Source: an uncultured Bacteroidota bacterium
GTDB taxonomy: Bacteria; Bacteroidota; Bacteroidia; Chitinophagales; Chitinophagaceae
DNA length: 64,000 bases
Direction of reading: 5' to 3'
Assembly: GCA_903906365.1 (NCBI GenBank)
Contig: CAIVKC010000007.1
Location: 1-64,000, forward strand
Notes under the pieces: generated by a model
Told to the model about the DNA's origin: nothing
The model's input: the letters and a program-made list of their open reading frames with translations, nothing else
The model's database searches: none
Shown here: one piece after another, positions 1-64,000 of the stretch
How positions within the stretch are numbered: the first letter of the stretch is position 1
Layout of the letters: every line of letters begins with the position of its first letter
Made by a program: the position numbers and the translations under genes

Positions 1-65
1 ATATTTTTCAGCACCATATGTTTGAGCCCTATTATTCACTGGTGCAGAAAATCTATGGAAAATAA
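1..65 (+). CDS. C-terminal tail of an unidentified protein (5' truncated by window edge)
   Basis: Frame 3 is open from the left edge to a TAA at 63-65 and encodes about 20 residues ending in FEPYYSLVQKIYGK. The composition looks like a genuine protein C-terminus and the stop lies inside the AT-rich hairpin at 59-78, as expected for a gene end facing the convergent gene at 80. The piece is too short to name, and chance openness cannot be excluded. Confidence 0.35.
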   Translation, partial: IFQHHMFEPYYSLVQKIYGK

Positions 66-78
66 GAAAGCTTATTTT
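59..78. terminator. Short bidirectional hairpin between convergent genes
   Basis: A perfect 8-bp inverted repeat AAAATAAG / CTTATTTT with an AAAG loop sits between the stop at 63-65 (+) and the stop at 80-82 (-). It is AT-rich, so a weak terminator at best; position rather than strength supports the call. Confidence 0.35.
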
Positions 79-79
79 A

Positions 80-634
80 TCAGGCGTGCACCAGTTCACA
101 TTCCCGGTAGAGGCTTGTTTCAGTCTGGGCAGATTGTTTTTTGAGCTGTTCCAGGATGAACATGGCGTCTGGTTCCTTTGCAAAATATTCCAGTACGTAC
201 TGGAAGAGACTGTTCTCATAATAGGCTTCGTAAATATTGAGGTGGCTGTAGGGTTTGATTTCCCTGTAAAACGCCAAATCAGTGCGTACATCATTGACAA
301 AAGCCAGGACTTTCAATTCTCCTTTTCCTGCTTTTCGGGCATGCTCAATCTGAACCGGGGAATAGCCTCCTGCCTGGGTCACTTTTACCTGCCCTGCTGA
401 AAATTTATCTGATACTTTGCCTTTCTGGAAAACAAATTGAAAATCATCGGAAGGCCATTCGTTCTTGGAAACATACCTGAATTTGTTCTTATTGGCTTCC
501 TGCTGGTGGAGACTGATGGCACTTGCCCGGTTACTCAAAAATTTACCCGCAAAATTCTCCCATTGGGGAAAAAATGCATCCAGGGATAAGGGCGTATCAA
601 AACATACAAATTGAAAGATGGTGTCTTTTTTCAT
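80..634 (-). CDS. Hypothetical protein (184 aa)
   Basis: I do not recognise a family. The ORF can be extended far upstream, but the ATG at 634 (MKKDTIFQFVCFDTPLSLDA) is the natural start: the upstream extension is low-complexity, rich in R/P/K and overlaps an intergenic region. The protein is soluble, without signal peptide or membrane segment. It is mixed charged and aromatic, with a C-terminal half (YENSLFQYVLEYFAKEPDAM, then EQLKKQ) that looks helical. It stands alone, converging with a gene cut by the window edge. No function is proposed. Confidence 0.6.
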   Translation of the reverse strand: MKKDTIFQFVCFDTPLSLDAFFPQWENFAGKFLSNRASAISLHQQEANKNKFRYVSKNEWPSDDFQFVFQKGKVSDKFSAGQVKVTQAGGYSPVQIEHARKAGKGELKVLAFVNDVRTDLAFYREIKPYSHLNIYEAYYENSLFQYVLEYFAKEPDAMFILEQLKKQSAQTETSLYRECELVHA

Positions 635-1146
635 GAAATACTCTTTTTTTGAATTCAAATTACCGGGCTGAAATGTTGGTTCAGTTGGGATAATACAGCT
701 AATAAATTGTGACGCGATGGGCCCCGGAAAGAAGGTCGTAAAGGGTAGAGAAATTAGGCAAAATTCTTTAGCTGGAAGCTGCAAGGTAACCCTTTTAGGG
801 CGAACTCTAATTAATATCTTTATCCGCCGGTTCCCGGGGCACTGCCCTGCGGGCCTGTTTATTTGCCAGGATGGACTGACCGCATCCCTTTTTTTTTGCT
901 GCCTGCTCTCAGAGCCACCCTTGTGGTTGGCTGTCCTCCTAACAGGCTGGCAGGCCAGCAGGAGTGTGTTGCATTTTTTGACAGGGTCTAAGGTGGTAAC
1001 CACCAAATGGGAATTAAAAGAACCCTTGTGGCCGGTCCACCACCATGGTCATGGTTGGAAAAGGACCATGCATCCCTTCCATTATGGCTCATATCCTTAT
1101 TTTTGTCTCGGGAATATGGGGTAACTTATCATCAAACCAGACTATT
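635..1146. other. Intergenic region, 512 bp, no convincing gene
   Basis: It separates the divergent genes at 634 (-) and 1147 (+). The ORFs crossing it are extensions or shadows with biased composition. A 7-bp perfect inverted repeat CATGGTC (1044-1050) / GACCATG (1064-1070) lies about 80-100 bp before the amidohydrolase start and could be regulatory, but nothing else supports that. Confidence 0.4.
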
Positions 1147-2427
1147 ATGCGTGCCTTTTGTATGAATTGTTTGCAATGGATCCTGGGTATCATTTTTTTG
1201 AGCGACTGCCGGGCCCAAACTATGTACCTGATTAAACCGGAACGGGTTTTTGATGGTGAACAGATGCACCATGGCTGGGTGGTGATGGTCAGGGCCAATA
1301 AAATCATTTATGCCGGTGAAAAGGCTCCTGATCAAAAGGATGCCCGGGTGATTGTATTAAGTAACTGCACCCTCATGCCAGGACTCATAGAAGGCCATAG
1401 CCATTTATTTCTGCATCCCTATAACGAAACATCATGGAACGATCAGGTACTCACCGAGTCCAGGGCCGAAAGACTGGCCAGGGCAACGGTGCATGCCCGC
1501 AATACCCTGCTGGCCGGTTTCACTACCGTCAGGGACCTGGGTACAGAAGGGGCGGGTTATGATGACGTAGGGCTTAAGCAGTCCATAGAAAAAGGCATCA
1601 TACCGGGGCCCAGGATGCTGGTTGCCACCAGGGCCATCGTAGCCACGGGAAGTTACGGCCCAAAAAATATCAGCAGGGATCTGGATGTGCTTAAAGGTGC
1701 CGCTGAAGCCGACGGACCCGAGGGGCTCATCCGGGAGGTTCGCACCCAGATTGGAAAGGGGGCTGATCTGATCAAAGTCTATGCTGATTACGGCTGGGGC
1801 CCCCAAAAGGAAGCCGAACCCACTTTCACGCTGGAGGAACTCACAAAGGTAGTCGAAGTCGCTTCAAGCAGTGGCAGGGCGGTTGTAGTGCATTCCTCCA
1901 CTCCGGAAGGCATGCGCAGATCCATTTTGTCAGGGGTTTCCACCGTTGAACACGGGGATTACGGTACAGCTGACATCTTTGAGTTGATGAAACAAAAAGG
2001 AGTGGCGCTATGTCCCACCATTTCAGCAGGAGAGGCCATTGAAAGCTATCATGGCTGGATAAAAGGAAAAGGAATGCCAAACACGCGCATAGAAGAGAAA
2101 AAAAAGAGCTTTCGTGCCGCCCTCCAGGCTGGCGTAACCATATGCATGGGAGGGGATGTGGGGGTCTACCCCCATGGAGACAATGCCCGGGAAATGGAAG
2201 CCATGGTTGAATATGGTATGAATGCCCTGGATGTATTAAAATCGGCTACTTCTGTAAATGCGGATGTTTTCAGAATCAGCGGGCTGGTTGGAAGGATTAA
2301 GGCAGGCCTGCTGGCGGATCTGGTGGCGGTTACAGGAAATCCGGCGGAGGATATTTCCTGCGTCAGGCTGGTAAGACTGGTCATGAAGGACGGCATCGTG
2401 TACACCCCCGGATCAACGGGTCAGTGA
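1147..2427 (+). CDS. Secreted amidohydrolase family protein
   Basis: A metal-dependent hydrolase of the amidohydrolase superfamily, closest to the imidazolonepropionase-like / Xaa-Pro dipeptidase group. The ATG at 1147 gives a signal peptide (MRAFCMNCLQWILGIIFLSD then CRAQ) followed by the usual N-terminal beta-sandwich start MYLIKPERVFDG. Metal-site motifs are visible in order: EGHSHLFLHP (HxH), KVYADYG (bridging Lys region), VVHSSTPEGM, VEHGDYG and GGDVGVYPHGDN (late Asp). The C-terminus carries the family pattern GRIKAGLLADLVAVTGNP. Length 426 aa is normal. The substrate is not readable; periplasmic hydrolysis of a cyclic amide or dipeptide is the general expectation. Its last 15 bases overlap the convergent cupin gene. 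Confidence 0.85.
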   Translation: MRAFCMNCLQWILGIIFLSDCRAQTMYLIKPERVFDGEQMHHGWVVMVRANKIIYAGEKAPDQKDARVIVLSNCTLMPGLIEGHSHLFLHPYNETSWNDQVLTESRAERLARATVHARNTLLAGFTTVRDLGTEGAGYDDVGLKQSIEKGIIPGPRMLVATRAIVATGSYGPKNISRDLDVLKGAAEADGPEGLIREVRTQIGKGADLIKVYADYGWGPQKEAEPTFTLEELTKVVEVASSSGRAVVVHSSTPEGMRRSILSGVSTVEHGDYGTADIFELMKQKGVALCPTISAGEAIESYHGWIKGKGMPNTRIEEKKKSFRAALQAGVTICMGGDVGVYPHGDNAREMEAMVEYGMNALDVLKSATSVNADVFRISGLVGRIKAGLLADLVAVTGNPAEDISCVRLVRLVMKDGIVYTPGSTGQ

Positions 2428-2922
2428 ATCAATGACAGCACCATGTTGGGGAAAGAGGCTCTTGAGAGCTGCCCTGTCAGCAAGTTCAAAATCATCAAAA
2501 TCAAATCCCGGGGAAACCGTACACCCGACAAGGGCATATTTACCGGTTCCGGCCACCCTGGAACCAAACCATTGTCCCGCTTTTACCAGGGCCTGGAATA
2601 CTTCGCCCCCTTCCGGATTGGCGCCCAGCCGGGTTATAAGTAAGGACCCGTTTACAGGGTCGATTTCAATGATTTCCAGGGGATCCCCGAAATAGAAATG
2701 CCATAATTCGTCTGAAGCAATGCGATGAAAAGCGGAAAACTGGTTATGTTCCAATAAAAAGTAAATGGCAGTCGACAAAGAGCGCTTCTGATGAAAGCCA
2801 GCGGGTAAGCCTTCCGGAGGAATCAGATGGGGGGAACGGTACATTTCCCGGTAGGATCCGCCTTCCACATGACCAATGAGTTGTAAACGGTCAATCCAAT
2901 ATGCAGCATCTGGCCTGTTCAT
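2413..2922 (-). CDS. Cupin, DUF985 family (169 aa)
   Basis: A complete DUF985 (Cupin_5) protein: N-terminal helix with IGHVEGGSYREMYRS, then the cupin core with STAIYFLLEHNQFSAFHRI, ELWHFYFGDPLEI and a C-terminal VAGTGKYALVGCTVSPGFDF, all typical of the family. DUF985 proteins are small cytosolic cupins of unsettled function, possibly sugar-related. The gene begins 3 nt after the HU-like gene stops, so the two are probably one transcript. Its 3' end overlaps the amidohydrolase on the other strand by 15 nt. Confidence 0.85.
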   Translation of the reverse strand: MNRPDAAYWIDRLQLIGHVEGGSYREMYRSPHLIPPEGLPAGFHQKRSLSTAIYFLLEHNQFSAFHRIASDELWHFYFGDPLEIIEIDPVNGSLLITRLGANPEGGEVFQALVKAGQWFGSRVAGTGKYALVGCTVSPGFDFDDFELADRAALKSLFPQHGAVIDSLTR

Positions 2923-2925
2923 ACC

Positions 2926-3852
2926 CTATTTTTCAATAAGCACTTTGGTGGCGTACACCCTGTTCAGGGAGTCCTTGATGCGGTTGGTATCCTTTGGCAA
3001 GGCCGGAATGGAAAAATATAACTTAAAGAAAGTGGAATCCTTTGTATCCATTTTAACCTTAAGGTCAAAAGAGATCAGCTGATCATATCTGCGGAGCGCC
3101 CTTTTTTTGTGATCAGTGGCCAAAATAATGAATTTGTATATGCCGGAATCGTATTTGCCAGGATTGGCAGCCGCAGGTGGTTTGGCGGGCAAGACCGAAT
3201 CAGGGGCTGGGGAAACCGGCACTGCGGCCGGTGAAGCCGTGTCTTTTTGTGAGCCTGCCTTATCAGCGGCAGGGACATTTCCCATATCGGGGTAAGTATT
3301 TTTCTTATACAGGGTGTATCCTCCCCATCCGATCAATATCAGTCCGCCCAGCAATACAAGGGCAATCAGCCATTTTCGGGAGGAATTATTCTGGTTTTGG
3401 TGGGTATCGTGCTGTTCTTCAAAGACGGACTTCCTCTTATCGGGTTTTTCCTTTTTTTCGGTTTCGGGTTCCTGCCTGGCAAAGGAAACATATTCCCCCG
3501 GGGTAAATTCATATTTACCTTCCTGACTTTTGGTGACTGCGCCTATCCCATCAAAATAAAAGGGCTTACCAATATTGAGCAATTGTATGCCCAGGGTCAG
3601 GTAAGATTCCAGGTCGGCTTCGGCGAGTGATTTCATTTTGCCGGTATGCAACCGGATAAAATCAATAAGTTCATCATCGGCCTTGGCCACTGCTTGATTG
3701 GTATAGGTGACTCCCTGGATAATTTCATGTGGATTTTTATCCAGATCCTCAGGAATGGTGATGGCCGGATCGAGGGTAAAACTTCCTATCCCCGGGAGAT
3801 TCAGTCTTTTGTTTTGGTAAAAGAATTGGGTAAGTAACAGGGGTAATTTCAA
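2926..3852 (-). CDS. HU-CCDC81-type membrane protein with SPOR-like C-terminus
   Basis: A single-pass membrane protein of the Bacteroidota HU-CCDC81 group. Residues 1-60 hold the first HU-like domain (FFYQNKRLNLPGIGSFTLDP), residues about 65-135 the second (GIQLLNIGKPFYFDGIGAVT). A charged linker follows, then one hydrophobic helix near 162-182 (LIALVLLGGLILIGWGGYTL). A Pro/Ala-rich periplasmic linker leads to a C-terminal domain from about 235 (YKFIILATDHKKRALRRYDQL) that resembles a diverged SPOR fold. HU-like domains would face the cytoplasm and the SPOR-like part the periplasm, so the protein may link chromosome or cytoskeleton to the wall; that is inference. Confidence 0.75.
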   Translation of the reverse strand: MKLPLLLTQFFYQNKRLNLPGIGSFTLDPAITIPEDLDKNPHEIIQGVTYTNQAVAKADDELIDFIRLHTGKMKSLAEADLESYLTLGIQLLNIGKPFYFDGIGAVTKSQEGKYEFTPGEYVSFARQEPETEKKEKPDKRKSVFEEQHDTHQNQNNSSRKWLIALVLLGGLILIGWGGYTLYKKNTYPDMGNVPAADKAGSQKDTASPAAVPVSPAPDSVLPAKPPAAANPGKYDSGIYKFIILATDHKKRALRRYDQLISFDLKVKMDTKDSTFFKLYFSIPALPKDTNRIKDSLNRVYATKVLIEK

Positions 3853-3964
3853 GTTAAGATGGATTTTGACACAAGTTAATCATAAATTGATTCAGGTCAA
3901 ACTTAGCCAGAGGGAATTTCACGCCGGCGCATCTGTTTTACCCATAAGGTAATCAATTGGGCTT

Positions 3965-3972
3965 TAACTTTG
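3965..3972 (+). promoter_or_regulatory. -7 promoter element TAACTTTG
   Basis: Exact match to the Bacteroidota -7 consensus TAnnTTTG. It places the transcription start near 3976, about 17 nt before the ATG at 3993. No clear -33 TTTG at 19-bp spacing. Confidence 0.5.
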
Positions 3973-3992
3973 CCCCATAAATCCGGACATGT

Positions 3993-4322
3993 ATGCTAAC
4001 CAAACAGGAAAAGGACTTTATGGAATACTGGAAATTGAACCGGGACCGGCAAAAGAAGACTTTCCGGCAGTTTCTGATCGGTATTCCCCTGGGGCTGGCT
4101 TTTGCCATTCCCATATTTGTCAATTTTACCTCAGGCTGGTACAAAAGGGCGGATATGATCAGGGGAGCCGAGGAGTTCAATCCGCTGGTGCTGGTGGTTG
4201 CCCTTGTTATTATAGTTGCTTTTGTGGCCATTTTCAGCAAGAGGCACCAATGGGAAATGAAGGAACAGTATTACCGGGAATTGTTGGCCAAAGAATCAAA
4301 ATCCGAGATGATTGAAAAATAA
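3993..4322 (+). CDS. Small two-helix membrane protein (109 aa)
   Basis: Conserved-looking small inner-membrane protein without a named family that I recognise. A charged N-terminus (MLTKQEKDFMEYWKLNRDRQ) is followed by two hydrophobic segments at about 27-47 and 66-83, with a short intervening loop, and a charged C-terminal tail of alternating K/E. This topology puts both ends in the cytoplasm. A -7 promoter element lies 21 nt upstream. It is followed within 75 nt by the FKBP-type lipoprotein gene, so the two could share a transcript. Confidence 0.65.
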   Translation: MLTKQEKDFMEYWKLNRDRQKKTFRQFLIGIPLGLAFAIPIFVNFTSGWYKRADMIRGAEEFNPLVLVVALVIIVAFVAIFSKRHQWEMKEQYYRELLAKESKSEMIEK

Positions 4323-4394
4323 TTCATATTCTTGCAGCACTTTATATATTTACATTGTCTAATCTACGACAGGTTAAGTCTGGAAACTATTTGC

Positions 4395-4883
4395 ATGCGG
4401 AAATTACCTGTTTTTTTTCTTGTATCTGTTGCCCTTTATTTGTTTTCCTGTTCAAAAAAGAATAATGCCTGTGGTTACCAGGATGATAATGTAGTGGCCC
4501 CGGGTGCTGAACAGCAAATCATTAAAGCGTATCTGGATTCGGCCGGGATTTCCGCAAATTTGAATGCCAGCGGGTTTTATTACCAGATTATTAGCACGGG
4601 TTCAAATGCGACCCCAAATCTATGTTCTTCAGTTACAGTGACTTATAAGGGTCAACTGATGAGCGGGAAGATATTTGACCAGCAAAACAATGTTCTTTTT
4701 ACGCTGGGTAGCCTGATTGACGGCTGGAAAAAAGGACTGCCGCTCATTAAAAACGGCGGTGAAATAAAGCTCTTTATTCCTCCAACGCTGGGATATGGTT
4801 CCAATTCGGTAAATACGCCGACAGATACCATTCCGCCCAATTCCGTACTTATTTTTGATATCAACTTGCTCAATGTTCAATAG
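4395..4883 (+). CDS. FKBP-type peptidyl-prolyl isomerase lipoprotein
   Basis: Accelerates cis-trans isomerisation of proline bonds in exported proteins. The ATG at 4395 gives a lipoprotein signal (MRKLPVFFLVSVALYLFSC, lipid Cys at 19), so the ORF extension upstream is not used. The FKBP domain covers about 70-160: VTVTYKGQLMSGKIFDQ, then LGSLIDGWKKGLPLIKNGGE, LFIPPTLGYG and a final SVLIFDINLL, which matches the FKBP order including the aromatic pocket positions. Probably anchored on the periplasmic side. A strong terminator follows 25 nt after the stop. Confidence 0.88.
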   Translation: MRKLPVFFLVSVALYLFSCSKKNNACGYQDDNVVAPGAEQQIIKAYLDSAGISANLNASGFYYQIISTGSNATPNLCSSVTVTYKGQLMSGKIFDQQNNVLFTLGSLIDGWKKGLPLIKNGGEIKLFIPPTLGYGSNSVNTPTDTIPPNSVLIFDINLLNVQ

Positions 4884-4907
4884 CCGTAACTTTAACTAAC
4901 AACTGCT

Positions 4908-4941
4908 AAAAGCCCTGGAACCTGCTCCGGGGCTTTTTTTT
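4908..4941 (+). terminator. Rho-independent terminator after the FKBP gene
   Basis: Nine-bp stem AGCCCTGGA / TCCGGGGCT (one T-G pair), six-base loop, then a run of eight T. Ends the 3993-4883 transcript. Confidence 0.9.
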
Positions 4942-5002
4942 ACGCCATTATTTCGGCCATTGCATTTTTTTACCATCTGCTGGGGTACCCGGTCTATTGC
5001 TT

Positions 5003-5010
5003 TAACTTTG
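5003..5010 (+). promoter_or_regulatory. -7 promoter element TAACTTTG for sdaA
   Basis: Exact TAnnTTTG match 18 nt before the TTG start at 5028. The implied transcription start, near 5014, leaves a short leader and supports the proposed non-ATG start. Confidence 0.5.
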
Positions 5011-5027
5011 AGAAAAATAATGCAGCC

Positions 5028-6455
5028 TTGCCACACGAAGCCATTTCAGTTTTTGACATGTTTAAAATAGGTATCGGGCCTTCCAGCTCCCATACCCTGG
5101 GACCATGGAGGGCGGCACAACGTTTTTGCCGCTCACTCAGGGATCAACAACTTCTTTGGGACGTGGTTGACATACATATCCTGCTTTACGGTTCCCTGGC
5201 AAAGACAGGCCGCGGTCACGGAACCGATATTGCCATACAGCTCGGCCTGGGTGGAGATGACCCGGTTAGTTTTGAGGTAAATCGCATCCAATCCAAAATC
5301 CGCCATATACAGGAATCCCGAAAACTTCAGCTGGACGGCAGCCTGGAGATTGATTTTGATCCCTCCGCGGATATTGAATTCCTATACTCGGAGACCCTCC
5401 CTTATCATCCAAATGCCGTGACCTTCCTGGCAAGGACCCGGGGAGAGCGTCAAATCGCCGAAACCTATTATTCGATTGGGGGTGGATTTGTCAAAAAAGA
5501 GGGGGAGGAAAGTACTTCAGGCAATCAGCCTGACCTGCCTTTTCCCATAGATCATGCCAACGATCTGCTGCACTGGTGCCGTAAGACCGGTATGAGCGTA
5601 GGGGAGGTGGTGATGGAAAATGAAAATTGCTGGAGACCCGAATCGGAAACCAGAGCGGGATTATTAAAAATCTGGGAGGTTATGCATGCCTGTACATTCC
5701 GCGGATGCCATGAGCAGGGTACCCTACCGGGCGGACTGCTGGTCAAGCGGCGGGCAGCCGAATTAAACCGCAAATTACTGGGATCCCGCACCTATTCTGA
5801 TGAGGAGGGCTGGATTGCCGCCATCAGGGATGGGGGAAAGGATTTTTCTTATATCCTGGACTGGGTAAGTTGCTTTGCCCTCGCTGTCAATGAAGAAAAC
5901 GCTTCTTTTGGCCGTGTGGTCACCGCACCGACCAATGGGGCCGCCGGCGTTATTCCGGCCGTGCTGCATTACCTGGTGGTATTTGGCGAGGGCCATAGGG
6001 CGGAAAAGATCATTCAGTTTTTGCTGACAGCCTCGGAAATTGGAAGTATTTTTAAAAAAGGGTCCACCATATCGGCAGCGATGGGAGGTTGCCAGGCCGA
6101 AATAGGGGTCTCCTCAGCCATGGCGGCTGCCGCACTAACCGAATGTATGGGAGGTACCCAGCGACAGGTTTTAATGGCGGCGGAAATTGCGATGGAACAT
6201 CATTTGGGTCTCACCTGCGACCCAATCGGCGGTCTGGTTCAGATACCATGCATCGAACGCAATACCATGGGCGCCATCAAGGCCATTACGGCCTCCCAGC
6301 TGGCCCTTCAAAGCACACCTGACTTTGCCAAGGTTTCCCTGGATGCGGTCATTAAAACCATGTGGGATACGGCACTGGACATGAACAGCAAATACAAAGA
6401 AACCTCCGACGGGGGGCTGGCAGTTCATATTCCGTTGAGTCTGCCTGAATGCTAG
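5028..6455 (+). CDS. sdaA: L-serine ammonia-lyase (serine dehydratase), single-chain
   Basis: Converts L-serine to pyruvate and ammonia using an oxygen-sensitive [4Fe-4S] cluster. The N-terminal beta domain begins [20 protein letters not shown], the family signature; the alpha domain runs from about 185 and contains [17 protein letters not shown], the cluster cysteines in GGCQAEIG and [14 protein letters not shown], and the terminal [12 protein letters not shown]. Length 475 aa fits the fused type. There is no in-frame ATG upstream of the conserved N-terminus; TTG at 5028 is the best start, and the nearby ATG at 5020 is out of frame. Monocistronic. Confidence 0.93.
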
Positions 6456-6502
6456 CGAGGTCACATAGGGCATCCGGGCTTTCTCCTGAGCGGAGCGGGG
6501 GA

Positions 6503-7681
6503 TCAATTGTACAGCGGATTGGCCTCCATCTCTGAGAGGTCTACATGCCGGTAGTTGCGGATTTCCCGGTAAAGGGTATCTCTTTCTACGGGTTCCCTGT
6601 TGGCCTGACGGATCAGGGACACCAGCTGGGCCGTAGTCAGGGAAGGATTCTGCTCCTCAGAGCCGGCCATGGAATAAATTTTTGTAGAATCATCAATGGT
6701 TCCATCCAGGTCGTTGACTCCAAAAGCCAGGGTCAATTGAGCATTCTGTCTTCCCAGCATGGGCCAATAGGCTTTGAGGTGCGGAAAATTATCCATATAC
6801 AGCCTGGCTACAGCATATAGTTTCATGTCCTGTACGACGGAACTTTCCGGTACATGGCTCATATCATTATCCTTGTTTCGGAATTTCAGGGGTATGAAGG
6901 TATTGAAACCGTGGGTCTGGTCCTGTAATTGGCGGAGCCGTTCCATGTGATCAACGAGGTGTATGTACTTCTCTATATGTCCATACAGCATGGTCGCGTT
7001 GCTGTGCATTCCGAGTTCGTGGGCCGCCCTGTGTATGGCAAGCCAGCCCTCGGCGTCCACCTTATCAGCGCAAATCACCTGCCGGATTTCGGGATGGAAG
7101 ATCTCAGCGCCCCCGCCGGGCATAGAATCCAGGCCCGCTTCATGGAGTAATTTCATGCCTTCCTCCACGCTGACTTTGGCTTTTCTGAACATATAATCCA
7201 ATTCAACGGCCGTATATCCTTTGATGTGAAGATCCGGGCGGTGTGCCTTGATTTTTCTCATCAGGTCCGCAAAAAAAGCCAGGTTAAGCTTTGGATGAAC
7301 CCCGCCCACAATATGAACCTCCGTGACGGGCTTTCCATCGTAGCTTCGGATGATATCCATCATTTGTTCTGAACTCAGTTCCCAGCCTTCCTCCCGGTTG
7401 GCATAGAGCCTGGAATAGGCACAGAATGCGCAGGAAAAAACACAGACATTGGTGGGTTCAATATGGAAATTCCGGTTGAAATAGGTCTTGTCACCATGTA
7501 GCCTTTCTCTGACAAAATTGGCCAGTGAACCCGCATAGGATAGGCTGGCTTTCTCAAAAAGGAGTAAACCCTCCTGTGGGGTAATGCGCTGCTGGTTCAG
7601 TATTTTTTCACCAATGCTGCGCAAGCCGGTGTTTTTTTCACTGCTGATAATCTGCTGTATGGCATTTTCAGGGGTCCTCAT
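6503..7681 (-). CDS. mqnE: Aminofutalosine synthase (radical SAM, menaquinone synthesis)
   Basis: Catalyses the radical SAM step joining 3-[(1-carboxyvinyl)oxy]benzoate to SAM to form aminofutalosine in the futalosine route to menaquinone. The CxxxCxxC cluster motif is NVCVFSCAFCAY (Cys 80, 84, 87). MqnE rather than MqnC is indicated by SMPGGGAEIFHPE, ELGMHSNATMLYGH and the HGFNTFIPLKFRN block. An upstream in-frame TTG at 7705 would add 8 residues, but the promoter element at 7710-7717 would start transcription about at that codon, so I prefer the ATG at 7681 (392 aa). No other men/mqn gene is nearby. Confidence 0.92.
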   Translation of the reverse strand: MRTPENAIQQIISSEKNTGLRSIGEKILNQQRITPQEGLLLFEKASLSYAGSLANFVRERLHGDKTYFNRNFHIEPTNVCVFSCAFCAYSRLYANREEGWELSSEQMMDIIRSYDGKPVTEVHIVGGVHPKLNLAFFADLMRKIKAHRPDLHIKGYTAVELDYMFRKAKVSVEEGMKLLHEAGLDSMPGGGAEIFHPEIRQVICADKVDAEGWLAIHRAAHELGMHSNATMLYGHIEKYIHLVDHMERLRQLQDQTHGFNTFIPLKFRNKDNDMSHVPESSVVQDMKLYAVARLYMDNFPHLKAYWPMLGRQNAQLTLAFGVNDLDGTIDDSTKIYSMAGSEEQNPSLTTAQLVSLIRQANREPVERDTLYREIRNYRHVDLSEMEANPLYN

Positions 7682-7709
7682 GAGCTTATAGGGGCTTTTA
7701 TTCAAAGGG

Positions 7710-7717
7710 CAAATATA
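7710..7717 (-). promoter_or_regulatory. -7 promoter element TATATTTG for mqnE
   Basis: On the minus strand this is an exact TAnnTTTG. The implied start of transcription near 7706 leaves about 25 nt before the ATG at 7681. Confidence 0.5.
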
Positions 7718-7862
7718 CTATGAGTTCCTTATTGAAGGATACATTGACTAAACTTGGCCCGGCTATTATTATTTTGGCCGGCCGATTGCCACAATTTATT
7801 AACTTCCCGTATGGTACATGCAATCTGTAACCAGGTTTTAAACCATACAATCCATTTGATGC

Positions 7863-9104
7863 ATGAATATTCAAAAGCGCCTCATCCTGATGAACTTTCT
7901 GGAGTTCTTTACCTGGGGATCCTGGCTGATTTCACTTGGGGCTTACCTGAAAAACACCCTGCATTTTACGGGGGGGCAGGTAGGTAGCATTTATGGGACT
8001 ATGGGACTGGCCTCCCTTTTTATGCCCGCCCTCATGGGCATTGTGGCCGATAAATGGATCAATGCCGAACGGGTGCTGGGCCTCTGTCACCTGGGGGGCG
8101 GAATACTGTTATTATGGGCTTCTACCGTCAGGGATCCCTCCACGATGTACTGGGTAATGCTTTTCAATGCCATGGCCTATATGCCGACCATCGCCCTCAA
8201 CAATAGCGTCTCCTACCGGGTGCTGGAGCAACATGGGCTGGATATCGTGAAAATCTTCCCGCCCATCCGGGTATGGGGAACCATCGGATTTATATGTGCC
8301 ATGTGGATGGTAGATTTGAGTGGTTGGAACATCAGCCCCCTGCAATTATACATCGGGGCTGGTTCGGCCATGCTGCTGGGATTGTATGCCTTTACCATGC
8401 CATCCTGTCCTCCCTCGGGGTCCGTTCGCGGCGCTTCCCTTTCTTCGGCGCTTGGACTGGACGCTTTTGTCCTGTTCCGAAAAACTAAGATGATCGTCTT
8501 TTTTTCCTTTGCCCTCCTGTTGGGAGCGGCCCTTCAAATCACCAACACGTTTGGGGATTCTTTTTTGCTTGATTTCAAAAGCAGCTATCCTGATTCCTTT
8601 GCCGTAAAGCATACAAATATTCTTGCCTCGGTTTCGCAGATTTCCGAAACGCTATTTATCCTGGCCATCCCGTTCTTTTTGCGCAGATACGGCATCAAGA
8701 AAGTAATGATGATGAGTATTTTTGCCTGGGTATTCCGGTTTGGGCTTTTTGCGGTGGGCAACCCGGGTCATGGTATGGTCTGGCTGGTACTTTCCATGAT
8801 CATTTATGGCATGGCCTTCGATTTTTTTAACATTTCAGGCTCTCTGTTTGTGGAAAAGGAAGCCGATACCAATATCCGTGCAAGTGCCCAGGGATTGTTT
8901 ATGCTGATGACCAATGGGTTAGGTGCATTTATCGGTGGTAAAACCAGCGGCTGGGTGGTTGACTACTTTACCCACAACCAGACCATCGACTGGCCCGCTG
9001 TCTGGCTTACGTTTACCGGCTATGTGCTGCTCCTGGGTTTGGTTTTCCCCTTTTTGTTCAGCTATAAGCACGAGCCGGAGGTCAGCCCGCAGGCCCATCA
9101 TTAA
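7863..9104 (+). CDS. MFS nucleoside permease, NupG/XapB-like
   Basis: Twelve-helix proton symporter for nucleosides. The start (MNIQKRLILMNFLEFFTWGS then WLISLGAYL) matches the nucleoside:H+ symporter family, as do GLASLFMPALMGIVADKW after helix 2, FPPIRVWGTIGFICAMW in helix 5 and the late block SASAQGLFMLMTNGLG-type sequence (here IRASAQGLFMLMTNGLG). Length 413 aa is standard. No nucleoside-degrading enzyme lies beside it. The start codon follows an imperfect promoter element (TCCATTTG at 7851-7858) by four bases, so the mRNA may have almost no leader. Confidence 0.85.
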   Translation: MNIQKRLILMNFLEFFTWGSWLISLGAYLKNTLHFTGGQVGSIYGTMGLASLFMPALMGIVADKWINAERVLGLCHLGGGILLLWASTVRDPSTMYWVMLFNAMAYMPTIALNNSVSYRVLEQHGLDIVKIFPPIRVWGTIGFICAMWMVDLSGWNISPLQLYIGAGSAMLLGLYAFTMPSCPPSGSVRGASLSSALGLDAFVLFRKTKMIVFFSFALLLGAALQITNTFGDSFLLDFKSSYPDSFAVKHTNILASVSQISETLFILAIPFFLRRYGIKKVMMMSIFAWVFRFGLFAVGNPGHGMVWLVLSMIIYGMAFDFFNISGSLFVEKEADTNIRASAQGLFMLMTNGLGAFIGGKTSGWVVDYFTHNQTIDWPAVWLTFTGYVLLLGLVFPFLFSYKHEPEVSPQAHH

Positions 9105-9194
9105 ACAGTCCTCCTTTTTCACAATCAGAGGATGTCCCCTGGGTTGAATAAAAATCTCCTGGCAAAAGGGGCGCCGGTTTTGGGGGGCCGGAGC

Positions 9195-9225
9195 AAAAAA
9201 AACCGCCAGGCCCCAGCCTGACGGT
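9195..9225 (-). terminator. Terminator of trxA
   Basis: Read on the minus strand: a 10-bp stem (plus arms 9202-9211 ACCGCCAGGC and 9215-9224 GCCTGACGGT, one mismatch) with a three-base loop followed by eight T. It lies 30 nt after the trxA stop. Confidence 0.88.
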
Positions 9226-9254
9226 ATTGATTTAATTTGCTGTTATGCAGTCTT

Positions 9255-9572
9255 TTAGATATGGGCTTCTATCTTTTTTACAAAATTGGTCTTAGGTTGG
9301 GCGCCTACCAGCTTATCCACCACCTTTCCGCCCTTGATAAACAGAATGGCCGGGATCGAAGTGATTCCGTAATTGATGGACAATTGCGGATTATGGTCAA
9401 CATTGACCTTTCCGACATTGATTTTTCCATCATATTCCTTGGAAAGCTCTTCGATTACGGGTCCTATGGCGCGGCAGGGTCCGCACCATTCAGCCCAAAA
9501 ATCTATTACCGTTAATTTATCGGATGCAATGACTTTATCCTGGAAGTTTGCATCGGTGAGTTCTAAAGCCAT
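9255..9572 (-). CDS. trxA: Thioredoxin
   Basis: Cytoplasmic disulfide reductase. Canonical 105-residue thioredoxin with WCGPC at 29-33, preceded by VIDFWAE, and the cis-proline region YGITSIPAILFIKGG. It follows dnaE on the same strand, 129 nt away with its own promoter-like element at 9654-9661 and a strong terminator, so it is probably expressed independently as well as by read-through. A dnaE-trxA neighbourhood is, from memory, frequent in Bacteroidota. Confidence 0.96.
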   Translation of the reverse strand: MALELTDANFQDKVIASDKLTVIDFWAEWCGPCRAIGPVIEELSKEYDGKINVGKVNVDHNPQLSINYGITSIPAILFIKGGKVVDKLVGAQPKTNFVKKIEAHI

Positions 9573-9653
9573 AATGAGTGTTTTTAAGTTTTAGTAAAAT
9601 TCAAGAGATTTTGCGAATAATTGTGTCATTTAAACGACATGGTCCTCAAAAGA

Positions 9654-9661
9654 CAAAAATA
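9654..9661 (-). promoter_or_regulatory. -7 promoter element TATTTTTG upstream of trxA
   Basis: Exact TAnnTTTG on the minus strand in the dnaE-trxA gap; predicts a leader of roughly 75-80 nt for trxA. Confidence 0.4.
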
Positions 9662-9701
9662 TATCCAAAAAGAGTTAAATGATGTTTTGACACTAAATTC
9701 C

Positions 9702-12700
9702 TTACGAAGTAATGACCTGCACCTCCATTTCAGGCCTTTCGTGCAGAAAGGCAGCCATTTCGTCATTCATTTCGAAACCATTGTCCATACTGTACATACT
9801 GATCCGGACATTACTTTTTGATTCTGAAATATTGAACTTCAGCTTGGAATTTCCCGGATGTTTTTTAACATTTTGTTCTAAAAAATTGATGAGGGCAGCA
9901 TCCAGGTACCTGGCTTCCAGATCTACAATGAGCTGCCGGGTCAACTGGGGTTTGATGCTCTCCAGCAGCATCATCCTGTCTACTTTGAATTCGAATTCCG
10001 ATTTATTGTAGCGTTGACGAAAACTTCCCGTCAGATAAAGGTTCTTTCCCTTTTCCAGGTAATTGGAGTAACGGGCATAGTCCTCACTCCAAAGCACAAA
10101 TTCACATTTTCCCGTATAATCTTCAATGGTAAAGGAACCAAACTGCTTGCCCGTCTTGGTAACCCGGTGTTGTGCATCCACGACCAGGCCGGCCAGCCGG
10201 AAAGGCTTTCCAGGATTGGCCTGAAGAGAAACGGCCTCCTTGATATCGTTGAATTCCCCGAGCTGAGTAATATTGTAGTGACTGATTTCGAATTTGAAAT
10301 TATCCAGCGGGTGGCCGCTCATGAATATACCGATGACATCCTTTTCATGGTCAAGCAGTGCTGTCAGCGGCCAGGGTTCACAATTGGGAATTTTCGGGGT
10401 GACTATATCGGGCATGACCAGATCCCCAAAAAGGCTGTTGGCATTCTGGCTGGTATTGGTCTGGAACACATTGCCAAATTTGATTATTTTTTCCAGTCCA
10501 GTGGAGGTATCTCCCGGGGGAATATAGAAATACTGGGCCCTGTGAAACTCCGTGAAACAGTCAAAGGCACCGGCATAGGCAAGACTCTCCAGGGTCTTTT
10601 TATTGACGTTCCGCTGGTTGATTCGTTTGATGAGGTCAAATATTTTGGTAAAGGGTCCATTTCGGCGTCTTTCCTCGATGATGCTTTCCACCGCCGCTTC
10701 CCCAACTCCTTTGAGGCCACCGAGTCCAACCCTGACTTCATTGTGCTGGTTGACGGCGAATCCTTTTTTAGATTCATTGATATCAGGCCCGAGTACCTTC
10801 AGTCCCATTCGCTTGCACTCCTCCATGAAAAAGGTGATCTTTTCTATACTGCCTGCATGGTTGAGCACGGCAGCCATATATTCGGATGGGAAATGACTCT
10901 TAAGGTAGGCGGTCTGATAGGCCACATAGGCATAGCAGGTGGAATGGGACTTGTTGAAAGCATATTGTGCAAAAGCTTCCCAGTCCACCCAGATTTTTTC
11001 AAGCTTGTCTGCAGCAAAGCCCTTCTTGGTGGCTCCCGCAATGAACTGGCTTTTCATTTTATCCAGGATGGATTTCTGCTTTTTACCCATGGCTTTGCGA
11101 AGCACATCGGCATCCCCCTTGGAGAACCCGCCGAGTTTCTGGGCAAGCAGCATCACCTGTTCCTGGTATACGGTAATGCCATAGGTGTCTTTGAGGTATT
11201 CCTCCATATCCGGCAAGTCATAGGTGATGGCTTCGCGGCCATGCTTGCGGTCAATATAATTGGGAATGTATGCCATCGGACCCGGGCGGTACAGGGCATT
11301 CATGGCAATGAGGTCATCAAATTTATCCGGCTTCAGGTCGCGGAGGTATTTTTGCATACCCGGACTTTCAAACTGGAAGGTTCCGATGGTTTCAGCCCGC
11401 TGGTAGAGTTCGAAGGTTTTTTTGTCATCCAGCGGAATGGTATCAATGTCTATGTCAATGCCCTTGTTTTCGCGAATGAGTTCCAGGGCGGTTTTCAGGA
11501 TATTCAGGGTCCTGAGTCCCAAAAAGTCCATCTTGATAACTCCGGCTTCCTCAATGATGCTGCCTTCGATCTGGGTCACCAGTAATTCCGAGTCCTTGGC
11601 GGTGCAAACCGGCAGTATTTCAAGCAGATCCCCGGGTGCGATGATAATACCCGCGGCATGCAAACCGGTGTTGCGAACGGATCCTTCCAGTCTTTCCGCT
11701 TCATGCAGGACCCGGCTCCTGATATCGGTGCCATTATAGATCTCCCGGATTTTTTTTACATTTTCCAGGTCATCGGGGTTGATGCCCTCTTTTTCCACCA
11801 GGGATTTTGGACCCTCCTTGGCGGAGATGGGTGCGTGCAAAACACGTTTCAGTTCAATACCGGGACGGTCGGGAACCAATTTGGCCAGGGCATTGGACTC
11901 AGGCAGGGGCAGGTCAAGGGCTCTTGCCACATCCTTGATGCTCATTTTAGCTGCCATGGTTCCGTAGGTTACAATTTGAGCTACCTGGTTTTTACCATAT
12001 TTTTTTACCACATAATCAATCACCTTCTGACGGCCTTCATCATCAAAATCCGTGTCGATATCGGGCATGGATTTTCGGTCGGGATTGAGGAATCTTTCAA
12101 AAAGGAGATTATATTTTATCGGATCAATATTGGTTATACCGATGCAGTAGGCTACCACACTTCCGGCCGCAGATCCGCGTCCGGGACCTACAAATACCCC
12201 CATTTCCCTGCCGGCTTTTATAAAATCACTCACAATCAGGAAATAGCCGGCAAAACCCATGGTTTTTACCGTAAAAAGTTCAAAATCGATTCTTTCCTGT
12301 ATTTCTGGCGTCAGGTCACTGTATCTAAGCCTGGCCCCCTCATAGGTGATATGACGCAGGTATTCCCATTGGTTCAGGTTGCTGTCAGCATGTACCTGGA
12401 ATTCTTTAGGTACCGGGAATGCCGGCAGCATGATGTCCTTTTTGAGGTTTAAGACCTCCACCTTATCTGCCACCAGGTTGGTATTGTCAATGGCCTGGGG
12501 CACATCCTGGAAGAGTTTTTCCATTTCCGCACTGGTCTTGAAATAGAACTGGTCATTGGGAAATTTGAAACGCCTGTTCTTTGACTGGGCATCGTCATTG
12601 ACAAAATCATCAAATCCTGGTGTACTCTGCTTTTCACCGGTGTTTATGCAAAGCAATATATCATGGGCGTTGTAGTCATCCTGGTCGGTATAGTGGCTGT

Positions 12701-13340
12701 CGTTGGTGGCGATGACGGGCACCCGGTATTTTTTGGAAAATCCGAGAAGCGCCTGATTGATTTTATCCTGTTCGGGAATATTATGTCTTTGCAGTTCAAT
12801 GATATAATCCTCCCCAAAGATATCAAGCCACCATTTGAATTCCTTTTCAGCCTCCTGCTCATTGCCATGCAGTATGGTCTGGGGCACATAGGCCCCGATG
12901 CAGCAGGTTGTTGCAATAAGTCCCTCATGGTATTTTTCGATGAGTTCCTTATCGATGCGCGGATATTTGCTGTACATACCTTCCAGGTAACCCAGTGAGG
13001 TTAGCTTTATCAGGTTCTGATAACCAATTTTATTCTTTGCCAGCAATACCTGGTGGTATCGGTGATCCTTCTGTTCTTTGGTAAAAACCTTTCGGTGCCT
13101 GTCGGCGACTACATAAAATTCACAGCCTACAATCGGTTTTACCTTCAGTGTACCGTCCTCATTTTTATGTTTGTATGCTTCGGCAACAAATTCGAAGGCC
13201 CCGAACATATTTCCATGATCGGTGATGGCCAGGGCGGGCATATTGTCACTTACGGCTTTTTTATAAAGGCTCTGAATGGAAGCGGCTCCGTCCAGCAGGG
13301 AAAATTGCGTGTGCACATGCAAATGAGAAAATTTGGGCAT
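9702..13340 (-). CDS. dnaE: DNA polymerase III alpha subunit
   Basis: Replicative DNA polymerase catalytic subunit, 1212 aa, normal for DnaE. The N-terminal PHP domain begins HLHVHTQFSLLDGAASIQSL with DHGNMFGAFE and ATNDSHY metal-site motifs retained. The C-family polymerase core carries VGPGRGSAAGSVVAYCIGI and the catalytic PDIDTDFDDEGRQ. Fingers and tau-binding parts follow (GDADVLRKAMGKK, FNKSHSTCYAYVAYQTAYLK). An OB-fold near 1040-1110 (LAGLVVDAQHRVTKTGKQFG) precedes the C-terminus. Intact and full length. Start ATG at 13340 fits the conserved N-terminus. Confidence 0.97.
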   Translation of the reverse strand: MPKFSHLHVHTQFSLLDGAASIQSLYKKAVSDNMPALAITDHGNMFGAFEFVAEAYKHKNEDGTLKVKPIVGCEFYVVADRHRKVFTKEQKDHRYHQVLLAKNKIGYQNLIKLTSLGYLEGMYSKYPRIDKELIEKYHEGLIATTCCIGAYVPQTILHGNEQEAEKEFKWWLDIFGEDYIIELQRHNIPEQDKINQALLGFSKKYRVPVIATNDSHYTDQDDYNAHDILLCINTGEKQSTPGFDDFVNDDAQSKNRRFKFPNDQFYFKTSAEMEKLFQDVPQAIDNTNLVADKVEVLNLKKDIMLPAFPVPKEFQVHADSNLNQWEYLRHITYEGARLRYSDLTPEIQERIDFELFTVKTMGFAGYFLIVSDFIKAGREMGVFVGPGRGSAAGSVVAYCIGITNIDPIKYNLLFERFLNPDRKSMPDIDTDFDDEGRQKVIDYVVKKYGKNQVAQIVTYGTMAAKMSIKDVARALDLPLPESNALAKLVPDRPGIELKRVLHAPISAKEGPKSLVEKEGINPDDLENVKKIREIYNGTDIRSRVLHEAERLEGSVRNTGLHAAGIIIAPGDLLEILPVCTAKDSELLVTQIEGSIIEEAGVIKMDFLGLRTLNILKTALELIRENKGIDIDIDTIPLDDKKTFELYQRAETIGTFQFESPGMQKYLRDLKPDKFDDLIAMNALYRPGPMAYIPNYIDRKHGREAITYDLPDMEEYLKDTYGITVYQEQVMLLAQKLGGFSKGDADVLRKAMGKKQKSILDKMKSQFIAGATKKGFAADKLEKIWVDWEAFAQYAFNKSHSTCYAYVAYQTAYLKSHFPSEYMAAVLNHAGSIEKITFFMEECKRMGLKVLGPDINESKKGFAVNQHNEVRVGLGGLKGVGEAAVESIIEERRRNGPFTKIFDLIKRINQRNVNKKTLESLAYAGAFDCFTEFHRAQYFYIPPGDTSTGLEKIIKFGNVFQTNTSQNANSLFGDLVMPDIVTPKIPNCEPWPLTALLDHEKDVIGIFMSGHPLDNFKFEISHYNITQLGEFNDIKEAVSLQANPGKPFRLAGLVVDAQHRVTKTGKQFGSFTIEDYTGKCEFVLWSEDYARYSNYLEKGKNLYLTGSFRQRYNKSEFEFKVDRMMLLESIKPQLTRQLIVDLEARYLDAALINFLEQNVKKHPGNSKLKFNISESKSNVRISMYSMDNGFEMNDEMAAFLHERPEMEVQVITS

Positions 13341-13787
13341 ACTTATGTGAGGTTTGTACCTGGGAAACCGTTTAAATCATAAAAAAAGAAAGCATTCTCA
13401 AAACTACCTGGTATTCAGAGTTTTATCCGATTGAAAATTTGTGGCTCTACTCCGCATGCCATCAAATCGGGCTTCCCGGGAAACCTGGTATTTCTGTGCA
13501 ATTAACTAACAAATCAGTAATATGCTTCGTTCACCGATGACACATTCTTTCCACAACTGTTAATTGGGTGAGCTCTAATAATTTGGAACATGGTGACTGA
13601 TGTCCCTTACCAGGCTCCTTTTAGCTGGGATTTGCCCTTCTCTGCAAATGTTTCATTTCCAGCCGGTATTATCCTGCCAAGACCCCTGAAATTGATCCAG
13701 GTCAAGGGGAATATAGCGCTGTATGAATTTGGAAATGTATTTGTTATCTTTGCCCGCGTGCTTATTACCTCATTAAAGAAGAAAGCT
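13341..13787. other. Divergent intergenic region, 447 bp, with promoter element
   Basis: Lies between dnaE (-) and the NlpC/P60 gene (+). A -7 element TATCTTTG occurs at 13745-13752 and would start transcription near 13756, about 32 nt before the GTG at 13788. I see no gene in the remainder; the plus-strand ORF from 13590 is the upstream extension of the NlpC/P60 frame. Confidence 0.45.
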
Positions 13788-14468
13788 GTGAAAAATCTAC
13801 TGATTATAACATGCATCCTTTTTTCGGCTTCCAGCTGCAGCAGCCTGAAACCTTCCACAGCGGGGAAGACCTATGCCGTGGTGCCACGCAACCCATCTTC
13901 TATAGAATTTATTAATAATATATCCATCCAGCCTCAGGGACATGCAGGCAGGATGGGCAATGACCATGGTGAGGCCAATCCTTATATTAAGGCTTCCCCG
14001 GTAACGGCCGCAAACAATGCGGCGCTTATTGAGAATTATTCACCCCTTCAGTTCAAATACGCCATTCTGATGGATGCAACGGTGGAGGAAATGAATAATG
14101 CGAAGCTGCTTTCTTTCATTGAGGACTGGTATGGAACCCGATACAGATATGGAGGAAGTTCCAAGGAAGGGATTGATTGTTCGGCCTTTGTATCTTACCT
14201 GATGTCAGCCGTCTATGGTGTGGGCAACCTCCCCCGGATTTCCAAGGACCAGTATGAAACCTGCAAAAGGGTGAAGAGAAGCGAACTGGCAGAAGGGGAC
14301 CTTGTTTTCTTTCATACACTGGGAAGGAGAAAGTCTGTGACCCATGTGGGCGTCTACCTTCGTAACAATAAGTTTATTCATGCTTCCATATCCGGAGTTA
14401 TGATCAGCAGTATGGAAGAGGGCTACTACGACCAGCATTTTGTAGGGGCAGGCCGGGTGATCGAATAG
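13788..14468 (+). CDS. NlpC/P60 family lipoprotein (cell-wall peptidase)
   Basis: Periplasmic endopeptidase of the NlpC/P60 type, which cuts peptidoglycan stem peptides. GTG at 13788 gives a lipoprotein signal (VKNLLIITCILFSASSC, Cys 17); the frame is open further upstream but those residues precede the promoter element. The catalytic domain (about 105-225) has YRYGGSSKEGIDCSAFVSYL with the nucleophile Cys, GDLVFFHTLGRRKSVTHVGV with the His, and KFIHASISGVMIS. The third polar residue probably follows in the HAS region. The protein is 226 aa, single-domain. Monocistronic; converges with the desaturase-family gene. Confidence 0.88.
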   Translation: MKNLLIITCILFSASSCSSLKPSTAGKTYAVVPRNPSSIEFINNISIQPQGHAGRMGNDHGEANPYIKASPVTAANNAALIENYSPLQFKYAILMDATVEEMNNAKLLSFIEDWYGTRYRYGGSSKEGIDCSAFVSYLMSAVYGVGNLPRISKDQYETCKRVKRSELAEGDLVFFHTLGRRKSVTHVGVYLRNNKFIHASISGVMISSMEEGYYDQHFVGAGRVIE

Positions 14469-14500
14469 CCGTTTTTTTGGACGATGTATGGCACCGGCGA

Positions 14501-15460
14501 CTACCTCATGCCGGGAATATCCTTCACCTGGTAGGGTCTTTGTTCAGCAGATACGTCTGCCTGGTTTTGTTGAATGTCTTCTGATTTTCTTAGCTGCTCA
14601 CTGGTTAACCTGCTTCCGTCGTGACTCCATCCCGGGGGACCGAAAAGGTATTGCCATCTTTGTTTTAAACTGATATTTTTTTGACCGACATCTTTCCAAA
14701 TATGGCTCCATTCATGAAAAACAAGGTTTACAGGGGTTTTCTTTTTTAATGGAGTGGTCAGGCCGTATTTTTTTGCCTGGTAAAGGTGATCGGCCAGCTC
14801 TGGCTGGAAAGTCCCAAAAAGCTGGTCCCATATTATCAAAAACATCCCCATATTTTTATCCAGGTACTTGGGATTGGAGGCATGATGCACCCGGTGATGG
14901 GAGGGGGTTACCAGGATGTATTCCAGCCATCCCAATTTGTCAATGAGCTCAGTGTGCACCAGAATGCCCCATATCTGGGTTGCAGAATAAATGAACATGA
15001 TATCCAGGGCCCTGAATCCGCACAATGCCAGGGGAATAAAATAGATAAACCGGTACAGGGGCTGGAAAACCGATGACCGGAATCCAACGGTCAGATTCAT
15101 ATACTCCGATGAATGATGGGTCACGTGGACCGCCCAGAAAAAGCGGATTTCATGGTCAAAACGGTGCAGCCAGTAGTAGAGAAAATCCTCGGCCAGCAGC
15201 AGCATAAACCAATAGGAGAATACATTGGTGATACTAATAAAGCGGTGTCTGTATGAATAATCAAGAATAATAACATATACTGCCCTGAATGATAAATCTA
15301 TAATACTATTTAATAGCATCAGATATACATTGGACGCTGTATCCTTCCAGTGATAGGCTTTTCGGTGTCGGTAATTGCTGAGCAGGATTTCCAGGCCTAT
15401 AAAAATCAGGTAGACCGGAGTGGAAATGAGTATTAATATTTGTTCCCTGATTGCGTGCAC
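14501..15460 (-). CDS. Sterol desaturase / fatty acid hydroxylase family protein
   Basis: Integral membrane di-iron oxidase-family protein. The histidine clusters are present in order: HRFDHE (HxxxH), HVTHHSSEYMN (HxxHH) and SHHRVHHASNP (HHxxHH), plus an additional HTELID between helices. Four to six hydrophobic segments surround them. Such proteins hydroxylate or desaturate lipids, carotenoids or sphingolipids; the substrate is not readable. The start is GTG at 15460 (VHAIREQILILI) because no ATG occurs before the first helix. It is divergent from the YkgJ-like gene with about 60 nt between starts. Confidence 0.85.
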   Translation of the reverse strand: MHAIREQILILISTPVYLIFIGLEILLSNYRHRKAYHWKDTASNVYLMLLNSIIDLSFRAVYVIILDYSYRHRFISITNVFSYWFMLLLAEDFLYYWLHRFDHEIRFFWAVHVTHHSSEYMNLTVGFRSSVFQPLYRFIYFIPLALCGFRALDIMFIYSATQIWGILVHTELIDKLGWLEYILVTPSHHRVHHASNPKYLDKNMGMFLIIWDQLFGTFQPELADHLYQAKKYGLTTPLKKKTPVNLVFHEWSHIWKDVGQKNISLKQRWQYLFGPPGWSHDGSRLTSEQLRKSEDIQQNQADVSAEQRPYQVKDIPGMR

Positions 15461-15522
15461 GGGTGCAAAAATACAAGGTATACCTGATACGGCATACCTT
15501 CGTGGGCATAATCATTGTTAAA

Positions 15523-16008
15523 ATGAGTGAACAACTACTGGATAACTGGGAAAAGAAATCAGCAGAACATCAGAAATTATATAAGAATTACCTGCAAAGG
15601 GCCAATAAGAAAACGGTATTGAAACAATTGCCGGCATTGCATGAGGAGGCTTTTGAAAAAATTAACTGTCTGCAGTGTGCCAATTGTTGCAAATCCTATT
15701 CGCCCCGTTTTAAGCCTCCGGATATCAGACGCATTTCCAAATACCTGCAGATGAAGGAAACTGAATTCATACAAAATTACCTGCAGATGGATGAGGAAGG
15801 TGATTATGTGGCCAAAACCGCACCCTGTCCTTTTTTGGGCGCCGGTAATTTGTGCTCCATTTATGATGTGCGCCCCTCAGATTGTGAACGCTACCCCTAT
15901 ACTGACGAGGATGTGCTGTTAAAAAGACCCCAGCTCACCCTGAAGAATTCCACCTGCTGCCCCATTGTGTATTTTGTATTGGAAAAGCTGATGAAATCAA
16001 ACGCATAA
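15523..16008 (+). CDS. YkgJ-family cysteine cluster protein
   Basis: Small soluble metal-binding protein of the YkgJ/CxxCxxCC type (zinc- or iron-chelating domain). Cysteines occur as LQCANCCKSYSPRF, APCPFLGAGNLCSIYDVRPS then DCERYPY, the typical pattern. The ATG at 15523 (MSEQLLDNWEKKSAEH) is preferred over a frame extension from 15451. A sequence TACCTTCG at 15495-15502 resembles the -7 element and would give a leader of about 17 nt. Cellular role of this family is not settled. Confidence 0.85.
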   Translation: MSEQLLDNWEKKSAEHQKLYKNYLQRANKKTVLKQLPALHEEAFEKINCLQCANCCKSYSPRFKPPDIRRISKYLQMKETEFIQNYLQMDEEGDYVAKTAPCPFLGAGNLCSIYDVRPSDCERYPYTDEDVLLKRPQLTLKNSTCCPIVYFVLEKLMKSNA

Positions 16009-16091
16009 GGCGCTCTGGCGGGTAGGCCATGTGGCCTGGCTGTATAATCCTGCCATAGTGGGATGCCCTCCGGCTGCAATGAATATCCCTA

Positions 16092-16991
16092 TTAACCGGC
16101 CGTGAGTTCTTCATAGGCAGCCTGTAGCCCCCTTTCTATGCCGTCTCCCTGCCACTCGGTTACGCCCGGTATGGTTTTTTCTTTGAGTATATCCTCTCTG
16201 GATTTTCCTGCCTTGATTTGTTTTCCCACAAAATCGAGCAGTTTACCCAGGTAGTCCTGCATTGCTTTGAGGTCATTTTTTCCACCGGTTACTTTTTCCG
16301 GGTCAAAAGCATGGCCAAATATAAACAGGGTATCCCCGTCAAAGGTGTTGAGGGCCCCCTCCAGTACCTGGATCCAGTTTCTTATGGATGCGCCGGCGCT
16401 CCGGTCGATAAACGCCCAGCGGCGGTTGAAGACCAAATCACCCATATGCGCAATATTGGCATGCTGAAAATGAATGATACTATCCCCGTTGGTATGAGCT
16501 GGTCCAAAATAATAGGTCCTTATTTGTTCAGCACCTGCCGATACTTTCCAACTCTCCCCGTAAGTGATGTCAGGGTAGAGTTGTTTATCTTCTGATTGTT
16601 GGGCTATGGCCACTTTTTGCTGGTTAGCCAGCGAATTGCTATGGGCAGCCACATGCTTTACAAGGCCCTTAAATGAAATATTCCCGGCGGTATGGTCTCC
16701 ATGATGGTGTGTATTGATGAGGAGCTGAAAGGGCTTGTCCCCGCTTTTTTTCAGCGCATCGATCAGATGGCGGGACTGCTCGGGAAATTCGGCATCTACC
16801 ACCACATAACCCTCCGGGGAGGAAAAATACCCGATGGTGCCTCCTTTTTCGGTAAAAATCCCAACATCTCCCCGGAGTATTTTCATCTTCCAGGGATCTT
16901 CTGCGGACCAGTTGGCGAAAAGGCCGTTGTTTAGCATGGTAAGGCCTCCCAGCGTGAGGGAAGCGTGCTTTAAGAAGTTTCTGCGTTTCAT
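16092..16991 (-). CDS. Metallo-beta-lactamase-fold hydrolase, exported
   Basis: Exported MBL-fold enzyme. The N-terminus MKRRNFLKHASLTLGGLTML is a Tat-like signal with a twin-Arg (KRRNFLK). Metal ligands are seen in NTHHHGDHTAGN (HxHxDH), GPAHTNGDS, AHMGDLVFNR and FGHAFD. Length 299 aa. Unlike true beta-lactamases, the spacing and Tat-type signal fit the SoxH/quinoprotein-relay-like branch; the substrate is unknown. It lies downstream of the MFS gene on the same strand but 94 nt away. Confidence 0.85.
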   Translation of the reverse strand: MKRRNFLKHASLTLGGLTMLNNGLFANWSAEDPWKMKILRGDVGIFTEKGGTIGYFSSPEGYVVVDAEFPEQSRHLIDALKKSGDKPFQLLINTHHHGDHTAGNISFKGLVKHVAAHSNSLANQQKVAIAQQSEDKQLYPDITYGESWKVSAGAEQIRTYYFGPAHTNGDSIIHFQHANIAHMGDLVFNRRWAFIDRSAGASIRNWIQVLEGALNTFDGDTLFIFGHAFDPEKVTGGKNDLKAMQDYLGKLLDFVGKQIKAGKSREDILKEKTIPGVTEWQGDGIERGLQAAYEELTAG

Positions 16992-17085
16992 AAATGGGAG
17001 GTTTGATCTTCCTAAGGTACGAATTTGTTGTTTTGATTTCTACCTGTCCTGCGCTGCACCAGGAACGGGCCAGTCAAACATATTA

Positions 17086-18333
17086 TCAATATTCCATATT
17101 TTTTAAGGTAGGTGCCTTAAACCAGGTTGTCAGGACAACCACCAGCGTCATGCAGCCGCCGAATACCACTGAAGGAATAACGCCCATGATCCTGGCCGCC
17201 ACGCCGCTTTCAAATTGACCCAGCTCATTGCTGGAATTGATGAACATGGAGTTGACACTCATGACCCTTCCGCGCATATTGTCAGGGGTCTTCATCTGCA
17301 TGATCGTTCCGCGTGTTACCACGCTGATTCCATCGAGCATTCCACTTAGCATCAGCGCCCCGAAGGAGAGCCAGAATAATTTCGAAAGGGCGAAAATGAT
17401 GATGCAGCTGCCAAAACCGGCCACAGCAAACAGGAGTTTTCTGCCCTGCTTCCGCCGGATGGGGAAAAAGGTTAACAGGATGACAATACAGATGGAACCC
17501 ATGTCTGAAGCCCCGTTAAGGAACCCAAAACCCTGAGGGCCCACTTTGAGAATATCCCTGGCAAAAACCGGAACCATCGCTACAGCCCCCCCGAAAAGGA
17601 CGGCAAAAAGATCCAGGGAAATAGCGCCCAATAATTCCTTGGTCCTGAACACAAAATGGATCCCTTCCTTTACGCTGTCCCAGGTTCTTTTTTCCCCCCG
17701 TTCATTCAAAGCCGGTTTGGCCTTCAGCTGCGTAAGGATTAACATGGCTGAGCCAATGAGGCCAGAAATGATGATCAGGGTTCCGGTATTTCCCAGACCG
17801 GCAATGAGAAACCCTCCCAGTGCATGTCCGCTGACCGAGGCCGAAAGCCAGGCACCCTGGTTCCAGGTCGTTGCATTCTGCAAGCTCATCTTGGGCACCA
17901 CCTGGGCCAGAATAACATTAAAACTGGGTCCAGCAAAAGATCGAATGATGCCGGTACAAAAGATAACGGCGTATATGCCCAGGGCAATCAGGTGGCTATG
18001 CAGGCGAGCGGCACTAAAGGAGGTGGAAAGTGCCAGCAGGATCAGCACCGCCAGCAGGTAGAGGCTGACTCCACGGAGCAGCAGTTTCCTTTTTTCACTG
18101 ATGTCAATGATATGACCTGCATAAAGGGCAAAACTAAAAGCCGGAATAAATTCCGAGAGGCCGACGATCCCGATGGCAATGGGTGCGTTGGTGAGATTAT
18201 ATATCCACCATCCGACCAGGGTACTCATCATCCGAAGCCCCATGATAAATAGGAATCGACCTAAAACCAGGTTTCGGAATTCGGCAATCCTCATGGCAGC
18301 ATAGGGATCCGGTTTCTTTGTTTCAATGGCCAT
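17086..18333 (-). CDS. MFS transporter (EntS-like, MFS_3)
   Basis: Twelve-helix major facilitator, with the motif YAGHIIDISEKRKLLLRG after helix 2 and the second-half ISVVTRGTIMQMKTPDNMRG then RVMSVNSMF typical of MFS_3 exporters. N-terminus MAIETKKPDPYAAMRIAEFR is cytoplasmic; several family members are siderophore or drug exporters. Probably co-transcribed with the deoxynucleoside kinase 15 nt upstream. No substrate can be assigned from the neighbours. Confidence 0.85.
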   Translation of the reverse strand: MAIETKKPDPYAAMRIAEFRNLVLGRFLFIMGLRMMSTLVGWWIYNLTNAPIAIGIVGLSEFIPAFSFALYAGHIIDISEKRKLLLRGVSLYLLAVLILLALSTSFSAARLHSHLIALGIYAVIFCTGIIRSFAGPSFNVILAQVVPKMSLQNATTWNQGAWLSASVSGHALGGFLIAGLGNTGTLIIISGLIGSAMLILTQLKAKPALNERGEKRTWDSVKEGIHFVFRTKELLGAISLDLFAVLFGGAVAMVPVFARDILKVGPQGFGFLNGASDMGSICIVILLTFFPIRRKQGRKLLFAVAGFGSCIIIFALSKLFWLSFGALMLSGMLDGISVVTRGTIMQMKTPDNMRGRVMSVNSMFINSSNELGQFESGVAARIMGVIPSVVFGGCMTLVVVLTTWFKAPTLKNMEY

Positions 18334-18348
18334 GTATGGTTGTTTTGC

Positions 18349-18981
18349 TTATGGAAGCGTAAAATAATGCTGCCCGAATGCATATTCCTGGTTCAGCGCA
18401 TCCAGGATAACCCCCAAATGAAGCGGGTTTCCCAAAAAATCAGCGTTGGCTGCGTCCACAAAAATCGTTTTAATTTCATGCTGACGCATGTAGTGGGTAT
18501 AGGTCTCCTGGATGTTCAGCAGGTATTCATCGGCAATGAATTGCTCATAGGGACGGTTGCGTCTTTTGATATTTTGCTGCAGCTTGCCAACGGGGGCGTG
18601 CAGATATATAAGTATGTCAGGCTGCACCAGTTGCTGGTGGATGATGTCAAATAATTTCTGGTATAGCCTGAATTCCTCCTGGGGAAGGTTCACCTTGGCA
18701 AAAAGCAGGCATTTGGCAAACAGATAATCAGATATGGTAATATGTTGGAACATATCCTGGGTATGGACAAGTTCCTTGAGTTGTTTGTATCTTTCTGCCA
18801 TAAAAAAAAGCTCCAGCGGAAAGGCAAACTGACGGGGGTTTTCATAGAATTTGGACAGAAATGGATTATCCGCAAATTGCTCCAGGATGAGCCTTGAATT
18901 AAAATGTTTTGACAAAAGATGCGCCAGGGTTGTTTTTCCGGCTCCGATATTGCCTTCTATGGTAATGTAGTGATACTTCAT
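18349..18981 (-). CDS. Deoxynucleoside kinase
   Basis: Phosphorylates deoxyribonucleosides in the salvage pathway. The P-loop is GNIGAGKTT at 10-18, followed by the family features FADNPFLSKFYENPRQFAFP then LELFFMAERYKQ, ISDYLFAKCLLFAKVNL (ERS-like region, here replaced by SDY), and the lid RRNRPYEQFIADEYL. Length 210 aa is typical. It sits between folK (138 nt upstream) and an MFS gene (15 nt downstream), all on the minus strand. A folK-dNK neighbourhood is common in Bacteroidota as far as I recall. Confidence 0.92.
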   Translation of the reverse strand: MKYHYITIEGNIGAGKTTLAHLLSKHFNSRLILEQFADNPFLSKFYENPRQFAFPLELFFMAERYKQLKELVHTQDMFQHITISDYLFAKCLLFAKVNLPQEEFRLYQKLFDIIHQQLVQPDILIYLHAPVGKLQQNIKRRNRPYEQFIADEYLLNIQETYTHYMRQHEIKTIFVDAANADFLGNPLHLGVILDALNQEYAFGQHYFTLP

Positions 18982-19119
18982 ATTTATTCCAGGGCTCGAT
19001 TAAAATACATCCATTATTTACCGGATTGGCGGTTCAGTTTTTTTTAATTAAAGGCATTATTCCCATTTAGCAACGATGCCCGCGGATCAATACCACAACG
19101 CAAAGAAATGATAAAGAGG

Positions 19120-19611
19120 CTAAATCCGGGGCCCTAATTTCTTCACATCCAAATTGTCCGTACAGGCCTCCAGTAAAGCCCCCATGGTCTTATGTAAAAC
19201 GGGGTGCAACAGACCGGGAGCCAGCTCATTCATGGGTTCAAGGGCAAATCTTCTGTATGCGAACTGCGGATGGGGAATCACCAGGCCTTCCTCCTCCATT
19301 ATCTCATCATTAAAGAAAAGAATATCGATATCAATGATACGCGGACCAAATTTTTCGGCCCTTATTCTGCCTATATCCCCTTCTATTGACAGGAGGGCAC
19401 CCATGAGTTGTGGGGCGCTTAACGGGGTATCAAGGGCGATGGCCTGGTTCAGGAAGGCAGGCTGGTCGGTCCTGCCCCAGGGAGCCGTTTCATACAGGGC
19501 AGACCGGCCTGATATACTGCCAAGGGCAGGTTCGATTTTTTCTGTAGCCATTTTTAAGTAATTTTGCCTGTCTCCCTGGTTACCACCTATCAGTAAATAC
19601 GCCCTGTTCAT
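19120..19611 (-). CDS. folK: 2-amino-4-hydroxy-6-hydroxymethyldihydropteridine pyrophosphokinase
   Basis: Transfers pyrophosphate from ATP to hydroxymethyl-dihydropterin in folate synthesis. Signatures: AYLLIGGNQGDRQNYLK at the N-terminus, ALYETAPWGRTDQPAFLNQA in the pterin/ATP loops and GPRIIDIDILFFNDE with the metal-binding Asp pair, then VIPHPQFAYRRFALEPM. Length 163 aa is standard. Divergent from sppA with 63 nt between start codons. Near-promoter sequence TATACTTTG occurs at 19618-19626 for the sppA side. Confidence 0.95.
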   Translation of the reverse strand: MNRAYLLIGGNQGDRQNYLKMATEKIEPALGSISGRSALYETAPWGRTDQPAFLNQAIALDTPLSAPQLMGALLSIEGDIGRIRAEKFGPRIIDIDILFFNDEIMEEEGLVIPHPQFAYRRFALEPMNELAPGLLHPVLHKTMGALLEACTDNLDVKKLGPRI

Positions 19612-19674
19612 GAATTGTATACTTTGTGCCGGGCAAATATCTTTAATTTTAAGGTTTGCAAAAAAATAAGCTTC

Positions 19675-21417
19675 ATGGTTAGGTTTCTCAGTTCGTTTTT
19701 GGCAGCGTTGCTGGCCCTTATCTTATTCTCCCTGATCTGTATATTCATCCTGGTGCTTGTTACCAGCTCCAAAAAGGTGGTCGTTGGATCAAAGGCCGTT
19801 CTTGTTCTGGATCTGGGTGAAACCATACCGGAACAATATCAGGAAAACCCGCTGGCGAGGATCGGGCTGGATAACCAAAATGATGAGCCCGGGCTCTATG
19901 ATATCGTCCGGATGATCGCCTATGCCAAACGGGACAGTTCCGTCAAAGGGATCTTTGTGAAGTGCGGAGCTAACAACAATGGATTTGCCAGCAGTGAAGA
20001 AATCAGAAATGCCCTGTCTGATTTCAAGAAATCGGGCAAATTCATCTATGCCTATGCCGATGTCATTCCCCAGAAGGCCTATTACGTGGCCTGCCTGGCG
20101 GACCGGATCTATTGCAATCCGAAAGGTGGTGTAGACTGGCGTGGGTTTGCCAGCCAGGTGACTTTCTTTAAGGGAGCCCTGCAGAAACTGGACATAGAGC
20201 CCCAGATTTTTTATGCCGGTAAATTCAAAAGCGCGACAGAACCTTTCCGGGAAGATCACATGACAGAGGCAAGCCGGCTGCAGACTACCATACTGCTCAA
20301 CAATCTATACAACCAGTTCCTGTTTTCTGTTTCCCAGGCCCGCCATACCGACAGCGCTGGCTTACGAAAGGCGGTAAACGAACATCTCATCGCCTTTGCC
20401 GCAGATGCCCTTGCCTACCATTTGGTGGATGGCCTCAAATACGATGATGAGGTAAAAAATGAGATCAAGCAGATTATCCATATTGCCCCTACCGACAGAA
20501 TCAATTTCCTGTCCATGACCAGTTATGCCAATGCCGTGGACTTCCGGCAGTCCGGCAAAAAGAGCATTGCCTTGATCTACGCCCAGGGCGATATAGTGGA
20601 TGGCAAGGGCGGACAGGATCAGATCGGGGGGGAAACTTTCCGGGCCCTGATCAGAAGTGCCCGGCTGGATAAGGATATTAAGGCCATTGTACTCAGGATC
20701 AATTCCGGGGGTGGCTCCTCCATGGCCAGTGAAAATTTATGGCGGGAACTGACAATGGCCAGAAAGGATAAGCCGGTGGTCATCAGTTTTGGGGATTTGG
20801 CAGCCTCCGGCGGATATTATCTCTCCTGTAATGCAGACAGTATCTTTTCCCAACCCGGCACCATTACCGGTTCCATTGGAGTTTTCAGCATACTGCCCAA
20901 TTTGCAGCCATTTTTCAAAAATAAGCTCGGAATTACTTTTGACGGAGTAAAAACAGCCCCGGATGCGGATGCGATGATGGTAAGCAGACCACTGTCTGCT
21001 TCTCAAAAGGCCTTTATGCAACAAGGGGTTGACAGTATTTACCTGGATTTTAAGTCAAGGGTTGCTCAAGGCCGAAAACTTGATATACAGTATGTGGATT
21101 CCATCGCACAGGGCAGGGTGTGGGTTGGTCAAATGGCTCAGGGTCTTGGTCTGGTGGACCGGATGGGCGGGCTGCAGGATGCGGTGGAATGTGCATCCCG
21201 GTTGTCGGGAACCCCGGATTACCGGTTGAAGGAATTTCCGGAGGCAAAAGGTTCCCTGCTTAAAATGCTGGGGGCATTCAGAAATACGGCTATGAACAGT
21301 TCAGTGAAAGAGGAACTGGGAGAAGAAGGGTACCGCACATTGTATACCCTTCATGCCATAAAGGCTTTGTTTGGAATTACACAAACCAGGCTGCCATTTG
21401 ATATCCGGATTCAATAA
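19675..21417 (+). CDS. sppA: Signal peptide peptidase SppA, 67K type
   Basis: Membrane serine protease that degrades signal peptides after their release. The ATG at 19675 begins MVRFLSSFLAALLALILFSL, a membrane anchor; the 20 extra upstream codons lie before the promoter region. Two ClpP-like halves are present. The catalytic Lys is in YAGKFKSATEPFREDHM (about residue 185) and the nucleophile Ser in GDLAASGGYYLSCNAD (about 380), with INSGGGSSMASE between. Length 580 aa matches the tandem type. Intact. Confidence 0.94.
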   Translation: MVRFLSSFLAALLALILFSLICIFILVLVTSSKKVVVGSKAVLVLDLGETIPEQYQENPLARIGLDNQNDEPGLYDIVRMIAYAKRDSSVKGIFVKCGANNNGFASSEEIRNALSDFKKSGKFIYAYADVIPQKAYYVACLADRIYCNPKGGVDWRGFASQVTFFKGALQKLDIEPQIFYAGKFKSATEPFREDHMTEASRLQTTILLNNLYNQFLFSVSQARHTDSAGLRKAVNEHLIAFAADALAYHLVDGLKYDDEVKNEIKQIIHIAPTDRINFLSMTSYANAVDFRQSGKKSIALIYAQGDIVDGKGGQDQIGGETFRALIRSARLDKDIKAIVLRINSGGGSSMASENLWRELTMARKDKPVVISFGDLAASGGYYLSCNADSIFSQPGTITGSIGVFSILPNLQPFFKNKLGITFDGVKTAPDADAMMVSRPLSASQKAFMQQGVDSIYLDFKSRVAQGRKLDIQYVDSIAQGRVWVGQMAQGLGLVDRMGGLQDAVECASRLSGTPDYRLKEFPEAKGSLLKMLGAFRNTAMNSSVKEELGEEGYRTLYTLHAIKALFGITQTRLPFDIRIQ

Positions 21418-21531
21418 TGGGACTTCCGCCTGCTTCCCGGGGCAGGTCTTCATAATTTTTGTGGTGGAAACCAAAACCAATAGATTTGCGCCCACATGTT
21501 TTCCACCCGTTAGATAAATTAAATAATTAAT

Positions 21532-22650
21532 ATGTCCGAACAGTTCAGCCAGATCAGGGCCATGCTCGCCATCACAAAAGGCAGTTTCAGGGCCATATTC
21601 CGGAGTCCTTCCGCGGTGGTTTTCAGTTTTGCGTTTCCACTGGTTTTTATCCTGGTATTTGGATTCATCGGTAACAGCGGGAGCGGCCCGGTTTATAAAA
21701 TTGCTTTTGACAAACAGACCGACAGCACCAATGCGCTATATGATTCCCTGGTTGCCAGTAAGAATATTAAGGTGATGCATTACGCCTCAGACAAGGATCT
21801 GGAAGCTGATCTGGTTAAGGGCCATATCACCGGAGTCGTAAAAATTGTCAAAAACCCGGTAGCCGGAGCCCTGCCTCCCTACCTATTCAAATTCAGGAGT
21901 ACCACCGCCAGCAATGACCGGATACCCCAATTTCTATCCCTGTGCGGCAATATCATCAACAAGGTAACCAATGCAGTTTTGGGCAGGCAGCCTACCTTCG
22001 CCGCGATCGCCGTGGGCAAGGAGGACATCCGGGAAGTGAGGGAATACAAAACCATCGATTTTATCTTACCGGGACAACTGGGCTTCTCCCTGCTGAGTGC
22101 CGGCGTATTTGGGGTAGCTTTCCTGTTTTTCAACCTGCGTCAGACACTGGTGCTTAAAAGATTCTTTGCCACGCCCATCAGCAGGAAGTATATTGTTTTT
22201 GGGGAAGCGCTTAGCCGCGTCATGTTCCAGCTGATCACCTCCATCACTATTCTGCTCATCGGAAACCTGGTCTTTCATTTTACGCTGGTTCATGGTTTTC
22301 TGACCTTTCTTGAATTGCTGGTGCTTAGTTTTCTCGGGCTGGTCGTATTCATGGGTTTTGGATTTGTGGTCAGCGGACTGGCAAAGACGGAAAGCTCCAT
22401 ACCGCCACTGGCAAACCTGATTACACTTCCCCAATTTCTGTTGGCGGGAACTTTCTTCAGCATCGATGTATTCCCTGCCTGGCTTCAGCCCATTTGCCGG
22501 ATCCTTCCGCTGACGCACCTCAATGATGCCATGCGTAAAGTGGCTTTTGAAGGGGCCCATCTCAATGATTGTGGCCTGCAGATAGGAGTGCTGCTGCTTT
22601 GGGGAATTGCCGGCTATTCTGCCGCCATCCGGGTATTCAAGTGGGAGTAA
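21532..22650 (+). CDS. ABC-2 type transporter permease
   Basis: Membrane subunit of an ABC-2 exporter. One N-terminal helix (VVFSFAFPLVFILVFGFIGN, about 28-47), a long periplasmic domain to about 175, then five helices in 180-370, with FFATPISRKYIVFGEALSRV and NLITLPQFLLAGTFFSIDVF typical for ABC-2 permeases. No ATP-binding subunit is adjacent: sppA is upstream and an SRPBCC gene downstream. Its ATPase must be encoded elsewhere, or it lies outside this window. AT-rich sequence (ttaaataattaat) directly precedes the ATG. Confidence 0.82.
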   Translation: MSEQFSQIRAMLAITKGSFRAIFRSPSAVVFSFAFPLVFILVFGFIGNSGSGPVYKIAFDKQTDSTNALYDSLVASKNIKVMHYASDKDLEADLVKGHITGVVKIVKNPVAGALPPYLFKFRSTTASNDRIPQFLSLCGNIINKVTNAVLGRQPTFAAIAVGKEDIREVREYKTIDFILPGQLGFSLLSAGVFGVAFLFFNLRQTLVLKRFFATPISRKYIVFGEALSRVMFQLITSITILLIGNLVFHFTLVHGFLTFLELLVLSFLGLVVFMGFGFVVSGLAKTESSIPPLANLITLPQFLLAGTFFSIDVFPAWLQPICRILPLTHLNDAMRKVAFEGAHLNDCGLQIGVLLLWGIAGYSAAIRVFKWE

Positions 22651-22729
22651 CCGGGGACTAACCCATTTCCCGGGCTGTATTTTGTAGGCAAAGAGAATAA
22701 TCCGTGTAATAATTTACATAGCCCAAATC

Positions 22730-23245
22730 ATGCGTTATATCAAACTTTTCTTCCTAAGCGTCATCGTGCTGTTCCTGGTACTGGCTGGTATAGCTGCCTT
22801 ATTTCCCAGACATCTGCGTATGTCCCGGGCCATCAATATGGGCGTGTCCAGGGAGCAGGCTTTCCGGCAGATTAGTGACCTGGGTACCTGGGACACCTGG
22901 AACCTTTTCATTACCAACGCCCCGCTTACCCACCGGCGGGTTTCGGTTGTTTCCCAGGGGAAAGGGGCTGTCCTTTCTTCCGATCAGCTCACCATTGCCG
23001 TTGAAAACGCAAACCCGGACAGCGTCACCACCATCTGGAAGCAGGCAAATGCCAAAGAGTTCAGCGGAGGATTCAATTTATTGCAATTGCAACCCGACAG
23101 CATCACCCTTCAATGGTATTTTGATTTTAATTTCAGGTGGTATCCCTGGGAGAAACTGAGCAGCCTGCTTTATGAGAGAAACCTGGGCCCGGTCATGGAA
23201 GAGTCTCTGGCCCGCTTAAAAGAAAAACTCGAAAATTCTAAGTAG
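22730..23245 (+). CDS. SRPBCC (START-like) family membrane-anchored protein
   Basis: A 171-residue protein with one N-terminal anchor or signal helix (IKLFFLSVIVLFLVLAGIAA) followed by a polyketide-cyclase/START-like domain: MSRAINMGVSREQAFRQISD then LGTWDTWNLFI, central strands and a long C-terminal helix EESLARLKEKLENS. The helix-grip fold binds hydrophobic ligands. Upstream ABC-2 gene and downstream DUF2911 gene are on the same strand at 79 and 31 nt. Confidence 0.72.
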   Translation: MRYIKLFFLSVIVLFLVLAGIAALFPRHLRMSRAINMGVSREQAFRQISDLGTWDTWNLFITNAPLTHRRVSVVSQGKGAVLSSDQLTIAVENANPDSVTTIWKQANAKEFSGGFNLLQLQPDSITLQWYFDFNFRWYPWEKLSSLLYERNLGPVMEESLARLKEKLENSK

Positions 23246-23276
23246 CTTTATCAAAATTTATCATAAAACAAACAAA

Positions 23277-23789
23277 ATGCATATGAAAAACTTCATGATT
23301 TTCTCCCTGGCACTGATGATTTCTGCAATGGCTTGCGCCCAGCCACAGCATAAGGCCAGCCCGCATGATACGGTGAGCTCCAAAGGAATCACCGTAACCT
23401 ATGGACGCCCTTATAAGAAGGGGCGGGAAATATTTGGCAAACTGGAGCCATTCGGCAAAGTCTACCGCCTGGGTGCAGACGAAGCTACCCAGATCACTTT
23501 CGCCAGCGATTACTCCTTCGGAGGCAAAGTGGTGAAGGCAGGTACCTATACCCTTTTTGCCATTCCCAATCAAAAAACCTGGACCTTGATACTGAATGCA
23601 CAGCTTGGTCAGTGGGGCGCTTTTAAATACGACCAGTATAAAAACAAAGATGTATTGCGTGTGGATTTACCCGTTAATACCCTGCCTGCCACCGTGGAGC
23701 AGCTTACCATCCGCTTTACGGCCGAATCCATGATCATTGAATGGGATAAAACGCAGGTAGTGGTTCCCGTTCGCGCTGCAGTAAAATAA
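23277..23789 (+). CDS. DUF2911 family exported protein
   Basis: Complete DUF2911 protein with signal peptide (ATG 23277, or the second Met at 23283) ending near MACAQ. The diagnostic blocks are ITVTYGRPYKKGREIFGKLE, VYRLGADEATQITF, VKAGTYTLFAIPNQKTWTLI then LNAQLGQWG and the C-terminal LTIRFTAESMIIEWDKTQV. The family is frequent in Bacteroidota and lacks an assigned function; predicted to be a periplasmic beta-sandwich. Ends at a bidirectional terminator shared with bioA. Confidence 0.9.
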   Translation: MHMKNFMIFSLALMISAMACAQPQHKASPHDTVSSKGITVTYGRPYKKGREIFGKLEPFGKVYRLGADEATQITFASDYSFGGKVVKAGTYTLFAIPNQKTWTLILNAQLGQWGAFKYDQYKNKDVLRVDLPVNTLPATVEQLTIRFTAESMIIEWDKTQVVVPVRAAVK

Positions 23790-23827
23790 AAGTTAGCTTC
23801 CTGCTTTTGCCGCAGGTCAACTTCCAT

Positions 23828-23872
23828 AAAAGGCTTTGCCTTCCATTTTTCAGGGAAGGGAAAGCCTTTTTT
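23828..23872. terminator. Bidirectional terminator between DUF2911 gene and bioA
   Basis: AAAGGCTTT (about 23829-23837) pairs with AAAGCCTTT (23861-23869) around an inner TTCC / GGAA stem, with T runs on the plus-strand 3' side and TTTT on the minus side. It sits between two convergent stops. Confidence 0.8.
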
Positions 23873-23874
23873 GT

Positions 23875-25230
23875 TTAGAGCTGCTCCATACCGCCGGTTA
23901 TCAGGTTTGTCAGGAACTGGTAGACCTGACTGAGTTGGGCGGGGGTGGTACAATAGGGGGGCATTAAATACACCGTATTACCCAGGGGACGAAGGTATAT
24001 GCCTTCCCGCAAAGCCATCCTGGTGATGGCCGGGCCCCGGGCATTGAGATAGCTGTATTCACCCGCATCGATCTCAAAAGCCAGAATGGTGCCCAGCTGG
24101 CGTATATTTCGGATCTGCAGCTTGGAAGGGAGCCCGGCGAGCTGGCTGGCAAATTGGGCATGGGACCTTTCTATTCGTTTGATGTTTTCCATGCACTGCG
24201 GATCTTCCAACAGGTCCAGGCTTGCCAGTGAGGCAGCACATGCAATGGGATTGGCAGTGAATGAATGCCCGTGAAAGAAAGTCCGGGTCCTGTCTTCACT
24301 GCTGAATCTGAGAAATATCCTTTCTGAAGCTGCCGTTACACCCAGAGCCATTGTACCGCCTGTCAGGCCCTTGCTCAGGCAGATGATATCGGGTTGGTGC
24401 TCCAGGTATTGGCAGGCGAACAATTTTCCCGTGCGTCCAAATCCGGTCAGCACTTCATCAGCTATGCACAGGATGCCGCTTTGTTTCACGGCACCCAATA
24501 ACTCATCGAGCCATTCAGGTTCATGCATCAGCATACCACCAGCTCCCTGCAATAAGGGTTCGTAGATGAAACAGGCCATTTCATGTCCCTGTTGCAGTAT
24601 CAATTCCTTCAGGTCCGCGATATTGCCCGAGCTGGGCGTATCAATGAAAATCACTTCAAACAAAAATTCCTCAAAGCAACGGGTAAATACACTGCGCTGG
24701 CTTACGCTCATTGCACCGAAGGTGTCACCATGGTAGGAGTTTTTAAAGGCTAGGATCTTGTTTCTGGCCGGGATGGGCTTACTATCCACAAGCCCCGTCG
24801 ATGCATCTCCCTGGTTGTTTTTCCAGTATTGGACCGCCATTTTCAGGGCAACCTCCACTGCGGTGGACCCATTATCAGAATAGAATATCTTGGAAAGCTC
24901 TCCAGGTAGCTTTTCCAGTAACCTTTCTGCGAGCGCAACAGCGGGCTCATGGGTAAATCCGGTAAAAATTACCTGGGCCAGCCTGTCTGCCTGTTCATAT
25001 ATTTTCCTGGCAATATAGGGATGGCCATGCCCGTGGATGTTTACCCACCAGCTGCTGACCGCGTCAATATAGGACCTGTTATTTTCGTCAAAGAGCACCG
25101 CGCCCTCCCCCCTGACAATGGGTATGGGAGGAATCATATTCTTATGCTGGGTATATGGATGCCAGATCACAGACTGGTCTCTTGCTGTTAATGATTTGTT
25201 TTTCAGATTATTATGGCTAATTTCTTCCAT
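23875..25230 (-). CDS. bioA: Adenosylmethionine-8-amino-7-oxononanoate aminotransferase
   Basis: PLP enzyme forming 7,8-diaminopelargonate in biotin synthesis. Signatures: IWHPYTQHKNMIPPIPIVRG at the N-terminus (substrate-binding), SWWVNIHGHGHPYI, YSDNGSTAVEVALKMAVQYW, FKNSYHGDTFGAMSV, CIADEVLTGFGRTGKLFAC and the PLP lysine in ICLSKGLTGGTMALGV. BioA rather than a generic class-III aminotransferase is indicated by the WHPYTQ and SWWVN blocks. No other bio gene is in the window. Its promoter element is at 25255-25262. Confidence 0.95.
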   Translation of the reverse strand: MEEISHNNLKNKSLTARDQSVIWHPYTQHKNMIPPIPIVRGEGAVLFDENNRSYIDAVSSWWVNIHGHGHPYIARKIYEQADRLAQVIFTGFTHEPAVALAERLLEKLPGELSKIFYSDNGSTAVEVALKMAVQYWKNNQGDASTGLVDSKPIPARNKILAFKNSYHGDTFGAMSVSQRSVFTRCFEEFLFEVIFIDTPSSGNIADLKELILQQGHEMACFIYEPLLQGAGGMLMHEPEWLDELLGAVKQSGILCIADEVLTGFGRTGKLFACQYLEHQPDIICLSKGLTGGTMALGVTAASERIFLRFSSEDRTRTFFHGHSFTANPIACAASLASLDLLEDPQCMENIKRIERSHAQFASQLAGLPSKLQIRNIRQLGTILAFEIDAGEYSYLNARGPAITRMALREGIYLRPLGNTVYLMPPYCTTPAQLSQVYQFLTNLITGGMEQL

Positions 25231-25254
25231 AGTTTTTTTCTTTTTTCAATTAGG

Positions 25255-25262
25255 CAAAATTA
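25255..25262 (-). promoter_or_regulatory. -7 promoter element TAATTTTG for bioA
   Basis: Exact TAnnTTTG on the minus strand; predicts a transcription start near 25251 and a leader of about 20 nt. Confidence 0.5.
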
Positions 25263-25338
25263 GGGAGTCCCAGGCTCAATTAACCCTTCGTGCAACGATT
25301 CTGCATGAATGTTTGTCAACCTGGGGTAAGATGCATGC

Positions 25339-25905
25339 ATGGATGAACAACAGTTAGTCAAATCTTGTCTGAAAGGGGATCGGTCTGCCCAAAAGCAGCT
25401 CTATGCCACCTATGCCAGTCTGATGCTGGGGGTATGTTACCGATATACGAAATCCATGTCCGATGCAGAGGATATTTTGCAGGAAGGTTTCATCAAAGTG
25501 TTTAAGAACCTGCACCAGTTCAGATTTGAAGCTGACCTGGGTGCCTGGATACGCCGAATCATCGTGAACTCAGCCATTAATTACCTCAAAAAAAGCAGCA
25601 GGTACCAGGCTGAGCTTTCCTTTACAGATACAAGCCTGCATCCGGTTTCCAATGACAATCCCTCCCTTTTACTGGACGGAAAGGAACTGGCTGAACTCAT
25701 CCGCCAGCTTCCGCCTGGATATCAGACCGTTTTTAACCTGCATGCCGTAGAAGGTTACAGCCATGTGGAGATCGGAGAAATACTGGGGATCCATGAAGGC
25801 ACATCCAGATCGCAATACGCCAGAGCCAGAGCCCTGCTGATAAGTTGGATTAAACTCTATAATTCGGGCCCAAAAACAGAGACTTATGCCAGACCATCAA
25901 TTTGA
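25339..25905 (+). CDS. ECF-type RNA polymerase sigma factor
   Basis: Alternative sigma factor of 188 aa. Region 2 (about 10-85): QLYATYASLMLGVCYRYTKS then MSDAEDILQEGFIKVFKNL and GAWIRRIIVNSAINYLKK. Region 4 (about 115-175): QLPPGYQTVFNLHAVEGYSH then VEIGEILGIHEGTSRSQYAR. It overlaps the next gene by 20 nt, so the two products are translationally coupled, as is usual for sigma/anti-sigma pairs. First gene of a four-gene cluster to 29395. Confidence 0.95.
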   Translation: MDEQQLVKSCLKGDRSAQKQLYATYASLMLGVCYRYTKSMSDAEDILQEGFIKVFKNLHQFRFEADLGAWIRRIIVNSAINYLKKSSRYQAELSFTDTSLHPVSNDNPSLLLDGKELAELIRQLPPGYQTVFNLHAVEGYSHVEIGEILGIHEGTSRSQYARARALLISWIKLYNSGPKTETYARPSI

Positions 25906-27451
25906 AAACCAGGTTCGCCAGCATTTGGATGACCTACATTTCAACCCATCGGGAAAAGTATGGGAAAATGTGGATAAAGCCATTCATGGAGATCAGCCCC
26001 GCAAAAGGCCCTTTCTGTGGATTTGGGTCTTTGTGGGGCTGGTGACTTTCTCGTGTTGGTGGATCTTTCTGAGCAAAGGACATCTCAGGAACCTCCTTGA
26101 CAAAGGGGAACCCAAAACCCAAACATCTTTTAACAGGCAGCATCCTGCCGGCAGCGCGAGCACCCCTCTGACCGTTCCTTCCATTGGCTCCACCGGCGAT
26201 AAGGAAGCTTTATCCCCATCCTCCAGGCAGGGTGGGGCCGCTCTTACCAGCCCGGTAGGGACCTCTTCCCAACCAGGGAGCCCGGTTTCCAGCGCCGAAC
26301 CTGTTTTACATGGAAGGACCGGCCCTGCTGGCACCCGGATGGCGGGCATTACGGATGTTCCCAACATCCGGGACAAAAAAAGCAGCAGAAACCCCTGGCT
26401 AACGGGAGGGGCTAATGAGGCCGGGAGGCGCTCCAGGCTGGTGGATTTAAACAAGAGCAGCCATGGCAGGCAGGCTTTCCCATTAAGGGCTGCCGGCGGC
26501 CCAGGCAGGGGCACAGGCAATCCTAAGGGGGTTACCCAACCGGTGGCACTGGACCGCCATGCCCAACCACCCGTTTTTTCCAGCCAATCCGACGGGCCTG
26601 ACCGTTATGCGGGTTATCCGGCCTCTCTCATCGCTGTTCAGACAAAAATTCCGGACTTAAACCCGGTCGTTCCGGAAGGTACACAAGCCCGGGCATCCCT
26701 GGTTTCTTTTGCCCGGCCCAAAAACCTGAGTCACCAGCCTGGAGGGTGGAAACCGGTGTTGATGACAGGAGGGGGGATTTCGGGCCTGCAGGTCCGCAGC
26801 CGGGGCGTCCTTGGTGCCGCCCTCCCAGCTCCCGCCACCGGGGTAAGCAATCCCGGAACGGCCCCATATGGGTCTGCTTCGGTAAGGCCCAATATTCACT
26901 GGGAGGCGGGTTTACTATTTCAAAAACACCTTGGTAAAGGCGGGTTGCTGTTATCCGGTGGATTTTCCTACCATTATTATTCCAACCGCATTTCCACCGG
27001 AAGCCATGTGGACAGTATGATCAATATCTACTATCAAAATGCCCTTTACAATCAGGCATCCGGATTTTATCGGAGTGGCTCATCCTATATCCAGATCAAC
27101 CGGTACCATTTCCTGGAAATACCCCTGATGATACGGGCCCCCCTTAACAGCCATCAAAGGCATCCGCTATATTGGGAAACAGGACTGACTCCAGGATATC
27201 TGTTTGAAAGTCACGGTCTGTATTTTGATCCCAACTCCGGCATCTATTATAAGAATGACAGGTTGTATTCAAAATTTCAGCTGAAGGCAGCAGCCGGCCT
27301 GCTTCTTGGCTTCCCCTGGCTCAAGGGCCAACTGCAAATGGGCCCCCAATTGGAATATAGTCTGACCAATCTGCTGAATAAAACCGCTTCCAGCCGCGAA
27401 CACCTTTTTGCAGCCGGAATCAGGATCCTTTTTATTCCGGCAGAAAAATAA
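25886..27451 (+). CDS. Predicted anti-sigma-like protein with C-terminal outer-membrane beta-barrel
   Basis: A 521-residue protein coupled to the ECF sigma gene. Residues 1-42 are charged and hydrophilic (QFENQVRQHLDDLHFNPSGK then VWENVDKAI), where an anti-sigma domain would lie. One membrane helix follows at 43-62 (FLWIWVFVGLVTFSCWWIFL). A Pro/Gly/Ser/Arg-rich linker of about 220 residues leads to a C-terminal domain (about 290-521) with alternating beta strands, including GGLLLSGGFSYHYYSNRI, YHFLEIPLMIRAPL and GPQLEYSLTNLL, as in PorT/OmpA-like outer-membrane beta-barrels. If this topology holds, one chain crosses both membranes. The anti-sigma role is inferred from position; the N-terminal domain has no recognisable ZAS HxxxCxxC. 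Confidence 0.72.
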   Translation: MPDHQFENQVRQHLDDLHFNPSGKVWENVDKAIHGDQPRKRPFLWIWVFVGLVTFSCWWIFLSKGHLRNLLDKGEPKTQTSFNRQHPAGSASTPLTVPSIGSTGDKEALSPSSRQGGAALTSPVGTSSQPGSPVSSAEPVLHGRTGPAGTRMAGITDVPNIRDKKSSRNPWLTGGANEAGRRSRLVDLNKSSHGRQAFPLRAAGGPGRGTGNPKGVTQPVALDRHAQPPVFSSQSDGPDRYAGYPASLIAVQTKIPDLNPVVPEGTQARASLVSFARPKNLSHQPGGWKPVLMTGGGISGLQVRSRGVLGAALPAPATGVSNPGTAPYGSASVRPNIHWEAGLLFQKHLGKGGLLLSGGFSYHYYSNRISTGSHVDSMINIYYQNALYNQASGFYRSGSSYIQINRYHFLEIPLMIRAPLNSHQRHPLYWETGLTPGYLFESHGLYFDPNSGIYYKNDRLYSKFQLKAAAGLLLGFPWLKGQLQMGPQLEYSLTNLLNKTASSREHLFAAGIRILFIPAEK

Positions 27452-27504
27452 CAAAGAGGTGCAACGCGGGGATTCAAAATGGGGTCAACCTGAAAACAGT
27501 TGGT

Positions 27505-28776
27505 ATGAAAAAGGAAATTTTCAGTTTCAGCAACATGGTGGTCATCTGCATGGCGGGCCTTTTATTGTCTTCCTGCATGAAAGATAAGATTACCATGACC
27601 TATCGGTTATATTACCCGGTTTATCAGTCTTTGACTACATTCCGGGCACAGATAAAGGCCGGGGATCCCGTGGCCATCCAGCAGCCAGGAAAATTCTGCC
27701 TATGGGGGAATTTTATTTTTCTCAACGAACCACTCAAAGGAATCCATGTTATCGATAACACCGATCCGGTTCACCCGAAAAATGTATCCTTCATCAATAT
27801 TCCCGGCAATAATGAACTGGCCATCCAGGGGAACGCTTTATTTGCAGATGTATACGGTGACCTGGTTTCCTTCGATATCAGCAACCCTGCAGCGGCCGTT
27901 GCTAAAAATTTTGTGTCCAATGCCTTTCCCGAGAGAAGCAACTACTATCTGCCGGCGGGCAGTACGATGAACACCGATTCCATCCGGGTGGTAGCAAGCT
28001 GGAAATATAAGGATACTACGGTCAGTTACAATACTGTTAGCAACTTCTATCCGGGAGGCGTTATGTATTCCGGTTGTGTGAACTGCGCTTTTAATGTGGC
28101 ACCGGGCCCTGCCAGCTCTTCGGCGGGCACAGGACAAAATGGATCCACCGCGATGTTTTGTATCATCAATAACTACCTGTATACGGTTGGCAATTCTTCC
28201 CTCGGAACTTTTGATATTGCCGATCCTTTTAAACCCCTGTTCACCAATACACAGATGGTCGACTGGCATGTGGAAACCATTTACCCTTTCCGGAATAATT
28301 TGTTCATCGGCACCAATAATGGCGTATATATATATGATGTAAGTTCTTCCCCGGGAACCCCCGGTTTGGCAGGAGAATTCACCCATGTACGCGGCTGCGA
28401 TCCTGTCATTGCAGACGGCAACTATGCCTACGTAACCCTCAATGATTCCAGCGCCTGCCTGGGGTTTTATAATCAACTGCAGATTGTGGATATACGGGAC
28501 TTTGCCCACCCGTTCCTGGAAGTCAGTTATTCGATGACCCATCCAGGCGGCCTCTCCAAATCAGAAAACCTGCTGTTCATAGCAGATGGGTCAGGAGGTT
28601 TGAAGATATATAATGCGGCAGATGTAAATAGCCTGCAATTGATCAAACAATTCAAAGGTCCTGTAGCCGGGGACATCATAACCCGAAACGGGCTGGCCAT
28701 ACTCCTGGCAAGGGATGGTCTCTACCAGTACGATTACCGTGATTTAAACAATATTCATCAGATCAGTAAACTTTGA
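27505..28776 (+). CDS. LVIVD-repeat lipoprotein
   Basis: Exported lipoprotein (lipid Cys at about 24 in LLLSSCMKDK). The rest is a beta-propeller-type protein of LVIVD repeats, seen as FLNEPLKGIHVIDNTDPVHP, DLVSFDISNPA, LGTFDIADPFKP, GVYIYDVSSSPGTPG, LQIVDIRDFAHPFLE and LKIYNAADVNSLQ. Such propellers commonly bind protein or glycan partners on the cell surface. It starts 53 nt after the beta-barrel protein gene and 7 nt before the next, so it is part of the sigma-factor cluster. Confidence 0.85.
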   Translation: MKKEIFSFSNMVVICMAGLLLSSCMKDKITMTYRLYYPVYQSLTTFRAQIKAGDPVAIQQPGKFCLWGNFIFLNEPLKGIHVIDNTDPVHPKNVSFINIPGNNELAIQGNALFADVYGDLVSFDISNPAAAVAKNFVSNAFPERSNYYLPAGSTMNTDSIRVVASWKYKDTTVSYNTVSNFYPGGVMYSGCVNCAFNVAPGPASSSAGTGQNGSTAMFCIINNYLYTVGNSSLGTFDIADPFKPLFTNTQMVDWHVETIYPFRNNLFIGTNNGVYIYDVSSSPGTPGLAGEFTHVRGCDPVIADGNYAYVTLNDSSACLGFYNQLQIVDIRDFAHPFLEVSYSMTHPGGLSKSENLLFIADGSGGLKIYNAADVNSLQLIKQFKGPVAGDIITRNGLAILLARDGLYQYDYRDLNNIHQISKL

Positions 28777-28783
28777 TTCCATC

Positions 28784-29395
28784 ATGAAACCATTGAAACC
28801 CGTTTGTAAACTGATAACCCTGCTAATTTTCTTTGGCATCTCTTGCGCAAGCGCCCAGCAGGGCCCCTCTGCTAAAAAATGGAAACCTTATTCAGTTGTT
28901 AGCGCCGGACTGATAACCGGACAACTGGGGGCCTCTTCCGACATGCAGGTCATTCACGGTCTGGGATACCACAACTGGTTCTTGGGATTGGGAACAGGCC
29001 TGGATTATTACCGATTCCGGGGAATCCCGGTATTTATAGACCTGAGAAAGGAGTTCGGACATGCTAAAATCCGTCCGTTTCTCTATACCCAGGGCGGTAT
29101 CCAGTTCAACTGGCTAACCGCTAACCAGAAAGCAGCAGGCACTACGGCAGCTGCCTTTTCCAACGGCTTCTATTATGGCGCTGGAGGTGGATATAAATGG
29201 GCGTTCAACGCGAAGAATGCCCTTCTGCTAAGCGCCGGTTACAGCTACAAGCATGTCAGGACTACCGGTTTTCACCTTTATCCTAACCTGATGGCGCCCG
29301 AGCCACTTGGATGGCCGATTAACTATTTGCCCAGCAACACCATGCTGGATTATCAACTAAACAGGTTTGTATTTCGGGTTGGGTGGAGCTTTTAA
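28784..29395 (+). CDS. Outer-membrane beta-barrel protein (203 aa)
   Basis: Signal peptide (ITLLIFFGISCASAQ, cleavage after about 24) followed by amphipathic beta strands: PYSVVSAGLITGQLGAS, NWFLGLGTGLDYYRF, PFLYTQGGIQFNWL, GFYYGAGGGYKWAF and LLLSAGYSYKHVR. It ends in a terminal Phe (FVFRVGWSF), the usual C-terminal signature for assembly into the outer membrane. Fourth gene of the ECF cluster, 7 nt after the LVIVD gene. The last 4 nt overlap the convergent queG gene. Small porin-like or structural role is likely; no family name can be assigned. Confidence 0.75.
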   Translation: MKPLKPVCKLITLLIFFGISCASAQQGPSAKKWKPYSVVSAGLITGQLGASSDMQVIHGLGYHNWFLGLGTGLDYYRFRGIPVFIDLRKEFGHAKIRPFLYTQGGIQFNWLTANQKAAGTTAAAFSNGFYYGAGGGYKWAFNAKNALLLSAGYSYKHVRTTGFHLYPNLMAPEPLGWPINYLPSNTMLDYQLNRFVFRVGWSF

Positions 29396-30318
29396 TATCC
29401 AAGAAATCGCAGGTTTCGGCGTATGCCACTGAATTTGGCTCTTTTTAGCGGCGAGTCCCTAAATATCCTGTTGAATCCTTCCTCGGTGAGTTCCTGCCAG
29501 TCTTTGATGGAAAACTGAAGCACTTCCACCAGCGGGGTAAAGGCATCCGTGTTGGCGGGTTTTGAAAACCGGTTCCAGGGACAAACATCCTGGCATGTAT
29601 CACAGCCGAACATCCAGTTGTCAAAACGGCCTTTCATATCTTCGGGTATAAGCATATCCTTCAATTCTATGGTAAAATAGGATATACACTTACTTCCATC
29701 CACTATCTTATCCTCCAGGATGGCCTCCGTTGGACATGCTTCAATACATCTGCGGCAGCTGCCGCAGTAATCCCTTGCAAAGGGGTCATCATATTCCAGC
29801 TCAAGATCAACCACCAGGGTTGCAATAAAAAAGAATGAACCAGCCCCTTTGGTCAGGAGGTTGCCATTCTTACCGATCCAGCCCAATCCGCTCCGAACTG
29901 CCCAGCTGCGTTCCAGCACCGGCGCGCTGTCCACAAAGCCCCTTCCCTGCAAATGCCCAATCTCTGATTGTAAGGCAGCAAGCAAATGGCGAAGCCTTTC
30001 TTTTATGATATGGTGATAATCCTTTCCATATGCATACTTGGAGATCTTCGCAGTATGGGCCTTTTGACTCTTTGATGGAAAATAGCCCATCATCAGGGTG
30101 ATCACCGATTTTGCACCCGGAAACAGCTTTCTGGGATCGATCCTTAGATCAAAATGGTTTTCCATATATTTCATAGACCCCTGAAAACCTTTATTTATCC
30201 ATTGTTCGAGCCGTCGTGCATCATCGTCCAGGACTGATGCACGCGCTATACCGCAGTAATCAAAACCGTTATCTGCTGCCAGCCTTTTCACCAGCCTGGA
30301 CCGATCTGTCGTGTTCAT
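29392..30318 (-). CDS. queG: Epoxyqueuosine reductase
   Basis: Reduces epoxyqueuosine to queuosine in tRNA, using cobalamin and two [4Fe-4S] clusters. Signatures: DYCGIARASVLDDDARRLEQ then WINKGFQGSMKYMENHFDLR at the N-terminus, SWAVRSGLGWIGKNGNLL, DYCGSCRRCIEACPTEAI (cluster 1) and CDTCQDVCPWNRF (cluster 2). Length 308 aa is slightly short versus the HEAT-repeat-bearing form, which is usual for Bacteroidota. Divergent from the transglutaminase-like gene at 30397. Confidence 0.95.
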   Translation of the reverse strand: MNTTDRSRLVKRLAADNGFDYCGIARASVLDDDARRLEQWINKGFQGSMKYMENHFDLRIDPRKLFPGAKSVITLMMGYFPSKSQKAHTAKISKYAYGKDYHHIIKERLRHLLAALQSEIGHLQGRGFVDSAPVLERSWAVRSGLGWIGKNGNLLTKGAGSFFFIATLVVDLELEYDDPFARDYCGSCRRCIEACPTEAILEDKIVDGSKCISYFTIELKDMLIPEDMKGRFDNWMFGCDTCQDVCPWNRFSKPANTDAFTPLVEVLQFSIKDWQELTEEGFNRIFRDSPLKRAKFSGIRRNLRFLGY

Positions 30319-30396
30319 TGAAGTAAAAATGGGTAATCAGTTTACAATTATTGAATTAATTATCTACTTTTATTTGTAACTCCTAATCAAAACAGC

Positions 30397-32409
30397 ATGA
30401 AACCTTTAAAAATCCTATGTTTAGCCATCCTTTTGCCTTGGATCCAAGCCCCGCTGCAGGCACAAACCAAAGTAAGCAATAAGTTTCCAAAAATTACAAT
30501 TTCAGATTTCAATCCCATTTCTCCGGCCATTGATTCCAGTTCTGCGGCCGTTATACTGGCAGACGTTGGAAGCTCTGAATTTGAAGGCAATAACAACGGA
30601 GACCTAACCCTGGTTTTCCATACCCACGAACGCATTCTCATCAAGAACAGAAGCGCCTTTGATGAAGCCACTGTCAAAGTGTCGCTGTATACCGGGGATG
30701 CGACCTTTGAGGAAAGACTTGATGAGTTTGAAGCCACCACCTATAACCTGGAGAACGGAAAAATTGTAGAGACCCCGCTTCCCAAAAGCGCTATATTCAA
30801 AGAAAAATACAATCGTTATTATTCCAACCTAAAATTTACCCTTCCCAATATCCGGGAAGGGTGTATTATTGATTACAAGTATTCAGTAAAATCCCCTTCC
30901 CGAAAAAATAATATCCGCGGCTGGAATTTCCAGGGTCAGTACCCTCGGCTTTGGAGTGAATACAAAGTGACCATACCTCCCATATACAATTATGCGATCC
31001 GGGAACAGGGGTATCTTCATTTTGCCGTTGATACATCGGGAACCGTATTCAAAAGTTACAGCATCATTGACCCCGGGGACGCCACCAACAGTGCGGAAAC
31101 CATTTCACTGACCGGAAATGCCAAATGGGCCATTTGGGCAATGAAGGACGTACCGGCTTTCAAACGGGAAAATTACCTGGCTTCCTCCAGAAACTTTATT
31201 TCGGCTGTCAAATTCCAGCTGCATTCCATTCACTACAGTGATACCCATGTTGTTCAGGTGATGAAAGACTGGAATACCACAGCGGAGGATTTACTCAAAG
31301 ATGAGGATTTCGGACTTTGTCTTTCGGAGGGGAACGGTTGGTTGGAGAGCGATGTGGCCAGGCTTACCGGCGCCGGCTCAAATATGGAAAAAGCCAAGAG
31401 GATTTATGCCTTTGTCCGGGATAATTTCACCTGCATTGATGATGATAACCGTGAGTTGTCGGAACCCCTGAAAAAGACCTTCCAGGGTAAAAAGGGCAAT
31501 GTTACCGATATCAATATGCTACTGGCCGCCATGCTGATTAAAGCAGGTTATGAGGCCATACCTGTTATGCTCAGTACCAAATCCAATGGCCGGGCTACTG
31601 AAACCGGTGCCCTGCTCAATGAGTATAATTATACGGTGATCAGGACCAGGGTAGATGAAAAATACTACCTGCTGGATGCTTCGGTGAGCAGGCTGGGTTT
31701 CGGGCAACTTCCCGCGGATTGTTATAATAGTACCGGGCGCCTCGTGCATATCCCCCCGTTTCTGATCAAGATGTCCGCTGATTCGCTGAGTGAAGATAAA
31801 TCAAGCAGCCTTTTTGTGGTAAACGATGACAAGGAAGGGGTAGTGGGCACTTACAGTTCGAGACTGGGCACCTACGAATCCCTGGATTTGCGCAACCAGA
31901 TCGCCAAAACAAAGAAAGAAGAGTTTATTAAACAGGCGGTTAAAGGGTATTCTTCCGAATTGGAAATCACCAACTATGAGTTGGATTCCCTTCTGGCCCT
32001 GGATGAACCCGTAATGGTCAAGCACGACCTTAAAATTAAATTCGAGGATGAGATCGTATATTTTAATCCGATAATTAGCGGAGCCTGGAAAAAAAATCCC
32101 TTCGTATCAGCTACCAGGAGCTATCCGGTTGAAATGCCCTACAAAATAAACGAGACCTATGTATTAAACATGGAAATACCCAAGGGGTATAAGGTAGATG
32201 AATTGCCCAAGTCTATAAGGGTCAAACTCAATGAAACCGAAGGCCTGTTTGAATACCTTATCCTCAGTTCCGGAGGCACCATTCAGTTTCGGTGCAGGCT
32301 GGTATTGGAAAAGGCCACCTTCTCCCCGCAGGATTACCAGACCCTCCGGGATTTTTTTACGCAGGTGGTAAAAAAAGAGGCCGAACAGATCGTTTTTAAA
32401 AAGCTTTAA
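30397..32409 (+). CDS. DUF3857/transglutaminase-like protein, probably catalytically inactive
   Basis: Exported 670-aa protein (signal ending ...APLQAQ, about 23). N-terminal DUF3857 domain (about 40-230) precedes a transglutaminase-like core near 310-425 (AKRIYAFVRDNFTCIDDDNR). Where active members carry GDC with the nucleophile Cys, this protein has KKGNVTDINMLLAAMLIKAG, so Cys is Val; the His position reads EYNYTVIR, while the late Asp survives in LLDAS. A C-terminal beta-rich part follows. It is therefore probably a structural or binding protein. Followed 9 nt later by an apparently active paralogue. Confidence 0.85.
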   Translation: MKPLKILCLAILLPWIQAPLQAQTKVSNKFPKITISDFNPISPAIDSSSAAVILADVGSSEFEGNNNGDLTLVFHTHERILIKNRSAFDEATVKVSLYTGDATFEERLDEFEATTYNLENGKIVETPLPKSAIFKEKYNRYYSNLKFTLPNIREGCIIDYKYSVKSPSRKNNIRGWNFQGQYPRLWSEYKVTIPPIYNYAIREQGYLHFAVDTSGTVFKSYSIIDPGDATNSAETISLTGNAKWAIWAMKDVPAFKRENYLASSRNFISAVKFQLHSIHYSDTHVVQVMKDWNTTAEDLLKDEDFGLCLSEGNGWLESDVARLTGAGSNMEKAKRIYAFVRDNFTCIDDDNRELSEPLKKTFQGKKGNVTDINMLLAAMLIKAGYEAIPVMLSTKSNGRATETGALLNEYNYTVIRTRVDEKYYLLDASVSRLGFGQLPADCYNSTGRLVHIPPFLIKMSADSLSEDKSSSLFVVNDDKEGVVGTYSSRLGTYESLDLRNQIAKTKKEEFIKQAVKGYSSELEITNYELDSLLALDEPVMVKHDLKIKFEDEIVYFNPIISGAWKKNPFVSATRSYPVEMPYKINETYVLNMEIPKGYKVDELPKSIRVKLNETEGLFEYLILSSGGTIQFRCRLVLEKATFSPQDYQTLRDFFTQVVKKEAEQIVFKKL

Positions 32410-32418
32410 TCAGTGGTC

Positions 32419-34311
32419 ATGAAAATTATCTTTTATTTTTGCTTACTACTATGCCCCTTGTTAATCCGGGCCCAGGACTACCATGTTTCCCTGATCCCCG
32501 ATTCCCTGCTCAGGGATGCGGATGCCGTGCTCAGGTCCGAAGAATTACACGTTATCATAAAAAACACGGGCAAGGCAATCATCAACCGCAAATTCGCCTT
32601 CACCATATTAAATGAAAACGGGGAAGAATTTGCCTACTACTACAACCAGTATGATAAATTTCATTCCATCAGTGACATATCCGGCCGGATGCTCGACAAG
32701 GAAGGCAAACTGCTGAAAAGCATTAAAAAAAGGGATATCGCTGATGTGGCGGTCAATGATGGGGAAAGCATGGTTACGGATGCCAGGTCAAAGCGATTCG
32801 CGTTTTACAACAAAATATACCCCTATACGGTCGAATTTGAAGATGAAGTCACCTACGATGGCACCTTTGACCTTCCCGAATGGTTACCTGTGATGGCAGA
32901 AAAGCTATCGGTACAAAAAAGTTTGTTCATCGTGGAAACCCCCTCAGACTATCAGCTTCGCTATAAGGCATTCAATTATACGGGCAAACCTGTAATATCG
33001 GGCAATGGAAAGACCCAGATTTATACCTGGACGCTTTCAAATCAAAAAGCCATACTGGAAGAGCCATTGCAACCAATCTGGCATGAAGTCACTCCTGCCG
33101 TCTTCATTGCTCCAACGGAATTTGAATTGGGGGGATATAAGGGAACCATGAGCACCTGGAATGATTTCGGCAAATTCATCTACCAACTGTATACGGGAAG
33201 GGATGCTTTGCCCGAAAACGTAAAGCAGGATGTACACCGTTTGACCGGCGGATTGTCTAGCAGGGAAGAAAAAGTGAGGGCCCTGTACGCTTATATGCAA
33301 TCCAACACCCGCTATGTCGGAATACAGCTTGGTATCGGGGGCTGGCAGCCTTTTGAAGCCAAATATGTGGCTGAAAAAAAATACGGCGATTGCAAAGCAT
33401 TGAGCAATTATATGGTAAGCCTGCTCAAAGAAGCAGGCATAGAGGCTAAATGGGTGCTGATCAGGGCCGGTGAAGGTGACAAGGGATTGATGGAGGATTT
33501 TCCTTCCAACCAGTTTAGTCATGTCATTGCCTGTGTGCCTGGTCCATCAGATACCCTGTGGCTGGAATGCACAGACCAGACCGTCAGCCCGGGCTATATG
33601 GGCAATTTCACCGGCAATAGGAAGGCGCTGTTAATCACCGAAAAGGGTGGAGTAGTCGTCAAAACGCCCAATTATTCAACCAAAGACAATGTGGCCATCA
33701 GAAAAGTGGATGCGGTTATTGATGAAAACGGGAACCTGCAGCTGGATGCCCATACCCAATTCAGCGGGATTCAGCAGGACCTGCAGCACGAACTTCTCAA
33801 CGCCTCCAAAGAAAAGCGGGATAAATTCCTGAATGCATCCATCAGCCTGCCTACCTACACGGTCAATAAAAATGAATATAATGAGACCAGGGGCAAAATC
33901 CCTGTGGTAAAAGAATATCTGCAGATAAGCGCACCCAATTATGCATCCGTTAGCGGAAAAAGAATGTTCATCCTGCCAAATCTCTTTAACAGAAGCGAAA
34001 AACTACCCAATGACCGGCCCAGGCAATTTGATATTGAAATTAAATATGCTTACAAAGACATAGATACCCTTGTTTTCAGGATTCCTCCCGGCTATATCCC
34101 CGAAGCCATGCCAAAGGACATTTCTGTTTCAAATAAATTCGGTAATTATTCCATGCGTTACACGGTCAAGGATAATACCATCTCTTTGACAAGAATACAT
34201 GAGCATTACGCCTCTACCTATCCTGCCTCCGATTATAATGAACTGGTAAAGTTTTTTGATACCATGTATAGGTCAGACCGCACCAGGATCGTGCTTCTTA
34301 AAAAGGAATAA
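32419..34311 (+). CDS. DUF3857/transglutaminase-like protein with intact catalytic triad
   Basis: Exported 630-aa paralogue of the preceding gene. ATG at 32419 (MKIIFYFCLLLCPLLIRAQ) gives a clean signal peptide; a GTG six bases earlier is less likely. DUF3857 domain about 40-220, transglutaminase core about 280-390 with KKYGDCKALSNYMVSLLKEA (Cys), NQFSHVIACV (His) and WLECTDQT (Asp), so all three catalytic residues are present. A substrate is not known; the pair may modify or crosslink envelope proteins, which is inference. Confidence 0.88.
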   Translation: MKIIFYFCLLLCPLLIRAQDYHVSLIPDSLLRDADAVLRSEELHVIIKNTGKAIINRKFAFTILNENGEEFAYYYNQYDKFHSISDISGRMLDKEGKLLKSIKKRDIADVAVNDGESMVTDARSKRFAFYNKIYPYTVEFEDEVTYDGTFDLPEWLPVMAEKLSVQKSLFIVETPSDYQLRYKAFNYTGKPVISGNGKTQIYTWTLSNQKAILEEPLQPIWHEVTPAVFIAPTEFELGGYKGTMSTWNDFGKFIYQLYTGRDALPENVKQDVHRLTGGLSSREEKVRALYAYMQSNTRYVGIQLGIGGWQPFEAKYVAEKKYGDCKALSNYMVSLLKEAGIEAKWVLIRAGEGDKGLMEDFPSNQFSHVIACVPGPSDTLWLECTDQTVSPGYMGNFTGNRKALLITEKGGVVVKTPNYSTKDNVAIRKVDAVIDENGNLQLDAHTQFSGIQQDLQHELLNASKEKRDKFLNASISLPTYTVNKNEYNETRGKIPVVKEYLQISAPNYASVSGKRMFILPNLFNRSEKLPNDRPRQFDIEIKYAYKDIDTLVFRIPPGYIPEAMPKDISVSNKFGNYSMRYTVKDNTISLTRIHEHYASTYPASDYNELVKFFDTMYRSDRTRIVLLKKE

Positions 34312-34637
34312 CATCCCGGTATTGGTGCATCCGTGATTGTGGCCTGTCTGCCACCCGGGAAAAAAGGGCCGGATGGTTATCAGGCAATGGCCGCAATTAA
34401 GGTTGCCGGAAAGTACCTTCGAAATCCCCCAAAGCCTGGCCCTCATTTGTCTGCTTAAGCGAAGGGGCACACCCCCAAAAGGGCCCCCTTTGCAGGGAGG
34501 ACCCGGTATGGTTAAAAAAATTGCCCTGTTGAACCAACCGTGATTTTTCTGATTTCTTATCGGGGGGCGGCCTAATTATAAAAATAGTCAGTAAGCACCC
34601 AATAATTTCTTTATCTTACCTCTCCAAAAAAAAGGCT
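34312..34637. other. Intergenic region upstream of xylB, 326 bp
   Basis: No credible gene; short ORFs here have biased composition. The GC-rich block AAAGGGCCCCCTTT is a near-palindrome at about 34479-34492, and TATCTTAC near 34612-34619 is a diverged -7 element about 20 nt before the xylB start. Confidence 0.4.
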
Positions 34638-36125
34638 TTGAAATACCTCCTTGGATATGATATTGGTTCTTCATCCGTAAAAGCCTCTCTGCTGGAGGCT
34701 TCCACAGGAAAACTGGCGGCTGGCGCATTCTCACCGGCCACCGAAATGAGAATACAGTCCGACCGTCCGGGCTTTGCAGAGCAGGACCCGGATTTGTGGT
34801 GGGAAGAACTCTTGAACGCAACAAGACTGCTCAGACAACAGGTCGGTTTTAAACCTGAGGAAATCATTTCCATCGGCATTTCCTACCAGATGCATGGCCT
34901 GGTTTGCATTGACCGGGATGGCAAGCCGCTTCGGCCAGCTATCATTTGGTGCGACAGCAGGGCCGTTGAAATAGGCCACAAAGCCTTTCATGACCTGGGA
35001 GAGCAGTTCTGCCTACAGCATTTCGGAAATTCGCCCGGGAATTTTACAGCCTCCAAATTAAAATGGGTCAAAGACAATGAACCCGACCTTTATCAGAAGA
35101 TCTACCGGGCCCTGCTGCCCGGCGATTATATCGCCATGAAATTAACCGGTCAGGCAGTAACTACTGTCAGCGGACTCTCGGAGGGAATATGCTGGGATTT
35201 TCAAGCCGGCGGACTGGCTCAGAACCTGCTGGATTATTATGGAATCGACGCCGGGATCCTGGCCCCCCTGGTACCCACCTTCGGAGATCAGGGCCGGCTT
35301 GGGCGGGAAGCGGCTGACCTATTGGGGATTGCCGTGGGTACATCGGTGAGCTACCGGGCAGGGGATCAGCCCAACAACGCCTATTCCCTCAGGGCCCTGG
35401 AGGCCGGGGAGGTGGCCGCTACCGCAGGTACTTCCGGGGTAGTATATGGCGTCACCGACAAAGCCGTCTATGATCCACTTTCCAGGGTGAATCCCTTTGT
35501 TCATGTTAACCACCGGCCGGAAGCCCCCCGAATTGGCGTACTGCTATGCGTAAACGGAACGGGCATTCTCAACAGCTGGCTTAAGAATAACCTGCTCCGG
35601 CAATACAGTTACGAGCAGATCAACCAGCTTGCAGCCCAGGCTCCTCCGGGATCTGATGGCTTGCAGTTCTTCCCGTTTGGCAATGGAGCCGAAAGGATAC
35701 TGTCAAACAGGGATCCGGGTGCCACCCTGCGGGGCTTACAATTTAACCGTCACGACCTATCCCACCTGGCCCGGGCTGCCCAGGAGGGCATTGTATTTGC
35801 CCTTTGTTACGGAATGGAAATTATGGAGCAAATGGGCATGACATTATCTACCATCCGGGCAGGATTTGCCAATATGTTCCTCAGTGAGGTATTTGCCTCC
35901 ACGTTTGCCAATATATCCGGCTGCCGGCTGGAATTATATAATACCGATGGTGCCACGGGCGCTGCCCGTGCAGCGGGGGTAGGGGCTGGTTTTTACCCTG
36001 ATTTTACAACCAGTTTTAAGGGCATGGAAATCGTTCGGAAATATGAATCAGGCGGAACAGGCAGCCAGCAGGCCAAAGATGCCTATCAGCAATGGAAAAT
36101 TCAATTATCATCGATCAATCAATAA
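34638..36125 (+). CDS. xylB: Xylulokinase
   Basis: Phosphorylates D-xylulose with ATP. FGGY kinase features: [20 protein letters not shown] at the N-terminus, [20 protein letters not shown] then [29 protein letters not shown] with the catalytic Asp, and [17 protein letters not shown]. Length 495 aa is normal. TTG at 34638 is the best start, since the family N-terminus begins exactly there and no in-frame ATG precedes it. It is followed 10 nt later by xylose isomerase, giving the two-step xylose entry pathway. Confidence 0.94.
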
Positions 36126-36135
36126 AACTTGCATT

Positions 36136-37464
36136 ATGAGTATTGTTACCGGAGAAAAAGAATATTTCAAGGGAATAGGCCGGATACCCTTTGAGGGGCC
36201 ACAGTCCGACAACCCGCTTGCCTTTAAATGGTATGATGAAAACAGGGTCGTGGCCGGCAAAAAACTAAAGGATCATGTCCGCTTTGCCGTCTGCTACTGG
36301 CATACTTTCTGTAATACCGGCGGAGACCCTTTCGGACCGGGCACCAAAGACTTTCCCTGGAACCAGTCGCAGGACCCCATGGGCCGGGCCAGGGACAAGA
36401 TGGATGCCGCCTTCGAATTTATCACTAAGCTGGGCGTTCCCTATTATTGTTTTCACGACGTAGACCTGGTGGATGAAGGCGATACCATTGCTGCCTATGA
36501 AAACCGCATGCAGCAGATCACCGAGTATGCATCCCAGAAGCAGGCTGCAAGTGGCGTTAAATTATTATGGGGAACGGCAAATGTGTTTTCCAACCCACGT
36601 TATATGAACGGGGCCTCTACCAACCCCGACTTTGCGGCCCTGGCTTATGCAGGGACACAGGTCAAAAATTCAATGGATGCCACCATTGCACTGGGCGGCG
36701 AAAATTATGTATTCTGGGGAGGGCGCGAAGGATATATGTCCCTGCTTAACACCAACATGCAAAGGGAATTGGACCACCTTGGCCGGTTCCTGGGCGTAGC
36801 CAGGGATTATGCCAGAAAGCAGGGCTTTACAGGGAGTTTTTTCATAGAACCCAAACCTTGTGAACCTACCAAGCACCAGTATGATTATGATGCGGCCACC
36901 GTAGTGGGATTTCTCAGGCATTATGGATTGGATAAGGATTTCAAGCTCAATATTGAAGTAAATCACGCCACGCTGGCGGGTCATACCTTCCAGCACGAAT
37001 TGCAGGTGGCTGCCGATGCGGGCATGCTCGGAAGCATAGATGCCAACCGGGGAGATTATCAGAACGGTTGGGATACAGACCAGTTTCCTGTGAATCTCAA
37101 TGAGCTGATCGAATCCATGCTGATTGTGCTGGAAGCAGGCGGGTTCGCCGGTGGCGGTGTCAATTTTGATGCAAAGACCCGCAGAAATTCTACAGACCTG
37201 GAAGACATTTTCATCGCCCATATCGGCGGGATGGACGCTTTTGCCCGTGCCTTCATTACGGCAGACAGGATTCTGCAACAGTCACCTTACCGCAGTTTCC
37301 GCAAGCAAAGATATGCCTCCTTTGACGCCGGTGCCGGGAAGGACTTTGAAGAAGGCAAACTGTTGCTGGAAGACCTTAGGACCTATGCCCTGGCCCACGG
37401 AGAACCCAAACAGACCAGCGGCAAACAGGAATGGCTGGAAAATATCATCAACCAGTACATATAG
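36136..37464 (+). CDS. xylA: Xylose isomerase
   Basis: Converts D-xylose to D-xylulose. The ATG at 36136 ([20 protein letters not shown]) gives the family N-terminus and avoids a long overlap with xylB. Active-site and metal residues are visible: [63 protein letters not shown] and GSIDANRGD. Length 442 aa fits class II enzymes. Operon with xylB; no transporter or regulator for xylose is adjacent. Confidence 0.97.
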
Positions 37465-37529
37465 ATTTTAAAACGAGTCTGTTTTTCCCGTTGTTGGGGT
37501 TGGGCTTGACGGCATTGCCTCAAAGGGTT

Positions 37530-37537
37530 TACATTTG
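37530..37537 (+). promoter_or_regulatory. -7 promoter element TACATTTG for hutH
   Basis: Exact TAnnTTTG with a TTG 21 bp upstream as a possible -33; predicted transcription start near 37541 and leader of about 14 nt. Confidence 0.55.
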
Positions 37538-37554
37538 CCAATGAAACAGCTTTC

Positions 37555-39120
37555 ATGAGCCTTCAATTTAAATATGGAATAGATACACTGACTATTGGTA
37601 ATGTCATCGCACTGGCCAATGGAAAGAGTCAGGGGGTTATTTCCCCCGAAGCTGTTGAAAGAATCAGGGATTCCCAGCAGTACGTCCGAAATATTGTGGA
37701 CCATCATACCACGGTGTATGGCATAAATACCGGATTTGGCATCCTGGCAAATACCAAGATTTCAGCAGAGGATACGATCGTTCTGCAGCATAAAATCCTT
37801 CAGAGCCATTCCGTTGGGGTGGGAGATCCCATTTCGGAGGAAACGGCCAAAATCATGCTGATTACCAAAGTGCATGCCCTTGCCCAGGGATTTTCAGGTG
37901 TGCAGCTGGAGACGCTGCAAAGAATACTCTGGCATATAGAACAGGATGTAATCCCTGTGGTACCCGAAAAAGGGTCGGTGGGCGCTTCCGGGGATCTGGC
38001 CCCGCTGGCCCATTTATTTTTACCCCTTATCGGCCTGGGGGAGGTCTTTTACCGGGGTAAAAGATACCGATCCCTGGAAATCCTGCAGCAGTTCCAACTG
38101 GATCCCATCAGGCTGGGACCAAAGGAAGGTCTTGCCCTGATCAACGGCACGCAATTTATCCTGGCATTTGCCGTAAAGGCGGTCCAGCGCATGCATAACT
38201 GCCTGGAAGCCGCTGATATTATTGGGGCCATGAGCCTGGAATCCCTGACGGGTACCAAGGCACCCTTCGACGAGCGGTTGCACCGCCTCCGGCCCTACCC
38301 GGGAAACCTGCTGGTGGCCAGAAGGCTGCGTTTACTGGTTGAAGGCAGCGAAATCATGCAGAGCCATATAGATTGCGGCAGGGTACAGGATCCCTATTCG
38401 CTGCGCTGCATGCCCCAGGTTCACGGTGCCTCCAGGAATGCCTGGCTTCACTTGAAGGAATTGACGGAAATTGAGTTAAATGCCGTAACGGACAATCCCA
38501 TCATTTTGGGAGAGCATGAAACCATCAGCGGAGGGAACTTTCATGGACAGCCCCTGGCATTGCCCCTGGATTATGCCTGCTTCGCCTCCTCGGAGATTGG
38601 AAATATTTCTGACCGCAGGTGTTATCTGTTACTGGAAGGAAAATGGGGCCTACCCATGCTCCTGATGAATGATGTTGGACTCAACAGCGGATTTATGATA
38701 CCCCAGTATACCACCGCTGCACTGGTCACGGAAAACAAAACGCTCTGTTTCCCGGCCAGTGCTGACAGCATTCCTACCTCACTGGGTCAGGAAGATCACG
38801 TCAGCATGGGCAGTATCAGCGGCCGGAAAGTAAACAGAGTCCTTGATAACCTGGAATATATTTTGGCCATCGAACTGCTGAGCGCTTCCCAGGCCATTGA
38901 ATTCCGGCGTCCCCTGAAAAGCAGCTCCATTCTGGAATTTGCCCATCATTTTGTCAGGAAATTTGTGGGTTTTGCCAGGGAGGACAGGATTTTTGCCGAA
39001 GACATCAACCGAATTACCAGTATTATCCGTGATTTTTCCTTTGTGGGGCAGGTCAATGATTTTGCGCTTTCCCAAAAGGTACTATTGAACGGGGAAAAGG
39101 GATCCGTGTTTGGGCTGTGA
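37555..39120 (+). CDS. hutH: Histidine ammonia-lyase
   Basis: First enzyme of histidine degradation, deaminating L-histidine to urocanate. The self-forming MIO cofactor triad Ala-Ser-Gly is at 144-146 in SVGASGDLAPLAH. Other family blocks: VYGINTGFGILANTKIS, GLALINGTQFILAFAVKAVQ, QDPYSLRCMPQVHG, TDNPIILGEHETISGGNFHG and TSLGQEDHVSMGSISGRK. Length 521 aa is normal. It has its own promoter element. Upstream xyl genes and downstream small protein are on the same strand. Confidence 0.95.
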   Translation: MSLQFKYGIDTLTIGNVIALANGKSQGVISPEAVERIRDSQQYVRNIVDHHTTVYGINTGFGILANTKISAEDTIVLQHKILQSHSVGVGDPISEETAKIMLITKVHALAQGFSGVQLETLQRILWHIEQDVIPVVPEKGSVGASGDLAPLAHLFLPLIGLGEVFYRGKRYRSLEILQQFQLDPIRLGPKEGLALINGTQFILAFAVKAVQRMHNCLEAADIIGAMSLESLTGTKAPFDERLHRLRPYPGNLLVARRLRLLVEGSEIMQSHIDCGRVQDPYSLRCMPQVHGASRNAWLHLKELTEIELNAVTDNPIILGEHETISGGNFHGQPLALPLDYACFASSEIGNISDRRCYLLLEGKWGLPMLLMNDVGLNSGFMIPQYTTAALVTENKTLCFPASADSIPTSLGQEDHVSMGSISGRKVNRVLDNLEYILAIELLSASQAIEFRRPLKSSSILEFAHHFVRKFVGFAREDRIFAEDINRITSIIRDFSFVGQVNDFALSQKVLLNGEKGSVFGL

Positions 39121-39158
39121 AAATACCCGGTTGTCCCTTAGAGCTAACGGGTAATTTT
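39120..39158 (+). terminator. Possible weak terminator after hutH
   Basis: An imperfect hairpin pairs AAAATACCCG with CGGGTAATTTT (one bulge) just after the hutH stop and before the next promoter element. No long T run, so only partial termination is likely. Confidence 0.35.
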
Positions 39159-39161
39159 CAT

Positions 39162-39169
39162 TAAATTTG
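39162..39169 (+). promoter_or_regulatory. -7 promoter element TAAATTTG
   Basis: Exact TAnnTTTG 15 nt before the ATG at 39184; predicts a leader of about 11 nt for the small acidic protein gene. Confidence 0.5.
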
Positions 39170-39183
39170 ATAAACGCACTAAT

Positions 39184-39441
39184 ATGAAATCTAGACCAGG
39201 AAAAAAAAAGCATCTGGAGCCACCTTTGCAGGGTACCCCTGGTTCAAAGGACTCCAAAGTGGATGAAATAGCTCCTGCAGGCGAACCAATCCAAAACCAC
39301 TCCGATATCGATGACAAAGATGATGATCTTCCCGAAGAACATATAAAAGGTCTGGACGAGGCACTCAAAGGGGCAGACAGAGGAGAACCCGTTACCTTGA
39401 AGGAGTTTAAAAAAATGGCCAAGAAATGGGGCTCTAAATAG
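39184..39441 (+). CDS. Small acidic protein between hutH and hutU (85 aa)
   Basis: Soluble, strongly charged, probably largely disordered protein: basic N-terminus (MKSRPGKKKH), acidic centre (NHSDIDDKDDDLPEEHIKGL) and basic C-terminus (TLKEFKKMAKKWGSK). No family recognised. A matching promoter element, coding-type composition and position inside the hut block support it as real. Whether it works in histidine use is unknown. Confidence 0.6.
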   Translation: MKSRPGKKKHLEPPLQGTPGSKDSKVDEIAPAGEPIQNHSDIDDKDDDLPEEHIKGLDEALKGADRGEPVTLKEFKKMAKKWGSK

Positions 39442-39610
39442 CCTCTGCGGTTATTCCCCTTACCAAGCAGTGCAGCAAGCCATCCCACGCGGTAAACCAC
39501 CCTGAAGACCATTTATTCAGGTTTTTGATGCAGCGATCCACCTGCCTGCAGTCCCCAACAGGGCGGGCAATCTATTAAAATACATTGATTTACTAGAAAA
39601 TTACGATATC

Positions 39611-41281
39611 ATGGTACAAACTGGTTATGATGTTGCCAAATATGCCACACCCCGGGGGACCCATTTAAGCTGCAAGGGATGGATACAGGAGGCAGCCATG
39701 CGGATGTTGCTGAATAACCTGGATCCCGAAGTCGCAGAACGCCCCGACCAACTGATCGTTTATGGCGGCCGCGGAAAAGCCGCACGCAATTTCGAATCGC
39801 TGGACCTGATTCTAAAAGCACTCCGGGATCTGGAAGAAGACGAAACCCTGCTGATCCAGAGCGGGAAGCCGGTTGGCATACTTAAGACCCACCCGGATTC
39901 TCCTCGGGTATTGATTTCCAATTCCCAGCTTGTTCCCAAATGGGCCACCTGGGAACATTTTGACGAACTGGAAAAAAAAGGCCTCATGATGTACGGCCAG
40001 ATGACGGCCGGCAGCTGGATATATATTGGCAGCCAGGGAATCGTACAAGGCACCTATGAGACCTACTCGGCCGTGGCAAACATGCATTTTGGTGGATCCC
40101 TGAAAGGGACCCTTAATGTTACAGCCGGTCTGGGAGGAATGGGCGGAGCGCAGCCCTTGGCCATTACCATGAATGGGGGGGTGGCACTGGTAGCTGAGGT
40201 GGAACGCTGGCGGGTCGAAAAACGAATCGAAACCCGCTATTGCGACCTGATGGTGGAAGATATTGACCAGGCCATTGACAAGGCGCTGGATGCCAGGGAA
40301 AAAGGGTTGAGTCTGAGTATCGGCGTGGTTTGTAATGCCGTGGTGCTGCTGGAAAGGATGCTGCAAAGGGGAATAGTTCCCGACACGCTGACCGATCAGA
40401 CCTCTGCACATGATCCCCTCATCGGATACTGGCCGCATGAAATATCCTATGAGCAGGCAATAATACTTCGGGAAAAGAATCCCAAACAATATATTGAATA
40501 CGCCTATAACTCCATGTACCGGCATGTGGAACTGATGCTCCAAATGCAAAGCCTGGGCGCCATTACTTTCGATTATGGCAACAACCTTCGCGCACGGGCC
40601 CAGGAGCGGGGACTGACCAATGCTTTTGGATTTCCCGGGTTTGTTCCAGCCTATATCCGGCCGCTGTTTTGTGAAGGCAAGGGGCCCTTCCGCTGGGTTG
40701 CCCTGAGTGGTGATCCGCATGATATTCATGTTACCGATGAGCTGATTGCCAAACTCTTTCCTGAAAACCAATCCCTTCAGCGATGGCTTGCACTGGCCAG
40801 GGAAAAAATTGCCTTTCAGGGACTTCCTGCCCGCATTTGCTGGCTGGGTCAGGGTGAGCGCGAAATAGCCGGTCTGGCTTTCAATGAACTGGTGCGAACC
40901 GGCCAGGTTAAAGCTCCGATAGTCATTGGAAGGGATCATCTGGATACCGGTTCTGTTGCTTCACCCAACCGGGAAACCGAAGCAATGCTGGATGGCAGTG
41001 ATGCGGTGGCGGACTGGCCTATCCTGAATGCCTTGGTCAATACGGCGGGCGGAGCCAGCTGGGTAAGCCTCCACCATGGGGGAGGAGTTGGTATGGGCTA
41101 CAGCATACATGCCGGCATGGTAATCGTGGCGGATGGCACGGAGGCTGCCGCCGCGCGCTTAAAAAGAGTGCTGCGCAACGATCCGGGAATGGGAGTCATC
41201 AGGCATGCGGATGCGGGTTATGATATTGCCAGGGATACGGCCAGAAAATATGGATTGGATATCAGGGAAAGACTACGGTAA
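39611..41281 (+). CDS. hutU: Urocanate hydratase
   Basis: Second step of histidine degradation: urocanate to imidazolone propionate, with tightly bound NAD+. Blocks: [97 protein letters not shown] and [20 protein letters not shown]. Length 556 aa is normal. 169 nt separate it from the small acidic gene, with no obvious promoter of its own. Confidence 0.97.
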
Positions 41282-41432
41282 AGACTCCCCCGGGACCATT
41301 TTTGCTGCTCCATCCAGGAAAACGGACCCACCCTTTTTTTGGGGGCTACTTTGTTGCTCCATGGTCCTTTCCAATACCCTCTTTGGACTTCACCTTACAG
41401 GCCGTCCAGTCACCTCAGGCATTTGCCCCTCC

Positions 41433-42014
41433 TTATTCGTGGGTAACCTTATTATCTTTATCTATGTAAAAGAGTTTTCCCCCTTTCATGACCCTTGCCT
41501 CGTTATTTACAAAATAATCGGTAAAATCATATTGTGGTTTGATCACCCAGTTTCCTGCCTGATCTATAAATCCCCACTGCCCTTTGGCATTGGCTGCCGG
41601 AGCGAGTCCTTCCGAAAAATTCTTGGCAGTGGCAAACTGACAAGGTATGACCAGTTCACCCTTCCGGTTTATATATCCATACAAACCTCCTTTTGACACT
41701 ACGGCCAGTCCGTTGGTAAAACTCATGGCATCATCAAAGACAGCCTCCGTAATAATTTTACCCGTACTGTCCAGGTACATCCATTTGCCATCACTTTTTA
41801 CGGCAACCAAACCTTCGGAAAAGGTCAGGCCATCATTGTAGATGAGTTTAATCACTACTTTACCCTGTTTGGTCACATAGCCAATTTTGCCATCCTTACT
41901 CACTTTGGACAGGCCGCATATGCACTGATCGACAAAATCAAAATTTTTTTCCCAACTCTGTGCTTGCATACCCAAAGCGGGCATTACAAACAGAAAAAAC
42001 AGCAGACTTTTCAT
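41433..42014 (-). CDS. WG-repeat exported protein
   Basis: ATG at 42014 (MKSLLFFLFVMPALGMQAQ) gives a signal peptide; the 11-codon extension is not used. The body is four to five WG (KWG) repeats, such as GYVTKQGKVVIKLIYNDGLT, KWMYLDSTGKIITEAVFDDA, GYINRKGELVIPCQFATAKN and WGFIDQAGNWVIKPQYD, each about 35 residues, forming beta-hairpin units. Role unknown; WG-repeat proteins are often surface-exposed or periplasmic. A lone gene; two TAAATTTAT-like sequences lie just upstream. Confidence 0.85.
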   Translation of the reverse strand: MKSLLFFLFVMPALGMQAQSWEKNFDFVDQCICGLSKVSKDGKIGYVTKQGKVVIKLIYNDGLTFSEGLVAVKSDGKWMYLDSTGKIITEAVFDDAMSFTNGLAVVSKGGLYGYINRKGELVIPCQFATAKNFSEGLAPAANAKGQWGFIDQAGNWVIKPQYDFTDYFVNNEARVMKGGKLFYIDKDNKVTHE

Positions 42015-42281
42015 ATTAATGTTTTTATAGTGGTATAAATTTATCACCGTAATAAATTTAGCAACTCCCCTCTAGGGTCAAACTGATGGCAGACGCCCGG
42101 TTCCATGATTTAGATTAGTCTGTTGGGGGCTTTTTCTCCCCCGGAATCAGCTTTAGGATGGCATCTTTCTTAAACTATACATCATCGGTCGTCCTGTTGG
42201 AAATCATACACCGGCTGACCCAGGGGGGCTATATTGGTCAAAATTGTTTCCATGACTTATGCTGGCAACCTGCGGGCCGCA

Positions 42282-43064
42282 ATGCGGAGGTGTATTTTCC
42301 TGATGGTCTCCTGGGCACTATTGCAATCCTGTAGCGTATACCATTTCTATTCGCCTCAACCGCTGAACAGGCCAGGGCTCTATACCTTCCCTGCTGCTAT
42401 GAGGGGAGTCTGGGTTGCAGAAATCGGGTCGCCGGGAGAAATGATTGAGATCCGGGAAAAATATGCGCTTTATACCTGGACTGAAACAGGAAGCGTTGTC
42501 CGGGGTGCGTGGCCGAAATTGGATAAGGAAGGAGCACTGAGGTACCTGCCCGGTCCCTTTCTCCCGCTCTGTACAGTCCATTACGATTCTTCGGGAATGC
42601 CCCGGGATACGGTTTCCAATTTTATATTTAGGGATCAGCTGATTTTTGAGGTTCTGGATGACGGCCGTTTGGGTAATGGGTATCCTTATAGAAACCGGGG
42701 GGATACTGTTGAGATTTTGAAATCGGATTCCCTGGTGATTGATATGGGCCGGAATGCCTTTTTACGCAGGCTGGGCGAAAATACTTATGCCTTTAATATC
42801 AGGGAGACCATTTTTGGTGAAAAGGAAGGCTGGTGGCAGGTGCTGCTGATAGAAGGCACCAGCGATACCACCATGAATATTTGTACGGGTAACCCCAAAC
42901 TGGCTCAACAACCCGGGATGTTCTTTGAGACGGTCAGAGGTTGGGCCGAACAGTATTATTTCAAACTAGGGTGGTCTGCTAAGGATATGCTGATGCTTTT
43001 AAAAGCCGGCGGCTTTGAGATAACCAGCAGCCTGGTCAAAAAAACAGCACCCCAAAAACGCTGA
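42282..43064 (+). CDS. Hypothetical lipoprotein (260 aa)
   Basis: ATG at 42282 gives a lipoprotein signal (MRRCIFLMVSWALLQSC, Cys 17); an ATG at 42252 would lengthen the N-terminus and spoil it. The mature part is beta-rich (GVWVAEIGSPGEMIEIREKY, DTVEILKSDSLVIDMGRNAF) and otherwise unrecognised. Isolated between convergent WG-repeat and hemolysin III genes. No function proposed. Confidence 0.65.
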   Translation: MRRCIFLMVSWALLQSCSVYHFYSPQPLNRPGLYTFPAAMRGVWVAEIGSPGEMIEIREKYALYTWTETGSVVRGAWPKLDKEGALRYLPGPFLPLCTVHYDSSGMPRDTVSNFIFRDQLIFEVLDDGRLGNGYPYRNRGDTVEILKSDSLVIDMGRNAFLRRLGENTYAFNIRETIFGEKEGWWQVLLIEGTSDTTMNICTGNPKLAQQPGMFFETVRGWAEQYYFKLGWSAKDMLMLLKAGGFEITSSLVKKTAPQKR

Positions 43065-43226
43065 AACCTAATAAGATATATAATAGGGGCCATACTAATC
43101 CAGCTCTATTAAATTTTTAGGGTAAATTGACTCAGCCCTACCAATGCGGGTAAGGTATCGGGTAAAACTGGATTTTAGGCTTACCTTCACCGAAGACATC
43201 CTGCTGTTATACCTAAAAGTGAGACA

Positions 43227-43871
43227 TTGTCCCCTCAGAAGAAAACAAATCCTTTTGATATTGATCAGGAAATAGTGCACAGTCTGATCCACGGATTTGG
43301 TATGCTGTTTGGCATCGTGGGTATCCCCATCCTGGTTGCACTTGCTGCAAATAAGCGGGACCTGAGGGGCCTGGTAGGGGTCGCCATTTATGGATTTTGC
43401 TTTATGATGCTCTTCAGTTTTTCAACGCTCTACCACGGGTTTCAGCATTCCCGTATCAAAAGGGTCCTGGAAGTATTTGATCATATAAGTATATATTTCC
43501 TCATTGCAGGCACATACACCCCTTTCCTGCTTATATATCTGGACAACTCTTTTGGTATTACCCTGCTCTCTGTGCTTTGGGGCTTAACACTGCTGGGTAG
43601 CCTTTTTAAGGTTTTTTTTACCGGTCGGTTTGAAACCTTTTCTCTGGTAATTTATATTGTGATGGGCTGGATGCTGATTGTTGGGGGGAAACGCTTTTTC
43701 ACGGATCTGCCGTCTAATGTCCTTTTATTTTTAATCATCGGTGGGGTAGCCTATAGCCTGGGAATCATTTTTTATTTGAGGACCAGCTTCAAATGGCATC
43801 ATGCCCTGTGGCATTTCATGGTATTATTGGCAGCCCTGTGCCATTATGTGGCCGTACTATTTTCCGTATAG
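43227..43871 (+). CDS. Hemolysin III / YqfA (PAQR-like) family membrane protein
   Basis: Seven-helix membrane protein of the hemolysin III/YqfA family. Typical patterns: DIDQEIVHSLIHGFGMLFGI, MLFSFSTLYHGFQHSRIKRV then LEVFDHISIYFLIAGTYTPF, and RTSFKWHHALWHFMVLLAAL near the C-terminus, with conserved His and Ser/Asp positions that suggest metal binding. Best start is TTG at 43227, as the conserved N-terminus begins there and no in-frame ATG precedes it. Confidence 0.87.
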   Translation: MSPQKKTNPFDIDQEIVHSLIHGFGMLFGIVGIPILVALAANKRDLRGLVGVAIYGFCFMMLFSFSTLYHGFQHSRIKRVLEVFDHISIYFLIAGTYTPFLLIYLDNSFGITLLSVLWGLTLLGSLFKVFFTGRFETFSLVIYIVMGWMLIVGGKRFFTDLPSNVLLFLIIGGVAYSLGIIFYLRTSFKWHHALWHFMVLLAALCHYVAVLFSV

Positions 43872-43939
43872 TTGGCAGGGGAGGGGAGTAAGGAATTTAA
43901 CCCGGCTGACAGAGTAAAGATCCGTTGAAAAAAGAACCC

Positions 43940-44386
43940 CTATTTTACCAGTTTTACATTCACCGCATTGGCACCTTTGGGTCCCATTTCCACTTCATAA
44001 CTCACTTTATTGTCTTCACGAATCTGCTCAGTCAGGGAATTGATATGCACAAATACGCTTTCCTGGGTTTCCAGGTCTTTTATGAAACCATACCCCTTTG
44101 AATCATTGAAGAAGGTGACGATGCCTTTTCTGATCAGGTCATTTGGATTAACGGCTTCCTGTTTTGGGACGCCTATTTCAATATCTTCTGCGTTAATGGT
44201 AATTTTTTTGCGCGGATCCGGGGGTTTTGATGACAGGTTGCCATTTTCATCCAAATAGGCCAGCATGCTGTCCAGATCATTGGCACTTTTGCTGTGCTCC
44301 TTTCTTTCCTGTTTTTTTTCAGCCTTTTCTTTCTTGTTTTGCTGCTTCTTTTTTTCCCTTTCTTTTTTATTCCACGTTTCTCCCAT
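43940..44386 (-). CDS. Cold-shock domain protein with lysine-rich N-terminal extension
   Basis: C-terminal residues about 85-148 form a cold-shock domain: KGIVTFFNDSKGYGFIKDLE carries RNP1 (KGYGFI) and VFVHINSL RNP2, with GPKGANAVNVKLV at the end. The first 85 residues are a highly charged Lys/Glu-rich coiled segment (KKEREKKKQQNKKEKAEKKQ) not found in short CspA proteins. It probably binds single-stranded RNA with the extension adding affinity or a partner site. A long low-complexity start makes the N-terminus uncertain. Confidence 0.85.
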   Translation of the reverse strand: MGETWNKKEREKKKQQNKKEKAEKKQERKEHSKSANDLDSMLAYLDENGNLSSKPPDPRKKITINAEDIEIGVPKQEAVNPNDLIRKGIVTFFNDSKGYGFIKDLETQESVFVHINSLTEQIREDNKVSYEVEMGPKGANAVNVKLVK

Positions 44387-44703
44387 AATGATAAATTACT
44401 GTTTATAATAGTTAACCCCTTTGAAATACCTAGGGGAAAGTCCATATTCTGGAGAAACATCAATTGTTTTCGGCAGATTAGGATAAAGGTAGCGTATTAA
44501 TACCAGCCCCCGGGCAATTGTGCAAAAAACCTGCATTCTTTGCCACCCGCTGGATCTGTCCTGATAAGCCCAGCTATCCAGACTATTTATTATAACAGAT
44601 TCATCTAATAGTTGTTCACTCTTGTATTTCGCATCAACTGAACCGGCCGTGGCATGTAAAAGGTTCTTTGATGACATCCGGCCTGCATGTGGAAAAGGAA
44701 AGT
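44387..44703. other. Intergenic region, 317 bp, with a doubtful 93-codon minus-strand ORF
   Basis: An ORF at 44396-44677 (-) fills the gap and ends 10 nt before the cold-shock gene start, but its product shows no domain and an uneven composition. I do not call it a gene. No terminator or promoter motif is obvious. Confidence 0.3.
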
Positions 44704-45552
44704 CTATCGGAGTTCCTGCCTTTTGCGGTAGGTGCTTGGATTTTCACCGACCATTCTTTTAAAAGTCTTATTAAAATGGGAAAGATTTTCAAATCCGCTC
44801 TCAAAACAGGCTTCGGTAACCGTTTTGTGCTGCAGTAGTATTTTTTTTGCCTGGTTGATCCGGTACTGATTCAGAAAAGCGGTAAAGGTCAGTTGGGTTG
44901 ATTTCTTAAAGTACCTGCAAAAAGCTGCTTCGGAGAGGTGGGTAAGCCTGGAAAGTTCGCCCAGTTCAATAGGTCGCTGATAATGGGTTTCAATGAAATG
45001 ATGTATCTGCTGCATACGCTGTTGTCCGCGGAAAACAGAAACATTGCCGACAGGTCTTCCATTCAGCACCTCATATTCTCCCGTGGTGGCCAGCAGCTGC
45101 AAAACTTCCAGTAAAACGATGAGTCGGTCAAAATGGGAAAGCCCGGGAAGTTTCTTTAGTCGCCCCCCCGCCTGCTCCTTGGTTTTTCCATGGAATGCAA
45201 TGCCTTTTTTGGCTCTTTCAAACAATTGGCTGATGGCCGCCATCTCAGGAAGACCCAGAAAAATAGTCCCCAGGAAACCTTCCTTCATTTGAACCACCAC
45301 GGTATTCACTGTATTTTTTACCCCGTAATCGAAATTTAAATGGGGGATGTTGGGCCCAATCAATGCCAAATCACTGTTATCATAAGAAGAAATATGGTCC
45401 CCGATATGGCGGATTCCCCGGGGGGCTTCCACATACACAATTTCATATTCAGCATGAAAATGCCAATAGAACAGGTCGTTTAGTTTGGGAGTCAACAGCA
45501 GTTTAAAGGAACTGTCTGCATCGGGTTGTATGTCCTCCCTTTTTACCTTCAT
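44704..45552 (-). CDS. AraC-family transcription regulator
   Basis: 282 aa. The N-terminal cupin-like sensor has DLFYWHFHAEYEIVYVEAPR and LALIGPNIPHLNFDYG, a sugar-binding-type pocket; the C-terminal half (about 175-282) has the two AraC helix-turn-helix units, IHHFIETHYQRPIELGELSR then LTHLSEAAFCRYFKKST and ACFESGFENLSHFNKTFKRM. Divergent from the dioxygenase/AKR pair with 211 nt between starts and a 16-bp palindrome near its own start. It probably controls that pair, which is inference from arrangement. Confidence 0.9.
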   Translation of the reverse strand: MKVKREDIQPDADSSFKLLLTPKLNDLFYWHFHAEYEIVYVEAPRGIRHIGDHISSYDNSDLALIGPNIPHLNFDYGVKNTVNTVVVQMKEGFLGTIFLGLPEMAAISQLFERAKKGIAFHGKTKEQAGGRLKKLPGLSHFDRLIVLLEVLQLLATTGEYEVLNGRPVGNVSVFRGQQRMQQIHHFIETHYQRPIELGELSRLTHLSEAAFCRYFKKSTQLTFTAFLNQYRINQAKKILLQHKTVTEACFESGFENLSHFNKTFKRMVGENPSTYRKRQELR

Positions 45553-45567
45553 TTATCCCTGGTTGCT

Positions 45568-45583
45568 TTATTTTATAAAATAA
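45568..45583. promoter_or_regulatory. 16-bp perfect palindrome near AraC start
   Basis: TTATTTTATAAAATAA, perfectly self-complementary, lies 16-31 nt before the AraC ATG. Could be an operator, but AT-rich palindromes arise by chance. Confidence 0.35.
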
Positions 45584-45763
45584 TAATGTAAAAATATCAA
45601 TTCAGGACAAATTTAGGGCATTGTACATGTAGAAAGCCGGGGTTCTTTGGACTTAATTTTATCAAAAATCTATCCCGGCCAGTAAATGCCCGACAATAAT
45701 GATTCAGCATATATTGGGTAACCGGAAGCGGGGTGAAACCATTAAACAAAAAATCAAGACATT

Positions 45764-46735
45764 ATGGAAAAACATACCATGGCCGCCACCATCAGCTTCC
45801 CCAATGAACACAAGGATATACCGGGAAACCCCTCTACTTCCAAGAGCAGCCTGCTTACTCTCAACGATCGAAGTAATGGCAAACCCCTCCGGGTGTTGGA
45901 TGAAAAAGACTGGTTATTCTGGAAAGACAATGGATATATAGTCATTAAAGAGGCTGTACCACGTCAACAGGCAATGGCGACCGCCGAATTTATCTGGGAA
46001 TTTGAGGAGAAGGACCCCCTGCGTCCGGAAACCTGGTATACCCCTCCCAGGGCGGAAATGAAAATGAAGGAGCTGACCAATACGGGTATGGTGGAAGTCT
46101 ACAATGCACAGCCATTGTGGGATAACCGCCAATATCCCAGGGTATATGAAGCCTTTGCCGATATTTGGGGAACCGATCAATTATGGGTGACCATCGACCG
46201 GGCAAACCTTAATTTCCCCATCAGGCCGGGGTTTGAATACAAGGGATTCATCCATTGGGATTACGATCCTGAAACCAGGCCCGTCAATGTCCAGGGCGTG
46301 CTGGCGCTGGGCGACCAGGAGGATGAAAATATGGGGGGCTTTCAATGTATACCTGAGTTATACCGCACCTATGACAGCTGGAAGTTAACACAGCCGGCCG
46401 ACAGGGATCATTTCAAGCCAGATATCACCGGCTTCAGCCCGGAAAAAGTAAAAATGAAAGCAGGGGATCTCCTTATATTTAACAGCCTGCTGCCGCATGG
46501 TATCAGGCCCAACCTGAGTAAAGACAAGGTGCGAATAGCCCAGTATATTTCCATGATGCCTGCAGAAACGGACAATGAGTCGCTGCGGCAGTGGCGTATT
46601 CGCTCCTGGAAGGACCGTATTGCCCCCGAAGGATTTGCCTTCCCGGGAGATCCGAGGAATTGGGAAAAACAAAGATACCAGACAGCTGATTTATCAGAAC
46701 TTGGTAAAAAATTACTGGGTCTTGAAAAATGGTAG
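45764..46735 (+). CDS. Phytanoyl-CoA dioxygenase (PhyH) family protein
   Basis: Fe(II)/2-oxoglutarate-dependent oxygenase fold. The iron-binding HxD is in FIHWDYDPE, with the distal His in LLPHGIRPNLSKDKVR and the 2-oxoglutarate-binding Arg in the following KVRIAQYI. Preceding text (LDEKDWLFWKDNGYIVIKEA) is the PhyH start, with FNSLLPHG after an acidic lead-in. Length 323 aa. Probably oxidises a small-molecule or lipid substrate; exact one unknown. Co-directed with the AKR gene 93 nt downstream, across an inverted repeat. Confidence 0.87.
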   Translation: MEKHTMAATISFPNEHKDIPGNPSTSKSSLLTLNDRSNGKPLRVLDEKDWLFWKDNGYIVIKEAVPRQQAMATAEFIWEFEEKDPLRPETWYTPPRAEMKMKELTNTGMVEVYNAQPLWDNRQYPRVYEAFADIWGTDQLWVTIDRANLNFPIRPGFEYKGFIHWDYDPETRPVNVQGVLALGDQEDENMGGFQCIPELYRTYDSWKLTQPADRDHFKPDITGFSPEKVKMKAGDLLIFNSLLPHGIRPNLSKDKVRIAQYISMMPAETDNESLRQWRIRSWKDRIAPEGFAFPGDPRNWEKQRYQTADLSELGKKLLGLEKW

Positions 46736-46828
46736 GATGCTTATTGACTTAATCAGTGTCCGGGCCTTAGGCTAATGGCAGCTTTGTTAAAAAGAGCGGT
46801 TAAAAACAGCATCCATCAATAAGCATCC
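46735..46828 (+). repeat. 13-bp inverted repeat spanning the PhyH-AKR intercistronic gap
   Basis: GGATGCTTATTGA (46735-46747) begins at the last base of the PhyH stop codon and pairs exactly with TCAATAAGCATCC (46816-46828), which ends immediately before the AKR ATG at 46829. In mRNA this would close a 68-nt loop and bring the stop of one gene to the start of the next. Confidence 0.7.
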
Positions 46829-47647
46829 ATGATACAACCCCCTTATAGGACCCTGAGCAACGGGGTAATTATGCCTCTGCTGGGACTTGGTGTGTATGAT
46901 ATTTACCACAGGGAAGCAGAAACAGCCGTTTTATCGGCCCTAGAAATCGGGTATCGGCTCATAGATACTGCGCCCCTGTATCAGAATGAAACGCAGGTAG
47001 GAAATGCCATCAGGCAGTCCGGAATAGCACGCAGCGAGCTTTTCATAACAACAAAAGTCTCAAACCAGGACCAGGGCTTTGAATCCACCCTCCGGGCATT
47101 TGACCAGAGCTTAAAAAAACTGAATACGGATTATATTGACCTGTACATGATTCACTGGCCTATAAGGCAAACCAGGGCAGCCAGTTGGCTGGCACTTTGT
47201 AAGCTATTGGAGCTAAAACGGGTGCGCGCAGTAGGTGTGGCGAATTATCTGGTCCCATTTATAGAGGAAATGTCCGCCTATTCCTCCCAGCTGCCCATGG
47301 TTAACCAGGTTGAATTTACCCCCTGGTTGTTCCAGCGGGAACTGTTGGACTATTGTGTGGCCAGAAATATCTTGCTACAGTCCTATTCACCCCTTACCAG
47401 GGGCATTAAACTCAAGGACCCCCGGCTTAAATCCCTTTGTCAAAAATACCGCCGAACACCTGCCCAAATAATTCTGCGATGGAATTTGGATCACGGGATA
47501 TCGACCATTCCGAAATCCTCCAGCAGGGAAAGACTGCAGGAGAATTTCAGTATTTTTGATTTTCAACTCACCCGGGAAGAGATCCAAGAACTGGACGGCC
47601 TGAATGAAAACTTCAGGATCTGCGAGGATCCGATCAGCCTGTACTGA
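46829..47647 (+). CDS. Aldo/keto reductase
   Basis: NADPH-dependent reductase of 272 aa. Catalytic tetrad is visible: Asp and Tyr in YRLIDTAPLYQNETQVG, Lys in FITTKVSNQ, His in YMIHWPIR. Also the characteristic VGVANYLVPF, NQVEFTPW and late IPKSSSRERLQENFSIFDF. The substrate cannot be read. Likely operates with the PhyH-like oxygenase under the AraC regulator; the intervening inverted repeat may couple their translation. Confidence 0.93.
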   Translation: MIQPPYRTLSNGVIMPLLGLGVYDIYHREAETAVLSALEIGYRLIDTAPLYQNETQVGNAIRQSGIARSELFITTKVSNQDQGFESTLRAFDQSLKKLNTDYIDLYMIHWPIRQTRAASWLALCKLLELKRVRAVGVANYLVPFIEEMSAYSSQLPMVNQVEFTPWLFQRELLDYCVARNILLQSYSPLTRGIKLKDPRLKSLCQKYRRTPAQIILRWNLDHGISTIPKSSSRERLQENFSIFDFQLTREEIQELDGLNENFRICEDPISLY

Positions 47648-47852
47648 GGAAAGGGCCAGGTGCCTGTCACATTACAGGGCTTTTGGCAAGGGCAGGAGGG
47701 CCATTTTGGAAAGGCGCTATTATGAAATAAAACATATCCCCCATGTAGGGCCTTCATTAACCCGTAAATTCCCCGGGGGTGGTCAGATTTTCTCGATCCT
47801 TGTAAACTTATTGTCAGGGTTTCTGTTATAAAGAGGCATTAAATCCATCGAC

Positions 47853-48146
47853 ATGAGAAAAGCCATTGCAGAGTCCAAATCAGGTACCATTGCCTTTAGC
47901 GCCAAAGCATTGGACCATTTGCATAGCCGGGGATACAATTTTGTTCAGGTAAAGGGTTTTACCCAGGATCATCACTATGAATATATAGAACCGCATTTTC
48001 TGGTGCTGGTGCCTTTGAAAGAGCTCCCTTCAGATCCATTAAAAAAAGACATATTTGAACCCATTACCTCTGAATTGCTCTACAAATGGGCCGATGAAAC
48101 CAATGAATTTCCCCAAATTGTTATTGCCAATAATACCTTTAATTGA
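47853..48146 (+). CDS. Conserved small protein (97 aa), unknown
   Basis: Soluble, well-composed 97-residue protein (AIAESKSGTIAFSAKALDHL then HSRGYNFVQVKGFTQDHHYE). No family recognised. It ends 3 nt before the SRPBCC gene, so both are one transcript. The tight spacing and coding composition support it as real. Confidence 0.65.
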   Translation: MRKAIAESKSGTIAFSAKALDHLHSRGYNFVQVKGFTQDHHYEYIEPHFLVLVPLKELPSDPLKKDIFEPITSELLYKWADETNEFPQIVIANNTFN

Positions 48147-48149
48147 ACC

Positions 48150-48656
48150 ATGTCTACTTTTTCCATCAAAACCGTGCAAAACATTCCCACCGATATTGCA
48201 AAGGCATGGGATTTTTTTTCCAATCCAGCCAATCTGCAGACCATTACTCCCGAGAAGCTTGGGTTCAAGATACTTTCGGCTCATCACGGCACGGTGATGT
48301 ATCCCGGCCAGATCATAGAATATAAGGTTAAGCCTGTAATGGGAATCCCCATATACTGGATGACTGAAATCACCCATGTCAGGGACCGGCAGTTTTTTGT
48401 CGATGAGCAAAGATTCGGTCCATACCAGTTATGGCATCACCAGCATCATTTCAGGGAAATAGAGGGAGGTGTGGAAATGACCGATATCGTACATTACCGC
48501 ATTCCGCTTGGAATTATTGGCAATTTGGCAAACGCTATGTTTGTAAAAAATCAGCTGCGCGGAATTTTTGAATACAGGTTCTCCCGGGTGGAAGAACTGT
48601 TCGGAAAATGGCCGGGCAGTCAGGTAAATTCCATCCAATTTCACAAGGCAGCCTAA
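48150..48656 (+). CDS. SRPBCC family protein (START-like)
   Basis: A cytosolic helix-grip protein of 168 aa: FSIKTVQNIPTDIAKAWDFF then SNPANLQTITPEKLGFKI, MGIPIYWMTEITHVRDRQFF and the C-terminal helix IFEYRFSRVEELFGK. Typical of ligand-binding coenzyme-Q-binding-like or cell-division-inhibitor-type SRPBCC proteins (NLQTITPE region). Paired with the preceding 97-aa gene; converges with the SDR gene 25 nt away. Confidence 0.85.
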   Translation: MSTFSIKTVQNIPTDIAKAWDFFSNPANLQTITPEKLGFKILSAHHGTVMYPGQIIEYKVKPVMGIPIYWMTEITHVRDRQFFVDEQRFGPYQLWHHQHHFREIEGGVEMTDIVHYRIPLGIIGNLANAMFVKNQLRGIFEYRFSRVEELFGKWPGSQVNSIQFHKAA

Positions 48657-48681
48657 GGGGAAGTTGTTATCGGGCGTGGAA

Positions 48682-49398
48682 TTAAATTGCCTGATGGTTA
48701 AAAGGCTGAATCACCATTTCACTCACCACACCGCTGCTTGGCTGCTGGCAGAGAAACCAGACCGATCTGGCAGCTTCCTCTGCCAGGATCATCTTATCGC
48801 GCTGTACCCTTAGTTCAATATTATCCCAGAAAGTAGAATCCACGCCGCCCAGAAATATATTGGTTATACGGATTTCTGTTCTTTTGATTTCTTCACGCAC
48901 ACTTTGCATCATACCAACCAGTCCATATTTGGATGCGCAATAGGCCGAAGCACCCGCCATGGGTACTTTGCCCAAAATACCGGGAATATTTATAATCAGG
49001 CCCCTTTTCTTTTCTTTCATAAACGGCAAAAATTCTTTGATCAATAGAAAGGGGGCCAATAAGTTGACCTGAATACTTTGCATGAATTCGTTTTCTGACA
49101 GGTTTTCCAGGGGTTTAAGGATACCCATCCCTGCTGCATTGATTAAAATATCAATACCCGGCAGGCTTTCGTAAAACCGGTCCTTAAGGAGACTTATACT
49201 GGCGGAGTCCCTCAGATCAATTGCAAGGAATCTACCGGCGGGAAGACCAATCTCCCCTGCCAAAACTTCCAGTTTTTGCTGGTCTCTTCCCGTTAAAAAT
49301 ACATGGGCCCCGCTGGCCGCCAGCAATCGGGCTGCCCTGCTTCCAATGGAGCCGGTGGCACCGGTGATCAGAATATTTTTTCCCTTGAGCAGTTCCAT
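48682..49398 (-). CDS. Short-chain dehydrogenase/reductase
   Basis: Classical SDR of 238 aa: NAD(P)-binding ITGATGSIGSRAARLLAASG near residues 11-30, NAAGMG at the second motif, catalytic region with ASAYCASKYGLVG (YxxxK) and an upstream Ser or nearby residue. N-terminus MELLKGKNILITGATGSIGS is standard. Neighbours are convergent SRPBCC and divergent peptidase genes, so no pathway is suggested. Confidence 0.9.
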   Translation of the reverse strand: MELLKGKNILITGATGSIGSRAARLLAASGAHVFLTGRDQQKLEVLAGEIGLPAGRFLAIDLRDSASISLLKDRFYESLPGIDILINAAGMGILKPLENLSENEFMQSIQVNLLAPFLLIKEFLPFMKEKKRGLIINIPGILGKVPMAGASAYCASKYGLVGMMQSVREEIKRTEIRITNIFLGGVDSTFWDNIELRVQRDKMILAEEAARSVWFLCQQPSSGVVSEMVIQPFNHQAI

Positions 49399-49733
49399 TT
49401 TCTTTTAATTTACCACCATAAACAAGTCCGAACCCTTATTGTTCGAATAAAAGCATGGCCTCCGGACATACAAGAGTAATTATTCCCCTTCCCATCAGGA
49501 TGAAAGAAACGACCATGCGGTTACCGGCAGATATAGGTCACCTTATTTTGGAGGAAGAAGGACGATCAGAATCCTGGGCAGCTAAGCAGGAATTGTCAGG
49601 CAGCAGCCATGCTATTAGGCAAAACCGGAATTTTATAACCCCCTTACTGGGTACCTGAAACAACTTTGGCCTATTTTTGTGAGCATCCCATGGATTTCAG
49701 GTTAAATAATTACTCATAAAGCGGAGGTAAACC
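49399..49733. other. Divergent intergenic region, 335 bp
   Basis: Between SDR (-) and the peptidase (+). A 67-codon plus ORF at 49455-49658 has no convincing features. The sequence TTATTGTTCGAATAA near 49437-49451 is a near-palindrome just upstream of the SDR start; no other signal seen. Confidence 0.35.
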
Positions 49734-50771
49734 ATGTATCAACCTAAAAGGAAATATTTTTTCTTCCTGCTGGCCCTGATGGCCGTTATTTCCTGCCACC
49801 AGGAACCTGTTAACCCCATTCAGCCAGCCGATTCGCACAATTTGTATGGTGAAATACAGACAGGAGGAATTAAGGTAATTCCGATCCAAACGCCAAGAGG
49901 CGTTTTCAAGATTTGGACAAAACGGATCGGTGACAACCCGAAGATTAAAGTCTTGCTCCTCAACGGAGGTCCGGGGGCTACCCACGAATATTTTGAATGT
50001 TTTGAAAGTTTTTTCCCCGGTAAAAACATAGAATTCATTTATTATGATCAGCTGGGATGCGGGTTATCTGATAATCCCGGAGACACTTCTTTGTGGGACC
50101 TTCCCCGATTTGTGGAAGAGGTGGAACAGGTTCGCAGGGCCCTTCAACTGGATGAAAGCAATTTTTATCTGCTTGGACATTCCTGGGGTGGAATTCTGGC
50201 CATGCAATATGCTTTAAAATACCAGCAGCACCTCAAGGGGCTCATTGTTTCCAATATGATGAGTAGCTGCCCGGATTATGGCAAGTATGCGCAGGAAGTC
50301 CTCGCACCGCAATTCGACCATCGGGTGCTTGATTCCATCCGGCAAATTGAGAAAGCCGGCGACTTTTCCAATCCCAGGTATATGGAGTTGCTGATGCCTA
50401 ATTTTTATGCCAAACATATCTGCAGAATACCCCTGGAAAATTGGCCGGAACCGCTGAACAGGTCCCTGGGTAAACTGAATAAATCGCTCTATCAAACCAT
50501 GCAGGGACCCAGTGAATTCGGGATAGCCGGAAATCTCATCAATTGGGACATAAAAGCGCAATTACCCTTGATAAAGGTTCCGACCCTTACCATTGGCGGA
50601 CAGTTTGATACCATGGACCCTGAACACATGAAATGGATGAGCACCAAAGTGGCAAGGGGCAGATACCTGTATTGTCCCAGGGGAAGCCACATGAGTATGT
50701 ATGATGACCAGCCTCATTATTTCCCGGGACTGATTCAATTCATTGAGGATGTGGATCAGGGTAAGTTTTGA
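49734..50771 (+). CDS. Proline-iminopeptidase-like alpha/beta hydrolase, lipoprotein
   Basis: Lipid-anchored hydrolase: signal MYQPKRKYFFFLLALMAVIS then CHQEP, so the lipid Cys is at 21. Alpha/beta-hydrolase core of the proline-iminopeptidase family: VLLLNGGPGATHEYFECFES (oxyanion HGGPG-like), YYDQLGCGLSDNP, LLGHSWGGILAMQYALKYQQ with the nucleophile Ser, GGQFDTMDPEHM with the Asp and CPRGSHMSMYDD with the His. Releases N-terminal residues (often proline) from peptides; the anchored form would act in the periplasm. Confidence 0.9.
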   Translation: MYQPKRKYFFFLLALMAVISCHQEPVNPIQPADSHNLYGEIQTGGIKVIPIQTPRGVFKIWTKRIGDNPKIKVLLLNGGPGATHEYFECFESFFPGKNIEFIYYDQLGCGLSDNPGDTSLWDLPRFVEEVEQVRRALQLDESNFYLLGHSWGGILAMQYALKYQQHLKGLIVSNMMSSCPDYGKYAQEVLAPQFDHRVLDSIRQIEKAGDFSNPRYMELLMPNFYAKHICRIPLENWPEPLNRSLGKLNKSLYQTMQGPSEFGIAGNLINWDIKAQLPLIKVPTLTIGGQFDTMDPEHMKWMSTKVARGRYLYCPRGSHMSMYDDQPHYFPGLIQFIEDVDQGKF

Positions 50772-50794
50772 GATAGGAGAGTAAGGGTAGGGAC

Positions 50795-50833
50795 AAAAAA
50801 TGACGGGATATGTTCCTTCGAACACATCCCGTC
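50795..50833 (-). terminator. Terminator of the peroxiredoxin operon
   Basis: Fourteen-bp arms (plus 50802-50815 GACGGGATATGTTC and 50820-50833 GAACACATCCCGTC, one mismatch) with a CTTC loop; on the minus strand the hairpin is followed by TTTTTT. It ends the ahpC-type/thioredoxin/small gene set. Confidence 0.88.
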
Positions 50834-50853
50834 TTATCTGAGGGTGAATCGGT

Positions 50854-51105
50854 CTATTTATCAATGGAACTTAAAACCTTTTTCATAAACTGATTGGCCG
50901 CATCCTTTTCGGGAACACCCTGGCTTATCAAGTCATGTACTTCCAATGCGCCACAAAGATTGGAAATAAGCTCCCCGATAACATCCAGTTCCTCCGGCTT
51001 GATGGAGGGCGCTTCTGAGATATGTTCGAGAACGGATATGGTAGTTTCAATTTGCGCTGCTGTGCTTGTTTTTTGAATCTGTCTAATTACGGGTAACTTC
51101 ATCAA
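50854..51105 (-). CDS. Small helical protein in the peroxiredoxin operon (83 aa)
   Basis: A soluble alpha-helical protein (AAQIETTISVLEHISEAPSI then LDVIGELISNLCGALEVHDL) that I recall as DUF6952-like, a type found next to thioredoxin and peroxiredoxin genes in Bacteroidota, though I cannot confirm it. It contains one Cys, in SNLCGALE. Start may be the ATG at 51105 or 51102; either overlaps the thioredoxin gene by about 20 nt, so translation is coupled. Last gene of the operon. Confidence 0.78.
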   Translation of the reverse strand: MMKLPVIRQIQKTSTAAQIETTISVLEHISEAPSIKPEELDVIGELISNLCGALEVHDLISQGVPEKDAANQFMKKVLSSIDK

Positions 51106-51394
51106 TGAGTATTTTTAGTTGTTCCTCTTTATTGGTTTGAACCTGGCTGACCAGGATTCCATTTTTAAAACCTGCAAAAGTTGGCAGGTTGCTGACATTG
51201 GCCATTTTCCTGGAGGATGGAAATTTTTCGGCATCTGCAATTACAAAAACAGCCTGTTCCTGCTCCGTAGAAAGCCTTTTAAATTTAGGCTTCATCAGCC
51301 TGCAGTTTCCACACCATCCAGCAGAGAACTGTACAAGAACAGTTGGATTGTTTGCTATAATTTCCGCCAGGTTATCTTCAGTTAATTCAATCAT
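51083..51394 (-). CDS. Thioredoxin-like protein (peroxiredoxin partner)
   Basis: A 103-aa thioredoxin-fold protein, ATG 51394 (MIELTEDNLAEIIANNPTVL); the 18-codon extension is a run-through from the intergenic gap. Active site WCGNC at 27-31, then RLMKPKFKRLS, and the cis-Pro block VSNLPTFAGFKNGILVS. Unlike trxA it has CGNC rather than CGPC. Probably recycles the 2-Cys peroxiredoxin encoded 11 nt upstream on the same strand. Confidence 0.88.
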   Translation of the reverse strand: MIELTEDNLAEIIANNPTVLVQFSAGWCGNCRLMKPKFKRLSTEQEQAVFVIADAEKFPSSRKMANVSNLPTFAGFKNGILVSQVQTNKEEQLKILIDEVTRN

Positions 51395-51404
51395 AAGGAA
51401 GGTT

Positions 51405-52037
51405 TTAATTGTTAGAGAAATATTCTGCGACCCCATCATTGCTTGCAATCATGGCCTCTTTACCTTCCTCCCAGTTTGCCGGACATACTTCGCCATACTT
51501 TTCGACATGTATCTGGGCATCGATCAGGCGGATGTATTCAACAATATTTCTGCCCAATGGGAAGTCGTTGATGGATTCATGGCGTACGACACCTGTTTTA
51601 TCTATGATAAAGGTACCGCGGTAAGCAATGGGTGTTCCCTGAAATGACCAGGTTTTTGATGCCTCATCAAATAAGTAACTGCCTCCCAAAACGCCAAAAT
51701 TCAGGGAAATTATTTTGGAACTGTCCGCAATGATCGGGAATTGAACGCCCTGGATACCTCCCTGTTCCCTGGGCGTATTGAGCCAGGCCAGGTGCGTCTC
51801 TTCCGTATCGGTTGAGCATCCAACGATAACAGTGTCCCTTTTCTCAAATTCCTCCAGTTTTGCCTGAAAGGCATGAATTTCCGTAGGGCAAACAAAAGTA
51901 AAATCCTTGGGGTAGAAAAACAGGATAACATTCTTTTTTCCCAGGAACTGTTCAAGACTGAAATTTTCTACAATTTCCTCTCCATTGATTACTGCTCCTG
52001 CTGAAAGGGCAGGTGCTTTTTTTCCAACTAGTGCCAT
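51405..52037 (-). CDS. 2-Cys peroxiredoxin (AhpC/TSA family)
   Basis: Reduces peroxides. 210 aa, peroxidatic Cys at about 50 in KDFTFVCPTEIHAFQ, resolving Cys near 172 in YGEVCPANWEEGKEAM, so a typical 2-Cys type. LAWLNTPREQGGIQGVQFPI, ADSSKIISLNFGVL and FIIDKTGVVRHESIND are family blocks. First gene of a three-gene set with thioredoxin and a small protein. An inverted repeat lies upstream at 52070-52100. Confidence 0.93.
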   Translation of the reverse strand: MALVGKKAPALSAGAVINGEEIVENFSLEQFLGKKNVILFFYPKDFTFVCPTEIHAFQAKLEEFEKRDTVIVGCSTDTEETHLAWLNTPREQGGIQGVQFPIIADSSKIISLNFGVLGGSYLFDEASKTWSFQGTPIAYRGTFIIDKTGVVRHESINDFPLGRNIVEYIRLIDAQIHVEKYGEVCPANWEEGKEAMIASNDGVAEYFSNN

Positions 52038-52069
52038 ATGTTTATATAATTATTTACGGTATTATGATA

Positions 52070-52100
52070 GCTAAACATAACATTTACCCAAATGTTTAGC
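52070..52100. promoter_or_regulatory. Nested inverted repeat upstream of peroxiredoxin gene
   Basis: GCTAAACAT (52070-52078) and ATGTTTAGC (52092-52100) are exact inverses; inside, AACATTT and AAATGTT (52079-52085 / 52090-52096) form a second pair. It is 33-63 nt before the peroxiredoxin start, in the promoter-operator range, and resembles a dimeric regulator site. Confidence 0.55.
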
Positions 52101-52318
52101 ATTCGAATATTCAAATGGCAGCAATGTTTAATGGAAAACAGCAATTCACCTCTTGCACGAATACTATAGATACAGAAGAGATACCTTAGTTCAAGAGGGT
52201 GGCAAAGTTACATAAATCAGAGCCAATATCGGGAAAGGATACAAAAATAATTACCTGGATATTTTTGTAAAATAATGAAGCAAATTAAACCATTTATGTT
52301 TTTAATTATTATAATGAG

Positions 52319-52963
52319 ATGATAAAAATAACTTCAGCCCTTATTCAGGATTGGGAGCGTTTATACCGGTCCAATTTCGTTAACAGCCTGACGGGATTTA
52401 AATCGGTAAGCCTGGTGGGAACCATTGGTCAGACGGGTATACCCAACCTGGCAGTATTCAGCAGCCTGGTTCATATAGGATCCAACCCGGCGCTGGTTGG
52501 TTTCATCAACAGGCCCTTGACTCCCAGCATGCACACCCTGCCAAATATACAAGCCAGTAAAATATATACCATCAACCATATTCATCCCTCCTTTCTCCCA
52601 TTGGCACATCAGACCAGTGCCAAATATCCGACAGGCGTCAGCGAATTTGATATGGTTGGCCTTCATCCGGAGTTTCAAGAAAATATCGTGGCCCCTTTTG
52701 TCCGGGAGAGCCGGGTAAAATATGCCCTGGAACTGCAGGAAATCATCCCTATACGCTCCAATGACACCTCTTTGGTCATTGGCCGGATCATGGAAGTGTT
52801 GCTGGAAAAGGACATTATCCAGCAGGATGGATTCATTTCCCTGGACCGGTCCGGTTCTGTCTGCAGCAATGGAAATGACGGCTATTATCAAACCTCACTG
52901 ATCAGGCGCTTCCAATATGCCAGGCCAGGTCTGCCGGTTCAAATAAATGATACCCATGAGTGA
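52319..52963 (+). CDS. Flavin reductase-like family protein
   Basis: FMN-binding split-barrel of 214 aa: SLTGFKSVSLVGTIGQTGIP then NLAVFSSLVHIGSNPALVGF, then INRPLTPSMHTLPNIQASKI and YTINHIHPSF and the typical late LVIGRIMEVLLEKD. Binds FMN; likely a flavin reductase or flavin-mononucleotide-dependent protein. Its last 8 nt (ATGAGTGA) overlap the start of the DUF2071 gene. Confidence 0.87.
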   Translation: MIKITSALIQDWERLYRSNFVNSLTGFKSVSLVGTIGQTGIPNLAVFSSLVHIGSNPALVGFINRPLTPSMHTLPNIQASKIYTINHIHPSFLPLAHQTSAKYPTGVSEFDMVGLHPEFQENIVAPFVRESRVKYALELQEIIPIRSNDTSLVIGRIMEVLLEKDIIQQDGFISLDRSGSVCSNGNDGYYQTSLIRRFQYARPGLPVQINDTHE

Positions 52964-53690
52964 AAAAATCTTTTTGACTGCTACCTGGGAATACCTTGCC
53001 ATGCTTAATTATGAGGTAGACCCCGCCATATTATCAAAACACCTGCCTCCCCAAACTGAAATAGATTTATTCCAGGGCAAAGCGCTGGTAAGCCTGGTTG
53101 GTTTCCTCTTTAACAATACCCGGGTCATGGGAATAAAATGCCCGGGCCTGACAGATTTCGAGGAAGTAAACCTGAGATATTATGTCAGGTTCCATGATGG
53201 GCGGACCTGGAAAAGGGGAGTGGGATTTATTTCCGAAATCGTTCCTTCTTCGCTAATCGCCTTTGTTGCCAACCAACTCTACAATGAACATTACAGCGCT
53301 GCCCGTATGAGTCACTCCATAAAGAAAAGCGACATGCTGGAGGTTGGTTACCGGTGGAAGCCAAGAAATACACCCTGGAATTATATGGAAATTTCTGCCG
53401 GTACGGACTCCCGGGAAATAGAGGCTGGTTCGCAGGAAGAGTTTATTTTCGAGCATTATTTCGGATTTAACCGCTCCCGGTCAGGCCATACCGTTGAATA
53501 CGCAGTTGAACACCCAAGATGGAGCGTCCATCCGGTAACAGGATACAAGTTGTCCTGTGATATCCAAAACGCCTATGGTCCTGAATTTGTACCCTTTCTT
53601 GCAGATAAGGATCCTGTCTCCGTTTTTTTGGCCAGGGGTTCGCAGGTCCTTGTGCGCAGGCCACGAATTGTAAAAAATAACCAGCGTTAA
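52956..53690 (+). CDS. DUF2071 (YqjF-like) family protein
   Basis: 244 aa from ATG 52956 (MSEKIFLTATWEYLAMLNYE), preferred over an ATG at 52947. Family features: YLAMLNYEVDPAILSKHLPP then QTEIDLFQGKALVSLVGFLF, VNLRYYVRFHDGRTWKRGVG then FISEIVPSSLIAFVANQLYN. An acetoacetate-decarboxylase-like fold is the usual relation, with unknown role. Overlaps the flavin reductase gene, so expression is coupled. Confidence 0.85.
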   Translation: MSEKIFLTATWEYLAMLNYEVDPAILSKHLPPQTEIDLFQGKALVSLVGFLFNNTRVMGIKCPGLTDFEEVNLRYYVRFHDGRTWKRGVGFISEIVPSSLIAFVANQLYNEHYSAARMSHSIKKSDMLEVGYRWKPRNTPWNYMEISAGTDSREIEAGSQEEFIFEHYFGFNRSRSGHTVEYAVEHPRWSVHPVTGYKLSCDIQNAYGPEFVPFLADKDPVSVFLARGSQVLVRRPRIVKNNQR

Positions 53691-53757
53691 TTCAATACCT
53701 ATTCACAGCTGCAGAACGGCCAGGCGGTCCGGTATATAATCAGTGGCAGGGCCTTTG

Positions 53758-53786
53758 AAAAATGGATGCCAACGCTAGCGGGCATC
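53758..53786 (-). terminator. Terminator-like hairpin at the end of the pseudokinase gene
   Basis: On the minus strand GATGCC / GGCATC arms (plus 53765-53770 and 53781-53786) enclose CGCTAGCG, and the stop codon; then CATTTTTC. Short stem, moderate T run. Confidence 0.5.
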
Positions 53787-54805
53787 GTTCAGGCAAAGTC
53801 GAATGGAGAGGGTTTTTCCCCTTCCGGATTTGGTTTCTTCCAAATCACCGCCATAATATTCTACCCGGTGGCCAATATCCCTGGATTCTTTGGAGTTCAT
53901 TTGAAAGGAATAGTCCGCATCGTCATGGGTTAATTGAAGTTGCAAACACCGGTTGGCATACAATAACCGGATTTTTATCCGGGTCGCTTTTAGGGATTCA
54001 GTGATCAGTATCAGAAAATCCTGAATAATCCTGAAAATGGACAGTTTATCACTGAGTTGCAGCTCTTCAATGCCATCTTCTTCAAATTCAAAATCAATAT
54101 CAAAGGGTCGGGCCGGGATAAAATTGTCAATATAATTTTGGGTGCCTCCAATCAACCCGATGAGAGTGAGATCGGAGGGAATCAAAGAAATGCTTAAGGT
54201 ATTGAGTTCATTGATTGCCTGGTGAATGTATGTTTTCAGTTTTTCCTGAACTGGCATATCAAGCCTATCACTGATCTTCCCATCGAGCATCAATTTGCAG
54301 TAAACCAGCGTCTGGTTTACACTGTCCCTGAGTGCTTCGGCAATATCGGCCCTTTCTTTTTCCTGGGTCTCAATGACACTTCTCAGCATTTCCCTTCTTG
54401 TATCCAGCAACTTGGCTTCGAGTTGTTTTATCCTGGTCACATCTGCCACATGCACAAAAACCCCTTTACTTGCCCATTGACCACATTTGGCACATAGGTA
54501 GCCAGGGATTGTCTTACGGTTCCATCCGGCATGGTAATTTCCCGCTCAAATTCCTGTTTATGGCCGCCAAGGGCTGATTCAATATAGGTCCTGTTCTTTT
54601 CATATAAAAGCGGACCGAGCAATTCAGGAAGGGTAATGCAGTCCACCATCTGCTCCTTTGATTTTCCGAACCATTCCTGATAGGCCCTATTGGCAAAACG
54701 GCAGACCAGGTCCTTGTCCCAGTAGGCGAGCATGGCGGAAATATGGTCAGTAACCACCATCTCCAGGTCTTTTTTGTGCTTAACCAATGTTGTAAGTGCT
54801 GTCAA
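53775..54805 (-). pseudogene. PAS-domain protein with degenerate histidine-kinase domain, broken by a one-base frameshift
   Basis: Two reading frames of one gene. Upstream part (54437-54805) is a PAS domain: MVVTDHISAMLAYWDKDLVC then RFANRAYQEWFGKSKEQM. It runs into a wrong-frame end (GFLCMWQM). Downstream (from 54455) the frame continues HVADVTRIKQLEAKLLDTRR. Joining them at the AAAAACCCC run (54456-54464, plus strand) restores GFFVHVADVT, a normal PAS-to-linker sequence, and total length 1031 is one base short of a multiple of 3. The HisKA_3 block reads ERADIAEALRDSVNQTLVYC: the phosphoacceptor His is Arg. The ATPase N-box and glycine boxes are also poor (QDFLILITESL). So it would not be a kinase even if repaired. 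Confidence 0.78.
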
Positions 54806-55332
54806 ATTAAAATGATATTAAGCATCCGCCGGAACCCATACTTGCCCAAGGTGACAGCCTTTCCCAGCTGCTCTTTTCTTTGTAATTAAAAAACCCTAAA
54901 CCCCTTACTCCCCGGTGGCTTACTGGTTGTTTTTGCACAATAACATTCCTTGAAAGTTCTTTTGGAAATACAGGCTACCTTCCATTAAATATGAGAAATG
55001 CTTTTAATACATCTTCATATATCAATACTTATGCCATACAAAATTAGGAAAGCAGCCGATAGGATAAATTCCCGGAAACCGGCCGTTTGCATTACCGGTT
55101 GGAATCTAAAACACATACGTTTGATTTACAATATAATACCCATCGTTTAACAGAAGAAATGGAGTAAATTATTTCTGCCACCAAAAAAAATTACCCAAAC
55201 GCACGAGGGTGTTTTACTACCCATCTGCCTGACTGGAGGCTTACAGGTATCCAACTAATTGCCAAATGGATGATAAACCGTCCAAATGATACTACACCGG
55301 ACACAGGGCATTCCCTGCCATGCCTGGAAAAA

Positions 55333-55354
55333 CCGGTCATTGCAGGATGACCGG
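55333..55354. repeat. 8-bp perfect hairpin
   Basis: CCGGTCAT (55333-55340) and ATGACCGG (55347-55354) with loop TGCAGG. No T run follows. Confidence 0.5.
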
Positions 55355-55425
55355 CCAGAATTCCCCTTCAATCAAAGCAAACAGGTAGCCCGTGGAGGGC
55401 GCGGTTTAACACCGGAGCCCTGACA

Positions 55426-55471
55426 TTTTTTTAGGGAGGACGGAGGGTCTAATCCGTCCTCCCTAAAAAAA
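55426..55471. repeat. 19-bp perfect inverted repeat with 8-nt loop
   Basis: TTTTTTTAGGGAGGACGGA (55426-55444), loop gggtctaa, then TCCGTCCTCCCTAAAAAAA (55453-55471). T run is on the 5' arm and A run on the 3' arm on both strands, so it is not an ordinary intrinsic terminator, which has A before and T after. Confidence 0.8.
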
Positions 55472-55653
55472 GCGGGTAATTATGCAGGTGGTTGAATTTC
55501 TTGTTGGAAGTATATACCCACCCTTGTCCTTCTGTACAATCGGGCACCTGAAGGGAACTGTTTTCCTTTATAAAAACAGTTCGGGATTTTTTTTTGGGGA
55601 GTACCAACCTTCGCGCCAGGCAAAGCCTTTTGCCGGTAAATGCACTAATGGAA

Positions 55654-56199
55654 TCAGCGCTGGTAGTACATGACCACGGAGGCCTTCTCCAGGGTATTCT
55701 GGTTCAGGTAATAACCAACCACGGCCGCCGATGCGTTGGCATCAGGTCCCAGTTTTTCCGTCTTCAGCGCGTATACGGTAAAAACATACTGATGTGGGCC
55801 GTGACCCGGGGGAGGGCAGGGGCCTCCGTATCCAGGTACCCCATAGTCGGTTTTGCCCTGGGTGGCTCCGGCTGGCAGCAGGTTGAGCGACACATTGCCT
55901 GCATTGCTTTTTAGTTCATGGATATTTGCAGGAATATCAAAGACAACCCAATGCCAAAATCCGCTTCCGGTGGGTGCATCCTTGTCATAAAGGGTAATGG
56001 CAAAACTTTTGGTTCCGGCCGGGGCATTTTCCCAATTGAGTTCCGGTGAAATATTCTGTCCCGAACAGCCAAAGGCGTTGAATTCTTCTTTCTTGGTCGA
56101 CTGTCCGCCTATATCCCTGCTTTTCAGGGTAAAGGTTTGTGATTGGACGGCTTGCAGGCCAATGAAAATAATGGCTAGTAGGGAAATGATTTTCTTCAT
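55654..56199 (-). CDS. PEBP / YbhB-YbcL family exported protein
   Basis: Phosphatidylethanolamine-binding-protein fold of the Raf-kinase-inhibitor-like type, 181 aa. ATG 56199 (MKKIISLLAIIFIGLQAVQS) gives a signal peptide; the 11 codons before are not used. Blocks include SGQNISPELNWENAPAGTKS then FAITLYDKDAPTGSGFWHWV then VFDIPANI, and GVPGYGGPCPPPGHGPHQYV with the Pro/His cluster that binds phosphate-type ligands. TAACTTTA at 56221-56228 (minus strand) is a near -7 element. Confidence 0.93.
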   Translation of the reverse strand: MKKIISLLAIIFIGLQAVQSQTFTLKSRDIGGQSTKKEEFNAFGCSGQNISPELNWENAPAGTKSFAITLYDKDAPTGSGFWHWVVFDIPANIHELKSNAGNVSLNLLPAGATQGKTDYGVPGYGGPCPPPGHGPHQYVFTVYALKTEKLGPDANASAAVVGYYLNQNTLEKASVVMYYQR

Positions 56200-56710
56200 A
56201 TTGTGGATGTTATAAACGAGTAAAGTTAGCAATTGCCTGCTGATTGAAAAAATCCCCTCACCCTGCTCCGGATTTTTAAACGCCCCAGATGGGTGAAATA
56301 AGTCAAAGGCAAAATTATTGCAATTATCTGATCAGCGGATCATACAAGCGTCGAATCAGCCGCCTAAGGGTTAATTCTCAGGTTATTTCAGGGTCATAAT
56401 CCCTTGCCGGCATTATGTGCCCCAGGACACGGAATCAGTTTGAATATCCCTGAAGGTGATACCAGTCTGGAATGTATCAGTCAACCTATGGAACAGCCTA
56501 CATGGCGGATGCATCTGCCATGGCGGGGGCTTTCCCGGTCCGGCCTTGGCTGAATTCCTGTAGTACCTGGTGGTTTATTAACTCCGCCATATCCTTTTGC
56601 CGGTCCGGGGTTAACACCTAAAAGATGGCTTCAATGCCCCTCCGGCCAGCAAGCCTAATACTCCCCATTTATGGCCTTACTTTTCATATTTTAGTTAATT
56701 TTGATTTTTC
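56200..56710. other. Divergent intergenic region, 511 bp, with promoter element
   Basis: Between the PEBP gene (-) and an MFS gene (+). Near 56696-56703 TAATTTTG is an exact -7 element, seven bases before the MFS ATG at 56711, implying a leader of only a few bases. No gene seen in the middle part. Confidence 0.45.
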
Positions 56711-57910
56711 ATGATAAAAAACATCCATTCATTTATCAAAATAAAGCCTGCCCTTGCGGTGGGTTTCCTGTTTTCCACTTCCAGCCTATTATTCGGAACC
56801 TGGGTGGCTGCCATCCCTGGACTTAAGTACAGGCTTGGATTTTCGGATGGAAGCCTGGGACTATCCCTGCTGCTTTCCCCGCTCGGGGCCATTACCGGCA
56901 TGCTGCTGTCCACCCGCGTTTTTAGCAGGGTACCCGTCGGAAAATGGATGCTAAGCGGCTATATGTTGCTTTGTCTGCTGATGTCGTTTCAGATAAACTC
57001 GGTGAACCGCTGGATGTTCTGGATATGTTTGTATTTCTACGGCATGGTGAGTTTCTTAAATGGTGTTTCTGCCAACGCGACGGTCAATATTCTTGAAAAA
57101 AAATACAACAGGCTGATGATGAGTACCTGTCATGGAATGTACAGCCTGGGCGGTGCAGTCAGTGCAGGTCTGGCTGCCGTACTTTTTGGTATTCACTTGT
57201 CTTCGGGCTGGCAAATAATTCTGGTGGCCGCCGCCATCATCGTCGTGATCTGGTCAAACCGGCCGCTATTGCTTGCCAATACCGACATCATTCACTCCAG
57301 GTCAGGCATCAAACTGCCTTCCCTCACCATCCTCGGAATATCCTTCATCTGCATGGTCAGTTTTATGGCGGAAGGCTGTGTAGCCGATTGGAGCGCGATC
57401 TATTTTAAGGAAATACTTGGTTCGCCCAAGGCCTTTGTGAGCCTGGGATACGCCGGTTTTTCGATTGCCATGACCATCGGACGTCTGAATGGAGATCCGC
57501 TCATAGCAAGGATTGGGAGCAAGCGTATCGTAGTAGGGGGGTGTCTGCTGGCTTCTTTCGGGTTCCTGCTGGTTGTCCTTGCTCCGGTGGTTGTACTGGC
57601 CATACTGGGATATATATTAATCGGCTTTGGATGCTGTTGTATTGTACCTGTTCTTTTCAGTGCCTCAGCCAATATTCCGGGACTTAGTACGGTGGAAGGT
57701 TTTGCCATGGTCACCACCGGCGGACTGATTGGATTTTTGACCGGGCCTTCCGTTATTGGTTTCATATCCGAAAAAGCCGATTTGTCAAAAGGGCTTTCCT
57801 TACTGATACTTATGACGCTGCTGGCCGCTTTAGTGGCCTGGCGCAATAAATTCCTGGTAAGCCGTAGTATCGACGTTTCGCCTATACCCTATGATGAACA
57901 ACTATACTGA
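56711..57910 (+). CDS. MFS transporter (YbjJ-like)
   Basis: Twelve-helix major facilitator of 399 aa. Early sequence (SSLLFGTWVAAIPGLKYRLG then FSDGSLGLSLLLSPLGAITG) and MSTCHGMYSLGGAVSAGLAA in helix 5 match the YbjJ-like subfamily, with GFVSL-like and late loops GNRIG-type replaced by IARIGSKRIVVGG. Substrate unknown. Gene is preceded by a perfect -7 element right at its start codon. Confidence 0.83.
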   Translation: MIKNIHSFIKIKPALAVGFLFSTSSLLFGTWVAAIPGLKYRLGFSDGSLGLSLLLSPLGAITGMLLSTRVFSRVPVGKWMLSGYMLLCLLMSFQINSVNRWMFWICLYFYGMVSFLNGVSANATVNILEKKYNRLMMSTCHGMYSLGGAVSAGLAAVLFGIHLSSGWQIILVAAAIIVVIWSNRPLLLANTDIIHSRSGIKLPSLTILGISFICMVSFMAEGCVADWSAIYFKEILGSPKAFVSLGYAGFSIAMTIGRLNGDPLIARIGSKRIVVGGCLLASFGFLLVVLAPVVVLAILGYILIGFGCCCIVPVLFSASANIPGLSTVEGFAMVTTGGLIGFLTGPSVIGFISEKADLSKGLSLLILMTLLAALVAWRNKFLVSRSIDVSPIPYDEQLY

Positions 57911-58224
57911 ATCTTCTCTGGGGCGAGTATATCCATGGTATGTGCCTCCCTGTTTTTTCCAGACTTTTTTTTGAAAATAACCTGAATTATCCCCGGGATG
58001 GGAATTTGTAAGGCAACCCTTAAACGAACTTCCGGTGACCCCAAATAGGTCGTTATTAAATACCCGGCCAGGGAATGTAAAAAGGCCCATGATCAAACAT
58101 GTTCAAACATGTTCAAACATGATAAAAGGAACCTGTCTTCGCCAGCAGGGAAGGGCAAAAAAAAGTGTTACCTTTACGGCCTTACAAAATGAAAATGGCC
58201 GTCCTTGGTTAAACGAGTGAACAT
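57911..58224. other. Intergenic region upstream of the cupin gene, 314 bp
   Basis: Contains the three-copy 10-bp repeat at 58091-58121 and a TACCTTTA -7-like element at 58169-58176. No credible gene. Confidence 0.45.
58091..58121. repeat. Three-copy 10-bp direct repeat, likely operator
   Basis: Three copies of GWTCAAACAT in exact register (58091, 58101, 58111). Neighbouring copies form overlapping palindromes CATGTTCAAACATG (58098-58111 and 58108-58121). One copy per helical turn is typical for cooperative protein binding. It lies 50-80 bp upstream of the -7 element. Confidence 0.6.
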
Positions 58225-58839
58225 ATGAGGAAAGAATGGGCAGATTTTATTGATTCAGGAAGGATTGAACAGTATGTATTAGGACTTTCAAACCCGGAGG
58301 AAGATAGGGAAGTGGAGTATATGTCCGCCACCTATCCGGAAGTGAAGGATGCCCTCCTGCAAGCAGAAACCAGATTGGAAAAATCCATGAACACCTCGCC
58401 CGTGGCGCCGCCACCTTCCGTAAAACCATTCCTGATGGCGCTTATAGACTATATGAACCGGATGGAACAAGGGGAGCCATTTTCCGAGGCCCCAATTCTT
58501 TCAGCCCAATCCACAGCAGCAGAATTCACTCCCTGGCTCCAACGGGAGGATATGCAACTTCCTGCCCATGCAGGAGATTTGTATGCCAAAATCATCAGCC
58601 ATTCCCAATTGGCGACAACTGCCATAGTCTGGTTAAAAGACCGGGCCGCTGAAGAAGTCCACGAAAAAGAATATGAGAAATTTCTGGTATTGGAAGGCTC
58701 CTGCGAGATCACCATTGGCAGCGAAATGCATGCCCTGGATGCAGGAGATTTTCTGGCAATCCCACTCTTTGAAAAACATGTAATTAGGGTCACATCCCCT
58801 ATTCCCTGTAAAGTCATCCTCCAAAGAATAGCCGCCTGA
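58225..58839 (+). CDS. ChrR-like soluble anti-sigma/cupin protein, no partner sigma nearby
   Basis: A 204-aa cytosolic protein. N-terminal part (about 10-75) reads IEQYVLGLSNPEEDREVEYM then SATYPEVKDALLQAETRLEK, the pattern of RskA/anti-sigma N-terminal domains, followed by a Pro-rich APPPSVKPFLM. C-terminal part (about 110-204) is a cupin: EEVHEKEYEKFLVLEG, then DAGDFLAIPLFEKHVIRV with a conserved His. Membrane helix is absent, so it resembles ChrR-type cytosolic anti-sigma factors. No ECF sigma gene is adjacent (next genes are MFS and a helicase). Function is inferred from similarity of architecture. Confidence 0.72.
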   Translation: MRKEWADFIDSGRIEQYVLGLSNPEEDREVEYMSATYPEVKDALLQAETRLEKSMNTSPVAPPPSVKPFLMALIDYMNRMEQGEPFSEAPILSAQSTAAEFTPWLQREDMQLPAHAGDLYAKIISHSQLATTAIVWLKDRAAEEVHEKEYEKFLVLEGSCEITIGSEMHALDAGDFLAIPLFEKHVIRVTSPIPCKVILQRIAA

Positions 58840-58950
58840 CCCTCAGGTCCACTCAAATGCCAATTAGGCTATAAATGATTGCTTATTAATTAGATGCAGC
58901 TTTAATTTGAATTCCATGGCCTGCCCGAAATAAGAGGAAGCTGCCATCTG

Positions 58951-60273
58951 TTAACGGGCCAGGTCAATTTTCACCTTCCGGTTCTTGATCTTTTCATTTT
59001 TGATCAGTTCCAAAATTTGACCCACTTTGGATTTGCGAACTGCCACAAAGGAAAAGAAATCCTTTACCTCAATTAAACCAATCTCCTCTTTTTTAAGCTG
59101 GGCTTTGTTGGTAAGGAACCCCACTATATCCACCTTGTTGACTTTGTCTTTTTTTCCGGCTGCCAGGAATAAGGTCGACCATTTCGGTTTATCCGGTAGG
59201 ACCTGTTCGGCAGGAAGGGTAATTAGTTCCGGTTCACCCTGCAGGTAATCTGGCAGTATTTCATCGGGGCCCAGGATTAAAATAGCCGTTCCGCTGGCAT
59301 CCATCCTGGCTGTCCTGCCATTGCGGTGTATAAACGCCTCTTCACTGACAGGAAGATGATAATGTATAATATACCGGATATTGGGAATATCTAGCCCCCT
59401 GGATGCAAGATCAGTGGTAACAAGGACATCGGAACTGCCATTCCTGAATTTGCAAAGGGCGGCGTCTCTTTCCGGTTGTTCCAGCGCTCCATGGTAAAAG
59501 ACATTCACAATACCTTTCTCCTTTAGGATATTACTGACTCTTTTCACTGACTCCCGGTGGTTACAAAACACAATCGCGGAGCGGTTACCCAGCATGCACA
59601 GGAGCCTTAACAATGTATTTGATTTATCCTTTTCATCACTTTTTACCACCTGAATGGCCAGCGACGCCGATGTTTCCCCCGATAGGTACTCGAGTCTGGC
59701 CGGCTTATCAAGCCCCACGTAGGAGGGTATATCAACGCCCTGGGTGGCAGAAGTGAGTATTCGCCGGGTAATATTGCGGAAACTGGCGATTATAAAGGAA
59801 ATTTCTGCTTCAAAACCCAGTTCCAGGGATTTGTCAAACTCATCAAGTACCATCATTCGAATCGAGTCAGCAGTGATGTTTCCCCTGCGGAGATGATCGG
59901 CGATCCGGCCCGGTGTACCGACAATAATTGCAGGGGGCTCTACCAGGTTATTTTCCTCCGTTTCACGCAGGTGTCCGCCATAGCATGCCGTAATTTTCAA
60001 TCCGGTGCCCATGGATTTAAACACCTGCTCAATCTGAAGTGCCAGTTCCCTCGATGGAACTATGATGATTGCCTGTGTACCCTCCGCCACCATATCAAGT
60101 TCCCCGAGAAGCGGCAGCAGGAAGGCAAGGGTCTTGCCGGAACCGGTATCAGATAGCAAGACCATACCTGCATTTGATTTGGAGGCTTCCAGGGAGGCCA
60201 ACTGCATTTCATTGAGCGCGGCAATTTTCAGGTTGGCTAAAATCTGTTCAATTGATAAAGAAGTGGCTGACAT
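58951..60273 (-). CDS. DEAD-box RNA helicase, DbpA-like
   Basis: ATP-dependent RNA helicase, 440 aa from ATG 60273 (MSATSLSIEQILANLKIAAL); a longer upstream start would add 14 residues. Motifs: LSDTGSGKTLAFLLPLLGEL (I), PSREL (Ia), GTPGR (Ib), LDEFDKSLELGF (II, DEFD in place of DEAD), SAT (III), FCNHRES (IV), TDLASRGLDIPNIRYIIHY (V), HRNGRTAR (VI). The C-terminal tail about 365-440 (KEEIGLIEVKDFFSFVAVRK then SKVGQILELIKNEKIKNRKV) is the DbpA-type RNA-binding domain. Probably in ribosome assembly. Confidence 0.93.
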   Translation of the reverse strand: MSATSLSIEQILANLKIAALNEMQLASLEASKSNAGMVLLSDTGSGKTLAFLLPLLGELDMVAEGTQAIIIVPSRELALQIEQVFKSMGTGLKITACYGGHLRETEENNLVEPPAIIVGTPGRIADHLRRGNITADSIRMMVLDEFDKSLELGFEAEISFIIASFRNITRRILTSATQGVDIPSYVGLDKPARLEYLSGETSASLAIQVVKSDEKDKSNTLLRLLCMLGNRSAIVFCNHRESVKRVSNILKEKGIVNVFYHGALEQPERDAALCKFRNGSSDVLVTTDLASRGLDIPNIRYIIHYHLPVSEEAFIHRNGRTARMDASGTAILILGPDEILPDYLQGEPELITLPAEQVLPDKPKWSTLFLAAGKKDKVNKVDIVGFLTNKAQLKKEEIGLIEVKDFFSFVAVRKSKVGQILELIKNEKIKNRKVKIDLAR

Positions 60274-60399
60274 GTTTGCAAAAATAGGCTTAAACCCCTG
60301 CATTCTATCTGGCAACTTTTCAATTGAGTCCTGGGACTAGACAATTGGCCGGTATGTTTGCAGTTTTCCGGTTTCAATAGAATAAATACCTTCGCTTGC

Positions 60400-60876
60400 A
60401 TGAGAACTGCCTCAGTGAACGAAATCAAACAGGAATTAATCGCCCTTTCGCCGGCCCAGTTAAGGGAGTTATGTTTACGCCTGGTCAAGTTCAAAAAGGA
60501 AAATAAGGAACTGTTGACCTACCTGATTTTTGAAGCCCATGATCAGCAGGGCTATATAGACGGGGTAAAACTCGAAATCCAGGCCCAGTTTGAGACCATT
60601 AACCAGTCAAATCTGTATTTTGCAAAAAAGACTATCCGGAAAATACTGCGAATAACCAATAAATATATCCGCTACACAGGTTCAAAACAAGTGGAGGTGG
60701 AATTGCTTCTTTACTTTTGCCTCACCTTGAAGGCATCTGTGAAAGGATTTCATAAAAGTCAGACAATCACTAATTTGTATAATAATCAGCTCAAGAAAAT
60801 AAAAACCGCTATCCAGAGCATGCATGAAGACCTTCAATTTGAATATTACAGGGAACTTGATAAATTAGCCTTGTAA
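60400..60876 (+). CDS. Hypothetical helical protein (158 aa)
   Basis: ATG at 60400 (MRTASVNEIKQELIALSPAQ) fits a helix-rich protein: LRELCLRLVKFKKENKELLT then YLIFEAHDQQGYIDGVKLEI, and a C-terminal QLKKIKTAIQSMHEDLQFEY. No family recognised. A promoter-like TACCTTCG ends 5 nt before the ATG, which would give a nearly leaderless message. Divergent from the helicase with a shared promoter region. Confidence 0.7.
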   Translation: MRTASVNEIKQELIALSPAQLRELCLRLVKFKKENKELLTYLIFEAHDQQGYIDGVKLEIQAQFETINQSNLYFAKKTIRKILRITNKYIRYTGSKQVEVELLLYFCLTLKASVKGFHKSQTITNLYNNQLKKIKTAIQSMHEDLQFEYYRELDKLAL

Positions 60877-61124
60877 TATCGGCCGGTCTTCCCGTTGGAA
60901 CCAGGCATGGCCAGGTGGAGCAGTTCCGGCGGCAATAATAATTTATCGCCGTATATCATATATTAGGCTATCTTTACCGGGTGACAGTGAATTGTGTAGG
61001 CATACGGTATATCAGTGAATCAAATTCTTACTTTCCTTTACGGTAACATTTTTCCCTTTTTTACTTCTTGCTTTCATCTTCCTTCACAGGTATTATCATT
61101 TATTATTTTTTAATTTTTTGTTTT

Positions 61125-61454
61125 ATGAACATTTACGTTTCGAATTTAAGTTTTCACACAACTGATGAAGATTTAAACAGCATGTTTGGTAAATTTGGCC
61201 AGGTTAGCTCAGCCAAAGTAATTATGGACAAAGTAACCGGAAGGTCACGCGGTTTTGGATTTGTTGAAATGCCTTCTGAAGACGAAGGTAAGCTGGCTAT
61301 GACCGGTCTCAACAATAAAGAAATTGAAGGCCGTGCCATCTCCGTATCAGTCGCCAGGGAAAGGGAAGAAAGAGGCAGCAGCAGCGGTGGCGGTAGAAGT
61401 GGTTCTTATTCACCCCGCGGCGGCAGTGGCGGCGGCGGTAGCAAAAGGTGGTAG
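61125..61454 (+). CDS. RNA-binding protein with RRM and Gly/Ser-rich tail
   Basis: 109 aa from ATG 61125 (MNIYVSNLSFHTTDEDLNSM). RRM domain residues 1-80: RNP2 IYVSNL at 3-8 and RNP1 RGFGFVEM at about 42-49, KVIMDKVTGRS between. The tail (85-109) is Ser/Gly/Arg-rich (REERGSSSGGGRSGSYSPRG then GSGGGGSKRW). Resembles cyanobacterial-type Rbp and plant glycine-rich RRM proteins, often cold-induced. A 140-nt leader may exist if TATCTTTA at 60969-60976 is its promoter. Ends in a strong terminator. Confidence 0.93.
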   Translation: MNIYVSNLSFHTTDEDLNSMFGKFGQVSSAKVIMDKVTGRSRGFGFVEMPSEDEGKLAMTGLNNKEIEGRAISVSVAREREERGSSSGGGRSGSYSPRGGSGGGGSKRW

Positions 61455-61476
61455 TTTAGTATCATAACTATTATAC

Positions 61477-61503
61477 AAAGAGCCCTTCGGGGCTCTTTTT
61501 TTT
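61477..61503 (+). terminator. Terminator of RRM gene
   Basis: Nine-bp stem AAAGAGCCC / GGGCTCTTT with a TTCG tetraloop and T run of eight. Confidence 0.95.
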
Positions 61504-61540
61504 ATTCTGCCCCTGATTTATGGGTGACGTGGGAATTTGC

Positions 61541-61548
61541 TAACTTTC
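61541..61548 (+). promoter_or_regulatory. -7-like element TAACTTTC immediately before hutI
   Basis: TAnnTTTC, one base off consensus, ends 4 nt before the ATG at 61553. Transcription would start at or within a base of the start codon. Confidence 0.45.
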
Positions 61549-61552
61549 CGCC

Positions 61553-62794
61553 ATGGGCAGTACATTGATTATTAATATTGGTATTCTGGCAAATACCAGG
61601 GAAGCATGCCATTTATTAAGAGGTCAGGAATTGGCCCTTCTTCCCTGCATTGAAAATGCGTATCTGTTGTTAGAGGATGATCAGATTGCAGACTACGGGC
61701 CCATGTCGGAATGGGCCAATAATCAGAAGATCCCCGGTTCAGTCATCGATGCGCGCGGTGCAGTTGTTATGCCTGCCTGGTGCGACAGCCATACGCACCT
61801 GGTATTTGCGGGAAGCAGGGAAAATGAATTTGTGGACAAAATCAGGGGGTTGACTTACGCGCAAATCAACGCACAGGGAGGGGGGATTCTCCATTCTGCC
61901 AGAAAAATGAATGAAATCTCCGAAGATGAGTTATTTGTTCTGGCCTGGAAAAGGCTGGAGGAAATCAGTCATTTAGGCACCGGAGCCGTGGAAATCAAGA
62001 GTGGGTATGGACTGACCCTGGAGGGTGAACTGAAGATATTGCGCGTTATCCGGAGGCTAAGGGAGAAATCAAATATTTCCATCCGTTCCACTTTCCTGGG
62101 AGCCCACAGCTACCCGGAAGCCTACCGTGAAAATCACCAAGGCTATATTGCGCTCATCACAGATCAAATGTTACCGGCCATAGCAGCAGAAAAACTGGCT
62201 GATTATATTGATGTGTTCTGTGAAAGCGGTTTCTTTTCCCCGGAGGAAACGGCCTTGATCTGCCAGGCCGGCAAAAAATACGGACTCAAACCCAGGCTTC
62301 ACGTGAACCAGCTCAACAGTATCGGTGGAATCCAGGTGGGCATTGCGCAGGAGGCTATTTCACTTGACCACCTGGAAACGATGACAGCAGAGGATATTCG
62401 TGATTTGTCCGGTTCCAATACCATTGGGACCCTCTTGCCCTCTGCCGCCTTTTTCCTGCGAATGCCCTTTCAGCCGGCCAGACAACTTATCAGCAGCGGC
62501 GCAGCCATTGCCCTGGCCAGTGATTTCAATCCCGGTTCTTCACCGAGTGGAAATATGCAGTTTGTCGTTGCGCTGGCCTGCATCCAGATGAAGATGCTGC
62601 CCGAAGAAGCCATCAACTGTGCCACCCTCAACGGGGCTTATGCCCTTGAAATGGGCAGCGAACTGGGAAGTATCACCCGGGGCAAGCGCGCCAATCTGTT
62701 GTTTACCAAACCAATACCTTCACTGGCCTATATACCCTATAGCTTCGGCACCAACCTGGTGGATAGGGTCATGATCGGAGGGGAATTCATCTGA
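61553..62794 (+). CDS. hutI: Imidazolonepropionase
   Basis: Third step of histidine degradation: hydrolyses imidazolone propionate to N-formimino-glutamate. 413 aa, normal length. Signatures: MPAWCDSHTHLVFAGSRENE with the HxH, GGGILHSARKMNEISEDELF, EIKSGYGLTLEGELKILRVI, RSTFLGAHSYPEAYRENHQG, KPRLHVNQLNSIGG and DFNPGSSPSGNMQFVVALAC with the metal Asp. It is about 20 kb from hutH/hutU. No hutG/formiminoglutamase gene appears in the window. Confidence 0.96.
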   Translation: MGSTLIINIGILANTREACHLLRGQELALLPCIENAYLLLEDDQIADYGPMSEWANNQKIPGSVIDARGAVVMPAWCDSHTHLVFAGSRENEFVDKIRGLTYAQINAQGGGILHSARKMNEISEDELFVLAWKRLEEISHLGTGAVEIKSGYGLTLEGELKILRVIRRLREKSNISIRSTFLGAHSYPEAYRENHQGYIALITDQMLPAIAAEKLADYIDVFCESGFFSPEETALICQAGKKYGLKPRLHVNQLNSIGGIQVGIAQEAISLDHLETMTAEDIRDLSGSNTIGTLLPSAAFFLRMPFQPARQLISSGAAIALASDFNPGSSPSGNMQFVVALACIQMKMLPEEAINCATLNGAYALEMGSELGSITRGKRANLLFTKPIPSLAYIPYSFGTNLVDRVMIGGEFI

Positions 62795-62972
62795 GCCAGG
62801 AACCTGGCCCCTCCGGAGTGCCTATATACCAATCCAAATTATGGCGGTTTTGCAGACCCTGCCGGACTGCCAGGCAAAAACAACCCGTTGATCCGAGATT
62901 ACCTGACAGCTAGGCAACGGTGGCCCATGCCGGTGGAAATAATCGGCATAATACTTGGAATAACAGCATGCT

Positions 62973-64000
62973 ATGTTTAATAACCGGAAGAAATATAAAC
63001 TCGATTTCATTGATGCGGTTTCCCAACGGATTCGGGTTATTCCCTTTTCCGACAGCCGGCAAGGACTTGATTTCCTGGTTTCTTTCTTTTCGGCCATCCG
63101 GCCTTCCTCCCGCAAGGGTAAGGGAACAGCGGCACAGAATATGGAATTGGTGCTCTCCGAAATGGCCAGGCATCCCATATTGTTGACCAATCTGCAGCAT
63201 GCCCTGTTTTCACAATTGATTCATACGGATTTGTCCCAGGCACTTTCCAACAGCGGAATACCATTGGCCAGGGGATTCTGGGCTGAATTTTTCGGCAGGT
63301 TAAAGCACAAAATTCTGCCCCCCCTACAGAAGGAAAACGATTTTTTATACGTTATTAACCGTGTTTTTTTCAAAAGTTCTGATTTTTTGTGGGTAGAGGC
63401 AATACCCCGTGAAACCTGGGTCCGTTTTTTTGCAGGGATCGGGCTCACCATCCAGATTGATGATAAAAGGATCGTTCATCAACTGCTGCAGTCCCTTAAA
63501 GTGCTTGCTTTTCAGGTAGCCCAGCTCGGACTGGAAAAGGACATCCTGGATTTCCTGGATCTGCAGGATCAGGACATAAACCCATTTATCAGGCAAAACT
63601 ACCTGGTTCATGAATTGGAAAATTTATACCATTCCCCTGACGATATCTCCACCATAGGCAGACTGGCTGCAGACATCGGCAGGAGCCTGGAAGCCTGTCA
63701 CGCATCACTGGCTCACATCAGGCAAAACCATGACCGAACAGGGGCCAGCCTGCATCAGACCTACATCATGGTAATGCTAGCCAATAAGCTGGATCGTATG
63801 TCCATTTTGGTTGACCTGCTTGATCTGGACCAGCATTTTGATTTAGAAAAGTTTGTTGATTTTTTCAGAATGCTTGTCCGAAACGAAAACAGGAAAAACA
63901 GCATTCGTGAATTCTCCTCTCAATGCTTTGGCTACCTGGCTTACCAGATAGCCGAACATAAGGGTTCCAAGGGAAACAAGTATATCACTTCATCGCCCTC
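62973..64000 (+). CDS. COG4389-like (site-specific recombinase family) protein, 3' end outside window
   Basis: An uninterrupted frame from ATG 62973 to the right edge (342 codons, no stop). It reads MFNNRKKYKLDFIDAVSQRI then RVIPFSDSRQGLDF, with SLHQTYIMVMLANKLDRMSI then LVDLLDLDQHFDLEKFVDFF near 263-302 and YQIAEHKGSKGNKYITSS at the edge. The HQTY...LxRLxxLLDLL and IAEHxGxxGxxYI patterns are those I associate with the Gcr/SpcC recombinase-annotated family. Family recollection, not a search; enzymatic activity of this family has, to my knowledge, not been demonstrated well. Confidence 0.68.
   Translation, partial: MFNNRKKYKLDFIDAVSQRIRVIPFSDSRQGLDFLVSFFSAIRPSSRKGKGTAAQNMELVLSEMARHPILLTNLQHALFSQLIHTDLSQALSNSGIPLARGFWAEFFGRLKHKILPPLQKENDFLYVINRVFFKSSDFLWVEAIPRETWVRFFAGIGLTIQIDDKRIVHQLLQSLKVLAFQVAQLGLEKDILDFLDLQDQDINPFIRQNYLVHELENLYHSPDDISTIGRLAADIGRSLEACHASLAHIRQNHDRTGASLHQTYIMVMLANKLDRMSILVDLLDLDQHFDLEKFVDFFRMLVRNENRKNSIREFSSQCFGYLAYQIAEHKGSKGNKYITSSP

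Follow-up and report, generated by a model that had tools for sequence, protein, structure and literature searches.

A probable Dma/Reo-type cell-envelope switch in an uncultured member of the Chitinophagaceae

Known anti-sigma proteins with outer-membrane barrels

The Dma family, represented in Bacteroides thetaiotaomicron by Dma1 and Dma2 and paired with Das/ECF21 sigma factors, comprises one-chain anti-sigma proteins that carry an outer-membrane barrel (PMC13088901). As the published account presents them, Dma proteins join an N-terminal sigma-binding domain, a transmembrane (TM) segment, a long disordered tether and a C-terminal barrel, the layout predicted for the protein described here; at both loci a sigma gene adjoins and the operon holds a further gene (PMC13088901). 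In the Dma operon that account names BT_1557 (DUF4943) (PMC13088901), whereas our locus has an LVIVD-repeat lipoprotein and a predicted small barrel, and its host belongs to another bacterial family. DUF4943 (PF16301) has no match in the window genome. Related loci also occur in Bacteroidales MAGs (L325, L328).

In Phocaeicola vulgatus, the anti-sigma protein Reo of the EcfO/Reo system likewise has an outer-membrane β-barrel and is proposed to sense envelope stress; the EcfO/Reo regulon, induced by such stress, comprises NigD surface lipoproteins as well as an LPS glycosyltransferase (PMC9308784, PMC13114119). Among relatives of our locus, other motif sites often precede lipoprotein genes and some sugar-transferase genes, much as in the EcfO regulon that those papers describe, though the regulon lipoproteins there are NigD and the one linked to the window sigma factor is of the LVIVD type. 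EcfO/Reo is reportedly also present in B. fragilis, according to a 2013 paper.

The sequence-only reading of our locus contrasted it with known cell-surface signalling, in which these roles fall to separate proteins. In FecI/FecR/FecA, the receptor and the anti-sigma factor are separate and the receptor is TonB-dependent. Both systems would signal from the outer membrane to an ECF sigma factor; unlike FecI/FecR/FecA, the window system is a single chain with a small barrel, and none of the four window proteins has a FecR or TonB-receptor match in Pfam. The one-chain reading itself holds, with a predicted cytoplasmic anti-sigma segment and barrel in one protein as in Dma2 and Reo, but it does not place the locus outside known systems. 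The one-chain, two-membrane design is already known from Dma and Reo, and the window locus adds a probable Chitinophagaceae case.

Organization of the locus

Gene order, domain layout, a common promoter-like motif and the genes that follow it can all be read from the letters of the window (the whole 64,000-nt stretch analysed) and its relatives. The four plus-strand ORFs lie where the sequence-only reading had placed them, and the overlap between the first two agrees to the nucleotide (Table 1).

Table 1. Features of the window locus
Feature	Position	Strand	Basis
Predicted autoregulatory ECF promoter, TGCAACG-N15-TTGTCA, 20 bp 5′ of sigma ATG	25291..25318	+	Motif in relatives
ECF sigma factor, Das-like, 188 aa	25339..25905	+	ORF; Pfam Sigma70_r2 and Sigma70_r4_2
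Sigma/anti-sigma gene overlap, 20 nt	25886..25905	+	8–20 nt overlap in all 49 measured class-1 loci
521-aa predicted anti-sigma ORF	25886..27451	+	ORF, Pfam, hydropathy, alignments
Residues 1–42, predicted cytoplasmic anti-sigma segment	25886..26011	+	Conservation; F6, E7, P21, W26; basic residues precede TM helix
Residues 44–62, inner-membrane helix	26015..26071	+	Hydropathy
Residues 63–291, Gly/Ser/Pro-rich periplasmic linker	26072..26758	+	Composition, alignment
Residues 292–521, predicted outer-membrane β-barrel region	26759..27448	+	OMP_b-brl_2 on 328–497
Second promoter-like site, TGCAACG-N15-GGGTCA, 17 bp 5′ of LVIVD ATG	27460..27487	+	Motif; seen at other LVIVD genes
LVIVD-repeat lipoprotein, 423 aa, lipobox Cys24	27505..28776	+	Pfam, lipobox; predicted regulon output
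203-aa secreted protein, predicted small outer-membrane barrel	28784..29395	+	Usual neighbour of LVIVD gene; barrel predicted from sequence

The sigma protein matches Sigma70_r2 (E 1.2e-17) and Sigma70_r4_2 (E 4.2e-16) in Pfam; among the 25 NCBIfam models listed, the general model TIGR02937 alone scores above its cut-off. A sigma gene stands immediately 5′ of the anti-sigma gene (dma) in 51 of 52 class-1 loci, window included (two of the 51 via tblastn), and the single exception, L055, sits at a contig end; the class-1 set excludes four class-2 loci. Overlap lengths in 49 class-1 loci are 14 nt (34 loci), 11 nt (8), 17 nt (4), 20 nt (2) and 8 nt (1). Because the sigma gene is directly upstream in nearly every locus and the overlap is conserved, the association of sigma and dma is not a matter of chance. 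The overlap would couple translation of the two genes.

Domains of the predicted 521-aa anti-sigma protein

A hydropathy scan finds a single TM segment, in agreement with the N-terminus of about 42 aa and one helix first proposed; the N-terminus is predicted to be cytoplasmic. The linker is long and rich in Pro, Gly and Ser (12% G, 12% S, 11% P), as claimed, but is 229 residues long rather than 220; among 52 aligned proteins it ranges from 136 to 304 residues (median 186). Its composition suggests a disordered tether, and a linker of at least 136 residues, if extended, is long enough to cross the periplasm. The claimed C-terminal β-barrel is supported by an OMP_b-brl_2 (PF13568) profile match just above threshold (28.2 bits, cut-off 27), and PF13568 is also recognized in 43 of the 52 aligned proteins (E ≤0.01). 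N-terminus, TM segment, linker and barrel are common to the relatives; five truncated, near-copy or N-filled loci (L035, L051, L058, L060, L081) were left out of the alignment.

Residues 1–42 are the most conserved part of the protein, with a mean pairwise identity of 40% against 12% for the linker over 52 proteins and 23% for the barrel. Across 44 aligned rows P21 is invariant, and F6, E7 and W26 are nearly so. A profile of this segment finds matches in 133 of 147 genomes; it matches no Pfam anti-sigma family, the comparison that the sequence-only reading had proposed, and its best hit among solved structures (E 0.072) is not convincing. We did not use the best structural match of the whole Dma alignment, a protein named NDC1 (E 0.0019). 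Sigma and N-terminal columns covary above shuffles (z 4.3–7.7; 142 pairs left after gap and duplicate filters). We dropped this covariation as evidence of sigma binding because the TM columns show the same signal and ancestry was not removed.

Could the 521-aa protein simply belong to the outer membrane and have a signal anchor of an unusual kind, tied to the sigma gene by operon membership only? The conservation of residues 1–42 and of the sigma-gene overlap argues against this, as do the short forms that lack a barrel, since in 22 of these 24 the same segment comes after a sigma gene (see Split relatives), and we consider the idea close to negligible.

A promoter-like motif upstream of the sigma gene

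The relaxed motif TGCAA[CT]G-N15-nnGTCA occurs upstream of the sigma gene in 47 of 56 loci (window and four class-2 paralogues included), always with a spacing of 15 (47/47), compared with 1 of 5600 shuffled sequences. The window site is the sole perfect match in its genome. Perfect sites number 163 in 147 family genomes, against 17 for the reversed pattern; the 61 genomes in which tblastn matched dma account for 141 of these sites and for 11 of the reversed ones. The 86 genomes without dma by the same query hold 22 perfect sites (control 6), which counts against the model. The division of genomes by one tblastn query was too blunt; the N-terminal profile later matched nearly all of them. The recurrence and fixed spacing of the motif suggest that the sigma factor of this locus reads it.

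The LVIVD lipoprotein and its predicted small-barrel partner

The third gene encodes an LVIVD lipoprotein as originally read, with a Pfam match at E 7.7e-9 and a lipobox, LLSSC, whose Cys24 is conserved without exception across 28 aligned LVIVD proteins, the window protein among them. Its best match among solved structures, a haloalkylphosphorus hydrolase (E 0.007), was not used. The fourth protein does end in Phe (...VGWSF), as claimed; its barrel is predicted from sequence features, with a Pfam barrel family in one of 28 relatives scanned, and the window protein itself has no match in Pfam or among solved structures.

The sequence-only reading took these two proteins for sensor parts. On a sensor model, they would bind a ligand or the anti-sigma barrel at the surface and so start the signal, and the promoter before the LVIVD gene would reflect a feedback loop. 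In favour of this, sensors are often controlled by their own sigma factor, and the four-gene order is conserved well outside this genome, at 50 of 80 named LVIVD loci examined and 27 of 52 class-1 loci (window included). Cultured relatives with this operon include Niastella (L251) and Segetibacter (L262). Against this, no LVIVD gene was found in the fetched stretch beside 20 of the 52 class-1 sigma-dma loci, and 11 of 80 LVIVD-barrel pairs have no called upstream dma (three of the 11 at a contig end, one of these with a dma fragment). Overall, 42 of 71 LVIVD genes are linked and 29 are not, several first called unlinked having proved linked. Different lipoproteins, moreover, follow the same promoter elsewhere.

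The motif (≤2 mismatches) lies directly 5′ of 55 of 104 LVIVD genes (nine near-copies removed from 113), compared with none of these genes when the pattern is reversed as a control; at 45 of the 104 the best matches have 4–7 mismatches, and the motif is absent by this search. LVIVD genes away from a sigma-dma locus also often carry it; under the blunt tblastn division of genomes, it preceded 17 of 22 then called unlinked in ‘dma’ genomes and 8 of 17 in ‘no-dma’ genomes. Since the LVIVD gene often has its own copy of the sigma factor's promoter, linked or not, a target is the better reading of it. We therefore regard the lipoprotein and small barrel as probable outputs, and a role for them as sensor parts seems very unlikely; the lipoprotein may play a feedback role alongside its status as a target.

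In relatives, genes after other motif sites encode a lipobox in 34 of 76 cases, against 22 of 386 in the background (Fisher p 2.6e-16). These lipoproteins differ from the LVIVD type, and the representatives scanned include one Bac_transf and one glycosyltransferase gene. The 76 ORFs come from 83 sites, seven of which have no nearby ORF of at least 60 aa, and one (L215) is a diverged sigma gene; 20 of the 101 ‘other’ sites derive from genomes without a tblastn dma match, and three of these 20 were fetched. The window's own genome yielded no convincing target outside the operon. Sites C3, C41, C60 and C7:119673 were rejected as lying inside longer opposite-strand ORFs (C60 also inside a same-strand ORF), and C12 as having no ORF start (≥80 aa) within 150 bp downstream.

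Split relatives

Other families of the class have a split form with a sigma gene, a short anti-sigma gene and a separate next gene (L226, L228, L232, L233, L329–L348). These loci resemble the window locus in their homologous N-terminal segment, related sigma factor and often adjoining barrel family, and differ in carrying anti-sigma and barrel on separate genes. By eye, a GCAAC element stands upstream of many of them. On a sigma tree of 104 rows (only nine chosen loci from L249–L328), which is unrooted and has several long branches, the fused and split states need three changes (bootstrap 2–3; shuffles 22.7), a count that carries no direction of change.

The short anti-sigma protein of the split loci spans one membrane and has the same N-terminal segment with no barrel of its own. 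It lends some credit to a scheme in which the N-terminus holds the sigma factor, the barrel is a mere anchor or is constitutively cleaved, and signalling runs through regulated proteolysis of the usual kind, at the inner membrane. However, the next gene encodes the same barrel family, OMP_b-brl_2, in 12 of 24 split loci (it was not found in the other 12); at those 12 loci the barrel thus accompanies the system even when unfused. We judge the anchor-only scheme unlikely, if credible.

A model for the locus and its implications

The locus is, in our assessment, quite probably a Dma/Reo-type cell-envelope switch, for which we infer membrane topology, sigma binding, motif recognition, signal, release step and output function as follows. 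The overlapping genes would let sigma and anti-sigma be translated together. The anti-sigma barrel would insert in the outer membrane, with the disordered linker spanning the periplasm and one crossing of the inner membrane, and the first 42 residues would hold the sigma factor. A change at the outer membrane (envelope stress, by analogy with Reo) would release the sigma factor, which would read TGCAACG-N15-TTGTCA ahead of its own operon and the second site, ahead of the LVIVD gene. Levels of the LVIVD lipoprotein and of its barrel partner would rise, and the surface would be remodelled; in relatives, other small lipoproteins and polysaccharide-assembly enzymes would also be raised. A more elaborate version, decidedly unlikely in our view, makes the four genes a self-contained outer-membrane homeostat. 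Here, the LVIVD lipoprotein and barrel would be the main output and would also cap the anti-sigma barrel, letting the cell sense what amount of its surface lipoprotein has arrived at the outer membrane, and the split loci would be a two-protein forerunner of the fused form or a derivative of it, with fusion or fission having happened at least twice.

Beyond what the published accounts of Dma and Reo set out, as far as they were available to us, this analysis adds a promoter-like motif with a fixed 15-bp spacing, predicted targets and split-gene relatives, the last of which make it possible to test directly what is gained when barrel and anti-sigma are tethered. The lipoprotein theme, matching that of Phocaeicola EcfO, suggests by analogy that these systems may belong to one phylum-wide outer-membrane stress response.

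The four genes and their products

All four open reading frames of the cluster lie exactly where, and are as, the sequence-only reading had placed and described them. Pfam identifies the first product as an ECF sigma factor, finds LVIVD repeats in the third, and assigns positions 328-497 of the second, which is 521 aa long, to the OMP_b-brl_2 barrel family (28.2 bits against a cut-off of 27); no Pfam family matched the 203-aa protein, a predicted barrel here called the small barrel. The 521-aa protein, a predicted fused anti-sigma encoded by dma, has a single hydrophobic helix by hydropathy (residues 44-62), and an N-in orientation is likely from its sequence because basic residues sit just ahead of this helix. 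A convergent gene overlaps the end of the small-barrel ORF by 4 nt; we take its product to resemble epoxyqueuosine reductase by sequence.

Features of the sigma cluster and of the second Dma-type locus in the same genome
Feature	Location	Coordinates	Strand	Remark
Sigma gene	window	25339-25905		
dma	window	25886-27451		521 aa
Relaxed motif site	window	27460-27487		17 bp before LVIVD start; relaxed search of own genome
LVIVD gene	window	27505-28776		
Small-barrel gene	window	28784-29395		203 aa
Convergent gene	window	29392-30318		
Second sigma gene	L061 (G000:C62:22000-33000)	7512-8087	minus	
Second dma	L061 (G000:C62:22000-33000)	5995-7449	minus	484 aa

The idea that one chain could span both membranes was right and already in print, because Dma2 and a Phocaeicola anti-sigma share that design; the architecture is known from Bacteroides and Phocaeicola (PMC13088901, PMC9308784, PMC13114119). 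Dma2 is described as comprising an N-terminal anti-sigma domain, a TM helix, a long disordered tether and a C-terminal beta-barrel, its gene adjoins an ECF21 sigma gene, and the Dma family is confined to Bacteroidota (PMC13088901). The Phocaeicola anti-sigma bears a C-terminal outer-membrane barrel; treating cells with an antibacterial protein, presumed to cause envelope stress, upregulates the sigma gene together with three orthologs of NigD, and an LPS glycosyltransferase is part of the response (PMC9308784). A third paper names this pair EcfO/Reo and describes NigD as surface lipoproteins dependent on it (PMC13114119). In the library searched, we found no paper joining LVIVD, lipoprotein and sigma factor, and none on Chitinophagaceae anti-sigma factors and the outer membrane.

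Conservation of dma and gene order

Relatives of dma occur in 61 of 147 genomes of the same family, taken to be Chitinophagaceae, that of the window included (tblastn, E up to 1e-5). A profile of 72 N-terminal positions matches 133 of the 147 (E up to 0.001) and 73 of 296 genomes sampled phylum-wide, own family included. Sixty fetched regions plus the window gave 52 class-1 loci once five truncated, near-copy or N-filled loci (L035, L051, L058, L060, L081) and four paralogous class-2 loci were left out. The sigma gene lies immediately 5′ of dma in 51 of these 52; an LVIVD gene follows dma in 32, with the small barrel next in 27. Among class-1 proteins, mean pairwise identity is highest in residues 1-42 (40%), followed by the TM helix (25%), barrel (23%) and linker (12%, 136-304 residues long), and 43 of the 52 match OMP_b-brl_2. 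Of the 52 chains, 33 end in Lys and 7 in Arg rather than in an aromatic residue, unlike the small barrel, which ends in Phe.

Beyond this genome, the order sigma, dma, LVIVD, barrel is kept in 50 of the best 80 of 563 confirmed LVIVD loci in named records, under a rule tolerating up to 1500 nt from dma to LVIVD. Among the other loci of these best 80, the barrel alone is missing in 3 and the sigma gene alone in 2; 11 have LVIVD and barrel without a called upstream dma and 14 a solitary LVIVD gene, contig ends accounting for six of these 25. The set is present in Niastella, Segetibacter and Sediminibacterium, and in Dyadobacter, Cyclobacteriaceae and Bacteroidales MAGs. Two loci (L288, L307) have an inverted order, LVIVD preceding sigma and fused Dma, with a divergent barrel gene ahead of LVIVD.

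A promoter-like motif at the sigma and LVIVD genes

The motif TGCAA[CT]G-N15-nnGTCA is present in 47 of 56 sigma upstream regions, window included, always with a spacing of exactly 15; shuffled controls match once in 5600. Four of the nine regions lacking it belong to the class-2 paralogues (L061, L087, L090, L091), which have no TGCAACG motif and carry TTGTCTA upstream instead. The perfect form, TGCAACG-N15-TTGTCA, occurs once in the window's own genome, 20 bp 5′ of the sigma ATG; a relaxed search there gives 5 sites versus 1 for the reversed control. Perfect sites number 163 across the 147 family genomes, versus 17 control sites: 141 versus 11 in the 61 genomes where tblastn finds dma, and 22 versus 6 in the remaining 86.

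The sequence-only reading had proposed that the LVIVD lipoprotein and the small barrel could be sensor parts. With up to 2 mismatches, the motif lies upstream of 55 of 104 non-redundant LVIVD genes (window included, 150 bp 5′ each) and its reversal of none; 48 of the 55 matches sit 13-22 bp from the gene start. The other 49 genes have 3 mismatches (3 genes), 4-7 (45) or too short an upstream region (one). Several LVIVD genes distant from dma (G028:C3, G035:C5, G065, G070, G077:C192, G081:C129, G091:C9) have a perfect motif 51-116 bp ahead of the protein-match start. The LVIVD lipoprotein is thus probably a target of the sigma factor, and a sensor role for it and the small barrel is less likely.

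A wider putative regulon

Among 150 perfect sites listed, 34 precede dma, 15 precede LVIVD and 101 lie elsewhere. From the last group we took 81 regions containing 83 sites; 76 are closely followed by an ORF no shorter than 60 aa, which in 39 cases begins 7-32 bp past the site. By a hand-made lipobox rule, lipoproteins make up 34 of these 76 ORFs versus 22 of 386 neighbouring ORFs (Fisher p 2.6e-16). Clustering sorts the 76 into 13 groups with two to four members each and leaves 38 singletons. Among the representatives scanned, Pfam recognized a Bac_transf sugar transferase, a glycosyltransferase and a DUF4397 lipoprotein; other representatives matched no family. With their lipoproteins, sugar transferase and glycosyltransferase, the genes behind the motif in relatives resemble the published EcfO/Reo regulon.

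Fused and split variants

In other families of the class, a short anti-sigma (210-317 aa) shares the N-terminal segment of the fused form and lacks a barrel. We examined 24 such split loci (L226, L228, L232, L233, L329-L348), picked by short open frame among phylum-wide N-terminal profile matches. The sigma gene is immediately 5′ in 22. The next gene matches OMP_b-brl_2 in 12 (E up to 0.01; 10 exceed Pfam's cut-off); in the remaining 12 it has no barrel match and mostly encodes a secreted-looking protein of no recognized family. In several of the loci without a barrel match the next product is ~345 aa, secreted-looking, with charged repeats. By eye, many split loci have GCAAC and a different -10-like element upstream of sigma.

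Mapped onto a 104-row sigma tree, the fused/split state requires 3 changes (bootstrap 2-3; shuffled mean 22.7). Well-supported branches force at least two, and therefore the state has probably switched at least twice, as judged from these sequences. Fused forms from another family (L227, L230, L231, L234, L235, L237, L238) have a lipoprotein-like gene (~137-152 aa) just 5′ of sigma, perhaps a NigD counterpart. In L061, the second Dma-type gene lies behind its own sigma gene with a 65-nt gap and no overlap, followed by genes for a 193-aa protein (no Pfam family) and UvrC (uvrC).

Proposed mechanism

Gene order, domain layout, and the motif together with the genes behind it can be read from the sequences; the topology, sigma binding, recognition of the motif by this sigma factor, the signal and the role of the LVIVD lipoprotein are inferred. 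The best reading of the system is an outer-membrane stress switch with a barrel-tethered anti-sigma. Outer-membrane stress would be the input, and the tethered barrel would control the ECF sigma factor, presumably through binding by the anti-sigma. The sigma factor, reading the motif, would then raise its own operon and surface lipoproteins.
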